From an uncultured Sphingomonadaceae bacterium (lineage in GTDB: Bacteria > Pseudomonadota > Alphaproteobacteria > Sphingomonadales > Sphingomonadaceae), in contig CALLJS010000026.1 in the NCBI GenBank assembly GCA_938050045.1, forward strand, positions 1 through 49,743: a stretch of 49,743 nucleotides of DNA. The letters run 5' to 3'. The notes under the pieces were generated by a model. That model did not search any database. It saw nothing but the letters and a program-made list of their open reading frames with translations, and was not told the origin of the DNA. The translations under genes and the position numbers were made by a program. How positions within the stretch are numbered: the stretch's first letter is position 1; each line of letters opens with the position of its first letter. Positions 1-49,743 of this stretch are shown in pieces.

Positions 1-130
1 TTCTGCATTTCTAAGGGCGATCGTTCTGAGCCTTTTGTGCTCCGCCCAGAGGGAGGGGTTAGGCCGGTCTCTCGGGCTTTTCCTCGAGGTTGACCACCTG
101 TTCGCTCTCGCGATACTTCGCTGAGGGGAA

Positions 131-1057
131 TTACACGTCAACCCGTGTTTCCGACTGTTCAATCCAAGCACTCATCTCAGAAACCGTATCGTTGAAGTGG
201 TCTTTGATTTTCGTCCTATTGAATTCTCGAACCTCCACATTCTTGATCAGTTGTGTCAATGACTGGAACAGCTTTTGTTTACCCCAAATCGCATCGGCGA
301 AGCGTGGTCTATAGACACTATCGCGCAGCTCTTGGATCGATCTTGCTCCAGTTATTGGTTTAACTTTAGAAGACGCGCCAGCCAGCCTTACGGCGTCACT
401 CTTCAAAATCCAGAGGCTATCTAATCGCCCGACGCTTTCCAGCGATGGATTGGCTGGCAAGGCGAAAAATTTTTCGAAACCTTCAACGTCACTGACTGCG
501 GACATTTTGTCTGCACACGTTAGATCAAGAGCGTCTTTCCAGAGCTTCAGATCTTTTTGCCCGCTGTAGCAGGTGGTTTTGTTTCCTGGCGTGGCTGGAT
601 CAACGATCAGCACATCATCACTGAAAAAGTGAAGGCCGCGATCAGCCAATGCAGAAACGAGTGTAGATTTCCCAGCGCCCGATGGCCCCGTGAAAGCGTG
701 GACTGCACCATGGTGAATGATAGCGCTGGCATGCAAAGGTAAAAGCTCCCTCTGATAACAAAGAACCCCCCAAGCCGCGCCGAGCAAAAACAACGCCACC
801 TCACGATCGGACGCATTACCACGACTATAAGTGATAGTTGTGCCATCACTGATAAGAAAACGGACACCATTTGGTATTGTAAGCAAAACTTGCGATTTGC
901 TTACCGAGAAAGCGGCGCCTGATTGTGTTGGGTCGGCGAGTTCTGTTGGAACACCCCCTTCGCGGATGGTCACGTCCTGACCAGCACCCACCAAATAAGG
1001 AGCGATCCGCATGCCTAAGTCAAGGTCAGCGGAAACAGTAAATGGCACGGTTGGCAT
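131..1057 (-). CDS. HPr kinase/phosphorylase-like P-loop kinase
   Basis: This 308-aa protein has the C-terminal kinase fold of the HprK/P family. LHASAI lies near residues 108-113, the Walker A loop GPSGAGKST at about 123-131 and an acidic SDDVL motif at about 146-150. Bacterial HprK phosphorylates HPr of the PTS. Stand-alone relatives like this one, lacking the N-terminal HprK domain, are common in alphaproteobacteria, often in lasso-peptide or exosortase-type loci, and their substrate is usually unknown. The start ATG overlaps the stop of a short upstream frame (TGATG), suggesting translational coupling. Base composition is visibly richer in GC than the genes to the right, so the block may be acquired. 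The remaining 130 bases to the window edge show no gene I can name. Family assignment is firm; substrate and pathway are not known. Confidence 0.85.
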   Translation of the reverse strand: MPTVPFTVSADLDLGMRIAPYLVGAGQDVTIREGGVPTELADPTQSGAAFSVSKSQVLLTIPNGVRFLISDGTTITYSRGNASDREVALFLLGAAWGVLCYQRELLPLHASAIIHHGAVHAFTGPSGAGKSTLVSALADRGLHFFSDDVLIVDPATPGNKTTCYSGQKDLKLWKDALDLTCADKMSAVSDVEGFEKFFALPANPSLESVGRLDSLWILKSDAVRLAGASSKVKPITGARSIQELRDSVYRPRFADAIWGKQKLFQSLTQLIKNVEVREFNRTKIKDHFNDTVSEMSAWIEQSETRVDV

Positions 1058-1206
1058 CAGGCTATATCCTTACTCCGGCATGATAGTGCCTTTGCATCAT
1101 GGGGCAACTGCGCATTCTGACAAAGTAAGTGCACAAGCAATGGGACATGTATGCCATCACGCCGCGACAACTCAATTATCGTCTGTTGGAAGTGGTGATG
1201 CCGCAT
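1057..1206 (-). CDS. small ORF (49 aa) coupled to the HPr-kinase-like gene
   Basis: A 49-codon frame starting at ATG 1206 ends in TGA whose last base is the first base of the kinase ATG (TGATG). The frame is open further upstream, to about 1236, without another start. The middle (IIELSRRDGIHVPLLVHLL, then LPHDAKAL) resembles the extreme N-terminus of NTP_transf_5-type nucleotidyltransferases, which often sit beside HPr-kinase-like genes. If that is right, this is a truncated remnant. The similarity is by eye only, and the frame may be non-coding. Confidence 0.3.
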   Translation of the reverse strand: MRHHHFQQTIIELSRRDGIHVPLLVHLLCQNAQLPHDAKALSCRSKDIA

Positions 1207-1322
1207 ACAAGCCCCGAACCGCGGGGCCCATCATTGCGAATGATTTGTTCAACTACGTGAACTGAAGCCGCCTTGCGACAATCATCGTAGGTCGGCAAGC
1301 GATCTCATGCTCGCGAATATGG

Positions 1323-1393
1323 AGGCCCGAGCCGGAATCGAACCGGCGTGCACGGTTTTGCAAACCGCTGCGTCACCACTCCGCCATCGGGCC
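1323..1393 (-). tRNA. tRNA-Cys (GCA)
   Basis: Read on the minus strand, the sequence folds into a full cloverleaf. The acceptor stem is GGCCCGA/TCGGGCC with discriminator T, as expected for tRNA-Cys. The anticodon loop is TTTGCAAA with anticodon GCA, and the T-arm is GCCGG-TTCGATT-CCGGC. CCA is not encoded (TCC follows). Confidence 0.97.
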
Positions 1394-1677
1394 TCATTTT
1401 TGCGGTGAGAGCGGCAGATAGCGATTCTTTTGCGCCTTGGCAATGCGCAAATGCATCACCAAGCGAATCCCCCTTCTAATTACGCGGCAATTCAATGCTT
1501 TTTAAGAGATATTAGAGTGAAATTACCGTTAATAGTTCCAAATAGCCCCTTTATCGGAAACTAATTTGGACATATAGCGATGGCACTATAGGCTATTATT
1601 GTTATTAGATAATAGAATGTTTTGCGCTAAGCCATCATCGGGTTATAGAAGCATAATATTTGATTCAGGATAGACTT

Positions 1678-2358
1678 ATGCCAAACAATGCAACCATATC
1701 TAATTTAGACAATATATCTCATTCTGGAGCTAGAGCGCGCAAAGCCATGATTGACAGCCAATTACGCCCAAATGCAGTTGAGGATAAATGGTTATTATCG
1801 GCCATGGCAGCAATAGCGCGCGAGGAATATGTTCCTACTGATTTTCGTAACTTAGCCTATATGGATCGTTCCGTTCCGCTCGGTAATGGCCGCTATTTAC
1901 CCCCCGCCCTTACAAGCGCATTAATGCTACAAAAAGCCGCAATAGCTGCAGACGATAAAATCCTTTATATTGGATCTGCTAGCGGATATAATGTCATGGT
2001 CATAGCCCAGCAAGCAGCCCATATCATAGCATTAGATACTGATATTGCACAAAAGTTAAACGCTAATAATGTAACGCAAGTCCAAGGCCCATTGCATCTT
2101 GGTGCGGCCGATCATGCCCCTTATTCTGTGGTAATAATAGAAGGCGCAATCGAACAAGTCCCCCAGACTATCATCGATCAATTAGCAGAGGGAGGCCGGC
2201 TAATTTGCGGGCTATCCAAAGGCAAAGTTAGCCATTTATGCATTGGTTATAAACGCGGTGATTCGCTAGCATTGGTGGCATTTATGGAATGTGAGATAGA
2301 GAAATTTACGGGGCATGTTGCGGTTGGTTTCGAAAAAGAAAAGGAATTTAGCTTTTGA
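1678..2358 (+). CDS. protein-L-isoaspartate O-methyltransferase-like protein
   Basis: A 226-aa protein of the PIMT/Pcm fold. The N-terminal part (ARKAMIDSQLRPNAVEDKWL) is typical of the alphaproteobacterial branch found directly upstream of tolC. The SAM-binding segment reads KILYIGSASGYNVMVIAQ where classic enzymes have an EIGTGSGY-like motif, so the usual acidic/glycine pattern is degenerate and catalytic repair of isoaspartate is not assured. ATG 1678 is preferred over the TTG at 1660 because an AGGA box lies 7 bases before it. The stop overlaps the tolC start (TTGA), indicating an operon with tolC. Family sure, activity less so. Confidence 0.85.
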   Translation: MPNNATISNLDNISHSGARARKAMIDSQLRPNAVEDKWLLSAMAAIAREEYVPTDFRNLAYMDRSVPLGNGRYLPPALTSALMLQKAAIAADDKILYIGSASGYNVMVIAQQAAHIIALDTDIAQKLNANNVTQVQGPLHLGAADHAPYSVVIIEGAIEQVPQTIIDQLAEGGRLICGLSKGKVSHLCIGYKRGDSLALVAFMECEIEKFTGHVAVGFEKEKEFSF

Positions 2359-3833
2359 ATTTGAACCGCAAGCCTCTTCATAAATTGACCTTTTATTGCT
2401 CTACTGCGCTGTTCGCTATGGCTTCATACTCTGGCGCAGCGCAGGCGCAAACATTACGCGAAGCACTAGAAATAGCCTATAAAAGCAACCCAACATTAAC
2501 AGGCGCGCGCGCTGGGCAAAAAGTCATTAATGAAAATGTTCCTCTGGCCAAAGCCAATGGCCGTCCTAGCTTGAACATTCAGAGCAATTATTTGGAAAAT
2601 GTTCGCACCAGTCCCAATAGCTTTACAGCACCTAGCCGCTTAACATCAAATGATGCAATGCTCACGGTGCCAGCATATCGCGGTGGCAGCGTCAAAAATA
2701 GCATCCGTGCTGCCAAAGTCCGTGTTCAAGCTGGCTTTGCCAATTTACGCGCCACTGAAAGCTCTATTTTTTCAAATGTTGTGGCCGCCTATATGGATGT
2801 GATACGCGATGAAGCCGTGGTGCGATTAAACCGAGCGCAAGTCGGCGTTTTAAGCGTCAACCTAGAGGCCACGCGCGATCGTTTTGAAATTGGCGATCTA
2901 ACCCGTACCGATGTAGCCCAATCCGAAGCGCGATATGCAGAAGCATTGGGCAATTTGCAAAATGCCCGCGCAAACCTGATCCGTAGCAAAGAGATTTACA
3001 TCCAATTTGTCGGCAGCGAGCCCAACGCATTAGAAGCCCCTCCGCCTTTACCCGATTTACCCGATAATCCAATAACAGCGGTGGAAATAGCCTTGGCGGA
3101 AAACCCTGATTTATTGTCCGCGCAAGCAGCGCGCAATGCCGCCAAATATGATATTAAAGCAGCCAAGGCATCGCGACTACCAACGGTGGATGCTTTTGCG
3201 CAAGGCAATTATACCAATTTCCTCAATACTTTGGGTGGTAATATTCCAGGTGCTAATTTCAGACAAGAAACGACCACCGCTACGATAGGTTTGCGTGCGA
3301 CTATTCCGCTCTATCAAGGAGGACGCCCATCAGCGCAAATTCGCCAATCGCAATCGCGCCTAAGCCAAGCGCAAGAGCAAGAAATAGCGGCAGAACGTAA
3401 TGTGATTGCCCAAACACGGGCATCGCATGCTAGCTGGAAAGCATCATTGGAATTAACCAAAGCATTTGAACGCGCGGTAGAAGCTAACACCCTATCGCTC
3501 GAAGGGGTGCGCGCTGAAAATAGTGTCGGTAATCGCACAATATTGGACATATTGAATGCCGAACAAGAATTGCTCAATAGCCGCGTTCAATTAGTAACCG
3601 CACAGCGCAATGCCTATGTCGCTGGATTCGCTCTATTGGCATCAATGGGCAAAGCCGAAGCGCGCGATTTAGGCTTAGATAAAGGTGTATTATACGATCC
3701 AATGGCTGATTATGATAAAGTCAAAAACAGTCTCAACGATTGGTCATCGCGGCCCAATCCAGAAGAGCAAGCCAGCCGCACCACCGATACGCAGCCGCAA
3801 AGTGCCCCTATCGAGCCGCTTCCAGGTAATTAA
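2355..3833 (+). CDS. tolC: TolC-family outer membrane efflux protein
   Basis: This 492-aa outer-membrane channel subunit would serve type I secretion and RND or ABC efflux. It has a signal peptide of about 31 residues ending AQA before QTLREALEIAYKSNPTL, the standard TolC opening. Two OEP repeats of long coiled-coil helices follow (about residues 30-235 and 240-450), the second starting with the ATIPLYQGGRPSAQI strand. The C-terminal 50 residues are polar and disordered. The only workable start is a TTG that overlaps the stop of the upstream methyltransferase, so translation is probably coupled. No cognate inner-membrane pump is adjacent, so it is probably a shared general channel. Confidence 0.93.
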   Translation: MNLNRKPLHKLTFYCSTALFAMASYSGAAQAQTLREALEIAYKSNPTLTGARAGQKVINENVPLAKANGRPSLNIQSNYLENVRTSPNSFTAPSRLTSNDAMLTVPAYRGGSVKNSIRAAKVRVQAGFANLRATESSIFSNVVAAYMDVIRDEAVVRLNRAQVGVLSVNLEATRDRFEIGDLTRTDVAQSEARYAEALGNLQNARANLIRSKEIYIQFVGSEPNALEAPPPLPDLPDNPITAVEIALAENPDLLSAQAARNAAKYDIKAAKASRLPTVDAFAQGNYTNFLNTLGGNIPGANFRQETTTATIGLRATIPLYQGGRPSAQIRQSQSRLSQAQEQEIAAERNVIAQTRASHASWKASLELTKAFERAVEANTLSLEGVRAENSVGNRTILDILNAEQELLNSRVQLVTAQRNAYVAGFALLASMGKAEARDLGLDKGVLYDPMADYDKVKNSLNDWSSRPNPEEQASRTTDTQPQSAPIEPLPGN

Positions 3834-4029
3834 GCTTCCGGATAATTAAATGGCGCATAATTAATACGGCCCAATTCATATATAGGCTTTAGTTAATTTA
3901 TATCTTTGACTTGAAAAGCACAGTTTTCAAAAAAAGAATGAATTTTAGCGAAACTTTTTGATTTTTGCAGGCCATTGGTTATGCAAAGATAATGATTAGG
4001 GTTAATTTGGACTTAAGGGGTAATATTTA

Positions 4030-4464
4030 ATGGCTGAACGCCAATCAGAACCCTCAATAGATGAGATATTGTCTTCGATTCGCAAAGTGATAGCGGAGGA
4101 TGATATGGTTGATAATGGTCTCAATGAAGCGGCTTTTGATACAATATCATCAACCGATGGTAGCGCATCAAAGCATGATAATGCCCAATCTGAAAATGAT
4201 GTCTTGGAATTAACGTCCATGGAAGATGATTCTCTGGTTAATCAAGAAACCGCACAAGGTTTGCGGCAGGGCCTCTCTACGCTAGCTGCGTTAAGCCAAC
4301 CAAGCGTGCGGCCACAAATCGTCCGTTCAGGCGAAACATCATTAGAAGGCCTCGTCACCGAGATGCTACGCCCAATGATGAAAGAATGGCTCGATCAAAA
4401 TTTACCACCATTGGTCGAATCAATGGTCGAACGCGAAATCAAACGCATCACCAAAAAAGACTGA
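4030..4464 (+). CDS. PopZ-like DUF2497 protein
   Basis: A 144-aa protein with the bipartite layout of the alphaproteobacterial DUF2497/PopZ family. The conserved N-terminal helix MAERQSEPSIDEILSSIRKVI comes first, then an acidic low-complexity middle (about residues 25-85) and a conserved C-terminal helical block (SLEGLVTEMLRPMMKEWLDQ onwards, about 98-144). In Caulobacter, PopZ forms a polar matrix that binds ParB and cell-cycle proteins. The family is larger than characterised PopZ, so that role is inferred. An AAGGGGT Shine-Dalgarno precedes the ATG. Its place between tolC and valS is the usual alphaproteobacterial order, apart from the S9 peptidase. Confidence 0.88.
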   Translation: MAERQSEPSIDEILSSIRKVIAEDDMVDNGLNEAAFDTISSTDGSASKHDNAQSENDVLELTSMEDDSLVNQETAQGLRQGLSTLAALSQPSVRPQIVRSGETSLEGLVTEMLRPMMKEWLDQNLPPLVESMVEREIKRITKKD

Positions 4465-4547
4465 TATTTCTGTCATAATATTCGCAAAAAATATCTGCAA
4501 AAGCTTATTTTGCTTGCGCACGAAACATGTCTTGATAATCTAGTTAA

Positions 4548-6596
4548 ATGAAAAATTATAAATATGCGGTATTGACCGCCCTCGCCAGCACTATTCCAAT
4601 ATTAACAACACCTGTCGTTCAGGCGCGTCCGATGACGGCCGAAGATTTGGCGGCGCTCAAACGTGTTGGCGCACCTGCCCTATCACCCGATGGCAAGAGC
4701 ATGGCATTCACCGTGACCAGCACCGATTTGGCAGAAAATAAACGCAACACGATATTGCACATACAAAAAGTTGAAGAAAATCAATCAACCCCTCTTGCAA
4801 CTAAAGGGTCTGCGCACAGCCCTGAATTTGCAGCGGATGGTAGTCTTTATTTCATTAGCGATGCCAGCGGTTCAGAACAGATTTGGAAACATAAAGACGG
4901 CAGGCACAGCCAAGTCAGCACTTTCAATGTCGATGTCGCAGGGTTCAAACTTTCTGCGGACAATAAAAAAATATCTATATGGGCTGACGTTTCAACGGCC
5001 TGTAATGACCTTAATTGCGACAAAGAAATAGCGGATAAAGATACGGCACTTTCTGGGCCAGGTACGGGACGCGAATATGATAAATTATTCGTGCGGCATT
5101 GGGGAAGCTGGGAAAAAGGCGAACATCATAGCCGATTATTTACCTATGATATGGGCGCAGAAGGGCTATCCAATGGCCGTCTTATCAGCAGGCAAATCGG
5201 CGATACGCCTAGCAAGCCCTTTGGCGGCGGCGAAGAGATTGCCATGACAGGCGACGCTATTTTTTATACGCTGCGCAAAGCCGATAAGGATGAACCACGC
5301 TCCACCAATTTGGATATTTATCAGGCATCCGCTGGCGGCGTTACTATCAATATCACCAAAGATAATATGGCCACCGATACCATGCCAACACCATCCCCCA
5401 ATGGCAAATATTTGGCTTATGCGGCGATGAAACGCCCAGGGTATGAGAGCGATAAGCTCATCTTAAAAATCCGCGATCTCAATAGCGGGAAAGTACGCAG
5501 TCTGACTGAAAATTGGGATCGCAGCGTTGGTTCTATCAGTTGGAGCGCAGATAGCAAAAACCTCTTTATCACGGCGCAAGATATATTGGATCATCCTGCG
5601 TATCGCATATCCGTAAAAGGGGGAGAACCTGAACGCCTGACAAAAGGCGGCAATATTAATAATATAGTGCCGCTAAAAGATGGTTCGATCATCTATACCA
5701 AAAATGATATAAATTCGCCCAATGAGATTTTTCATTATAACAAAAAATCTGGTGCGAAAAAACTCACCAATATCAATGATGCTTTGCTAGCCGAGATTGA
5801 TAAAGTGAATATACAACGCTTTGATTTTGCGGGGGCGCATGGCGATCAGATTTGGGGGCAAATTATCAAGCCTGTGAAAAATCCTAGCATCCTTGCAGGT
5901 GAAAAATTACCCGTGGCGTTTTTGGTGCATGGCGGGCCGCAAGGCAGCTTTGGTAATAGCTGGTCATTTCGTTGGAATCCCAAAGTCATAGCATCGCAAG
6001 GCTATGTAGCGCTCACTGTGGATTTCCATGGCAGCGTTGGCTATGGACAAAAATTCACCGATAGCATCAACCAAGATTGGGGCGGTAAACCATTAACCGA
6101 TTTGAAACGCGGCCTAGCCGCTGCGGCTGAAATCGATCCACAAGCCGACATTGATAATGCCTGCGCGCTCGGCGCATCCTATGGCGGCTATATGATGAAT
6201 TGGATCGCGGGTAATTGGAACGATGCTTTCAAATGTATCGTCAATCATGCGGGATTATTTGATCTGCGCCAATTTGCCTTTGAGACAGAAGAATTATGGT
6301 TTGACGAATGGGATCATGGTGGCCCTTGGTGGGTGCGTAAAGATGGTGAAAAATGGAATCCCGTCAACCATGTCACCAATTGGAAAACACCGATGCTGGT
6401 GATTCATGGTGAATTAGACTTTCGCGTCCCTTATTCGCAGAGCATCGCCGCTTTTACCGCCCTGCAACGCCAAGATATTGAATCAAAATTGCTCATATTC
6501 CCTGATGAAAATCATTGGATCAATAAACCACAAAACAGCATCCAATGGCATGAAAATATATTTAGTTGGATGGAAAAATATACAGCAGAGGAATGA
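4548..6596 (+). CDS. S9-family prolyl oligopeptidase-type peptidase, exported
   Basis: A 682-aa serine peptidase of the dipeptidyl/acylaminoacyl-peptidase class. A cleavable signal peptide (about 1-26, ending VQARP) is followed by a beta-propeller region (about 35-400) and a C-terminal alpha/beta hydrolase domain. The catalytic serine lies in GASYGGYMM (about 544), the acid in GELDFRVPYSQS (about 625) and the histidine in PDENHWI (about 656). HGGPQGSFG forms the oxyanion region. Such periplasmic enzymes trim short peptides, so a nutritional role is likely. It appears to be transcribed alone. Confidence 0.92.
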   Translation: MKNYKYAVLTALASTIPILTTPVVQARPMTAEDLAALKRVGAPALSPDGKSMAFTVTSTDLAENKRNTILHIQKVEENQSTPLATKGSAHSPEFAADGSLYFISDASGSEQIWKHKDGRHSQVSTFNVDVAGFKLSADNKKISIWADVSTACNDLNCDKEIADKDTALSGPGTGREYDKLFVRHWGSWEKGEHHSRLFTYDMGAEGLSNGRLISRQIGDTPSKPFGGGEEIAMTGDAIFYTLRKADKDEPRSTNLDIYQASAGGVTINITKDNMATDTMPTPSPNGKYLAYAAMKRPGYESDKLILKIRDLNSGKVRSLTENWDRSVGSISWSADSKNLFITAQDILDHPAYRISVKGGEPERLTKGGNINNIVPLKDGSIIYTKNDINSPNEIFHYNKKSGAKKLTNINDALLAEIDKVNIQRFDFAGAHGDQIWGQIIKPVKNPSILAGEKLPVAFLVHGGPQGSFGNSWSFRWNPKVIASQGYVALTVDFHGSVGYGQKFTDSINQDWGGKPLTDLKRGLAAAAEIDPQADIDNACALGASYGGYMMNWIAGNWNDAFKCIVNHAGLFDLRQFAFETEELWFDEWDHGGPWWVRKDGEKWNPVNHVTNWKTPMLVIHGELDFRVPYSQSIAAFTALQRQDIESKLLIFPDENHWINKPQNSIQWHENIFSWMEKYTAEE

Positions 6597-6632
6597 AATT
6601 ATTACTGCTTTAATAGTGCAGAAATGCGATGA

Positions 6633-6899
6633 GAACGCGCTCGGATAAGGGTGAAAGAAGGTGGTTATTTAATACCCGAACAGAAAATCATAGACCGCAG
6701 GATATAATCCTTCAAACAACTTAGCTGGCTTATCAATCATGTCGATCAATGTTATATTTTTGGTAATTCTGATAGAATTCTTGATGTAGTTGGTCGTAAA
6801 TTACCAGAGGGTATGCTGATTGAGCATGGATGCCCATCAGACCTTATTGAAACCCCTAAAGGCGACGGACACAAAATTATTCAAGAGTCGGACTTCTAG
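6633..6899 (+). pseudogene. zeta-toxin-like P-loop kinase, C-terminal relic
   Basis: One reading frame runs from about 6633 to the TAG at 6897-6899 and is broken only by a TAA at 6705-6707. Before the stop it reads ARIRVKEGGYLIPEQKIIDR. After it comes SFKQLSWLINHVDQCYIFGN followed by SDRILDVVGRK. This matches the conserved C-terminal half of zeta-toxin/COG4185 ATPases, whose pattern is RV..GGH.IPE..I..R...SL..L followed by DR.Y.(F/Y)DNS. The N-terminal P-loop half is absent, as is any antitoxin. The gene therefore looks dead: 5'-truncated plus one nonsense codon. The assignment is by motif pattern only. Confidence 0.6.
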
Positions 6900-6938
6900 T
6901 CCTTGGTTTTTAGGATTCTTCCGTTAAAGCATATATAT

Positions 6939-9884
6939 ATGACTATTGATAAAAATTTTGATCCTGCCGCTATTGAAACCAAATGGTATAAGCATTGGGA
7001 GAGCGAGAATAGCTTTCGCCCCGAGCGTCCCGATGCGCCCGCCTATACGATTGTGAATCCGCCGCCCAATGTAACGGGCAGTCTACATATTGGGCATGCG
7101 CTCGATAATACGTTGCAGGATATTATGATCCGCTATGAGCGGCTGCGCGGCAAAGATGCATTATGGGTGGTTGGTACCGATCATGCGGGTATCGCAACCC
7201 AAATGGTGGTCGAGCGCAAAATGGAAGCCGCTGGCGATAGGCGCAGTAATTATCGCCGCGAAGATTTCATCAAAAAAGTATGGCAATGGAAAGAAGAAAG
7301 CGGCGGCACGATAACGCGCCAGCTTCGCCGCCTTGGTTGTTCGATGGATTGGTCACGCGAGCAATTCACAATGGACCCGCATTTCACACAGGCCGTGACC
7401 AAAGTTTTTGTTGATCTTTATAATAAAGATTTAATCTATCGCGACAAAAGATTGGTCAATTGGGACCCTAAGCTGAAAACCGCAATTTCCGATTTAGAGG
7501 TAGAAACCAGAGAGATAAATGGTAATTTCTGGCGGTTCAAATATCCATTGGCCGCCGATGAAAATGGCAATGCCGTCACATTTAATGGCCCAGATGGCGC
7601 AGGCCAAGATTATATCGAGGTCGCCACCACCCGCCCCGAAACTATGCTGGCCGATATGGCGGTTGCGGTGCATCCCGATGATGAACGCTATGCCGATGTG
7701 GTTGGTAAATATGTGCAGCTACCCATTACGGGTCGCCATATTCCGATTGTGGCCGATGACCATGCCGATCCAGAGCTTGGCAGCGGTGCAGTGAAAATAA
7801 CACCAGGCCATGATTTTAACGATTTTGATGTGGGCAAACGCGCTGGTTTTGCGCCTGCTGAGATGCTGAATATGTTTGATGGCGACGCCAATGTTTGTCA
7901 AGTGAGCGATGGCCTGATCCCTGATGAATATATCGGCCTGCACCGTTTTAAGCGTGAGACAGAAAATGGCGCCAAAATCCAAGCACGCGAATTGGTTGTC
8001 AAAGCACTCAAAGAGCTTGGCCTGTTAATCCCGCATATCAGCAAAAATAAAAAGGGCGAAGAGGTGATAAGCGATGCCGAACCGCGTATCATTCAAACGC
8101 CCTATGGCGATCGCGGCGGTGTGGTGATTGAACCTTGGCTCACCGATCAATGGTATGTTGATGCGCAAACACTCGCTAAGCCAGCGATTGAAGCGGTCAA
8201 GAATGGCGATATCGAAATCGTCCCCAAAACATGGGAGAAAACCTATTTCAACTGGATGGACAATATCCAGCCATGGTGCGTTTCACGACAGCTTTGGTGG
8301 GGGCACCGCGTTCCTGTTTGGTATGGGCCAAAGCTAGAGCATGAATTCGAACATGAGCATGATTGTGAACAGGTGCATCTTGTCGCCAAAGATGAGGATG
8401 AAGTTCGCAATCTTGCCGCTGTTCGCTATTCCACAACGCCAGAAAATATTTTGATTTTTAACAACGAAGAAGAACGCACAACTGCAGAATTACAAAGTCA
8501 AAACATGTTGAAGACGATACTTGTGCGCGACAATGACGTTCTCGACACTTGGTTTTCATCGGCGCTCTGGCCCTTTGCAACATTGGGCTGGCCCGAGAAA
8601 AATGCACCATTGGTTAGCAAACATTATCCCAATGATTTGTTGATTAGCGGCTTTGACATATTATTTTTCTGGGATGCGCGCATGGCGATGCAGGGCATCG
8701 AATTTATGGGCGAAGGCGGCAAAAAGCCTATCGAGCAATCGCGCCCATGGAAGACATTATATCTGCACGGTCTGGTTCGCGCCGCCGATGGCCAGAAAAT
8801 GTCTAAATCCAAAGGCAATGTCGTCGATCCGCTGGGCCTGATTGATGAATATGGCGCCGATGCTTTGCGCTTCTTTATGGCGGCGATGGAGAGCCAAGGG
8901 CGCGACATTAAAATGGATGATGAGCGCGTCAAAGGTTATCGCAATTTCGCAACCAAGCTCTGGAACGCAGCGCGCTTTGCCCAATCCAATGGCATAAGTG
9001 CATCGCAAAGCCTATCCGCACCAACGGCATCGCTAGCCGCCAATCGCTGGATTATCGGCGAAGTGCAAGAAACGCTCATCACGCTCGACAAGGCACTGGC
9101 CGATTTGCGTTTTGATGCAGCAGCGAACACCATCTATCATTTCACATGGGATCGTTTTTGCGATTGGTATTTGGAGCTTATCAAGCCGATTATCCAAGGC
9201 GATGCTGAAGCAAGCTCAGCACAGATGCGTTCTGATGCAGAGGAAACCCGCCAAGTTGCGGGGTGGGTGCTCGACCAAATTTTGGTCATGCTGCACCCCT
9301 TTATGCCATTCATCACCGAAGAATTATGGCATGCGATGGCATCTTCTGAAAGCGGAAAATCGGCGCGTAATTATGACATCATCCTCGCCAAATGGCCCGC
9401 CCCTAAGGCGCAAATTGACGGTGATGCTAAGGCAGAGATTGATTGGATTATCGCCTTTACCAGTGCCATGCGCAGCGCGAAAAATGAACTCGGTATTGCG
9501 CCTGGTGCAAAGCTAGAGTGTATATTCCCAAACGCATTACAGGGGCGCGTCAACGCATTGCAAAGCACATTAGAGCGCGTCGCGCGGATAGCATCTTCTT
9601 CCTTTGGCGATGCCCCCGATGGTGCATCGATGCAATTGGTGGTCGATGGGCAGACGATTATTATACCGCTCGAAGGGGTAATTGACATAGAAGCGGAAAA
9701 AGCGCGTCTTGGCAAAGCTTATGAGGCGGTGAACAAAGAAGCGGGCGCGCTAAAAGGGCGTTTAAGCAATGAAAATTTCGTTGCGCGGGCAAAACCCGAA
9801 GCAGTGGAAAAAGCGAAATCTGATCTGGCCGAGAAATCATCAGAAGCCGAACGGTTGAAAACCGCTTTGGAACGGCTTGGTTGA
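6939..9884 (+). CDS. valS: valyl-tRNA synthetase
   Basis: This 981-aa cytoplasmic class I aminoacyl-tRNA synthetase charges tRNA-Val. The HIGH motif is intact ([10 protein letters not shown], His at about 50) and KMSKSKGN lies near residues 621-628. The editing (CP1) domain contains [20 protein letters not shown]-terminal coiled-coil arm of about 65 residues (from [16 protein letters not shown] to the end) is typical of ValS. ATG 6939 is preferred because the family's first helix ([17 protein letters not shown]) starts there; the upstream in-frame extension is unconserved in character. Confidence 0.97.
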
Positions 9885-9905
9885 TTGTGATTACGCAATG
9901 ATGCT

Positions 9906-9926
9906 ATCCTGAACCAAGTTCAGGAT
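9906..9926. repeat. short palindrome (ATCCTGAAC-CAA-GTTCAGGAT)
   Basis: A perfect 9-bp inverted repeat with a 3-base loop, 22 bases after the valS stop. TCCTGAAC...GTTCAGGA palindromes are a widespread intergenic repeat type in sphingomonads and relatives. It may act as a bidirectional terminator or mRNA 3' stabiliser for valS. It runs straight into the tandem repeat that follows. Confidence 0.7.
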
Positions 9927-10015
9927 GACGGTTGTGGGTTAAAGGATGAAGGTTGTGGGTTTAAGAGTGACGGTTGTGAGTTAAAGAATGATGGTTGTGG
10001 GTGAAAGGATGACAT
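9923..10015. repeat. 21-bp tandem repeat, about 4.4 copies
   Basis: Four imperfect 21-base units occur at 9923, 9944, 9965 and 9986, with a partial fifth at 10007. Each has the core GGTTGTGGGTTAAAG followed by GATGA with small changes. The array starts inside the right arm of the palindrome at 9906-9926, as if the palindrome's GGATGAC end had been duplicated. 21 is divisible by 3, but no gene covers it. Confidence 0.9.
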
Positions 10016-10159
10016 ATTTCTCCATAAAATATATTTCTCTAAAAAACCCTATCGAGTGAAAAAAGCTTATAGCGCGATGAAATATAAGAAACGAACTCAT
10101 AGGGAAGACATCGGCCCTTCAAGACAAAGCAACGTAAATATAGGCTATGATATAAGTTT

Positions 10160-12232
10160 TTAGCGTCCCTGCGAGCGCCAGCGGGCAACAACACGCTCCA
10201 GCATCTCAGTCTCGCCCCCCGATTCTTGCCATAATTCAGAGAAGATTGGATCTTCCGATGCAGGACGCTTTTCTTCTTCGAGCGTATCAAGCGACACACG
10301 AATAGGAATAGCAACACCTTCGCCGCAGATAATAACCTCTCGGTTGCGTAAAGCGGGTATCGCATCCACGAAACCGCGCGCACCTTCGGGCATAGCGGCC
10401 CGCACAAAGGCTTGGTCACGATCATTGTTGAGACGCATAGAGAGGATCGTACCGCATTGCGATAAAACACCCTCTGCTAAATCTGAGGGACGTTGCGTAA
10501 TGAGGCCCAATGAAACACCATATTTACGACCTTCTTTGGCGATACGTTCCAAAATTTTCCGAACCGCAGAATTAGCAGCAACATGTTCATTTGGAATATA
10601 ACGGTGCGCCTCTTCGCAAACCAAAAGAATAGGGTGTTGGGGTTCATTGCGCGACCAAATCGCATAATCAAAAACAAGGCGCGATAGAACCGCGACAACG
10701 GTCGATGTAATATCCGATGGCATAGAGGACACATCGATGATAGAAATAGGTTTATTATCGCTGGGTAAACGGAAAATTTTGCTGATAAAATCTGCCATTG
10801 TATCGCCAACCAACATGCCAGAGAACATAAAGCTATAGCGCGGATCCGTCTTTAATTCTTCAATCTTATTTTTCAGGCGCATAAATGGTGCAGAGGAAGA
10901 AGATTTGCCCAATTTACCCATTTCGGTTTGGATGATATTCGTTAAATCAGACAATAAATAAGGGATAGGAGAATCTACGGTCAATTTGCTGATTTTCTCT
11001 GCCATACGATTTTTTGAACGTGCCTGTATCAAACAACGCGATAAAATTTCGCAATCCAATTGACGTTCATCGCCACTGGATGTCACAAAAACTTCGCAAT
11101 GCTCGTTAAAATTCATCAGCCAATAAGGCATAGCAATATTGTTCACATCAAACACAGTTCCATTGTCTTTGAACGCGGCACTATATTCACCATGCGGATC
11201 TATCATCACAATATGACCTTGCGGTGCAAGTTTGCAAATACGGTGCAATATCAAAGCCGCCGATGTTGATTTACCCGTACCTGTCGAACCCAATAGGGCG
11301 AAATGTTTGCCCAGCATCGCATCGACATAGAGCGCGCCGCGAATATCCTTTGTTGGGAAAACAGTCCCTATTTCGGTGTTAGCGCGTCCATCGGCTGCAT
11401 AGATTTGCTTCAAATCAACGCTGCTGACGGCAAAAACTTCGCTGCCTGGTACAGGATAGCGCGTCACACCACGGCGGAAATTAAAAATTTTACCTGTTAA
11501 TTTCTCTTCATCGCCTTCGCCCAAAAAGTCAACAAATGCGGTTATAGAATTGCAATCCGACATATCTAATTTTTGTGTTCTAATACTTGCTAGGAGCCAA
11601 ATTGAACCGACACGGATTTTAATCTGCGCGCCGACTTGCCCTGCCATATTGATACTTGGGTCGTCATATGTATGCAATTTTTTTAATATAGATGGATCAA
11701 TGCAAATTTGTGAACTCGCGCCGGCTATTTCGGTAACAAAGCCAATACGGTGATGTCCGCGTTCAGAGCGCACGGGCTGTTTGTTTTCAGAGGGAGCGAG
11801 GGAGATAGCCAATTTTTGCGGCTCTGGTTCTTGCGGCTCTGGTTCTTGCGTAGCATTCCCCTTTGGTGCAGTTATTTTTGGCGCAATTTCTTGGTCTGCT
11901 CTATTTTGAACCGATATTTTCGGGGTCTCTTGCTTATTGTGTTGCCGTTCCAAATCATCCCCCATAATTTCATTCTGCACAGGATTGGTAGCATTGATTT
12001 GCGGCTCAAATCCAACAGGCTGTTCTATTTCTTGCTCGTGCAAAAGGTCAGCAGAGATTTTTTGAGTTGGGTTCATCGGCTTGAAATGTACGGGAGCAAT
12101 CTCTGCATCATCTTGCAAGCTCTTATCTTCTTGAGACGGTGTATATGACATATGACGCTGCGGGCTGCCATCATTGACTACAGGTTTTGGGCTACCCTCT
12201 GATGGCGTATGTCCAAATACTCTATTTCTCAT
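10160..12232 (-). CDS. HerA/FtsK-type DUF87 ATPase with long disordered N-terminus
   Basis: A 690-aa P-loop ATPase of the HerA-FtsK superfamily. Residues 1-160 are polar and repeat-bearing (EPEPQ twice). A HAS-barrel-like beta domain follows, at about 160-290. The motor domain then shows LLGSTGTGKST (Walker A, about 313-323), MIDPHGEY, and LLVCEEAHRYIPNEH (Walker B with glutamate, about 528-542). GLITQRPSDLAEGVLSQCGT is the arginine-finger/sensor region. HerA ATPases translocate DNA, classically with NurA nuclease, but no nurA-like gene is near, so it is an orphan. Such solitary bacterial HerA-like proteins have unclear roles in DNA maintenance or defence. The gene is monocistronic, with an inverted repeat (12303-12327) in its leader. 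Confidence 0.88.
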   Translation of the reverse strand: MRNRVFGHTPSEGSPKPVVNDGSPQRHMSYTPSQEDKSLQDDAEIAPVHFKPMNPTQKISADLLHEQEIEQPVGFEPQINATNPVQNEIMGDDLERQHNKQETPKISVQNRADQEIAPKITAPKGNATQEPEPQEPEPQKLAISLAPSENKQPVRSERGHHRIGFVTEIAGASSQICIDPSILKKLHTYDDPSINMAGQVGAQIKIRVGSIWLLASIRTQKLDMSDCNSITAFVDFLGEGDEEKLTGKIFNFRRGVTRYPVPGSEVFAVSSVDLKQIYAADGRANTEIGTVFPTKDIRGALYVDAMLGKHFALLGSTGTGKSTSAALILHRICKLAPQGHIVMIDPHGEYSAAFKDNGTVFDVNNIAMPYWLMNFNEHCEVFVTSSGDERQLDCEILSRCLIQARSKNRMAEKISKLTVDSPIPYLLSDLTNIIQTEMGKLGKSSSSAPFMRLKNKIEELKTDPRYSFMFSGMLVGDTMADFISKIFRLPSDNKPISIIDVSSMPSDITSTVVAVLSRLVFDYAIWSRNEPQHPILLVCEEAHRYIPNEHVAANSAVRKILERIAKEGRKYGVSLGLITQRPSDLAEGVLSQCGTILSMRLNNDRDQAFVRAAMPEGARGFVDAIPALRNREVIICGEGVAIPIRVSLDTLEEEKRPASEDPIFSELWQESGGETEMLERVVARWRSQGR
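11816..11850. repeat. 15-bp in-frame tandem repeat inside the HerA-like gene
   Basis: Two exact copies of a 15-base unit (TTGCGGCTCTGGTTC) plus one third copy encode the repeated EPEPQ in the disordered N-terminal region of the HerA-like ATPase. The frame is preserved, so length variation between strains would be tolerated. Confidence 0.85.
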
Positions 12233-12369
12233 AATCTAAAGCCCAATTGAATTATACTCACAATTAAGCATTAAAAAATTTAAGTTAATATATACTTACT
12301 TTTCGATAAATTAAATGGCATTATCGAGGTGTAAAATAGGAATAGCGTATAGATTTAGTCATTACGCCG

Positions 12370-13131
12370 TTACAATCTTTGGAAAATATAACCCGCAGCC
12401 AAACCAAATAAAATAGAAATTAAAACGGCAATTAAACCATAGAATAGAGAATATTTCTCGGCCAAGGTGGTAATAAATGCTTCAAACCCGACCTTTTTAA
12501 TCGATATTTGGACATTATCATCCGCCGCAATAACTTTGCCGCTTTGTATCAGTAAAGTCTCTGCGGTATAATCACCTACTGGTACAGAGGACGGAATATT
12601 AAGCCGTGCGCGGTAGAGAATATCCTCGCTTATATCAACGCCATTGGGATTATTTCGATATAATCCGCCCCTTTGCCTATTATCTACCAATCCATTAACA
12701 AAATGACGCAGTTTCTTGCTATCAATCGAACCCGTAGGCGAGAGCTGCAATCGGTCGATACCCAATTCGTAAATAGCCGCTGTTTTTACGTCAACAATTT
12801 CAGATATTTTGCGCGAAGATGCGATAGCATAATAGCCCGGAACCGACTGAAAATCACTGCTATCTGCGTTAATCCAAATACCCGCAACTTTCTTTTTTTC
12901 GCGCAATATTATGGGTTCGGTAGGGCCACGCAGTACCACAACAACATCTATGGTCTCTTTATTACTGGTGCGCTGCGGATCAACAATCGCACCAAATAGT
13001 AATAATTCTGCCCCAGTAAATCCTGATTGTATAGAGATTTGACGCTGAGATACATCTGGTACTAATTTCGGTTGCGCGTTTATATGAGTCCCGCTCAAAA
13101 ATATAATCAAGGCCAGCAAAATACGCATCAT
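12370..13131 (-). CDS. TIGR02186-family membrane-anchored protein
   Basis: A 253-aa protein with a signal peptide (about 1-19, ending NAQP) and a periplasmic beta-rich body containing FTGAELLLFGAI and VVVLRGPTEPIILREKKKVAGIWIN. One C-terminal transmembrane helix follows (about 230-250, LIAVLISILFGLAAGYIF). This is the profile of TIGR02186, a conserved alphaproteobacterial family of unknown function that usually sits downstream of a TauE/SafE transporter. Here the ATG overlaps the transporter's 3' end by four bases, so the two are an operon and the protein is probably an accessory to that transporter. Function otherwise unknown. Confidence 0.85.
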   Translation of the reverse strand: MMRILLALIIFLSGTHINAQPKLVPDVSQRQISIQSGFTGAELLLFGAIVDPQRTSNKETIDVVVVLRGPTEPIILREKKKVAGIWINADSSDFQSVPGYYAIASSRKISEIVDVKTAAIYELGIDRLQLSPTGSIDSKKLRHFVNGLVDNRQRGGLYRNNPNGVDISEDILYRARLNIPSSVPVGDYTAETLLIQSGKVIAADDNVQISIKKVGFEAFITTLAEKYSLFYGLIAVLISILFGLAAGYIFQRL

Positions 13132-14042
13132 ACGGGCTGCACCGTGAAAATTTCTGGTGGTTGGAAACCCAAGCCAATGGCGAGCCGCAAAGCCACTATC
13201 AAAACTAGTGCTGCCAATATCAAACGCAAATATTCTGGCGGTAATTTTTGAGCCAATCGCGCTCCTATTTGCGCACCCGTAACGCTGCCTATCAGCAATA
13301 ATACCGCCAATACTATATCGACGGCCTTGGTCGTTAAAGCATGCATCATGGTAGAAGATATGGTGACAAATAATATTTGGAATAATGATGTTCCAACCAC
13401 AACTTGTGCGCCCATACCCAACAAATAGAGCATCGCTGGTACCATCACAAAACCGCCGCCAACTCCCAATAGCATCGTTAAAATGCCTGTAACAAAACCC
13501 AATAAAAGAGGAGCGAGAGGTGATATGTAAAGCCCTGAACGGCGGAAACGCCAGCGCAACGGCAGATTTGACACAAATGGATGATGCCGCCGTTTCTTGG
13601 CTTGCACTGCTTTACCCGATCGCACGGCGATAACGCTTAAGATGCTCTCTTTGAACATCAATCCACCAATACTACCCAGCATTAATACATATAAAATATT
13701 AATGACAGTATCAATTTGCCCCAGAGCTTCCAACGTTTCAAATAATAGTGCGCCAAATAAAGTACCCATTATGCCGCCAACAACCAGCACGCCGCCCATA
13801 TGAAAATCAACGCCATCGCGTTTCATATGCGCAAAAACACCTGAAATGCTTGCACCAGTAACCTGCGTAGAGGCTGATGCTGCGGCAACCATCGGCGGTA
13901 TTCCGTAAAATATTAATAAGGGCGTGGTTAAAAACCCTCCGCCCACACCAAACATACCCGATAGCACGCCTACAAGAATGCCGAGCAAGATGATGACGCC
14001 AGCGTCAACCGATAGATTGGCTATAGGAAGATAAATATCCAT
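13128..14042 (-). CDS. TauE/SafE-family sulfite/organosulfonate exporter
   Basis: A 304-aa inner-membrane transporter with about eight predicted helices. It shows the internal duplication typical of the TSUP family: MFGVGGGFLTTPLL near residue 30 and LLGVGGGFVMVPAML near residue 190. A basic loop (QAKKRRHHPFVSNLPLRWRF) separates the halves. TSUP members move sulfite, sulfoacetate or similar anions, and the substrate cannot be read from sequence. It is translationally coupled to the downstream TIGR02186 gene. Confidence 0.9.
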   Translation of the reverse strand: MDIYLPIANLSVDAGVIILLGILVGVLSGMFGVGGGFLTTPLLIFYGIPPMVAAASASTQVTGASISGVFAHMKRDGVDFHMGGVLVVGGIMGTLFGALLFETLEALGQIDTVINILYVLMLGSIGGLMFKESILSVIAVRSGKAVQAKKRRHHPFVSNLPLRWRFRRSGLYISPLAPLLLGFVTGILTMLLGVGGGFVMVPAMLYLLGMGAQVVVGTSLFQILFVTISSTMMHALTTKAVDIVLAVLLLIGSVTGAQIGARLAQKLPPEYLRLILAALVLIVALRLAIGLGFQPPEIFTVQPV

Positions 14043-14113
14043 ATATTATATCTTATCTAGCGGATTAATACGGCTTTATAAAGGCACAGATACGCGCTTG
14101 GTAATGATTATTT

Positions 14114-15283
14114 TCAAAAATCCGTGGATAGCGTAATCGCAGCTCCACTATTGGGCGACGCATTGCCGCCAATACGCTCGCGCCAATCGCCAGATATTCG
14201 ATAATTTCTCTGACCCTTTGATAATTTTATACTAACGCTCGGCCCAATATCAAGCCGCTGCGTTCCGCGTTGACCACCAGCCCAAGCCCCACCGCCCGCC
14301 AATATCTTAACAGCATTATTTATATATATAGACTTTTCAGCCATAAGTTGACCATCAAAAAATAATGTATCGCGGCCAGCGCTGCTCACACCAGCCTGTC
14401 CATAAGCCTGCAACTTAAAATTTGCAGGCAAAGAAATATTAGATTTACCGCCAGCGACATAGAGCGCATATCCATCGGGGTTTGATGGTCTAAACCGTCT
14501 TTCAGCTACAATAGTCAGAGGGAGTTTTTTGCTTGGTTTAATGCTAACGCCGAGCGCCACCTCTCTATCGCTATCGCTTAAGGCAGTTTGCGCCCGCAGC
14601 GTTGCATCAATGGCTATGGCTTGGTTGGGATTAGTGCGATAGGCCAATTGAACGGCAGCCTGCGAACCACCATATCGACCGCCCAAAGCATCGGCATCAC
14701 CGCTATTTGAACGCGCAAAAATATAGGCATAGCCGCTCAGCCGCGATGCTAAGTTTGAACTTTCAAGCGCATCGCTCTGATTGCTTTGCTGTAATTGAGT
14801 CAATTTAGGGCCATTACCTGGCGGCAAATTCCAGCCATTATTAGCATGAAGATTAGGGCTAATGAGAGAATTGCTCCTCTCTTCCATAGCGTTCAAAAAT
14901 AAAAGCGTATAATAGCTTGGGGGGAGGCCATTTGAGGATGCAGCGATAGAGGGTGACGCCGCAATATGCGAACGATCAGATGGTGATTGTGTCATTTTAA
15001 GGCTATCAAATGATTTGGTGGCAAAAGCTGCAGAGGCAATTTTCTGCTGATCTATGGTTTCAAATTTGAATTTTATGTTTTTTGGGTGCGCGGCTTTGGG
15101 CGATATTTGCGATCCATCTGCCAAGGGCGCAGTTAAGAACTTTATATCAGCATGATTAAGCTGCGTTGCCCAGAGCGTGACTATTATGCGGGCTATTACC
15201 CAAGCCCCAATTAGCATAATCATATATAGAAGCGGCTTGGCTTTGCGCATGCCAGAAGATTGGACAGCTCTCATCATTCGCAT
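14114..15283 (-). CDS. NfrA C-terminal-like envelope protein
   Basis: A 389-aa protein with one N-terminal transmembrane anchor (about 18-38). A low-complexity Ser/Asn-rich linker runs to about 165, then a beta-rich C-terminal domain ends YRISGDWRERIGGNASPNSG and ITLSTDF. That ending is characteristic of the C-terminal domain of NfrA, the phage N4 adsorption protein and outer-membrane partner of the NfrB glycosyltransferase. The TPR half of NfrA is missing, so this is a short form. The ATG overlaps the end of the NfrB-like gene by 10 bases, supporting a joint role in making or exporting a surface polysaccharide. Domain identification is moderately sure. Confidence 0.7.
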   Translation of the reverse strand: MRMMRAVQSSGMRKAKPLLYMIMLIGAWVIARIIVTLWATQLNHADIKFLTAPLADGSQISPKAAHPKNIKFKFETIDQQKIASAAFATKSFDSLKMTQSPSDRSHIAASPSIAASSNGLPPSYYTLLFLNAMEERSNSLISPNLHANNGWNLPPGNGPKLTQLQQSNQSDALESSNLASRLSGYAYIFARSNSGDADALGGRYGGSQAAVQLAYRTNPNQAIAIDATLRAQTALSDSDREVALGVSIKPSKKLPLTIVAERRFRPSNPDGYALYVAGGKSNISLPANFKLQAYGQAGVSSAGRDTLFFDGQLMAEKSIYINNAVKILAGGGAWAGGQRGTQRLDIGPSVSIKLSKGQRNYRISGDWRERIGGNASPNSGAAITLSTDF

Positions 15284-16815
15284 TTGCCATATGCTAAAAT
15301 TATGCGATTCTCATCACTGACAGGCGGCATCATATCATGGCGCGTTTTGTCCCAGATAATTGAGCCACCAAAACAATATTTATAATATAATATGACTGCA
15401 CGGCGTGCGGCTAAAATTGAGATGATATTGGATATCATCATTCTTGGCAGCGCATAACAAGCCTGCACGAACCCATAATGATAATATAGAAATGCGCTGC
15501 GCATAAACAATCTCCACAGCATCAAAAAACTGCTGCACAACATCATGAATTGCATAGGTTCGCTGAGCGATTCAAAATTATAATAACCCGCATATTGCGC
15601 AATTAATAATAGCCCGCTGAGTAGCAACATAATATAGGCAGAGCAGATTGTGAATGCCGCAAATATACCGCGCCTATCGCGCAACCTCATCCAATTTTCG
15701 CTCAAATTATACGGAAGGCGCAACGGATATTTTTTTGCAGATGAGCTGCGGCGTTCATGCGCGATGGGCTGGTTTCTAGATTCTGTACCCCAACCTAATC
15801 TATCCCAACCTAACAGAGCAATCCCCATAACCCATCTTGATTTTTGTTTAATGCTGCCTTCTAAAGTCGTTGGAAAATAAGATTGCGTGCCGATGAGTTG
15901 ACCATGATTATCCTTCATACGCACCAGGATGGCACCGCGCCCCGCAGAACCAATTTGAATACCAAGCTCATAATCTTCGGCCACGCTATCGCCAGCAAAG
16001 GGCAAACCATTTTTATTCAAAGCCCAGCGTCCAAGGCAATTACGTTCAATAGCGCAGCCAACACCCGCCAATGGAAGGGCCGCCCCTATAGCTTCGCGCA
16101 CCACCATCGTCTTGCCATGGCTTTCGCAAAATTCATCACAATAATGGCCACTAATCAGTGGCGAGCCTGGTGCTGCTATTGGAATAACGGGTAGTTGGAC
16201 AATATCATTTTTACCAATCAACTTATCAAAAATGACCAATGAATCCGCATGAGGCCGATCCTCTGCATCATGCAAAATAATAGATTTTGCTTTTATACCT
16301 TGCTTTAACTCATCGCGCAGCATTGCCCGCCATAATTGGTTCAGGCAATCTGCTTTGGTTGTAGGCCCATCGCTTTTGCATAATATGAGCGATATATTAG
16401 GATTAAATCTTGCAGCTTTAATTACTTGAGTGATTGTATCATTATCATTGGGATAGCAACCAACATAGATGCGGTGCGCAATAGTGCTATTCTTCCATAC
16501 ACGCATGCAACCATTGAGCATCTCGCCAATCACATCGGCTTCGCGCCATGCAGGAATGAATATTGCATGATATTTATATTGTGTTTTTTGATTTTTTCTA
16601 AGATCTGAATAATTCAAATCATATTTATTTTTGAACGCCCTAATATCCATCGGCTTATTGTACCGATAAAATGTTAAACGGCGATAACACCAGCGCACCA
16701 TCCAAATAATGTCAATCAATATATCATCAATACCGCCAATTAAAAACCATATCACACAAAAGAGCAATAATTCTGTCTGTATAGCTCCCAAAATATGCAA
16801 TATCATATCAAGCAC
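15274..16815 (-). CDS. NfrB-like family 2 glycosyltransferase, membrane
   Basis: A 513-aa inner-membrane glycosyltransferase. An N-terminal hydrophobic hairpin is followed by a GT2 domain with IFIPAWREADVIGEML, the acidic HDAEDRPHAD motif (about 180-190), AEDYELGIQI and the acceptor-site QKSRWVMGIALLGW (about 325-340). C-terminal helices lie at about 388-460. This matches the catalytic half of NfrB. The C-terminal MshEN/GSPII_E cyclic-di-GMP-binding domain of enterobacterial NfrB is absent, so c-di-GMP control through that domain is not expected. It is the first gene of a two-gene operon with the NfrA-like protein. Substrate unknown. Confidence 0.82.
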   Translation of the reverse strand: MLDMILHILGAIQTELLLFCVIWFLIGGIDDILIDIIWMVRWCYRRLTFYRYNKPMDIRAFKNKYDLNYSDLRKNQKTQYKYHAIFIPAWREADVIGEMLNGCMRVWKNSTIAHRIYVGCYPNDNDTITQVIKAARFNPNISLILCKSDGPTTKADCLNQLWRAMLRDELKQGIKAKSIILHDAEDRPHADSLVIFDKLIGKNDIVQLPVIPIAAPGSPLISGHYCDEFCESHGKTMVVREAIGAALPLAGVGCAIERNCLGRWALNKNGLPFAGDSVAEDYELGIQIGSAGRGAILVRMKDNHGQLIGTQSYFPTTLEGSIKQKSRWVMGIALLGWDRLGWGTESRNQPIAHERRSSSAKKYPLRLPYNLSENWMRLRDRRGIFAAFTICSAYIMLLLSGLLLIAQYAGYYNFESLSEPMQFMMLCSSFLMLWRLFMRSAFLYYHYGFVQACYALPRMMISNIISILAARRAVILYYKYCFGGSIIWDKTRHDMMPPVSDENRIILAYGKCE

Positions 16816-17002
16816 AATATACCTCCCGATACACCTATATTTAGTTTTACAAGCAATACAATAGCCAAAGAGTTAGAAATATTATTTGAAAAGGTAAAAA
16901 AATGAGACGATTATCAGCCTATTAAAATTGAAACTCTAATTCTTACCTATTGTAGTTAGGCCTGAAATTCGCCATAGCTATTGCCACAAAGATATAGTTC
17001 AA

Positions 17003-17022
17003 ACCGCCAATATATTGGCGGT
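17003..17022. promoter_or_regulatory. perfect 20-bp palindrome upstream of nhaA
   Basis: ACCGCCAATATATTGGCGGT is identical to its reverse complement over all 20 bases. It ends 11 bases before the GAAGGAAG ribosome-binding site of nhaA. It could be a dimeric repressor/activator operator in the leader or a stable mRNA hairpin. No regulator gene is adjacent, so the partner is unknown. Confidence 0.75.
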
Positions 17023-17049
17023 AATTACAAATTGAAGGAAGCAGCTCCA

Positions 17050-18357
17050 ATGTCATCCAACACGATTAAACCCTTATCTGCAATGCACGATTTTTTACGC
17101 AGCGAAGCTGCGGGCGGTATATTGTTGATGATAGCAGCAGCGGCGGCCATGATTATCGCCAACAGTGCTTGGGGCGATACTTATTCGGCATTGTTACATA
17201 ATAAAATTGGCCCTGAAATAATGCTTGGGGCGCAACTAAAAAAATTCACTATCCATCTTTGGATAAATGATGGATTGATGGCGATATTCTTTTTCTTGGT
17301 CGGATTAGAAATCAAACGTGAATTTGTTGATGGCCGGCTTTCCACATGGGAGAAAAGACGCCTGCCCGTAATCGCAGCGATAGCAGGTATGGCCGTGCCA
17401 GCCATTATATTTTTGTCGATTGCTGCTGGCAACCCTGCATTAGTGAATGGCTGGGCAATCCCAGCCGCAACTGATATTGCTTTTGCCATTGGTGTGCTGG
17501 CCTTATTGGGCAAACGCGCGCCAACCTCGCTAAAATTATTCTTGGTGACGGTTGCTATTGTCGATGATATGGGCGCGGTCGCCATTATAGCCTTGGTCTA
17601 CACCGAAGGCCTGCAAACTGTGTGGCTTGCCGCCTCAGCCGGCGTGCTAGCATTGATGTATATTATGGGGAAATCGGGTGTAAAAAGTATCCCTATCTTT
17701 CTAATTTTTTCAATCCTATTATGGTATTTCATCCTACGATCTGGCGTTCATGCTACAGTAGCAGGCGTGTTAGCAGCGATGATGATACCTATCATCAAAA
17801 CGCCTGGCACGCCCGATGCAAAAAACAGTCCTTTGCATATCTTGGAACATGCCATCCACCCTTGGAGTGCTTATCTGATTATCCCTATATTTGGGTTCGC
17901 CAATGCGGGGGTAAATATGAGTGGTTTGGGCATGGATATACTATTCAGCCCGCTGCCGCTTGGTATCGCAGCAGGTTTGTTTTTCGGTAAACAGCTTGGT
18001 ATTTTTGCTGCTGTATATACCGCTGTCAAACTTGGTTTTGCCACAAAACTTCGCGGTGCGACTTGGGTGCAAATATATGGTGTAGCCATGTTGTGCGGCA
18101 TTGGTTTTACTATGAGCCTATTTATCGGTGAGCTCGCATTTGTCGGCAGTGATACTGCTATGGCGTTGCTGCGCGAGAAAGCCAAAATCGGGGTTTTAAT
18201 GGGCTCTATTGCTTCTGCTGTCCTTGGCTTTTGCTTGCTCAAATTTGCACCGCTGCATCAAGACCATGATGCGATAGAAGCTCAGGAAGCTCATGAGATT
18301 GAGACGGATGGCCATATTGCTTCTATGACAGAAAGCGACACCATAGCTAAATCATAA
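17050..18357 (+). CDS. nhaA: Na+/H+ antiporter NhaA
   Basis: A 435-aa inner-membrane antiporter that exchanges cytoplasmic Na+ for H+. Core motifs are present: FLVGLEIKREFVDG, PAATDIAFAIGVLALLG, and VTVAIVDDMGAVAIIAL with the paired aspartates of the ion-binding site. LCGIGFTMSLFIGELAF lies near the end. The C-terminal tail is His/Asp/Glu-rich. ATG 17050 is preferred over an upstream in-frame TTG because GAAGGAAG lies just before it and the family N-terminus (LSAMHDFLRSEAAGGILL) begins soon after. Na+ export suits a marine or saline habitat. Confidence 0.96.
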   Translation: MSSNTIKPLSAMHDFLRSEAAGGILLMIAAAAAMIIANSAWGDTYSALLHNKIGPEIMLGAQLKKFTIHLWINDGLMAIFFFLVGLEIKREFVDGRLSTWEKRRLPVIAAIAGMAVPAIIFLSIAAGNPALVNGWAIPAATDIAFAIGVLALLGKRAPTSLKLFLVTVAIVDDMGAVAIIALVYTEGLQTVWLAASAGVLALMYIMGKSGVKSIPIFLIFSILLWYFILRSGVHATVAGVLAAMMIPIIKTPGTPDAKNSPLHILEHAIHPWSAYLIIPIFGFANAGVNMSGLGMDILFSPLPLGIAAGLFFGKQLGIFAAVYTAVKLGFATKLRGATWVQIYGVAMLCGIGFTMSLFIGELAFVGSDTAMALLREKAKIGVLMGSIASAVLGFCLLKFAPLHQDHDAIEAQEAHEIETDGHIASMTESDTIAKS

Positions 18358-18384
18358 ATTGGGGCCAAATGTATAGGTGATGAT

Positions 18385-19713
18385 ATGACAAAGAAGATTA
18401 TTATATTATTCTCAGCTTCTCTAATGTTTATCGCCAGCTCGGTTGAACAAGACGTTGAAAAAGTAACAGCTTTAAGCACCGAACAAATAGAAGCCGACAA
18501 GATATTAGACCCATTAGCCATAGAATATATTAAACTATCGCTTGAAATGGATGAAAAAGAAGCAGGCTATGTCGATGCTTATTATGGGCCAGCATCCTAT
18601 AAAGAAGAGGCGCAAAAACATAAGCGTGAGTTATCCACATTAGGCAAAGCCATTGATAATCTTAAATCACGGATTGAGGCTATATCAAGCAATAATCTGC
18701 CTATATTATCACAGCGGCGCCAAGATTTTTTGAGCGCGCAGCTAACAGCCGCGCAAACTCGGCATAAAATGTTATCTGGTGAAACATTAGATTTTCGCAG
18801 CGAAGCGATTGGCTTGTTCGCAGTAGCGCCCACTATCAAACCATTATCCGATTATGATGCTATCATTGAAAAAATTGATGCTATCGTTCCCGGTGAAGGA
18901 ACATTGCCAGAGCGCATAAATGCCTTTGAAAACCAATATAATATCCCCAAAGATAGACTGAAGGTGGTTTTTGATGCCGCCATTGCCGAATGTAAAAAAC
19001 GTACCGCGCAATATATCGCTCTGCCCAAAGGTGAGCGTTTCACCCTAGAATTTGTAACGGACAAAAGTTGGTCTGGTTATAATTATTATCAAGGTCAATA
19101 TGAGAGCCTCATTCAGGTGAACACCGATCTTCCTATTCGCATATCGCGCGCCGTCGATCTGGGTTGTCACGAGGGTTATCCTGGGCATCATACGCTTAAC
19201 ATGCTGCTAGAAAAACATCTCAGCAAGGATAGAGGATGGCAGGAGTTTTCCATTTATCCGCTTTATAGCCCGCAAAGCTTAATAGCCGAAGGAAGCGCGA
19301 ACTATGGCATTGATTTGGCCTTCCCTAATGATGAAAAAATAAAATTTGAACAAGAGACGCTTTATCCTTTGGCAGGATTAGACCCCAATAGTGCTGCGGC
19401 TTATCAAAAACTTCAAGACGCCCGCAAAGATTTAGCAGGCGTGCGTTTTACCATTTCCTCTCACTATCTAAATGGCGAAATTAACCGAGATCAAGCCATT
19501 GCTTTGACACAAAAATATGGATTGGTGAATAAAGAGCGCGCGCGCCAAACCATTGACTTTACCGATCAATATCGCAGCTATGTTATTAATTATGGGCTGG
19601 GCCAAAAAATGGTCGCGGATTATATTGAAAAAAATGCTAGCCATCAAACAGCGCGTTGGGGCTTGATGGAGAGACTACTAAGCGAACCTAGCCTGCCCAA
19701 AGATTTGAAATAA
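18385..19713 (+). CDS. DUF885 family putative metallopeptidase, exported
   Basis: A 442-aa protein with an N-terminal hydrophobic stretch (about 5-18) that looks like a signal peptide or anchor. A DUF885 domain carries the zinc-type motif LGCHEGYPGHHTLNML (about 267-282), with LIAEGSANYGIDLAFP downstream supplying the third ligand glutamate. It starts 27 bases after nhaA and may be co-transcribed. Usual DUF885 proteins are about 580-620 aa, so this is a short form. Peptidase activity is inferred from the motif. Confidence 0.8.
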   Translation: MTKKIIILFSASLMFIASSVEQDVEKVTALSTEQIEADKILDPLAIEYIKLSLEMDEKEAGYVDAYYGPASYKEEAQKHKRELSTLGKAIDNLKSRIEAISSNNLPILSQRRQDFLSAQLTAAQTRHKMLSGETLDFRSEAIGLFAVAPTIKPLSDYDAIIEKIDAIVPGEGTLPERINAFENQYNIPKDRLKVVFDAAIAECKKRTAQYIALPKGERFTLEFVTDKSWSGYNYYQGQYESLIQVNTDLPIRISRAVDLGCHEGYPGHHTLNMLLEKHLSKDRGWQEFSIYPLYSPQSLIAEGSANYGIDLAFPNDEKIKFEQETLYPLAGLDPNSAAAYQKLQDARKDLAGVRFTISSHYLNGEINRDQAIALTQKYGLVNKERARQTIDFTDQYRSYVINYGLGQKMVADYIEKNASHQTARWGLMERLLSEPSLPKDLK

Positions 19714-19741
19714 CCCTGCAAAGACTATTGTTCGAATCCCA

Positions 19742-20110
19742 TTAATCTTCGCTAGCACCCTCTGGGCGCATCCATATCCATGTCCCGCCAATTAATGCGG
19801 CTATTATTGGGATATAATGATAAGGATTTGGAGCAAATAAGATCGCCATGATCGCGCTAAATGCAAATGCCATTAAGGCCATAATCTTGCCCTTTCGGCT
19901 TATCGCACCATGCACGCGCCATACGGTGATATGATGCCCAAATTTTTCATGCTCCAAAAGCCAAGATTCCAACTTTGGCGAGCTTCGCGCAAAGCAAAAA
20001 GCGGCCAAAATCATAAAGGGGACTGTGGGTAAAATGGGTAAAAAAATGCCCACGCCTCCCAAAATTAGCGCGAGCCACCCCATTAATAAATAAGCATATC
20101 TTTTGACCAT
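19742..20110 (-). CDS. DUF454 (YbaN-like) inner-membrane protein
   Basis: A 122-aa protein with the DUF454 signature: an opening helix LLMGWLALILGGVGIFLPILPTVPFMILAAFCFARSSPKLESWLLEHEKFG, in pieces, then a central SRKGKIMALMAFAFSAIMA helix and a short last helix. About three transmembrane segments are predicted. Function of the family is unknown. The gene is convergent with the DUF885 gene, 28 bases away, with no clear terminator hairpin between them. Confidence 0.85.
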   Translation of the reverse strand: MVKRYAYLLMGWLALILGGVGIFLPILPTVPFMILAAFCFARSSPKLESWLLEHEKFGHHITVWRVHGAISRKGKIMALMAFAFSAIMAILFAPNPYHYIPIIAALIGGTWIWMRPEGASED

Positions 20111-20209
20111 AGTCCATCATGACGCAACAATGGCAAGAAAGGAAGATAGTTAATCTCATATCGCTATAATATATTATAACATAATGAAATATTTGACTTA
20201 TTTATATAT

Positions 20210-20914
20210 ATGTTTAACCCTGATAATATGTCAAACCATCATCACAGCTACAATAATAGCCATATACACCATAATCATGCGCCCCAAGTTAACGCCGTTA
20301 ATTGCCGCGCCGTCGGAATAGCCGCTCTGATTACTGGCAGTTTCATGGGCTTAGAATTTATAGGCGGTCATATCTCTGGATCGCTTGCTCTGATTGCCGA
20401 TGCGGGCCATATGCTGATCGATTTTGCCGCTTTGATAATAGCTTGGCTCGCTTTTCAAATCAGCGATCGTAAAGCTCATTCAGAGAATGATAGCATTAAA
20501 AAACTCCCTCTTTATGCCGCCGCTTTTAATGTTATTTCACTATTCTTAATCGCTATTTGGATTATTTGGGAAGCCTATGAACGGTTCAATAATCCAGCCC
20601 CCATATTGGGCAAATTAATGGCTCTCATTGCGGTGACTGGGTTGATTATTAATTTAATTGTTCTGAGAATATTAGCCAAAGCTGATGGTAATAATCTGAA
20701 TATCAAAGCAGTATATTTACACGTTATGGGCGATTTATTGGGTTCGTTTGCTGCGATAATAGCATCCATAGCTATCCTAACTAAGGGCTGGACAATAGCG
20801 GACCCCATTCTCTCTGTAATTGTTGCAATTTTACTATTGCGCGGCGCATGGTTCACAGGGCGAGAGATAGTATTAGAATTCCAAGACAGCCATTGGCAAA
20901 GTAAATCGAAATAG
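20210..20914 (+). CDS. cation diffusion facilitator transporter lacking C-terminal domain
   Basis: A 234-aa inner-membrane transporter for divalent metals (Zn2+ likely). The N-terminus is histidine-rich (MSNHHHSYNNSHIHHNHAP). Six helices follow, with metal-site residues in SLALIADAGHMLIDF (TM2) and VYLHVMGDLLGS (TM5), the HxxxD-type tetrahedral site. It ends just after TM6 (LLLRGAWFTGREIVLEFQDS), so the cytoplasmic dimerisation domain of about 80 residues found in most CDF proteins is absent. Either this is a genuine CTD-less CDF or the 3' end was lost when the neighbouring insertion sequence arrived. ATG 20228 is an alternative start. Confidence 0.85.
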   Translation: MFNPDNMSNHHHSYNNSHIHHNHAPQVNAVNCRAVGIAALITGSFMGLEFIGGHISGSLALIADAGHMLIDFAALIIAWLAFQISDRKAHSENDSIKKLPLYAAAFNVISLFLIAIWIIWEAYERFNNPAPILGKLMALIAVTGLIINLIVLRILAKADGNNLNIKAVYLHVMGDLLGSFAAIIASIAILTKGWTIADPILSVIVAILLLRGAWFTGREIVLEFQDSHWQSKSK

Positions 20915-21100
20915 TAATTTTCAATTATGAAAAATTTTTTCTTTATTTATATTATTCTCATTCTCTAGCATAGCTAATACGGAAAATAATTGGGACTGGC
21001 ATAAGGGATTTATTGTGATATTCTAGGGTGTGAACCCATATTATAGTTTTGATTTATTGCTAAAAGCTTGATTCAATGTTCTTGTAACGGCGATTGGATT

Positions 21101-21869
21101 ATGCGATTTGATTTATCGGATGAAGAATGGGCGGTTATTGAACCGCTGTTGCCGACAGGCGTGCGGGGTCCCAAACGAGTGGATGACCGACGTGTACTCA
21201 ATGGTATATTCTATATTTTGCGCACTGGCGCGCCGTGGCGGGACTTGCCGATGCGCTATGGCCCACGCACAACGGTTTACAATCTCTATAATCGATGGGC
21301 ACAGCGCGGGATATGGAAGGCGATGTTCGATGCTTTGGCGCTCGAATGCGATGATGCTTTGGTCTTTATCGACGCCAGCATCGTTAAAGCCCATAGAGCC
21401 GCTAGCGAGTAAGGGGGAACTACAAAAAGCTATTGGCCGAGCGCGGGCCAAATAGATAAGGGCGATCGCACGTGCAAAGTTCACGCCGCTGTAGATGCGC
21501 ATGGCCGTCCCCCATGAACAAAAGAGGCGCCTCGCTATATCGGGCGGGCAGTTGCACGACAGCCAGATGATGCACGCCTTTTTGAACTGGCCGCCGCAGC
21601 CGCTCGCCATCGTTGCCGACACAGCCTATGGCAGCAACAAGATCAGACAGCAAGTCGCAGACGAAGGCGCGCTATGCGTCGTGCCAGCCAAGAGCAATGC
21701 CCGCCATCCGGTCGCCCATGACAAGAACCTCTATGCCATGCGCAACATTGTCGAACGCTTCTTTTGCAAAATGAAAGACATGCGCAGGCTTTCAATACGA
21801 TTTGAAAAATACGCCCAAAACTCTATGGCAATGCTGCATCTCTTTGCCATTAAATGGCGGATGGATTGA
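21101..21869 (+). pseudogene. IS5-family transposase, frameshifted
   Basis: The frame from ATG 21101 opens MRFDLSDEEWAVIEPLLP and carries the first catalytic aspartate region (ALVFIDASIVKAHRAAS), then stops at 21410-21412. The next piece (KGELQKAIGRAR) is in another frame. The piece after it (CKVHAAVDAHGRP) is back in the first frame. The rest, RLAISGGQLHDSQMMHAF, VADTAYGSNKIRQQ and RNIVERFFCKMKDMRRLS (DDE-type D and E regions), is again in the second frame, to 21869. At least three frame changes exclude a simple programmed frameshift, so the element is dead. Terminal inverted repeats could not be fixed. It sits between the shortened CDF gene and the TonB-receptor promoter. Confidence 0.9.
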
Positions 21870-22391
21870 GCCTGTGTCCTAAAAATTTATACCAATATAG
21901 ACATTTTCTAAGTTACCAATTTAGAGAGGAAATTATATTTTGGTAATATCAATTTATTACTAAAGCAGGCAAAAATATGGTTTGTATGATATTTTTCCAT
22001 ACACTTAGGGCCGCAAAAATCATCCCATCATATAACCCTATATAATTATATTAGGCCACTGATAATTATAACTATAATTTCATTCACCCTTTGTGTGACA
22101 CCCACCGCTTTATCCACTTATTCTGTGGCAATAATATCACCTATACCAATATATAATACCAATTAGGTTGTGATTTCTAGTTATTGGTTGACAGTAATTG
22201 TAAAGTTGGTGCAGTCTCAAGGCGAGTTTGATGATAAACAACAATGTGAGGATGCTACGCGGTAACAATCGAATATAAAAATCGCTATTCTATAATTATT
22301 GAATAATTTGCACGCGAAATGATGCAAAAACAATAGCGTTTCAACAACAATTATCAAAATATACTACAAATAATTTAAATGGGAGAACAGA
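21870..22391. other. AT-rich intergenic region before the TonB receptor
   Basis: No gene is visible on either strand. The motif ATACCAAT recurs at about 21889, 22144 and 22157. The promoter of the TonB receptor must lie here, but no clear Fur box or -35/-10 pair with good spacing is visible. A GGGAGA ribosome-binding site ends seven bases before the receptor ATG. Confidence 0.5.
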
Positions 22392-25300
22392 ATGAAAAAT
22401 TTCACCAAGAGATCAATAAGAAGTGCGAGTTGGCTAACCGCCTCCACTAGCGTTCTTATCGCTGCTAGCGCAATGCCAAGCGTGGCAATGGCACAAGAAG
22501 CCGAAACAGTCGCCGAAGATGAAGAAGATGTCATTGTCGTTAGCGGTATCCGCAGCTCTCTTGAGAGCGCGCTTAACGAGAAACGTAATGCTGATAGCTT
22601 GGTAGAAGTTATTCAAGCGGAAGACATTGGTAAGCTTCCCGATCAAAACCTTGCTGAGGTTTTGGAAAATGTAACAGGCGTCCAAATTACACGTACCGCT
22701 GGTGTTGGTACTGGTGTTCAAATCCGCGGTACCAATGATAATCGTACTGCAATCAACGATGTTTCAACTCTTGGTTCGGGTACAGGGCGCGGCGGTATCA
22801 ACTTTGAAGATATTAATGCTGCGATTATTGCATCGGTTGAGGTGATAAAAGCACCCGAAGCAAAAACCATCGAAGGCGCAGTTGGCGGTACGATTAATCT
22901 GCGTACAATTCGCCCCCTTGATTTGACAGAGCCTCTTATAAGCGGCCGCATTCAAGGTGAATTTAGCGAACTATCCAATAGCTTTAGCCCAAGAATTTCT
23001 GCTAGCCTTGGTAATGTATGGTCAACCGGTGCTGGTGATATTGGTGTTGTATTAAGCGGTAGTTATACCGAGCAAGAGGCAACATCATTCCGCCCTCGTG
23101 TAGACCGTGACAACCCAATCTCAGCCAATACGGCTGTTGCAGCCGATGGTTCGCCTGGGCCGAATTTTCCATTCTTAGGCATTCAGTTCCTAAACCAAGA
23201 GCTCGAGAATTTTGAATTTGAAACATATAATTTCGCGGGTAGTCTCGAATGGGCACCCAGCGATAATTTGAAATTCTTTGTTGATGCGATTGTAACAGAT
23301 CAAACTCGCAACCAAGACAGCTCACGCATACAAGCATCGGGCGTCAGTGCGGTTGATCTTATCAATGTACCCGATTCATTCGAAACGGTTGAGTTTGGAT
23401 CGCTTGACGGTGTTGCCTTGGGCAGCATCCAGGCGGCTTTAACTGGCAGAATCGTGCCTAACCTTGCCAATGATGATGATGATCCAAATTTGCGTTTCTC
23501 TAGTGACACAGGTGCTCGTGTAACCACCAGCCAAGTATATCGCTTCGGCACAGAATTTGAAACGGGTCGCTTATCGGTTCGGTTGGAAGGATCGCGCTCT
23601 GTCACAAATAGTAACAATCCTAATTTGAGCACAACGCTAAATTTCATCAATCCAAATCCATTAACGCCGCTCGATGGCAGCAGCAATGATAATAGCGTTC
23701 CATTCATCTATGATTTGCGCAATGGAACATTGCAATTTGGTATTGATTTTAATTCACCATTTGCGCCAACGGTACAAGATCTGCTTAATCCAAATAATGT
23801 CGTTCTTGATGCAGTAACGGCCAGCAATAACCGCACTGAAAACCGTGAAACTGCATTTCGTATCGACACCACATTGGACCTAGAAGATATTGGTGGTGAT
23901 TTTGTGCAATCTGTTGACTGGGGTTATCGCTATAACGATACGTCAACCAATTTTGCGCAGCTACGCTCAACATTTGGCACAGGGGCAATTGCTAACAGCC
24001 CATCGGGTGCTGATTTTGCAAATTTACTTGTCCCGGGACCAAATAATTTTGATGAATTTGATGGAAGGACTCTAGCATTTCGTAATTTTCTACTCATCGA
24101 TCCCGATCAAGCGTTCGAAAACCGAGATGAAGTCTTTGCACAATTACAAGCTTTGTTAGATGCAACGCCGGGCGGTCAAGCTCGAATTGCTAGCGGAGGT
24201 CGTCTACTGAATGACCTTGACCCTAATAGCTCGTCCAATCTAGCGGCATCATTTGCAGTAGAAGAAACGACGCACTCAGCATATGGTCAGGTTAATTTTG
24301 CAAATGGCCCTATCCGTGGTAATGCAGGATTGCGTTGGGTAAACACGGTTATCAATTCAACCGGCAATGCTATTGCCAGCGGAGTAGCGTCTATCATTAC
24401 GGATCGTGGTAGCTATCAAGAATTTTTACCGCGCGTAAACGTGATTGTTGACCTTGCAGAAAATGTTGTACTGCGTGGTAGCTATACCGAAGATCTCAAC
24501 CGTCCCGATTTTGATGATCTGTCGCTTTCAATTAGCTTCCCAACGGGTCCCAATAATGCTGTAGCTTTAGGCAACTCAAACTTAGCACCTGAAACTGTTA
24601 GATCATTTGACGCATCCATAGATTGGTATTTTGCACCAGCATCTGTGGTGAGCGTTGGTTTCTTCCATAAGAGACGTACCAACCTATTCGTTACGCAGGT
24701 TGAAGATGCTCCTGAAGATGCCAATGGTTTCCGTTCTATCGATCCATCATGCCCAGGCGGCGGTATCTTTAACCCAGTGCCGGATCGTAACGTTCTATCA
24801 GCCACTCCTGGTAATGGTTTATGCGTTCCGCTGCAGACAATGATTAATGATACTGCGGTTACGACACAAACGGGTATCGAAGTTGCATTCCAATATGATC
24901 TGTCTCAATTCGAAGATACTCTTGGCTTCGCCTCTGGTTTTGGTATTCTAGCTAACTACACCTATCAAGACTTTGGCGGTGGTGAAGCTTTCAATACTAA
25001 CTCGGGTCGTGGTGAAGATATTTTCCAAGCGATTAACCCCAGCATTACGGTTCCTGTAACTGCGGTTCAAGGTTTGCTAGACTTTTCTTCTCATGCGTAC
25101 AACATTACTGGTTATTATGAAAAATATGGAATCTCAGCCCGTTTGCGTTACACATGGCGCGATGCTTTCCGTACGCTTGATACTGCTGGTGGCGCATCAT
25201 TGAACAGTACCTTAGGCTTTCCAACAGTCACCGAATCCAGAGGCCAGCTCAATGGTAGCATTACTTATGATTTGACCGATTATATCAATATCGGAGTTGA

Positions 25301-25418
25301 GGGTGTAAACCTCACCAAATCGCGGATTACACAAAGCTGTGTCAATAGCGGCGGATTGCTCTGCTTCCAAGGTCTGCCCGATCGCAGAATTACCATTGGT
25401 GCGACATTATCTTTCTAA
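22392..25418 (+). CDS. TonB-dependent outer-membrane receptor (TIGR01782-like)
   Basis: A 1008-aa outer-membrane active transporter. The signal peptide runs to about residue 34 (AMA-QEAE), followed by a TonB-box-like DVIVVSGIRSSLESALNEKR. The plug opens DSLVEVIQAEDIGKLPDQNL and AEVLENVTGVQITRTAG, the exact style of the Xanthomonas/Caulobacter/Sphingomonas TonB receptor class. The beta-barrel ends in an aromatic strand (RRITIGATLSF). Receptors of this subclass often import carbohydrates or other organic substrates, and substrate cannot be read here. A Fur-like box and iron-storage genes lie downstream, which leaves an iron compound possible. A strong terminator follows. Confidence 0.93.
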   Translation: MKNFTKRSIRSASWLTASTSVLIAASAMPSVAMAQEAETVAEDEEDVIVVSGIRSSLESALNEKRNADSLVEVIQAEDIGKLPDQNLAEVLENVTGVQITRTAGVGTGVQIRGTNDNRTAINDVSTLGSGTGRGGINFEDINAAIIASVEVIKAPEAKTIEGAVGGTINLRTIRPLDLTEPLISGRIQGEFSELSNSFSPRISASLGNVWSTGAGDIGVVLSGSYTEQEATSFRPRVDRDNPISANTAVAADGSPGPNFPFLGIQFLNQELENFEFETYNFAGSLEWAPSDNLKFFVDAIVTDQTRNQDSSRIQASGVSAVDLINVPDSFETVEFGSLDGVALGSIQAALTGRIVPNLANDDDDPNLRFSSDTGARVTTSQVYRFGTEFETGRLSVRLEGSRSVTNSNNPNLSTTLNFINPNPLTPLDGSSNDNSVPFIYDLRNGTLQFGIDFNSPFAPTVQDLLNPNNVVLDAVTASNNRTENRETAFRIDTTLDLEDIGGDFVQSVDWGYRYNDTSTNFAQLRSTFGTGAIANSPSGADFANLLVPGPNNFDEFDGRTLAFRNFLLIDPDQAFENRDEVFAQLQALLDATPGGQARIASGGRLLNDLDPNSSSNLAASFAVEETTHSAYGQVNFANGPIRGNAGLRWVNTVINSTGNAIASGVASIITDRGSYQEFLPRVNVIVDLAENVVLRGSYTEDLNRPDFDDLSLSISFPTGPNNAVALGNSNLAPETVRSFDASIDWYFAPASVVSVGFFHKRRTNLFVTQVEDAPEDANGFRSIDPSCPGGGIFNPVPDRNVLSATPGNGLCVPLQTMINDTAVTTQTGIEVAFQYDLSQFEDTLGFASGFGILANYTYQDFGGGEAFNTNSGRGEDIFQAINPSITVPVTAVQGLLDFSSHAYNITGYYEKYGISARLRYTWRDAFRTLDTAGGASLNSTLGFPTVTESRGQLNGSITYDLTDYINIGVEGVNLTKSRITQSCVNSGGLLCFQGLPDRRITIGATLSF

Positions 25419-25448
25419 GATAAGGTCAAACTGCTTAATCCAAACAGA

Positions 25449-25475
25449 GAGGGTGCTTCGGCATCCTCTTTTTTT
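25449..25475 (+). terminator. rho-independent terminator of the TonB receptor
   Basis: GAGGGTGC-TTCG-GCATCCTC forms an 8-bp stem (one G-U pair) closed by a stable UUCG tetraloop and followed by seven T residues, 30 bases after the receptor stop. Confidence 0.93.
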
Positions 25476-25535
25476 GTCCTAAAGAATGATTTTTTTGTGA
25501 CAGCCCTATTTTTTTTGAATGTATCGATAATAACT

Positions 25536-25554
25536 ATTGCGAATCATTCTTAAT
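25536..25554 (+). promoter_or_regulatory. Fur-box-like operator upstream of bfd
   Basis: ATTGCGAATCATTCTTAAT is a 19-bp imperfect palindrome (7 of 9 arm positions match) centred about 45 bases before the bfd start. It resembles the GATAATGATAATCATTATC-type Fur/iron box, including the GAATCATTC core. Repression of bfd by Fur in iron-replete cells is the normal pattern. Inferred from sequence only. Confidence 0.6.
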
Positions 25555-25590
25555 TGAGTTATTGCAAATGCATCTCAATAGGAGAATTAA

Positions 25591-25764
25591 GTGATCGTTT
25601 GTTTTTGCAATGCTCTAAAGGAAAAAGAAGTGCGCGGTGCTGTGCGCGGCGGTGCGCATAGTCCTCAAAAGGTCTATAGCAAGCTTGGCTGTAAATTTCA
25701 GTGCGGGCAATGCAGACCCCTAGCGCAACGCATTATCAATAATGAGACCGCTACTGCTTGCTAG
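25591..25764 (+). CDS. bfd: bacterioferritin-associated ferredoxin
   Basis: A 57-aa [2Fe-2S] protein starting at GTG 25591 with an AGGAG box 6 bases upstream. It has the Bfd cysteine pattern: [14 protein letters not shown] at the N-terminus (Cys4, Cys6) and GCKFQCGQC later (Cys34, Cys38, Cys41; four of these ligate the cluster). [11 protein letters not shown] completes the BFD-like [2Fe-2S] domain. Bfd reduces the iron core of bacterioferritin to release Fe2+ under iron starvation. Its partner bfr starts 107 bases downstream on the same strand, and a Fur-like box lies upstream. Confidence 0.92.
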
Positions 25765-25871
25765 TCGCATTAGCTGAAAAACCCCAGAAATCAGCCATTT
25801 TTTTGCTTTACATTACCCATAGCTGCCTGTTATTCAGGTTGCAATATCCCCTATGCACAAAGGAAAAAGCC

Positions 25872-26351
25872 ATGAAGGGCGACAAAAAAGTCATCGAACA
25901 TCTCAACCACGCGCTGAAAAATGAACTCACCGCGATCAATCAATATTTCCTTCACTATCGCATGCTCGATAATTGGGGCATGACCAAACTGGCTAAGTTT
26001 GAATATGCAGAATCCATTGATGAAATGAAACATGCCGATCTGCTGACCGAACGTATCTTATTTTTGGACGGTATCCCCAATTTCCAAACATTGGGCGCAC
26101 TGCGTATTGGCGAAAATGTCGAAGAAGTGCTCAAATGCGATTTTGAGCTGGAAAAAGAAGCCCTCCCGCCGCTGCGCGACGCTGTTGAATATTGTGAGAG
26201 CGTGCGCGATTATGTGAGCCGCGATCTTTTTGCCAAAATCTTAGAGAGCGAGGAAGAGCATTATGATACGCTAGAAACGCAGATTGAATTGCTGGGTAAA
26301 ATGGGGCTGCAAAATTATATTCAATTGCAGTGCGAACCGCCACAAGGGTGA
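25872..26351 (+). CDS. bfr: bacterioferritin
   Basis: A 160-aa heme-containing iron-storage subunit of a 24-mer cage. With the start at ATG 25872 (AAAGGA box upstream) the ferroxidase ligands fall exactly at the textbook numbers: Glu18, Glu51, His54, Glu94, Glu127 and His130, with heme-ligating Met52 in [10 protein letters not shown]. An in-frame upstream extension from about 25758 has no conserved sequence and overlaps the bfd stop, so it is rejected. It works with Bfd just upstream. A strong terminator follows. Confidence 0.97.
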
Positions 26352-26371
26352 TAATTTGAACTATATTATAA

Positions 26372-26403
26372 GGGGCTAGATATAATAATCTGGCCCTTTT
26401 TTT
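26372..26403 (+). terminator. rho-independent terminator of bfr
   Basis: GGGGCTAGAT and ATCTGGCCCT pair over 10 bases (with G-U pairs) around a 6-base AT loop, followed by a run of T residues, about 20 bases after the bfr stop. Confidence 0.9.
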
Positions 26404-26545
26404 GTGCGAAATAATCACCCAAATCGAAAAATTGAGCATCGTGCATCTTGTTAATGCTGGCTGGCATGACTATCTATGATGCATCATTTACCCACGCAGA
26501 CAGTTGTGTAATCCCGCACAGCGCTGTTAGGAGGGAAGGACGAAA

Positions 26546-27346
26546 ATGCTTACCTTATTATCCCCTGCCAAAAAATTAAACTATGATGCAATCCCGGAAA
26601 ATATTCAACAAAGCCCGCTGGAAATCACCACCCCGCGTCTATCCGATGATATAATCGAGATTGCAAAGGTCGCCAAAAAGCAAAGCGCCGCTGATTTGAA
26701 ACGCCTTATGCATATTAGCGATAAATTGGCCGAATTAAACGCTGACCGATTTAAGGCGTTCAACCTTGAAGGCCAAAGCAACAGTGCCAAGCCTGCTGCG
26801 CTTACTTTTGATGGTGATGTCTATTGGGGATTGGAGGCCAAAAGCCTATCCGCCGATACATTATCCTATGCACAGGATCATTTGCGGATATTATCAGGGC
26901 TATATGGTGTGCTGCGTCCCATGGATGCGATACAAGCCTATCGGCTAGAGATGGGCACTAAAATGGTTAATCCGCGTGGCAAATCGCTCTATGATTTTTG
27001 GGGTCGCAATATCGCCGATACTCTCAACGAAGATTTGACGGATCATAAAGATCAAACCATTGTCAATTTAGCATCGAACGAATATTTCAAGGCGGTAGAC
27101 CGTGCTGCATTGGGTAAACCGGTGATTGAAGCTGGGTTTTTAAACATCAAAGACGGCGTAGCGCGCAAGCTGATGTATCATGTGAAATATGCGCGCGGCT
27201 TGATGGCCCGCTGGATATTAGAAAACCGTATTGAGAGAGCCGCTGACCTGAAGGCGTTTGATTCCGAAGGCTATCAATATGATGCTAGGGCATCCAGCGA
27301 TGGCGCATTAATTTTTAGCCGAAAGCAGCCGCCTACGAAGAAATAG
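26546..27346 (+). CDS. yaaA: peroxide stress protein YaaA
   Basis: A 266-aa cytoplasmic DUF328/UPF0246 protein. It opens with the family hallmark MLTLLSPAKKLNYD and has PALTFDGDVYWGLEA, LRILSGLYGVLRPMDAIQAYRLEMGT and VNLASNEYFKAVD in the usual order. In E. coli YaaA lowers free iron and limits Fenton damage under peroxide stress, and the protein binds DNA. An AGGAGG site precedes the ATG. Its position between bacterioferritin and KatG fits an iron/peroxide role. Confidence 0.95.
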   Translation: MLTLLSPAKKLNYDAIPENIQQSPLEITTPRLSDDIIEIAKVAKKQSAADLKRLMHISDKLAELNADRFKAFNLEGQSNSAKPAALTFDGDVYWGLEAKSLSADTLSYAQDHLRILSGLYGVLRPMDAIQAYRLEMGTKMVNPRGKSLYDFWGRNIADTLNEDLTDHKDQTIVNLASNEYFKAVDRAALGKPVIEAGFLNIKDGVARKLMYHVKYARGLMARWILENRIERAADLKAFDSEGYQYDARASSDGALIFSRKQPPTKK

Positions 27347-27386
27347 CATAAATTTTAATTGCTTCAATCAATCAGTCATTATCAAA

Positions 27387-27418
27387 AAATTGATTGGATC
27401 GATTAATATAATCAATTT
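27387..27418. promoter_or_regulatory. 9-bp inverted repeat in the katG leader
   Basis: AAATTGATT (27387-27395) and AATCAATTT (27410-27418) are exact inverse copies separated by 14 bases, 37 bases before the katG ATG. It could be an operator or a weak leader hairpin. It does not look like the ATAG-rich OxyR consensus, so the regulator is open. Confidence 0.45.
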
Positions 27419-27425
27419 AATTTAG

Positions 27426-29618
<2,193 letters not shown>

Positions 29619-29665
29619 ATATATCGCATAGCACACACCCCCTTCCTACTGTGCTTGCGATAAAT

Positions 29666-29697
29666 ATGGCGGCGTTCTTCGGAGCGTCGCCATTTTT
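29666..29697 (+). terminator. rho-independent terminator of katG
   Basis: ATGGCGGCGTTC-TTCG-GAGCGTCGCCAT forms a 12-bp stem with G-U pairs and a UUCG loop, followed by TTTTT. Confidence 0.93.
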
Positions 29698-29826
29698 GTT
29701 GGCACACTATTTATTAATCAAAATTTAATGACAGGTGTTTAATTATTTCGTTTGTTTCGAATATTGCATTAATTACGAATATAGTATAAACATAGTGAAA
29801 TGAATGAAAACTACTGGAGAATAGTT

Positions 29827-30285
29827 ATGACAGTGCCAGCAACAGCATTACCGTTTGGTAATAAACTTCCTTCTGCCGATGATAGACAGGTCGCCAATCA
29901 GTTGCGCCGTATTTTAGCTGCACAAACCAATGGAGAAGCGACTCTAAAAATTCCAGACCCTGAAACAAAAAGACCGGTAGAAATCACACTTACGCCTCAG
30001 ATGTCAGATATTTTTCTACAACTGCTTCGCCACATTGGCAGTGGTAATGCTGTTACTCTTGTCCCTACTCATGAAATGCTTACCACACAGCAAGCAGCAG
30101 ATCTTTTAAACGTGTCCAGACCATATTTTATAAAACTACTTGATAGCGAAAATATAAACCATACTATGGTTGGACGCCACAGACGTGTCAAAGCAGAAGA
30201 TGTATTTGCCTATAAGGCGACAAGAGAAAAACAACGGTCAAATGCCCTTGATGAACTACTTGCCAGTGACTCCGATTTATACTGA
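29827..30285 (+). CDS. HTH excisionase-type antitoxin
   Basis: A 152-aa protein whose C-terminal part is an excisionase/MerR-like helix-turn-helix: LTTQQAADLLNVSRPYFIKL, then MVGRHRRVKAEDVFAYKA. Its N-terminal half is a mixed alpha/beta region with LTPQMSDIFLQLLRHI. It is followed 12 bases later by a PIN-domain gene. This HTH plus PIN arrangement is a known VapBC-like type II toxin-antitoxin layout, so the protein is probably the neutralising DNA-binding antitoxin that represses its own promoter. ATG 29827 (GGAG 8 bases upstream) is preferred to ATG 29800. Confidence 0.78.
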   Translation: MTVPATALPFGNKLPSADDRQVANQLRRILAAQTNGEATLKIPDPETKRPVEITLTPQMSDIFLQLLRHIGSGNAVTLVPTHEMLTTQQAADLLNVSRPYFIKLLDSENINHTMVGRHRRVKAEDVFAYKATREKQRSNALDELLASDSDLY

Positions 30286-30297
30286 TACAAACCCCTT

Positions 30298-30882
30298 ATG
30301 TTTGCTAATCGATATACTGCTCTAATAGACGCCTGCTCTCTAGTAAGTGCTCCAAAGCGCGACTTATTATTGACTCTTGCGGAAGCAGAGTTCTTTAGAG
30401 TGCGTTGGTCTGAAAAAATATTAGAAGAAACAAATGCGGCGCTCATAAAAATATTTAATCAACGTAAAGAGCCAGATTCTATATTACGGTCAGCAAAGTC
30501 TATACAGGCCATGAAAACGGCTTTTCCAGAGGCTTTAGTTGAATTAAACGGGAAGCCATTTGTTACAAGGTTACCCGATAAAAATGATGAGCATATCATT
30601 ATGAGTGCCATTCAAACGCAAGCTCAATCAATAGTCACCGAAAATATCAAAGATTTTCCTTCGGACATATTAAGTGAGTTTAATATGGAAGCCAGAACGG
30701 CAGATGACTTTATTGCAGACACAATTGCCTTAGATGTAGGCAAAGCAGTAGCGAAAATTAAAATATTACGCTCTAGATTGCAAAAGCCAGAGATGACTCC
30801 AGAAAAATATATATTGTCCCTAGAAAGCCATGGCTTATTAGAGACAGTATCAATATTATCGGATCACATAGAGTCCCTATAA
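30298..30882 (+). CDS. PIN-domain toxin (VapC-like ribonuclease)
   Basis: A 194-aa protein with PIN-domain landmarks. The first acidic residue lies in TALIDACSLVS (about 10), then WSEKILEETNAAL (about 40-52), LPDKNDEHIIMSAIQTQAQ (about 91-109) and SIVTENIKDFP (about 110-120). PIN toxins cut RNA using these metal-binding acids. It lies 12 bases after its likely HTH antitoxin. It is longer than classic VapC (about 130-140 aa), with an extra helical C-terminus of about 65 residues. It ends 2 bases before the convergent maeB stop. The nuclease target is unknown. Confidence 0.8.
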   Translation: MFANRYTALIDACSLVSAPKRDLLLTLAEAEFFRVRWSEKILEETNAALIKIFNQRKEPDSILRSAKSIQAMKTAFPEALVELNGKPFVTRLPDKNDEHIIMSAIQTQAQSIVTENIKDFPSDILSEFNMEARTADDFIADTIALDVGKAVAKIKILRSRLQKPEMTPEKYILSLESHGLLETVSILSDHIESL

Positions 30883-30884
30883 AA

Positions 30885-33149
30885 TTAATCAGTGATGCCC
30901 GCTGCGGCCAGTACTGCAAGCGACACCAGCTCCGATGCGCTAGAGGCCATAGTCGCAACTTGCACGGGTTTTTCTATGCCAATGAGCATCGGCCCAATGG
31001 TGCGGTCTCCGCCCAATTCGCGTAAAAGTTTGGCCGATAAATTGGCCGATTGCAGCCCAGGCATAATCAGCACATTGGCGGGCCCAGAGAGGCGCGAGAA
31101 TGGATAATTTTTCATAACCTTTGGATTAAGCGCGGTATCGGGTGCCATTTCGCCTTCATATTCAAAATCAACAGCGCGCGCATCCAATAATGTCACCGCT
31201 TCACGCAAATTTTCAAGCCATTGGCCCGCTGGATTACCAAAATTGGAATAGGATAAAAATGCTACGCGCGGTACATGCCCCATACGGCGTGCAACCGCCG
31301 CTGTCTGCTCTGCAAAATCCGCCAATTCAGCGGCGCTGGGCCGCTCATTCACGGTAGTATCAGCAATAAAAACGGTGTGGCTCTTGCCCACCATAACATG
31401 CACACCAAAGGCGGTTTTACCCTCTGCAGGATCAAGCACACGGCGCAGCTCGCGCATGGATTGGGCAAAGGTGCGCGTGACACCAGTAATCATAGCATCC
31501 GCCTGCCCCATTTTCAGCATCGCCGCGCCAAAAATATTACGATCGCGGTTTACCATGCGTTTAATATCGCGCATTAAATACCCTCGGCGTTGCAAACGTT
31601 TATAGAGCATTTCGACCATATCGTCGATTAACGGGCTGCTCACACTATTATGGATTTCAAAACAAGTGGGATCTTCAACGCCCAATATTTTTAGCTGTTC
31701 GATGACTTTTTGATCGCGGCCAACCAATACAGGCGTGCCATAGCCATCATCGCGAAATTGAATAGCGGCCCGCAATACGACTTCTTCTTCAGCTTCGGCA
31801 AAAATAACGCGCTTTGGATTAGCACGGGCATTTTCAGACACTTGAGTCAGCACCGAAGTCGTTGGGTTAAAGCGGCTGTTTAATTTGGTGCGATACGCAT
31901 CCATATCTTCGATAGGTTTTTGCGCAACGCCGCTGTCCATTGCGGCCTGCGCCACAGCAGAAGAGACAATCGATATGAGACGCGGATCAAAAGGCGATGG
32001 AATGATATAATCTTTACCAAAGCTATGATTGATGCCGCCATAAGCCGCTGCCACTTCTTCGGGCACGCGCTCGCGGGCGAGTTGGGCAATAGCATTAGCC
32101 GCAGCAATTTTCATCTCCTCATTAATCGTGGTCGCCCGCACATCCAAAGCACCGCGAAAAATGAATGGGAAACAAAGCACATTATTGACTTGGTTTGGAA
32201 AATCGCTGCGCCCAGTGGCGATAATAGCATCTGGCCTTGCTTCGCGCGCCAATGGTGGCAAGATTTCAGGATTGGGATTAGCCATTGCAAAGATTATCGG
32301 GTCTTTGGCCATATCGCGCACCATATCTTGAGAGAGAGCATCGGCTGCTGATAGCCCCAAAAATACATCCGCGCCTTTAATCGCTTCGGCCAAAGTGCGC
32401 GTTTCGGTAGGTACAGCATGGGCTGATTTCCATTGATCCATACCCTCGCTGCGGCCTTGATATATTGTTCCCTTGCGATCGCACATAATCACATTTTGAT
32501 GCGGAACGCCCATAGCTTTGATAAGCTCGGTACAGGCAATAGCCGCAGCGCCAGCGCCATTACACACCATTTTCAAATCTTTCAGCGATTTACCCGAAAG
32601 CTCGCAAGCATTGATAAGTCCAGCAGCCGCAATTATCGCCGTTCCATGTTGGTCATCATGAAACACAGGGATGTTCATTTTTTCGCGCAATGTTTGCTCG
32701 ATAATGAAACAATCAGGCGCGGCAATATCTTCTAGGTTAATTCCGCCAAATGTCGGCTCTAATAATTCAACGGCTTCTATAAAGCGTTTATTATCCGATG
32801 TATCCACCTCGATATCGATCGAATCTACATCGGCAAAGCGTTTGAACAATACCGCCTTACCTTCCATCACAGGTTTAGACGCCAAAGCTCCCAAATTACC
32901 CATCCCCAAAATTGCGCTGCCGTTTGAAATAACCGCAACCAGATTGCCTTTGGCAGTATAATCATAAGCCGACGCAGGATCATCCGCTATTGCTTGCACA
33001 GGGACCGCGACGCCGGGCGAATAAGCTAGGCTCAGATCGCGCTGCGTTGCCATAGGTTTTGTCGCAATGATTTCAATTTTACCAGGGCGACCAGAGGCAT
33101 GAAATGACAGGGCTTCTTCGTCCGTAAATACTATATCTGAATCGCTCAT
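30885..33149 (-). CDS. maeB: NADP-dependent malic enzyme with phosphotransacetylase-like domain
   Basis: A 754-aa cytoplasmic enzyme converting malate to pyruvate plus CO2 with NADP+ reduction. The N-terminal malic domain (about 1-430) has DLSLAYSPGVAVPVQAIADD, VFHDDQHGTAIIAAAGLINA and MVCNGAGAAAIACTELI (Rossmann loop). The C-terminal PTA_PTB domain (about 435-754) is a regulatory phosphotransacetylase-like module, normal for MaeB-type enzymes. Length is typical (about 750-770). It is transcribed alone, divergent from mutS. Confidence 0.95.
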   Translation of the reverse strand: MSDSDIVFTDEEALSFHASGRPGKIEIIATKPMATQRDLSLAYSPGVAVPVQAIADDPASAYDYTAKGNLVAVISNGSAILGMGNLGALASKPVMEGKAVLFKRFADVDSIDIEVDTSDNKRFIEAVELLEPTFGGINLEDIAAPDCFIIEQTLREKMNIPVFHDDQHGTAIIAAAGLINACELSGKSLKDLKMVCNGAGAAAIACTELIKAMGVPHQNVIMCDRKGTIYQGRSEGMDQWKSAHAVPTETRTLAEAIKGADVFLGLSAADALSQDMVRDMAKDPIIFAMANPNPEILPPLAREARPDAIIATGRSDFPNQVNNVLCFPFIFRGALDVRATTINEEMKIAAANAIAQLARERVPEEVAAAYGGINHSFGKDYIIPSPFDPRLISIVSSAVAQAAMDSGVAQKPIEDMDAYRTKLNSRFNPTTSVLTQVSENARANPKRVIFAEAEEEVVLRAAIQFRDDGYGTPVLVGRDQKVIEQLKILGVEDPTCFEIHNSVSSPLIDDMVEMLYKRLQRRGYLMRDIKRMVNRDRNIFGAAMLKMGQADAMITGVTRTFAQSMRELRRVLDPAEGKTAFGVHVMVGKSHTVFIADTTVNERPSAAELADFAEQTAAVARRMGHVPRVAFLSYSNFGNPAGQWLENLREAVTLLDARAVDFEYEGEMAPDTALNPKVMKNYPFSRLSGPANVLIMPGLQSANLSAKLLRELGGDRTIGPMLIGIEKPVQVATMASSASELVSLAVLAAAGITD

Positions 33150-33372
33150 AATACACCTTTATTGATAGTTATATATATTGGGAGAGAAAAATATTGCCCA
33201 TCGCGCATGCAATATAATTTCAATCTGATTATGGTTTCCTAGCCCCTGTAACCGATGAGAGCAAGAGTAGTGATAGCGAAACTCAAATATGTAAAATACC
33301 ATATTTCAGTATAAAATATCATATTTCATTATTCTGTGGACAATATCTATCTAACCATTGGCAAGGGTGAAC

Positions 33373-36090
33373 ATGCTGGGCTATTATCTCTTTATGGCGG
33401 ATAATATAGACAGCAAAGCCAGCAATGAAGCTAGGATAGCAAAGGATAAAAAATCTGCTAAGCCAAAAGCTGTGGGCAAAAAAAAGGGCGGCCCAACGCC
33501 AATGATGGTGCAATATTTAGCATTAAAGGCCAAAGCTAAAGAGTGTTTATTATTCTATCGCATGGGGGACTTTTTCGAATTATTCTTTGAGGATGCAACG
33601 CTTGCTAGCCAGATATTAGACATTGCCTTGACATCGCGCGGTGACCATGATGGCGTCCCCATTCCGATGTGCGGTGTTCCCGTGCATAGCAGCAATGCCT
33701 ATTTAGCTAAATTGATAAAAAGCGGTCAAAGGGTCGCCATAGCCGAACAGGTCGAAACCCCTGCTGAGGCCAAAGAGCGCGGTGGATATAAGGCTTTGGT
33801 TGAGCGCGATATCATTCGCTATGTCACCGCTGGGACATTGACCGAAGATAGTTTGCTGGATGCTGCGCAAGAAAATATCCTGATGGCCATTGCGCCCATG
33901 AACGATGACATTGCTATTGCAGCCGCCGATATATCAACGGGACATTTTGAAACATTCACCTTATCACTCGATTCCATTGACGGTGAATTGGCGCGGCTCA
34001 ATCCAAGCGAAGCCATCTTACCTATGGGCCATAATTTGAATATGGATAGCATCAACAAAGGCCAATGCTCCATTATCGAGCGTCCCAAAAGTGAATTTGA
34101 TTCCCTTGAGGGTGAAGCGCGAATCAAAACCCATTATGATATTGCGACTTTGGGTGATTTTGGTGATTTTTCGCGTGCAGAATTTTCCGCAATAGCAGGA
34201 CTCATATCTTATTTGGATTATGTTGGTCGCGGTAATATGCCCTTTCTTAAACCGCCCATGCAGCGGCATATAAATGCCCATTTGCTGATTGATAAAGCCA
34301 CGCGCGAGAGCCTGGAAATTTCGGTGACGCAAAGCGGCGAAAAAAAGGGTAGCCTGCTGTATGATATTGACCGCACCGTCACAGGGATTGGAGCGCGGCA
34401 ATTAGCGCGCGATGTCGCGGCACCATTAATGGATATTGACGCTATTAACCAGCGGCTTGATTTGGTTGGCTGGTTTCATGATAGACCCTTGATACGCGAT
34501 AATGTGCGCGCAACGCTGCGCCAATTACCCGATATAGCTCGGGCTATTGGCCGCATTGTTGCTGGGCGCGGTAGCCCCAGAGATTTAGGACAATTACGCG
34601 ATGGATTAAACGGCGCGCGTAATTTAAGAGAAAATCTCGCCGAAATAACGGATAGGCCCAAATTATTGGATAGGCTGTTGCCCAAATTTGATGGCCATGG
34701 CGATATGGTCGATCTATTATCGCGCGCATTGGTTGATACACCCCCCACCGAAACAGCAAATGGCGGATATATTGCCCAAGGCTATGATGCAGCCTTAGAT
34801 GAGCTGCGCGAAACAGGCCGCAATGGCCGCAATGCTATCGCTCAATTAGAAGCTCAATACCGCGAAAAAACGGGCATCGCCAGCCTGAAGATAAAACATA
34901 ATGCCGTGCTGGGATATTTTATCGAAGTCCCCGCCAAACATGGGGATGTTTTAATGGCCAAAGATAGCGGCTTCACCCATCGGCAAACGATGGCGGGGGC
35001 CGTGCGCTTTAACGCGCTCGATCTGCACGAAGAAGCGATCAAAATTACCCAGGCTAGCAACCATGCGCGCATCGCCGAGGCAGCACATTTGGAAGATTTA
35101 ATCGCCTTTGCCTTTGACAGGCGCGATACAATTGCCCGTAGTGCCGATGCAATAGCGCGCTTGGACGTTGCGGCCTCTATGGCTGCGCGCGCCATAGAGG
35201 GACAATGGTGCCGCCCAAGCTTTGCCAATGCGCCCATGTTTCACGTGGAATCGGGCCGCCATCCTGTGGTTGAAAGCGCGCTTATCGCGGATAATGAACG
35301 GTTTATAGCCAATGATGCGGTGCTGGATAATGATAATCGATTATGGCTTATCTCTGGCCCTAATATGGGCGGTAAATCGACCTTTCTGCGGCAAAATGCA
35401 CTGATAATCATCTTGGCGCAAATGGGCGGATACGTCCCCGCAGCATCAGCGCAATTGGGAATAGTCGATCGATTATTCAGCCGCGTCGGGGCATCGGATA
35501 ATCTTGCCAAAGGCCAATCGACATTCATGGTCGAAATGGTCGAAACATCGGCCATATTAACCCAAGCCACGCAAAATAGCTTTGTCATCTTAGACGAGGT
35601 GGGACGCGGCACATCCACTTATGATGGGCTGGCATTGGCTTGGGCAGTGGTGGAATCGGTTCATGAAAACATCAAATGCCGCTGCCTGTTCGCAACCCAT
35701 TATCATGAATTAAACCGATTATCCGACAGCTTAGACGCGCTATCGCTGCACCATGTTCGCGCCAAAGACTATAAAGGCGATTTAATATTGCTGCACGAGC
35801 TATGCGGTGGTGCGGCAGACCGCAGCTATGGCCTCGCCGTAGCCAAATTAGCGGGCATGCCAAAACACACCTTATCGCGTGCAAAAATGATATTGGAGAA
35901 GCTTGAAAAAGGACGGCAAGACACGGGCGGTATAGCCGCAGGGCTGGGCGAGCTTCCTTTATTTGCAGCCGTAGCGCAAGCAGAAGAAACCGTCGATGAA
36001 TTGCGCAATTTTCTAAATGCTCTAGACGTGGATTCGCTAAGCCCGCGCGAAGCATTAGAAAAATTATATGATATAAAGCGATTATTATAG
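33373..36090 (+). CDS. mutS: DNA mismatch repair protein MutS
   Basis: A 905-aa mismatch-recognition ATPase. The mismatch-binding FxE motif lies in LLFYRMGDFFELFFEDA near residue 70. The clamp and lever domains follow, then the ATPase with GPNMGGKSTFLRQNAL (Walker A) and FVILDEVGRGTSTYDGLALA (Walker B). ATHYHELNRLSD lies near the C-terminus. A Lys-rich stretch (DKKSAKPKAVGKKKGG) precedes the core. Start choice is between ATG 33373 (AAGGGTGA upstream, chosen) and ATG 33394. A mutL partner is not in this window. Confidence 0.95.
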   Translation: MLGYYLFMADNIDSKASNEARIAKDKKSAKPKAVGKKKGGPTPMMVQYLALKAKAKECLLFYRMGDFFELFFEDATLASQILDIALTSRGDHDGVPIPMCGVPVHSSNAYLAKLIKSGQRVAIAEQVETPAEAKERGGYKALVERDIIRYVTAGTLTEDSLLDAAQENILMAIAPMNDDIAIAAADISTGHFETFTLSLDSIDGELARLNPSEAILPMGHNLNMDSINKGQCSIIERPKSEFDSLEGEARIKTHYDIATLGDFGDFSRAEFSAIAGLISYLDYVGRGNMPFLKPPMQRHINAHLLIDKATRESLEISVTQSGEKKGSLLYDIDRTVTGIGARQLARDVAAPLMDIDAINQRLDLVGWFHDRPLIRDNVRATLRQLPDIARAIGRIVAGRGSPRDLGQLRDGLNGARNLRENLAEITDRPKLLDRLLPKFDGHGDMVDLLSRALVDTPPTETANGGYIAQGYDAALDELRETGRNGRNAIAQLEAQYREKTGIASLKIKHNAVLGYFIEVPAKHGDVLMAKDSGFTHRQTMAGAVRFNALDLHEEAIKITQASNHARIAEAAHLEDLIAFAFDRRDTIARSADAIARLDVAASMAARAIEGQWCRPSFANAPMFHVESGRHPVVESALIADNERFIANDAVLDNDNRLWLISGPNMGGKSTFLRQNALIIILAQMGGYVPAASAQLGIVDRLFSRVGASDNLAKGQSTFMVEMVETSAILTQATQNSFVILDEVGRGTSTYDGLALAWAVVESVHENIKCRCLFATHYHELNRLSDSLDALSLHHVRAKDYKGDLILLHELCGGAADRSYGLAVAKLAGMPKHTLSRAKMILEKLEKGRQDTGGIAAGLGELPLFAAVAQAEETVDELRNFLNALDVDSLSPREALEKLYDIKRLL

Positions 36091-36202
36091 TTTCTAGCAA
36101 AATAAATATCCTTTTTGATAGACAATTAATGCACCGATAATGCTTGTCTTTGCGCATATTTGCCTTGCTATATTAACCCCAATTTGGCACGCTTTAATCC
36201 CT

Positions 36203-37102
36203 ATGAGCATGAATAATCTTGATCCATCTATATTGGCCAAGGCCGAAACTTTAACCGAGGCCCTTCCCTATTTGCAGCGTTATGCTGGCACAACATTTGT
36301 TGTGAAATATGGCGGTCATGCGATGGGCGATTCAGCCTTAGCGCAGCAATTTGCCGAAGATGTTGTCCTTCTCAAAGCGGTTGGTATAAACCCAATTGTC
36401 GTTCATGGCGGCGGGCCGCAAATTGGCGCGATGCTGGATCGGGTGGGTGTAAAAAGCGAATTTATCGATGGGCTGCGCGTTACCACCAAAGAAACAGCCG
36501 AAATCGCTGAAATGGTCTTATCGGGTGCTATCAATAAAGAATTGGTTAGCTGGATTAGCAAAGCTGGCGGCAAAGCGATCGGCATTTCTGGTAAAGATGG
36601 TAATTTTGTCCGCGCCCATAAATTGCGCCGTACCAAAAAAGACGAAGATAGCAATATTGAGCGGATTATAGATTTAGGCTTTGTCGGTGAGCCGCACAGC
36701 GTAGATCGGCATATTATCGATAGCATCAGCAGCGATGGCATGATCCCTGTCATCGCGCCCATTGCCATAGGCGATGATGGCAACACCTATAATATTAATG
36801 CCGATACAATGGCAGGCGCAATAGCCGCCGCATTAAATGCAGCGCGTTTATTTTTGCTCACCGATGTTGCGGGCGTATTGGATAAATCTGATACTCTCAT
36901 CACCGATTTAAGCTTGAAAGATGTAGAGAAATTGCTAGGCGACGGCACCATCTATGGCGGCATGATTCCAAAGCTGGAGACCTGCACCCATGCCATAGAA
37001 AAGGGTGTCGACGCAGCCGTTATATTGGATGGCCGCGTTCCCCATGCAATGCTGATTGAAATATTCACGCGCAGCGGTGCTGGCACATTAATCCGCCGAT
37101 AG
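36203..37102 (+). CDS. argB: acetylglutamate kinase
   Basis: A 299-aa amino-acid kinase for the second step of arginine synthesis, phosphorylating N-acetylglutamate. Motifs: [13 protein letters not shown] (ATP-binding lysine), [17 protein letters not shown] (substrate loop), [18 protein letters not shown], and [11 protein letters not shown]. The family-specific opening [18 protein letters not shown] supports ATG 36203 rather than an upstream in-frame extension with hydrophobic, unconserved sequence. It is probably arginine-feedback controlled, as are most hexameric ArgB enzymes with this N-terminal helix. Confidence 0.96.
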
Positions 37103-37218
37103 AGTATTTAATAGGCTTTAGTTTTCTATTTATCGAAAATATTGGATTAACTGTTTTATAGTGTTGATACAGTTGGCATAGTGATATATTGCCCCCTATA
37201 AATCATATGGAGAATATC

Positions 37219-37509
37219 ATGTTAGTCGCCCTCATACAGATAATATCATTATTGGCTAATGTCTTTGTTACGATAGTCATTGTGTCCTTCGTCATGGGTC
37301 TATTAATCTCCTTCAATGTCATCAGCCTCTCCAACCAATATGTGGATGCGATTTATAAATCCGTCAATGCGCTTATCGATCCATTAACGCGCCCGATCCG
37401 CAAATTTATGCCCGATACGGGGATGATTGATTTTTCACCCATGGTGCTGATTATCGGCTTGCAAATCTTGCTCATAATATTGAGTAATTTAGAAGTATCG
37501 ATGCGATAA
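37219..37509 (+). CDS. YggT-family membrane protein
   Basis: A 96-aa protein with two transmembrane helices flanking the YggT motif ([23 protein letters not shown]). ATG 37219 has a GGAG box 6 bases before it; the upstream ATGs lack one. YggT proteins are membrane proteins of unclear function, linked in some bacteria to cell shape, division or osmotic tolerance. FolD starts 4 bases later, so the two are likely co-transcribed. Confidence 0.88.
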
Positions 37510-37513
37510 TAAT

Positions 37514-38425
37514 ATGAATGCCCCGTCAACACCATCTTCTGCGCATATAATCGATGGCAAAGCCTTTGCCCTAAAATTGCGCGAGGACATCGCCGCTAAG
37601 GTTGCCGATTTTGTCAAACTATCGGGCCGAAAGCCAGGTTTAGCCGTGATTTTGGTCGGCGATGATCCCGCCAGTAAAGTCTATGTCGGCTCAAAAGGCA
37701 AGGCCACTATCGCCGCTGGGATGAACAGTTTTGAGCATTTTTTACCCGCTGATGTAGCCCAAGCAGATTTAATCGCGCTGATCAAAAAATTAAATGATGA
37801 TGATGCGATCGATGGAATATTGGTGCAATTACCCTTGCCCGCTGGTTTGAACCAACAAGAAATTATCGCAGCATTAGACCCCGATAAAGATGTCGATGGT
37901 CTGCATATTATCAATGCAGGGCGTTTGGTTTCGGGCCAAAAAGCGATGGTCCCCTGCACCCCGCTGGGCTGTCAAATATTGCTCAAAGATTATTTGGGTG
38001 ATTTATCGGGCCTCAATGCCGTGATTTTGGGCCGCAGCATATTGGTGGGCAAACCGATGGCGCAATTACTGCTCAATGAGAATTGCACCGTCACTATGGC
38101 GCATAGCCGCACCAAAGATTTACCCGATGTTGTGCGCGCCGCCGATATAGTTGTCGCCGCCGTTGGTCGGCCCGAAATGGTCAAGGCGGATTGGCTCAAG
38201 ACTAGAGCAGTCGTCATTGATGTCGGTATCAACCGGCTTGCGCCTGTGGGCGATGCAAAAGGCAGATTAGTCGGCGATGTCGATACCCAAAATGCCGTGG
38301 CGCAAGTTAAGGCCATTACCCCCGTGCCAGGCGGCGTTGGCCCTATGACCATTGCCTGCCTGCTGCGCAATACATTGCTCGCCGCGCATCGCCGTAACAA
38401 TATGGATGATCCAGAGGGGCTTTAA
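37514..38425 (+). CDS. folD: methylenetetrahydrofolate dehydrogenase/cyclohydrolase FolD
   Basis: A 303-aa bifunctional cytoplasmic enzyme interconverting 5,10-methylene-, methenyl- and 10-formyl-tetrahydrofolate with NADP. Diagnostic motifs: [15 protein letters not shown] (with the catalytic lysine), [44 protein letters not shown] (NADP loop) and [15 protein letters not shown]. Length is slightly above the usual 285-300. It is part of a run of closely spaced genes with YggT upstream and a lipoprotein 1 base downstream. Confidence 0.97.
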
Positions 38426-38426
38426 A

Positions 38427-39095
38427 ATGCACAAGAGTCTTACCGCATGCTTGTTGCTCCCTCTTTCATTATCGGCTTGTAAAACTCAGCAAAAGCAGCA
38501 GCCCATTGTTTCAACTATAGAATCCTCTGGTATCCTTGCTGCCGATATTTCGCAAAATCATATGGCGCAGGAAAAAGACGCCTATAGCGCGCTTTTGGCA
38601 ACCGCCGCCAATGATGCAATTTTATTCCTGCCCGAACCATCAAAGGCCAAGCCATGGCTAAAGACGCAAAGCCCGCTTATCAATACGTCATGGCAGCCGC
38701 ATAAAATTTATCTCTCTTGTGGTGGCAAAAGCGGTGTCGTAACGGGTGCTATTAAATGGAGGGATATTGACGGATATTACACCACGGTCTGGCATTATTT
38801 TCCAAAAGCCAGTGGCGGCAGTGAATGGCGATGGTTATTGTCCCATGGTGATAGGGTGGAACATGCTCTCAAAAAGGTAAAATCTGTACAAATACAAACC
38901 GCAAGCTGCGAATATGAACCACCCGCAACCATCATTACCCCTGATGTTGGAGTACAAATGAAACAAGGCCTATCGCGCGACCAATCACTAAGCTGGACGT
39001 GGCAATATTTTCCAGATAAATCGCATATCTTGGTGGTCAAATTATGGGATGGTGAAAAAAGCATCGCCGTCTTAACCGATACTATAGCAGGATAA
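38427..39095 (+). CDS. putative lipoprotein of unknown function
   Basis: A 222-aa protein starting one base after the folD stop, with GAGGGG ahead of ATG 38427. The N-terminus MHKSLTACLLLPLSLSAC is a lipoprotein signal peptide with lipobox LSAC (Cys18). The body has Trp-rich strands (GAIKWRDIDGYYTTVWHYFP; ASGGSEWRWLLSHGDRVEHAL) and no catalytic motif I recognise. Placement between folD and MarC suggests only operon membership. Confidence 0.75.
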   Translation: MHKSLTACLLLPLSLSACKTQQKQQPIVSTIESSGILAADISQNHMAQEKDAYSALLATAANDAILFLPEPSKAKPWLKTQSPLINTSWQPHKIYLSCGGKSGVVTGAIKWRDIDGYYTTVWHYFPKASGGSEWRWLLSHGDRVEHALKKVKSVQIQTASCEYEPPATIITPDVGVQMKQGLSRDQSLSWTWQYFPDKSHILVVKLWDGEKSIAVLTDTIAG

Positions 39096-39105
39096 TAACA
39101 ACTAT

Positions 39106-39738
39106 ATGTCAGAATTATTCATATCCGCATTTATCACATTTTTCGTGGCTATTGACCCGCCCGGTTGTGCCGCCATTTATGCCAGCCTGACACAAGGGGC
39201 GAGCGTAGCGCAACGCCGTAGCATGGCGATACGCGCTATATTGGCAGCAGCAGCTATCTTGTTAATTTTCGGATTTTTTGGTGAAGCCTTATTGGGGGCA
39301 ATGGGCGTATCATTGGCCAGTTTTCGTATAGCGGGCGGTATCATGCTGTTCATCATCGCGCTGGAAATGGTGTTTGAAAAACGCACCCAACGCCGCGAAG
39401 ATCGCGCCCAAGAAATTATCGATACGCCCGAAGTCGAGGATGTCTCCATCTTTCCCATGGCTATCCCGATGATCGCAGGGCCTGGATCTATCGCGGCCCT
39501 CATGCTATTCATTGGCCGCAGCGAGACATGGGATGATAAATTCATCGTGCTTGGCGCGGTGGCCGCCATTTTAGTAATCATGCTGATTTCGCTCTTATCG
39601 GCAAGCTGGATCATCAAATTATTAGGGCCAAAGGTCGAAACCGTTTTAACCCGCGTATTGGGTGTTATCTTGGCCGCCCTCGCCATTCAATTTGTGGTTG
39701 ATGGCATACAGCAAAGCTTTGGCATCACGGTTGGTTAA
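39106..39738 (+). CDS. MarC-family integral membrane protein
   Basis: A 210-aa protein with about six transmembrane helices and the MarC signature: FFVAIDPPGCAAIYASLT near the start, ASFRIAGGIMLFIIALEMVFEK, and FPMAIPMIAGPGSIAALMLFIG in the middle. The family (formerly linked to multiple antibiotic resistance) has no settled function. It starts 10 bases after the lipoprotein gene and ends the folD run, convergent with the photolyase-like gene. Confidence 0.92.
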   Translation: MSELFISAFITFFVAIDPPGCAAIYASLTQGASVAQRRSMAIRAILAAAAILLIFGFFGEALLGAMGVSLASFRIAGGIMLFIIALEMVFEKRTQRREDRAQEIIDTPEVEDVSIFPMAIPMIAGPGSIAALMLFIGRSETWDDKFIVLGAVAAILVIMLISLLSASWIIKLLGPKVETVLTRVLGVILAALAIQFVVDGIQQSFGITVG

Positions 39739-39759
39739 TATAGAGCTGATAGGTCTTTA

Positions 39760-41247
39760 TTAATGCGCCTTTCCATGCAGCCTCTCTAAAAATTGTTTGG
39801 CCAGTTTTTGATGATGGTCTTTTTTATCATCATCCATATTTTCGGCCATGCGCACCATCATCGCCCAGCGCGGGTTTTTGCGCAAAGCATCGGCCTGCTG
39901 CAATATCCAGCTCCAATAAAGGCCATCCCAAAATTCGCACCAATCGCCCTTGGCATAATGGCTCATCTTGCGCACATAGTTAGAACCAGAGAAATAGGGC
40001 TTCGTGGTAATTTGCCCGCCATCGGCATGCTGGCTCATCGCATATACATTGGGTACCATCACCCAATCATAGCTATCGATAAAAAGTTCCATGAACCATT
40101 TATATATCTCATCGGGGTCAATTTCGCACAAAAACATAAACCCGCCCAGCAGCATGAGCCGCTCTATATGGTGGCAATATCCCGTTTCCAATATGCGCTT
40201 GATGCAATTATCAATCGGCAATATTCCTGTGCTACCATCATAAAAAGCCGCTGGCATAGCGTGTTTATGCTGCCAATGGTTAGGGGTGCGCATCGAAACG
40301 CCCAAATCAATATAGGTCGCGCGCATAAATTCGCGCCAGCCGATAATTTGCCGCACAAACCCCTCTAGGCTAGGCAGCGGCACATCATGATGATCGGCAT
40401 AATCCAGAGCGGCATCAATAATCATCTTCGGGTCGAGCAATCCAATATTGAGCATAGGCGTGAGCAGGCTATGATAGAGATAATTTTGATCTTCAACGAT
40501 CGCATCTTCATAGGGCCCAAAATGCGCAAATCTATGCTCTAAAAAATCGGCTAGCCAGTCTTTGGCGCCGCTATGGTCAATCGGATAAAAGAAATTTGCA
40601 TCATCGCCCAAGGCCTTCGGAAAATGCTGAGCCACATAATGTTTGGCGTCGCGGATATAATCATTATCTTTTGGGCTTGGTAATTTGGGCAGATCGGCAA
40701 TCTTTTTCTTGGGTAGCTTTTTGCGATTATCCTCATCAAAGCTCCATTGCCCACCAACGGGGCCGCCATCCTCTATCAATATATTAAGCGTCTTACGCTG
40801 ATACTGATAAAAATCGGCCATAAACCAACGTTTCTTACCTTTGCGATAGCTATTATTATCGGCATTTATATTGAGAAAATTTGGACTATCCAATAGCTCA
40901 AATGTGGATGCGCTTAAATATTTTCTTATTCGCTTTTCAAGGGTGAAATCCACCACATCGCAATATATAATATTATCAAAATCCGATAATAGCTGCGCGA
41001 TATTATCCCAATGTGCACAGCCATATTCGATATAATGCAGATTCATTTCGCGCTTTTTTAGCCGATCATAATGATGACGCATCGATGCGCGGTGCAATAT
41101 TAATTTCTGTTTGTGAAAATGACAGGGATATTGGTCATCACCAAAAAATAGGCGATCTTCGATCATTACAACCAGATCGGGCTGTTTGGCAAAACCAGGA
41201 TGCTCGGCAAATAATTGGTGCGGGAAAATGAGCAGCGCGCTCTTCAC
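39760..41247 (-). CDS. FeS-BCP-type cryptochrome/(6-4) photolyase family protein
   Basis: A 495-aa COG3046 protein. The N-terminal DPRP/Rossmann part (about 1-170) starts SALLIFPHQLFAEHP. The FAD-binding helical part (about 220-495) has VRQIIGWREFMRATYI and TGYCHHIERLMLLGGFMFLCEIDP. It also has SYDWVMVPNVYAMSQHADGG and YAKGDWCEFWDGLYWSWI. The cysteines in these segments are placed like the [4Fe-4S] ligands of PhrB from Agrobacterium. Members repair UV (6-4) photoproducts with a 6,7-dimethyl-8-ribityllumazine antenna or act as blue-light sensors; which applies here cannot be decided. Transcribed alone. Confidence 0.88.
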   Translation of the reverse strand: MKSALLIFPHQLFAEHPGFAKQPDLVVMIEDRLFFGDDQYPCHFHKQKLILHRASMRHHYDRLKKREMNLHYIEYGCAHWDNIAQLLSDFDNIIYCDVVDFTLEKRIRKYLSASTFELLDSPNFLNINADNNSYRKGKKRWFMADFYQYQRKTLNILIEDGGPVGGQWSFDEDNRKKLPKKKIADLPKLPSPKDNDYIRDAKHYVAQHFPKALGDDANFFYPIDHSGAKDWLADFLEHRFAHFGPYEDAIVEDQNYLYHSLLTPMLNIGLLDPKMIIDAALDYADHHDVPLPSLEGFVRQIIGWREFMRATYIDLGVSMRTPNHWQHKHAMPAAFYDGSTGILPIDNCIKRILETGYCHHIERLMLLGGFMFLCEIDPDEIYKWFMELFIDSYDWVMVPNVYAMSQHADGGQITTKPYFSGSNYVRKMSHYAKGDWCEFWDGLYWSWILQQADALRKNPRWAMMVRMAENMDDDKKDHHQKLAKQFLERLHGKAH

Positions 41248-41305
41248 AATTGCTCCTTTCTTGCGATTCTCACTGCCATTCTCACGGCTATCCTCGCGGC
41301 CATTT

Positions 41306-41941
41306 TCACTGTAGCGTCACACGGTCATTATCATCGTCATGCGCACCAAAAAACTGCATGAGCTGAATGATAAGCTCGCTACGCTCTGATAATTTTTTGG
41401 CTTCCAAACAAGCCTGTTTTGCCGCCGTGTCAAAGGGCGCAACTTGCGCAATCGCATTGACCAATGATGTATCGTCAAGCTGCGTTACAGCATCCCAATC
41501 GACGCTATAGCCCAATATGTCAGCAAATTTTCGCGATTCTATTTCTAATGATGCGCGCTCGGCGCTGGCCAAGCTCTCATCCTCGCTTTCGTCCCATAAT
41601 GTCACTTCGGCTTGGCGAAAATCGGTGTTCACATCCAATTCCCGATCAATAGTGAAACGCCTGACACCCTCTAAAATGATATTATAGCGCCCATCATCCA
41701 TAGCCTCTATATCAGCCATGCGGCCCAAGCAGCCCACAGTGAATAAGGCGGGCGGATCGCTGGGTGAGCGGTTCGCTTGGGGCTGAATCATTCCAATCAT
41801 TCTATCGCGGGCAAGCGATTCATTTATCATCGCCTGATAGCGTGGTTCAAAAATATGAAGCGGAAGCTGCATCCCAGGAAATAATATCGCGCCAGGCAAT
41901 GGGAAAATCGCTATTTTCATCTGATTCATAAGTTTATTCAT
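41306..41941 (-). CDS. LON substrate-binding-domain protein
   Basis: A 211-aa protein equal to the N-terminal domain of Lon protease (PF02190) without ATPase or peptidase. Hallmarks: KIAIFPLPGAILFPGMQLPLHIFEPRYQAM, in two parts, then VGCLGRMADIEAMDDGRYNIILEGVRRF. Stand-alone LON-domain proteins are common in alphaproteobacteria and presumed to bind unfolded peptides. The ATG overlaps the stop of the thioredoxin/TPR gene (ATGA), so the pair is a coupled operon with a likely protein-quality-control theme. ATG 41921 (MKIAIFPL) is an alternative start. Confidence 0.88.
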   Translation of the reverse strand: MNKLMNQMKIAIFPLPGAILFPGMQLPLHIFEPRYQAMINESLARDRMIGMIQPQANRSPSDPPALFTVGCLGRMADIEAMDDGRYNIILEGVRRFTIDRELDVNTDFRQAEVTLWDESEDESLASAERASLEIESRKFADILGYSVDWDAVTQLDDTSLVNAIAQVAPFDTAAKQACLEAKKLSERSELIIQLMQFFGAHDDDNDRVTLQ

Positions 41942-42855
41942 CCAAATAATATGGCCGATAATTTGCGCCTATTTTGGGCTGTCCAAGGGTCAGTAAGGCC
42001 GACCAATTCAAATATTTCAAGCAGCCTGCTGCGCGCTGCCCCTTCGTTCCAGTCACGGTCATTGGCAATGCTTGCCAACAATATATCAGCAGCTTCGTCG
42101 CGCAATCCGCCAGCAAATAGGGCATTGGCCAATACAAATGCCGCTTCTCCATCCTCGGGGTTTTGCGCATATACATGTCTAAGCCCTTCTAATTCATCGG
42201 GTGTTTTGCTCTCAGCCGCAAGTGTAAGTGCGCTTTGCGCGCGCAAAATAGCAGTCTCTTTCTTCTGCTCATCGCTCAATTGGTCGAGCATCTCTTGGGC
42301 TTTTTCAACCTCTCCCAAGGCAACCATAGAACGAATCATTCCCGACAAAGCATCAATATTATTGGGCAGAATGGTCAATATCTGGCGGTAAATTTCATAA
42401 GCCGCTGGCGCTTCATTGCCACCCAGTGCCTCTTCGGCCGCCGCTATCATCGCTGCTAATTGTTCGGGCGGGACACCGCCATCGCCGCCGCTTTGAATCG
42501 GTAATTTTTCAAGCAATTCATCTAATGTTTTGGTCAATTCTGCTGCGGTGCGCGCTTGCGTTAAATCGGCTACTGGCTGCCCTTGAAACATAGCATAAAC
42601 CGTGGGGATTGAACGGATTTGAAACTGCGATGCGATAAATTTTTCGGCATCAACATCTATTTTTACCAGCAACACGCCTTTATCCGCATATTGGGCTGCA
42701 ACTTTTTCCAAAATCGGGGTAAATTGTTTGCAAGGCTCGCACCATTGCGCCCAAAAATCTAATATCACCAATTTTTCCATAGAAGGTTTGATGACATTGT
42801 CTTGGAAAGCACTTAGTAGCTGCTGCTCCTCTGTCGTCAATGATGCTGTGGCCAC
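41938..42855 (-). CDS. thioredoxin-TPR co-chaperone (YbbN/CnoX-like)
   Basis: A 305-aa cytoplasmic protein. An N-terminal thioredoxin domain (about 10-120) with an intact WCEPCKQF active site is joined to a C-terminal tetratricopeptide region (about 135-305). This is the YbbN/CnoX layout; in E. coli CnoX protects substrates from oxidative aggregation and hands them to GroEL and DnaK. Here both CXXC cysteines are present, so redox activity is possible. Coupled to the LON-domain gene. Confidence 0.9.
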   Translation of the reverse strand: MATASLTTEEQQLLSAFQDNVIKPSMEKLVILDFWAQWCEPCKQFTPILEKVAAQYADKGVLLVKIDVDAEKFIASQFQIRSIPTVYAMFQGQPVADLTQARTAAELTKTLDELLEKLPIQSGGDGGVPPEQLAAMIAAAEEALGGNEAPAAYEIYRQILTILPNNIDALSGMIRSMVALGEVEKAQEMLDQLSDEQKKETAILRAQSALTLAAESKTPDELEGLRHVYAQNPEDGEAAFVLANALFAGGLRDEAADILLASIANDRDWNEGAARSRLLEIFELVGLTDPWTAQNRRKLSAILFG

Positions 42856-43119
42856 TGTTATGCTCCTTAAAATGAAATGCTCAATTGGCTAAATCTATGA
42901 TCAAATTGGCTTAAACAATCATAGCAGTGCTAGTCTCTCCTTCACCATATAGGATATAATGGCGAAAAATGAAGCTTAATCACGCTAAAATTGCCATGTT
43001 CCATATAATTAAACCATCTTAGCCCATTTTTATGCGCATAGAGAGACGTTTTAGGCTTGCAGCTATGAAAATCCCATGCTAACCGCCCTTTTCTAATGTT
43101 GGAAACACGCCAACATCGA

Positions 43120-43194
43120 GCGGGCGTAGCTCAGTGGTAGAGCATCTCGTTGCCAACGAGAATGTCGAGAGTTCGAATCTCTTCGCCCGCTCCA
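43120..43194 (+). tRNA. tRNA-Gly (GCC)
   Basis: A complete cloverleaf: acceptor GCGGGCG/CGCCCGC, anticodon arm CTCGT-TGCCAAC-GAG with anticodon GCC, T-arm GAGAG-TTCGAAT-CTCTT, discriminator T and an encoded CCA. Its 3' end borders an integrase relic, making it the likely attachment gene for an island. Confidence 0.97.
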
Positions 43195-43318
43195 GTTGTT
43201 TCAAGACTTTTGACGATTAAGCCGATGTTTTCAGAGGTTTTTTCGTTTTTTAGTATAAATAAAAATTACGTCGGCTTCATTTTTGTGCCTCATATTATGC
43301 CCCAAACGTGTCCCAATA

Positions 43319-43724
43319 ATGGAGCGGCAAGACGGCACATCCATATATATAACTGCGCAAACGCAATGAACGCTGGCACTATTATCGCCGCGTGCCGAAC
43401 CAATTTGCACCTTTCGATGACCAGGAAAAGATCCGCACATCGCTGAAGACGGACTCGATTGAAGTAGCGCATTTCCAGCGCGATGCCATGGAGGTATCTG
43501 ATGATGATTACTGGATCTCTATGCTTTACCTAGAAGACGGCGAAGTGTCTGGTGATGCGGGCCAACGGCTCAAGGATTCGTTTGAACGCCGCTACCGCTC
43601 GGCCAACTCAAGGGCCATCGCGCGGGGCTTTGTCAATTCCCCGATCGAACAGAACATAACCAAAGACGACATCGGCGATTTGCTCGACCGGCTGAAGGTC
43701 GTGGTGCCTGTTACTGCCAAATAA
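43319..43724 (+). pseudogene. tyrosine-type site-specific integrase, N-terminal relic
   Basis: ATG 43319 starts MERQDGTSIYIT, a common integrase opening, but the frame runs into a stop. The continuation LRKRNERWHYYRRVPNQFAP and IRTSLKTDSIEVAHFQRDAM is in another frame from about 43353. This is the SAM-like N-terminal domain of phage/island integrases of alphaproteobacteria (DUF6538-like). It ends KVVVPVTAK at 43724 without the catalytic R-H-R-Y domain. It is therefore a frameshifted, 3'-truncated relic beginning 125 bases after tRNA-Gly, as expected for an integrase at its attachment site. GC is markedly higher than the bacteriocin-like genes that follow. Confidence 0.78.
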
Positions 43725-43731
43725 GCGACTA

Positions 43732-43765
43732 TCGCGGCGGGTGTTTTTGTCCCCGCCCGCCGCGA
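43732..43765 (+). terminator. GC-rich hairpin after the integrase relic
   Basis: TCGCGGCGGG and CCCGCCGCGA form a perfect 10-bp stem around a 14-base loop that contains the T-run. No T-run follows the stem, so it is a strong hairpin but not a canonical terminator. Confidence 0.55.
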
Positions 43766-43850
43766 CCAAATCTGCCCGACGTCTGAGGTCACCCTATAGT
43801 GCCTAAACCAAACAGGCGTTTTCCATGTCTTCCATTTCATCATCTATGAC

Positions 43851-44102
43851 GCGACGCAATATGAAACACTGGTTGGTGATATGGGGTCAACCCTATCTGA
43901 CGGTCAAAAACAACGCGTGCTGCTTGCCCGTGCTTTATATCGCCGTCCTAAAATGCTCATTATGGATGAAGGGACTGCCCATTTGGACAGCGTAGATGAA
44001 AAAGCTGTGAGCGAGGCCATTGCGCAATTGGGTATAATGCGCATCATTATTGCCCACCGCGAAGAAACTATCGATGCCGCGGATAGAATAGTTTCAATAT
44101 AA
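43851..44102 (+). pseudogene. peptide-exporter ABC ATPase, C-terminal relic
   Basis: The frame reads TQYETLVGDMGSTLSDGQKQ, then RVLLARALYRRPKMLIMDEG, TAHLDSVDEKAVSEAI, and RIIIAHREETIDAADRIVSI. This is the last ~84 residues of the nucleotide-binding domain of a bacteriocin/microcin-type exporter (CvaB/RaxB/PCAT style, normally C39 peptidase + TM + NBD, about 700 aa). The signature motif is LSDGQ instead of LSGGQ. Walker B (MLIMDEG) and the switch His (IIAHR) are present, but Walker A, TM domain and peptidase are gone. A stop lies upstream at 43848. It precedes two double-glycine-type peptides, its presumed former cargo. Confidence 0.85.
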
Positions 44103-44204
44103 AATGGTAATATATCATAATTTAGGGTTGAATATATATATGTAAGCTATAACAATATTTACATAGTCATGTGAATGTCATAGTAACTGTTAAGGAGAGT
44201 ATTT

Positions 44205-44429
44205 ATGTATATGAAGAATGATTTTACTATACCTGTAACAAATCAAAGTACGGGAATTCAAGAATTAACATTCGATGAAGTTCAAATGGTAGATGGAGCA
44301 GGATTGTTTCTTTTAGCTGCGCCTTATATAGGAAAAGCAATTGGCTATGGTTTAGCTTCCGCTGCAGGGATTGCGACTGGTGTTGCTATAACAAAAGGTG
44401 CTACTGAATTAGCAAAATTAGTAAAATGA
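44205..44429 (+). CDS. double-glycine-type leader peptide, class II bacteriocin-like precursor
   Basis: A 74-aa precursor with a strong AAGGAG site 8 bases before the ATG. Residues 18-32 (IQELTFDEVQMVDGA) match the bacteriocin leader pattern (E-L-x3-E-(L/V)-x2-(V/I)-x-G-(G/A/S)), with GA at the processing site. Cleavage would release a 42-aa core starting GLFLLAAPYIGKAIGYG, rich in Gly/Ala, cationic (four Lys, one Glu). It has two GxxxG motifs (G11-G15, G23-G27) as in pore-forming two-peptide bacteriocins. The stop overlaps the ATG of a 37-aa membrane protein. An exporter relic lies directly upstream. Activity is not shown, and a quorum-type peptide is an alternative. Confidence 0.78.
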   Translation: MYMKNDFTIPVTNQSTGIQELTFDEVQMVDGAGLFLLAAPYIGKAIGYGLASAAGIATGVAITKGATELAKLVK

Positions 44430-44539
44430 AAGCTATAGATGCTCTATTAGAGGATGGAATTGGAATAAACGATCTATTTTGGTTCCTGCCTCTTGTCTTT
44501 GGAATTTTTATTACAGCATTTTTAATTGAATATCTATAA
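44426..44539 (+). CDS. 37-aa single-TM protein, possible immunity protein
   Basis: ATG 44426 overlaps the stop of the leader peptide gene (ATGA). The product has an acidic N-terminus (MKAIDALLEDGIGIND) and one transmembrane helix (about 17-36, ending TAFLIEYL). Tiny membrane proteins placed directly after class II bacteriocin genes are commonly self-immunity proteins; that role is inferred from position and shape only. The next peptide begins in the same frame immediately after this TAA. Confidence 0.6.
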   Translation: MKAIDALLEDGIGINDLFWFLPLVFGIFITAFLIEYL

Positions 44540-44710
44540 GAATTAGCTATAAATATTACAGAACTTAACAATGATGAAATAGATAATGTAGATGGAGCTT
44601 TTCCTCCAGCTTTATATATAATAGGAAAAATTGCTTTTGCCGCGGCGACATCCTCAACAGGTAAAGCTATATTTGCAGGTTCAGCTGCTGTTGCAGTTTT
44701 TAGTGACTGA
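44540..44710 (+). pseudogene. second bacteriocin-like peptide lacking a start codon
   Basis: Directly after the TAA at 44537-44539 the same frame reads ELAINITELNNDEIDNVDGA, again a GA-type leader. A 36-residue core follows, starting FPPALYIIGKIAFAAATSST and including GKAIFAG, ending in TGA at 44708-44710. The cores of the two peptides share the GKAI-x2-G element, so they look like paralogues or two partner peptides. No ATG, GTG or TTG lies in frame between the two stops. It is therefore either a relic, initiated at a rare ATA/ATT codon, or made by readthrough. It is followed by a terminator shared with the upstream genes. Confidence 0.65.
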
Positions 44711-44742
44711 CTATTAGAAAAACAGTATGCTTAATATTATGG

Positions 44743-44773
44743 AAAACGAGCCTTTATGGCTCGTTTTTTATTT
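44743..44773 (+). terminator. terminator of the bacteriocin-like locus
   Basis: AAAACGAGCC-TTTAT-GGCTCGTTTT gives a 10-bp stem followed by TTTATTTT, 33 bases after the second peptide stop. It closes the 44205-44710 transcription unit. Confidence 0.93.
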
Positions 44774-45505
44774 TCCTATTACCATCATAATCAATATTAT
44801 TTCTGGGCCAAACTCATATTTATCATTCTAATATTTGATAGGATGGTGGTCTTTTCTGGTACTGAACTCGTTATGTTAAACTGTGTCTTAAGACCAGCTT
44901 TTAGAGCACATAATTCTTGCTTTGATATTCGGGACTTTCTCTCTCCTGCCATTGCTTGGCACTGGACACCCTAACCAGCAACAATAGTCCATATCGCCGC
45001 CGTCCAGTTACTCATCAATGTCGATTTAATTGGGTTTCTAATCTCGTAAGCTGGTTATTGTTTTTTGTTATGAGTTAGGTTGCAAATAAGACCCAATATC
45101 CTTGAACATTAAATTTGTTCAAGACAAGTTACAAATTTCATCTATTTTTCATGTCATTTTGACGCAGCACCCGCCTGTTCAATAATTACTGCCCCTAGAT
45201 AATGAGCTTCTTTCACAAGAAATAATCAATCACTGGAATCTATAATCATTGGTTTTACAGTAAAAATTTCCCTATTTTTCGAAAATCTTACTTCATTTAA
45301 TTTATAAAAATTCATTAAATACAATATTTTAACACCTGTAGAATTCTGTAGAATGCTGCATTCAGTATTCTGGAGTATTCTAGGTTTGAGCTTGGAGAAA
45401 ATTATTGGCTATTGTCAATGCAAGCACAGAGAAAAGCACAGAGAAACTCATCTCATATGCAAATGATTTTTGTCGCTTGAGCATAATAAATGACGGAGGC
45501 ATAAA
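44774..45505. other. AT-rich gene-poor region
   Basis: No convincing gene. A minus-strand 51-codon frame (44797-44952, opening MAGERKSRISKQELCALKAG) is possible but has no recognised relatives or clear ribosome-binding site. An 8-bp hairpin CTTGAACA/TGTTCAAG lies at 45101-45123. CATTTTGACGC at about 45153 recurs at about 48750. Confidence 0.4.
45337..45383. promoter_or_regulatory. 10-bp-phased TAGAAT/ATTCT repeat cluster
   Basis: Two adjacent 10-base units (TGTAGAATTC, TGTAGAATGC) are followed, after 7 bases, by two more adjacent 10-base units (AGTATTCTGG, AGTATTCTAG) that are roughly their inverse. The 10-bp phasing puts all copies on one DNA face, about 125 bases before the isochorismatase-like gene. 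This looks like a cooperative regulator site. The AraC-family gene downstream is a candidate regulator (inference). Confidence 0.45.
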
Positions 45506-46348
45506 ATGAAAAACATATATTATAAACGGCATAGTAAGATTGGATTGACAGCACTCATTGCGCTCGCGCTTTCAACGACTGCATGCACTGAAAATCGCGC
45601 TCAACAAAATGAATCGAAGCCGGCTCAAATGTCAGCCCAAGCCGCAACTGCAATAATACCTCCGCAAAATGATGGCCTTCCAAATCCAGGAATGACAATT
45701 ACAAAGGGTCAAACAGCAATCGTGATTACAGACCCCCAAAATGATTTCTTATCGCCCGATGGTGTAACTTGGGGCGTGGTTGGCAAGAGCGTCGTGCAGA
45801 ACGATACAGTTAAGAACCTTGAATCGCTTTTCAAAACAGGGGCTGATATTGATATGCCAGTCTTCGTTTCGCCTCACTATTATTTCCCGCATGATCATCG
45901 CTGGAAATTTGAAGGTGCTCTTGAAACATTAATGCATTCCATAGATATGTTCGACCGAAGCGGTGCGCTTAACCTGGATAAGTTTGAAGGTTCTGGTGCC
46001 GACTGGCTTGATCTGTACAAACCATATATCACCAATGGCAAGACTATCGTCACCAGCCCTCATAAAATTTACGGCCCAGAGACAAATGACCTTGCTTTGC
46101 AATTGCGTAAAGCCGGTATTTCAAAAGTTATTTTGGCGGGTATGTCATCAAACCTCTGCACTGAATCGCATATGCGCGAACTTGTTGAACAAGGCTTCGA
46201 GGTTCATGTCGTTACAGACGCTACAGCAGGTGCCATAACCGAACATTATGATGGATATGCTGCCTCGCTGACCAATTTTCGTTTTATTGCCAATCAAATT
46301 GACAATACGGACAATACGATCGCTGCAATAAGAACCGCTTACAAATAA
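45506..46348 (+). CDS. isochorismatase-like cysteine hydrolase, lipoprotein
   Basis: A 280-aa protein with a lipoprotein signal peptide (ALIALALSTTAC, lipobox Cys about 27). A Gln-rich linker and an isochorismatase-fold domain follow (about 65-280). The catalytic triad is visible: Asp in AIVITDPQNDFLSP (about 76), Lys in TSPHKIYGPETNDLA (about 188) and Cys in ILAGMSSNLCTESH (about 217). Relatives hydrolyse isochorismate, nicotinamide or carbamates, and the envelope location argues against siderophore synthesis. GGAGG lies 6-10 bases before the ATG. An AraC regulator follows 69 bases later on the same strand. Confidence 0.85.
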   Translation: MKNIYYKRHSKIGLTALIALALSTTACTENRAQQNESKPAQMSAQAATAIIPPQNDGLPNPGMTITKGQTAIVITDPQNDFLSPDGVTWGVVGKSVVQNDTVKNLESLFKTGADIDMPVFVSPHYYFPHDHRWKFEGALETLMHSIDMFDRSGALNLDKFEGSGADWLDLYKPYITNGKTIVTSPHKIYGPETNDLALQLRKAGISKVILAGMSSNLCTESHMRELVEQGFEVHVVTDATAGAITEHYDGYAASLTNFRFIANQIDNTDNTIAAIRTAYK

Positions 46349-46417
46349 ATTTATAGTATTTCGCGCGCTAGAATAAGCGCATTTTAATCTTGTATTTCAA
46401 ACCTAATGGAGAGACCT

Positions 46418-47374
46418 ATGCAACCGCTAACAATTAATCATTTAGATACAGAGGCCCATTCCTACTCACCCAGTGCAGTAAAGCTGTCTCCTGATGCAGT
46501 AAAGCAATCTCCTGCGCTTAAATCGGTGTCTGCGCTCTCCATTGTAAAAAATATATCGAATTTGAAACGCGAGAGTCAGAAAGTCATGATTCATGTCTAT
46601 GAAGGAGACAAAGCACCCGATCAAAAATTCTTTGCCGATGGCTATGATAAACTCATAATTCCATTTTCACAGCTAGAGCTTATTTATTCTACCCTTGGAA
46701 ACCCAGCACGCCTAAAACTATCTCCTGGTCAGGCTTTCTTTATCCCAGCGGCTGAATCGAATATTGCGCTGAGCCTAATTTGCGGTGATGAATATTTGAT
46801 AGTGGATATTTGTAATAAATTAAGACATTCGCTGTGTGACCCAAGCGATAATTCCGTTATGCGGATGATGCAGCGCGCGACATTGCTGTGCAATACGCAT
46901 CATCTTTTGGCATTTGCGCATACGGCGCGTCGATTGATGCTCTCCTCAATTCCACAAAAGGGCCGTACCATAGAGGCGCTTGGTATCCTTGCCGTTACAG
47001 AGGCCCTTATCGGCCTTAAAGAACGCTCCAAACAAAATGCTACTCTAACAGCCGCTAAGATTGAAAAAGTGGATGCTTATGTGCGAGATAATATTGATAG
47101 AAATTTATGCTTGCAAGAATTAGCAGAGCTCTGCGGACTATCGGCACATTATTTTGCGCGCTCATTTAAATCTGCTACAGGAAAAACACCCTATCAGTTC
47201 ATACTCGATAGACGGATTGCCCTAGCGCGGAAACTGCTTGCCGATACCAAGACATCTATCGCCTGTGTAGCCTATGATGTTGGTTTTTCATCGCAATCCC
47301 ATATGACGGATTTGTTTCGCAAAATTCTTGGTACAACGCCGGGCCGTTATAGATCTGAACTAAAAAAAGCTTAA
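46418..47374 (+). CDS. AraC-family transcriptional regulator
   Basis: A 318-aa regulator. The N-terminal part is a cupin-like sensor region with LKLSPGQAFFIPAAESNIAL. The C-terminal ~100 residues form the two-HTH AraC DNA-binding domain: NLCLQELAELCGLSAHYFARSFKSATGKTPYQFI, in pieces, then SIACVAYDVGFSSQSHMTDLFRK and TPGRYR. Residues about 16-35 contain a short repeat (SPSAVKLSPDAVKQSPALKS). GGAG before ATG 46418 makes it the better start than ATG 46406. It probably controls the upstream isochorismatase-like gene; that is inference from adjacency. Confidence 0.9.
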   Translation: MQPLTINHLDTEAHSYSPSAVKLSPDAVKQSPALKSVSALSIVKNISNLKRESQKVMIHVYEGDKAPDQKFFADGYDKLIIPFSQLELIYSTLGNPARLKLSPGQAFFIPAAESNIALSLICGDEYLIVDICNKLRHSLCDPSDNSVMRMMQRATLLCNTHHLLAFAHTARRLMLSSIPQKGRTIEALGILAVTEALIGLKERSKQNATLTAAKIEKVDAYVRDNIDRNLCLQELAELCGLSAHYFARSFKSATGKTPYQFILDRRIALARKLLADTKTSIACVAYDVGFSSQSHMTDLFRKILGTTPGRYRSELKKA

Positions 47375-47905
47375 AGTGAAATAGCTTAGAAAGTCATAAA
47401 TATCATATCTATAGTCTGATAATAGGGCTAGAGGAAATCATAATTTCAAGTTTCATCTTGTCTAATTTGCCAAATCGAGGGATCTCATAAGAGACAAAAA
47501 CTACTTTGCCAGATACTATCTGTCTTTCTAATATTATGATAGCGCAGTGAGGCCTTGTAAATGCAGTCGATGTGAGAGTGTAAACGCAACAAACCCATTG
47601 CGCTATATCAGGCCCAAGCTCTAAGAGAAATGATAATCAGCCAGCAATGCTGGGAATTATATATCCTAATATTCATCGTATCATTTTTGGCGCGTCTTGC
47701 CTCTGCAGCTTGTGATGTTAGCATATATAATTTGGTCTGCAGACATTCAGTTAATATAGGCCCAAGCACAAGAAATATTAGAGCAAGATACTGAAATTAT
47801 AGGGATCTGATAGGCGATCCGAATATGTATCGATAATCATTTAATCACGCTAGGATGCAAACGAAATAAGATTGAGAGTAATATGCACTTAATATCATCA
47901 ATTCC
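47375..47905. other. gene-free region
   Basis: No gene on either strand. A related phrase (AGGCCCAAGC followed by AGAAAT a few bases later) occurs near 47608 and 47757, possibly an old duplication. A small CCAGC-AAT-GCTGG hairpin lies near 47640. Confidence 0.4.
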
Positions 47906-48010
47906 CGGTATTTAATTATACCGAAGCTTACCACTGACGGTCGGCGGTCCTCCCATTATGGCCTTCCGTCTCCACTGGGCGGGTGTTTATCTTAAACACC
48001 TGCCTTTTTT
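47906..48010 (+). ncRNA. candidate structured small RNA with terminator
   Basis: Three structured elements lie in 105 bases without an ORF. CGGTAT-N6-ATACCG is at 47906-47923. A longer hairpin closed by GACGG (from 47936) and CCGTC (ending about 47970) has a C-rich CCTCCC inside. A textbook rho-independent terminator is at 47978-48010 (GGCGGGTGTTT/AAACACCTGCC, then T6). There is no gene immediately upstream that needs this terminator (AraC ends 600 bases before). The CCUCCC loop is like the anti-Shine-Dalgarno loops of alphaproteobacterial sRNAs. Function unknown. Confidence 0.5.
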
Positions 48011-48134
48011 GTGCGTTAAATATAAAATATACTTTATTATCAGATGCTTAAATTAATCTTATCGTCCAAAAGCGTAAATCTACAAAACCACTTAATCTGA
48101 AATACATCCACTATTCTGATACGATAGATTATAA

Positions 48135-48155
48135 GCTGAAGATCGCATCTTCGGC
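48135..48155 (+). promoter_or_regulatory. leader hairpin of the OsmC-family gene
   Basis: GCTGAAGAT-CGC-ATCTTCGGC forms a 9-bp stem (one G-U) with a 3-base loop, 30 bases before the ATG 48185. It may stabilise or control the mRNA or be an operator; an AGAGAG box lies between it and the start. Confidence 0.5.
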
Positions 48156-48184
48156 AGAATAAACATTATCATAAAGAGAGCAAA

Positions 48185-48634
48185 ATGGCATTTACAAAAC
48201 ATGACATACATCCCGCTGATATTCCTTCTGGTGCTATTCATATTAGCCCCGATGATTCAGGCCCCTTAGCGCTATCAATGAAGACTGAAAATCACGAAAT
48301 TTTCGCAGACGAACCCAAACGCTTAGGTGGTAATGATACCGCACCTAATCCTTATGATTTTTTGCACGCGGGGCTCGGCAGTTGTACGGCTATCACACTT
48401 CGCTTTTATGCTAAAAAACATAATTTGGTTCTCGAAGATTTTCACGTTATTGTCTCTTCGAAAAGAGATAGCGAAGGGCAACTCATTATCTTAAAAGAAC
48501 TGATCTTTCATGAAAACTTCAGCGAAGAAGAGATCGACTATTTGGTAAAAGCTTCTAAAAAATGCCCTATGCACAGTGATTTATTGAGATCTATTGAAAT
48601 CAACACCACTGTCAAACAAGAACATGCATCGTAA
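48185..48634 (+). CDS. OsmC-family peroxiredoxin-like protein
   Basis: A 149-aa OsmC/Ohr-fold protein. The two redox cysteines are present in LHAGLGSCTAITLRFYAKK (about 64) and ASKKCPMHSDLL (about 126). The arrangement GGNDTAPNPYDFLHAGLGSC is of the YhfA-like OsmC subgroup, not Ohr. Such proteins reduce organic hydroperoxides or other thiol-reactive stressors. It is transcribed alone, with a leader hairpin upstream and an imperfect hairpin downstream. It fits with the katG/yaaA stress theme of the window. Confidence 0.92.
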   Translation: MAFTKHDIHPADIPSGAIHISPDDSGPLALSMKTENHEIFADEPKRLGGNDTAPNPYDFLHAGLGSCTAITLRFYAKKHNLVLEDFHVIVSSKRDSEGQLIILKELIFHENFSEEEIDYLVKASKKCPMHSDLLRSIEINTTVKQEHAS

Positions 48635-48675
48635 AACATATACAGCAGACACCAAAATGGCGGCAATTTCTGCTC

Positions 48676-48721
48676 GGAAAGCTCCTTGGGAAGGCAATAA
48701 GCACTCCCAGCAGAGCTTTCC
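48676..48721 (+). terminator. imperfect hairpin after the OsmC-family gene
   Basis: GGAAAGCT and AGCTTTCC pair, with an inner TTGGGA/TCCCAG stem, about 42 bases after the stop. There is no T-run, so termination is uncertain. Confidence 0.45.
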
Positions 48722-49076
48722 ACTTGATATTATTGCTCTATATTAGTGCCATTTTGACGCCGCGCCTAAGCCTTTAATAAGGTCTGATCCTAATTACAGC
48801 GCTGTAATGGCCTGTATCGGCCGCTTATAATTTCGGGTGAATCAATATATTAGACTCAATATTATAATGACTCACTATTAAGCAACTATTATAATTTCAC
48901 CCTCAACGGCTAGCAATTTTCTGCGCCTAAAAACTTAGCCAGCTATCGCTTCATTGAAAATTCTGAATAAAAGATGGCCAGTCTTAAACGGCTGGCATCA
49001 TCATAGATGTTCGCGCGCGAGAAATATTCAATTCCAAAACCGATTGAACAAAATTTAGAGCGTATGAAATAAAAAG
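48722..49076. other. gene-free region with one hairpin
   Basis: No ORF of note. A bulged 8-bp hairpin, GATG-G-CCAG with CTGG-CATC, lies at 48973-48999. CATTTTGACGC near 48750 repeats a motif from about 45153. Confidence 0.4.
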
Positions 49077-49280
49077 AGGCAGGTAGCGAGAATGCGCTAC
49101 CTGCCTGTAGAAACGGTTAGCTTGGGAAAGGACTAAACCGTATAATAAAGTCATCTAGCGGGGGGAAGCTAGATAACCAAAAAGCGATTAGCAAAGATTT
49201 CAATCTAATCGCTATAGGACATCGAAATAATTCAATATCCTCAAACACACCAGAAGATCTTGGGGGAAATCTTGGGTCTG
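49077..49280. ncRNA. candidate non-coding RNA: five consecutive hairpins, G-rich loops
   Basis: No gene is present, but five stems follow one another. A: AGGCAGGTAGCG/CGCTACCTGCCT, 49077-49106. B: ACGGTT/AACCGT, 49113-49141, loop with TTGGGAAAGGA. C: ATCTAGC/GCTAGAT, 49153-49174, loop GGGGGGAA. D: AGCGATTAG/CTAATCGCT, 49183-49213. E: AAGAT/ATCTT with outer CAG/CTG, 49251-49280, loop CTTGGGGGAA. Stems have unrelated sequences but loops B, C and E share G-runs ending in GAA. Repeated GGA loops are the design of CsrA/RsmA-sequestering RNAs; that is only an analogy here. The transcribed strand is not determined, though the GGA reading needs the plus strand. Confidence 0.5.
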
Positions 49281-49684
49281 TCTATGATTATTGTCTAACT
49301 ATTATTTTAATATTTCTATTTCAGATTTACTATATTTTCAGATTCTGTGTATTCATGGAATCAGATCATAGAATTTTAGAATGCGACTCTATTGTTTAAA
49401 TATCTGATCGAAAACTAATTTGAGTGGTATCAGCGATTATATTAGGGTCACAGGCAAGACAATATACAAATCAAGGGTAAAGAGCTGACCTATATGTAGG
49501 CCCGCGATTGATTGATCCCAATGCTGCCGCCAATGTTTCAGACGCTTTATTGCGCGGATTAATACAGTGCATAACATCATTCCACCCCAGCACATCAAAA
49601 ACATAATCCTTAATATCTTATCTTGTACTTAACTGTAAAAAGGCGCAGAGGCTATACAGATATTCAGACGATGATATAGGGGCA
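49281..49684. other. AT-rich region upstream of the right-edge gene
   Basis: No complete gene. A 41-codon open stretch near 49485-49610 reads LYVGPRLIDPNAAANVSDAL without a start codon and could be a relic; I recognise no family. The promoter of the gene starting at 49685 must lie here. Confidence 0.35.
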
Positions 49685-49743
49685 ATGATGATGGAAAATA
49701 GCGCACGAAGCGGCCTGCTCCAAGCGATTGCAGCTTATATTAT
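49685..49743 (+). CDS. partial CDS, probable EamA/RarD-type transporter
   Basis: An AGGGG box precedes three consecutive ATG codons (49685, 49688, 49691). The visible 19 residues, MMMENSARSGLLQAIAAYI, match the opening of RarD-like EamA permeases (GLLLALAAY-WG...), with the first membrane helix beginning at the window edge. The rest is outside. The call rests on very few residues. Confidence 0.4.
   Translation, partial: MMMENSARSGLLQAIAAYI

Follow-up and report, generated by a model that had tools for sequence, protein, structure and literature searches.

A probably decayed, exporter-less class II microcin-like two-peptide cassette in a tRNA-Gly genomic island of an uncultured Sphingomonadaceae bacterium

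In Enterobacterales, class II microcins of the microcin V type are made from short precursors with a GG or GA leader, together with a C39-peptidase ABC exporter (PCAT), an HlyD-type fusion protein, a TolC-type outer membrane protein and a tiny hydrophobic protein encoded beside the peptide. As far as the available text of PMC9746304 goes, GA is valid in place of GG in class II microcin leaders, and the verified immunity proteins of this class are 51-216 aa long, lie near the peptide and usually span the membrane. Class IIb bacteriocins comprise two complementary peptides, and those of the lactobin A/cerein 7B type are recognised by the model TIGR03949 (curated cut-off 21.5 bits). The nap island of Neisseria is, by its description, acquired DNA of low GC content that encodes a number of small GG peptides as well as a putative immunity-like protein. 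Among the matches listed, literature titles and abstract openings contained no two-peptide bacteriocin of sphingomonads, which is not proof of absence.

The window analysed here, a stretch of 49,743 nucleotides from an uncultured Sphingomonadaceae bacterium, contains a locus with likenesses to each of these systems (Table 1). As in the microcin V type, short precursors with GA leaders lie beside a tiny hydrophobic protein, and the PCAT and HlyD-type protein are found in relatives of this genome; the locus differs in that its exporter is fragmentary and that two peptides lie around the 37-aa protein. Measured against a class II microcin locus, it has the GG/GA leader, and of a C39 ABC transporter and an HlyD-type protein only fragments were found in the genome. 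Two leader-bearing frames in tandem recall the complementary peptides of class IIb, and, judged from the genes alone, the two might act in synergy. As with the nap island, the cassette stretch is A+T-rich, with a GC content of 0.35-0.36 (500-base windows, 44000-44999) against 0.41-0.53 at 42000-43999; in the nap island, unlike the window, a candidate C39 peptidase and an outer-membrane protein are also encoded, according to the available part of PMC11798529. We consider it probable that the locus is a class II microcin-like two-peptide cassette that has decayed and lost its exporter, lying in a tRNA-Gly genomic island.

Table 1. Features of the cassette and its surroundings, by window coordinate
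Feature	Coordinates	Strand	Details
tRNA-Gly(GCC), left island boundary	43120..43194	+	ARAGORN, Rfam
Tyrosine-recombinase integrase, N-terminal fragment	43392..43724	+	110 codons; catalytic part missing
3' remnant of C39-peptidase ABC exporter (PCAT)	43848..44114	+	~residues 609-697 of 699; premature TAA; ORF 43881-44102
Peptide 1 precursor, 74 aa	44205..44429	+	leader 44205-44300 ending VDGA; core 44301-44426 (42 aa); stop 44427-44429
37-aa hydrophobic protein, candidate immunity protein	44426..44539	+	membrane span judged by eye
Peptide 2 open frame	44540..44710	+	leader ends VDGA at 44599; core 44600-44707 (36 aa); stop TGA 44708-44710
Intrinsic terminator	44739..44771	+	14-pair stem and T run; fold -19.3 kcal/mol, z -4.19
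Short stretch common to G035 PCAT island	44800..44928	-	antisense frame ISKQELCALKA...; 79% DNA identity over 128 bp, 70% over 43 residues

The leader of peptide 1, IQELTFDEVQMVDGA, heads a hydrophobic core with a net charge of +3, 40% Gly+Ala and two GxxxG motifs, and a good Shine-Dalgarno-like AAGGAG stands ahead of the uninterrupted ORF. The 37-aa ORF overlaps the stop of peptide 1 via an ATGA at 44426. An earlier, sequence-only reading of this DNA had described a 74-aa peptide with a leader and a cationic, Gly/Ala-rich core bearing GxxxG, a 37-aa frame overlapping its stop and one strong terminator, all of which were borne out. It had also recorded a second leader and core; that leader scored highly (see below) and the GKAI-x2-G element is indeed common to cores 1 and 2, but peptide 2 is not a normal ORF, as no ATG, GTG or TTG occurs in frame between the stop of the 37-aa ORF (44537-44539) and the leader. 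Peptide 2 follows the TAA of the 37-aa ORF without a change of reading frame and has only rare start possibilities, such as ATA at 44549 or ATT at 44555. Core 2 is hydrophobic, with a net charge of +1, 36% Gly/Ala and no GxxxG. Peptide 1 and the 37-aa protein are the last uninterrupted frames with standard starts. The exporter fragment, the tRNA-Gly, the integrase fragment and the missing start of peptide 2 had not figured in the earlier reading. A promoter scan gave 7 sites against 7.6 expected, and hence no promoter is claimed. A single-sequence AlphaFold2 model of peptide 1 had one helix (residues 31-73) at low confidence (mean pLDDT 65, pTM 0.28), too weak for a fold search.

A leader profile was built from 21 distinct 15-residue leaders (22 rows, one leader present twice) taken from small ORFs lying at most 4 kb from C39-type exporters; it was trained on relatives without the window, and all six frames of the window were scored. 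The leaders of peptide 1 (34.4 bits) and peptide 2 (34.3 bits) were the top two sites in the window, the next-best reaching 13.8 bits and the maximum over 40 simulated windows 18.2 bits, while leave-one-out scores of the training leaders ranged from 14.8 to 37.0 bits. Both window leaders are real and of the double-glycine type.

Among the relatives, a PCAT match of more than 200 residues was present in 16 of the 21 regions examined, and 14 of the 16 have a leader-bearing small ORF no more than 4 kb from the exporter and on its strand (11/13 regions picked by exporter match, 3/3 picked by peptide match); in both regions without such an ORF the PCAT is near a contig edge. A leave-locus-out scan was run on 12 exporter loci, L036 being omitted because its exporter is in pieces, at a line of 18.2 bits that misses some leaders, since real leaders when left out score as low as 14.8. 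It gave 20 leader matches within 4 kb of PCATs (104,368 bases), none in the 41,868 bases more than 4 kb away and none in 49,817 bases of 10 non-PCAT control loci. Three of the 20 were MLELTADRLVLVDGG, which lies in frame within a ~620-aa ABC ATPase, and these matches are therefore false. GA-ending leaders occurred in 4/14 relative loci (L033, L038, L040 and L104). Leader peptides were also seen in two other genera of this bacterial family, IQELSFDEVGLVAGG (L100, G188, at 7623) and CAELTFDEIESVNGG (L101, G424, at 7629), with no PCAT match in the 15 kb examined at each.

A protein database search returned P0002 as a relative of peptide 2 (E 2.1e-4), and a profile with two rows, peptide 2 and P0002, then matched P0003 (E 7e-17), which is not part of that profile; the E-value of P0002 itself in this search is meaningless because P0002 is one of its rows. 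P0003 is named a lactobin A/cerein 7B class IIb bacteriocin by its source, and the core AAATSSTGKAIFAG is common to all three peptides. P0002 (24.5 bits) and P0003 (24.2 bits) both pass TIGR03949, whereas neither window peptide was matched by that model, at E up to 5 in the NCBIfam scan, or by any other NCBIfam or Pfam model. P0002 had no relative in the genome-contig search, and P0001 and P0002 had no match in the plasmid searches. Across the order, the two-row profile matched 65/396 genomes at E <= 0.1, this genome included, mostly weakly; six of these places were inspected, and those in G084, G057, G041 and G188 were at or beside leader peptides, while those in G275 and G138 had no leader above 15 bits. 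The leader profile, the PCAT-adjacent peptides in relatives and the passing of TIGR03949 by P0002 and P0003 support the predicted assignment of the locus to a bacteriocin-like class with two GA-leader peptides and a tiny membrane protein. The window cores, putative bacteriocins, were set against Pfam, NCBIfam, PHROGs and PADLOC and against the protein database.

Peptide 1 found itself alone in a word-based search of ~5.8 billion proteins and had no relative in viral-contig or genome-contig searches, and a convincing relative of core 1 was present in 0/98 other genomes searched. Peptide 1 matches were obtained in 10 further genomes of 99 (E 0.006-0.09); by eye, those in G088 (L021) and G021 (L027) resemble leader peptides with other cores, that of L027 adjoining a PCAT, and the remainder seem due to chance. 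A weak match to PHROG 31587, a family without known function, covers just the end of the leader and the first core residues (15-39, E 0.0028) and was set aside. For the 37-aa protein, a search of 395 other genomes of the order turned up nothing convincing, the best E-value being 0.007 for a place within a 258-aa frame, and its YobI match was set aside at 12.7 bits against a cut-off of 33. None of the three small proteins reached the cut-off of any family in Pfam, NCBIfam, PADLOC or PHROGs. The sequence-only reading had staked itself on conservation of leader and core in relatives and had suggested a search for the same triple arrangement. Conservation holds by half: the leader is conserved, as is core 2 in two relatives, but no relative of core 1 was found. 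The triple arrangement was not found elsewhere, the 37-aa protein having no convincing counterpart in those 395 genomes.

The closest comparison for the exporter came from G035, where the order (L031) is tRNA-Arg, an integrase gene on the opposite strand, HlyD, an intact PCAT and, just 3' of it, a leader peptide. The G035 leader, ILELTFDEVDLVIGG, resembles those of the window, and GAGTATTTATGTATAT, upstream of the peptide, is common to it and window peptide 1, while its core is wholly unlike the window's, hydrophilic and, by eye, not bacteriocin-like; the leader alone thus does not fix function. Such a core beside an intact exporter would fit the view that the window peptides are double-glycine signalling peptides and not bacteriocins, as would the export of signalling peptides by C39 exporters described in the available part of PMC7018657. 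However, both window cores are hydrophobic and Gly/Ala-rich, and P0002 and P0003 exceed the cut-off of the class IIb bacteriocin model. With the look at possible receptor or sensor-kinase genes confined to family scans of selected neighbouring ORFs, we hold a signalling role to be very unlikely. Since a PCAT tail is followed by a peptide in both genomes, the window keeps the exporter-tail-to-peptide order with ~87% of the exporter lost. The island of G035 lies at another tRNA and hence occupies a different site from that of the window. On the - strand of L031, G035 has the intact exporter (9245-11344) and, ~3.2 kb downstream, its final ~130 residues once more (5627-6022); between the two lie a leader peptide and genes for an S9 peptidase and a 230-aa protein, and the G035 counterpart of window 44800-44928 lies beside this tail copy.

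The PCAT remnant of the window is 88% identical to the G035 PCAT, has one internal TAA and matches Pfam ABC_tran. The LSGGQ-type motif is the ABC signature, and it reads LSDGQ in the remnant versus LSGGQ in both G035 copies. Compared with these two copies, the remnant has 24 synonymous substitutions and 7 or 6 that alter the residue (dN/dS 0.066 and 0.056), and the copies differ mutually by 20 synonymous and 1 non-synonymous. As the differences of the remnant are mostly silent, either the loss is young on the scale of that divergence or the remnant still has some role; the pattern suggests that the exporter may have been lost recently compared with the split from the G035 copies.

A working exporter encoded elsewhere and missed, through an assembly gap or an atypical peptidase, would leave the cassette functional, and the assembly is indeed a draft (28 contigs, 99.28% complete) in which the island still continues where the contig of the window breaks off, at 49743. 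Yet a Peptidase_C39 search of the 28 contigs was empty, where the control search was positive in 8/14 genomes, and the G035 PCAT query matched the remnant plus 17 further stretches, which leave its residues 1-151, the peptidase part, uncovered. The sole match to the G035 HlyD protein, which itself matches HlyD_3, is a piece of residues 1-90 of 394 on contig C24 (76% identity). We regard a missed exporter as extremely unlikely. Within the genus, Peptidase_C39 matches, not all of them exporters, occur in 17 of 45 genomes, this one counted in the 45, and in 14 of 34 among the better assemblies. With a broken exporter, no C39 found, a piece only of HlyD and a peptide 2 without a start, the locus is most likely non-secreting at present. 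Of the compact bacteriocin cassette proposed earlier, the class is supported and the working state is not.

Contig C24 (L109) carries a third double-glycine peptide precursor, MRNLTEYEISIVNGG (26.1 bits, 1783-1995, - strand), after which come ORFs of 68, 124 and 63 aa that look hydrophobic; the HlyD 5' fragment (610-915) adjoins the precursor. Two transposase ORFs are also present on this contig. An IS1595-type transposase ORF (4277-4834) overlaps L109 4567-4805; this stretch and L031 12568-12804, just before HlyD in G035, have 239 bp in common (77% identical). This genome contains two separate broken exporter pieces adjoining leader peptides.

The uninterrupted ORF and Shine-Dalgarno-like sequence of peptide 1 and the intact terminator mean that decay may be recent or that something is still selected. 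A retained, functional module without exporter, whose peptides act inside the producer or are released by lysis, or whose 37-aa protein has been kept to protect against relatives still producing the bacteriocin, would account for the intact peptide 1, 37-aa frame and terminator, and also for the second locus on C24, where a leader peptide and small hydrophobic proteins lie beside the HlyD piece, so that a peptide without exporter occurs twice. The Nap peptides of Neisseria, which in the available text of PMC11798529 have no detectable antimicrobial activity and promote autolysis, are a loose precedent. In contrast, peptide 2 has no standard start, the 37-aa protein falls under the 51-216 aa range of verified class II microcin immunity proteins, and it and core 1 are without convincing relatives, so that long-term conservation cannot be shown; we judge such a module rather unlikely. 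That the leader peptides and hydrophobic proteins beside broken exporters at the two loci reflect repurposing, for autolysis or retained immunity, and not plain decay, appears distinctly unlikely.

The setting of the cassette was defined by synteny. Alignments of G035, G022 and G011 to the window end at 43197-43198, just past the 3' end of tRNA-Gly(GCC), which lies at the synteny break in each of them, and beyond it the DNA of each relative differs. The integrase fragment is 35% identical (E 2.8e-19) to a 481-aa ORF on contig C12 of this genome, which matches DUF6538 over cut-off and Phage_int_SAM_5 just over it, with Phage_integrase (E 2e-5) below cut-off; the fragment itself had no Pfam or NCBIfam match and found nothing in 44 other genus genomes. 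The right end of the island is not visible because the contig ends. By these sequence features, the cassette lies in what we read as a decayed tRNA island. Window 45506-48634, on the far side of the break, encodes an isochorismatase-domain protein, an AraC-type regulator and an OsmC-like protein. Beyond the same tRNA-Gly, G022 has a 175-aa C-terminal piece of HlyD (HlyD_3; L097 3980-4507, - strand) and, by eye, an integrase-like start. The HlyD piece suggests that the tRNA-Gly site may be an insertion site repeatedly used and decaying.

Export-tagged peptides beside the stub of a pump point to a leftover weapon rather than a working new one. Under the preferred reading of a decayed cassette, the ancestral state, as reconstructed from intact relatives, would have had an HlyD protein and a C39-peptidase ABC exporter that recognised the leaders and cut after GA, releasing two short, hydrophobic, mainly helical cores. 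These may have acted on related bacteria at their membranes, with the producer presumably protected by the 37-aa membrane protein. In the present genome the last ~89 codons, with a premature stop, are what is left of the exporter, and peptide 2 has no standard start.

Thus in this genus double-glycine cassettes with very variable cores sit near tRNA and integrase genes, and such cassettes can lose their exporter while the peptide frames persist. For genome miners the locus is a warning that a good leader and core do not equal a working bacteriocin, and it offers a test of the fate of bacteriocin and immunity genes once the weapon is disarmed.
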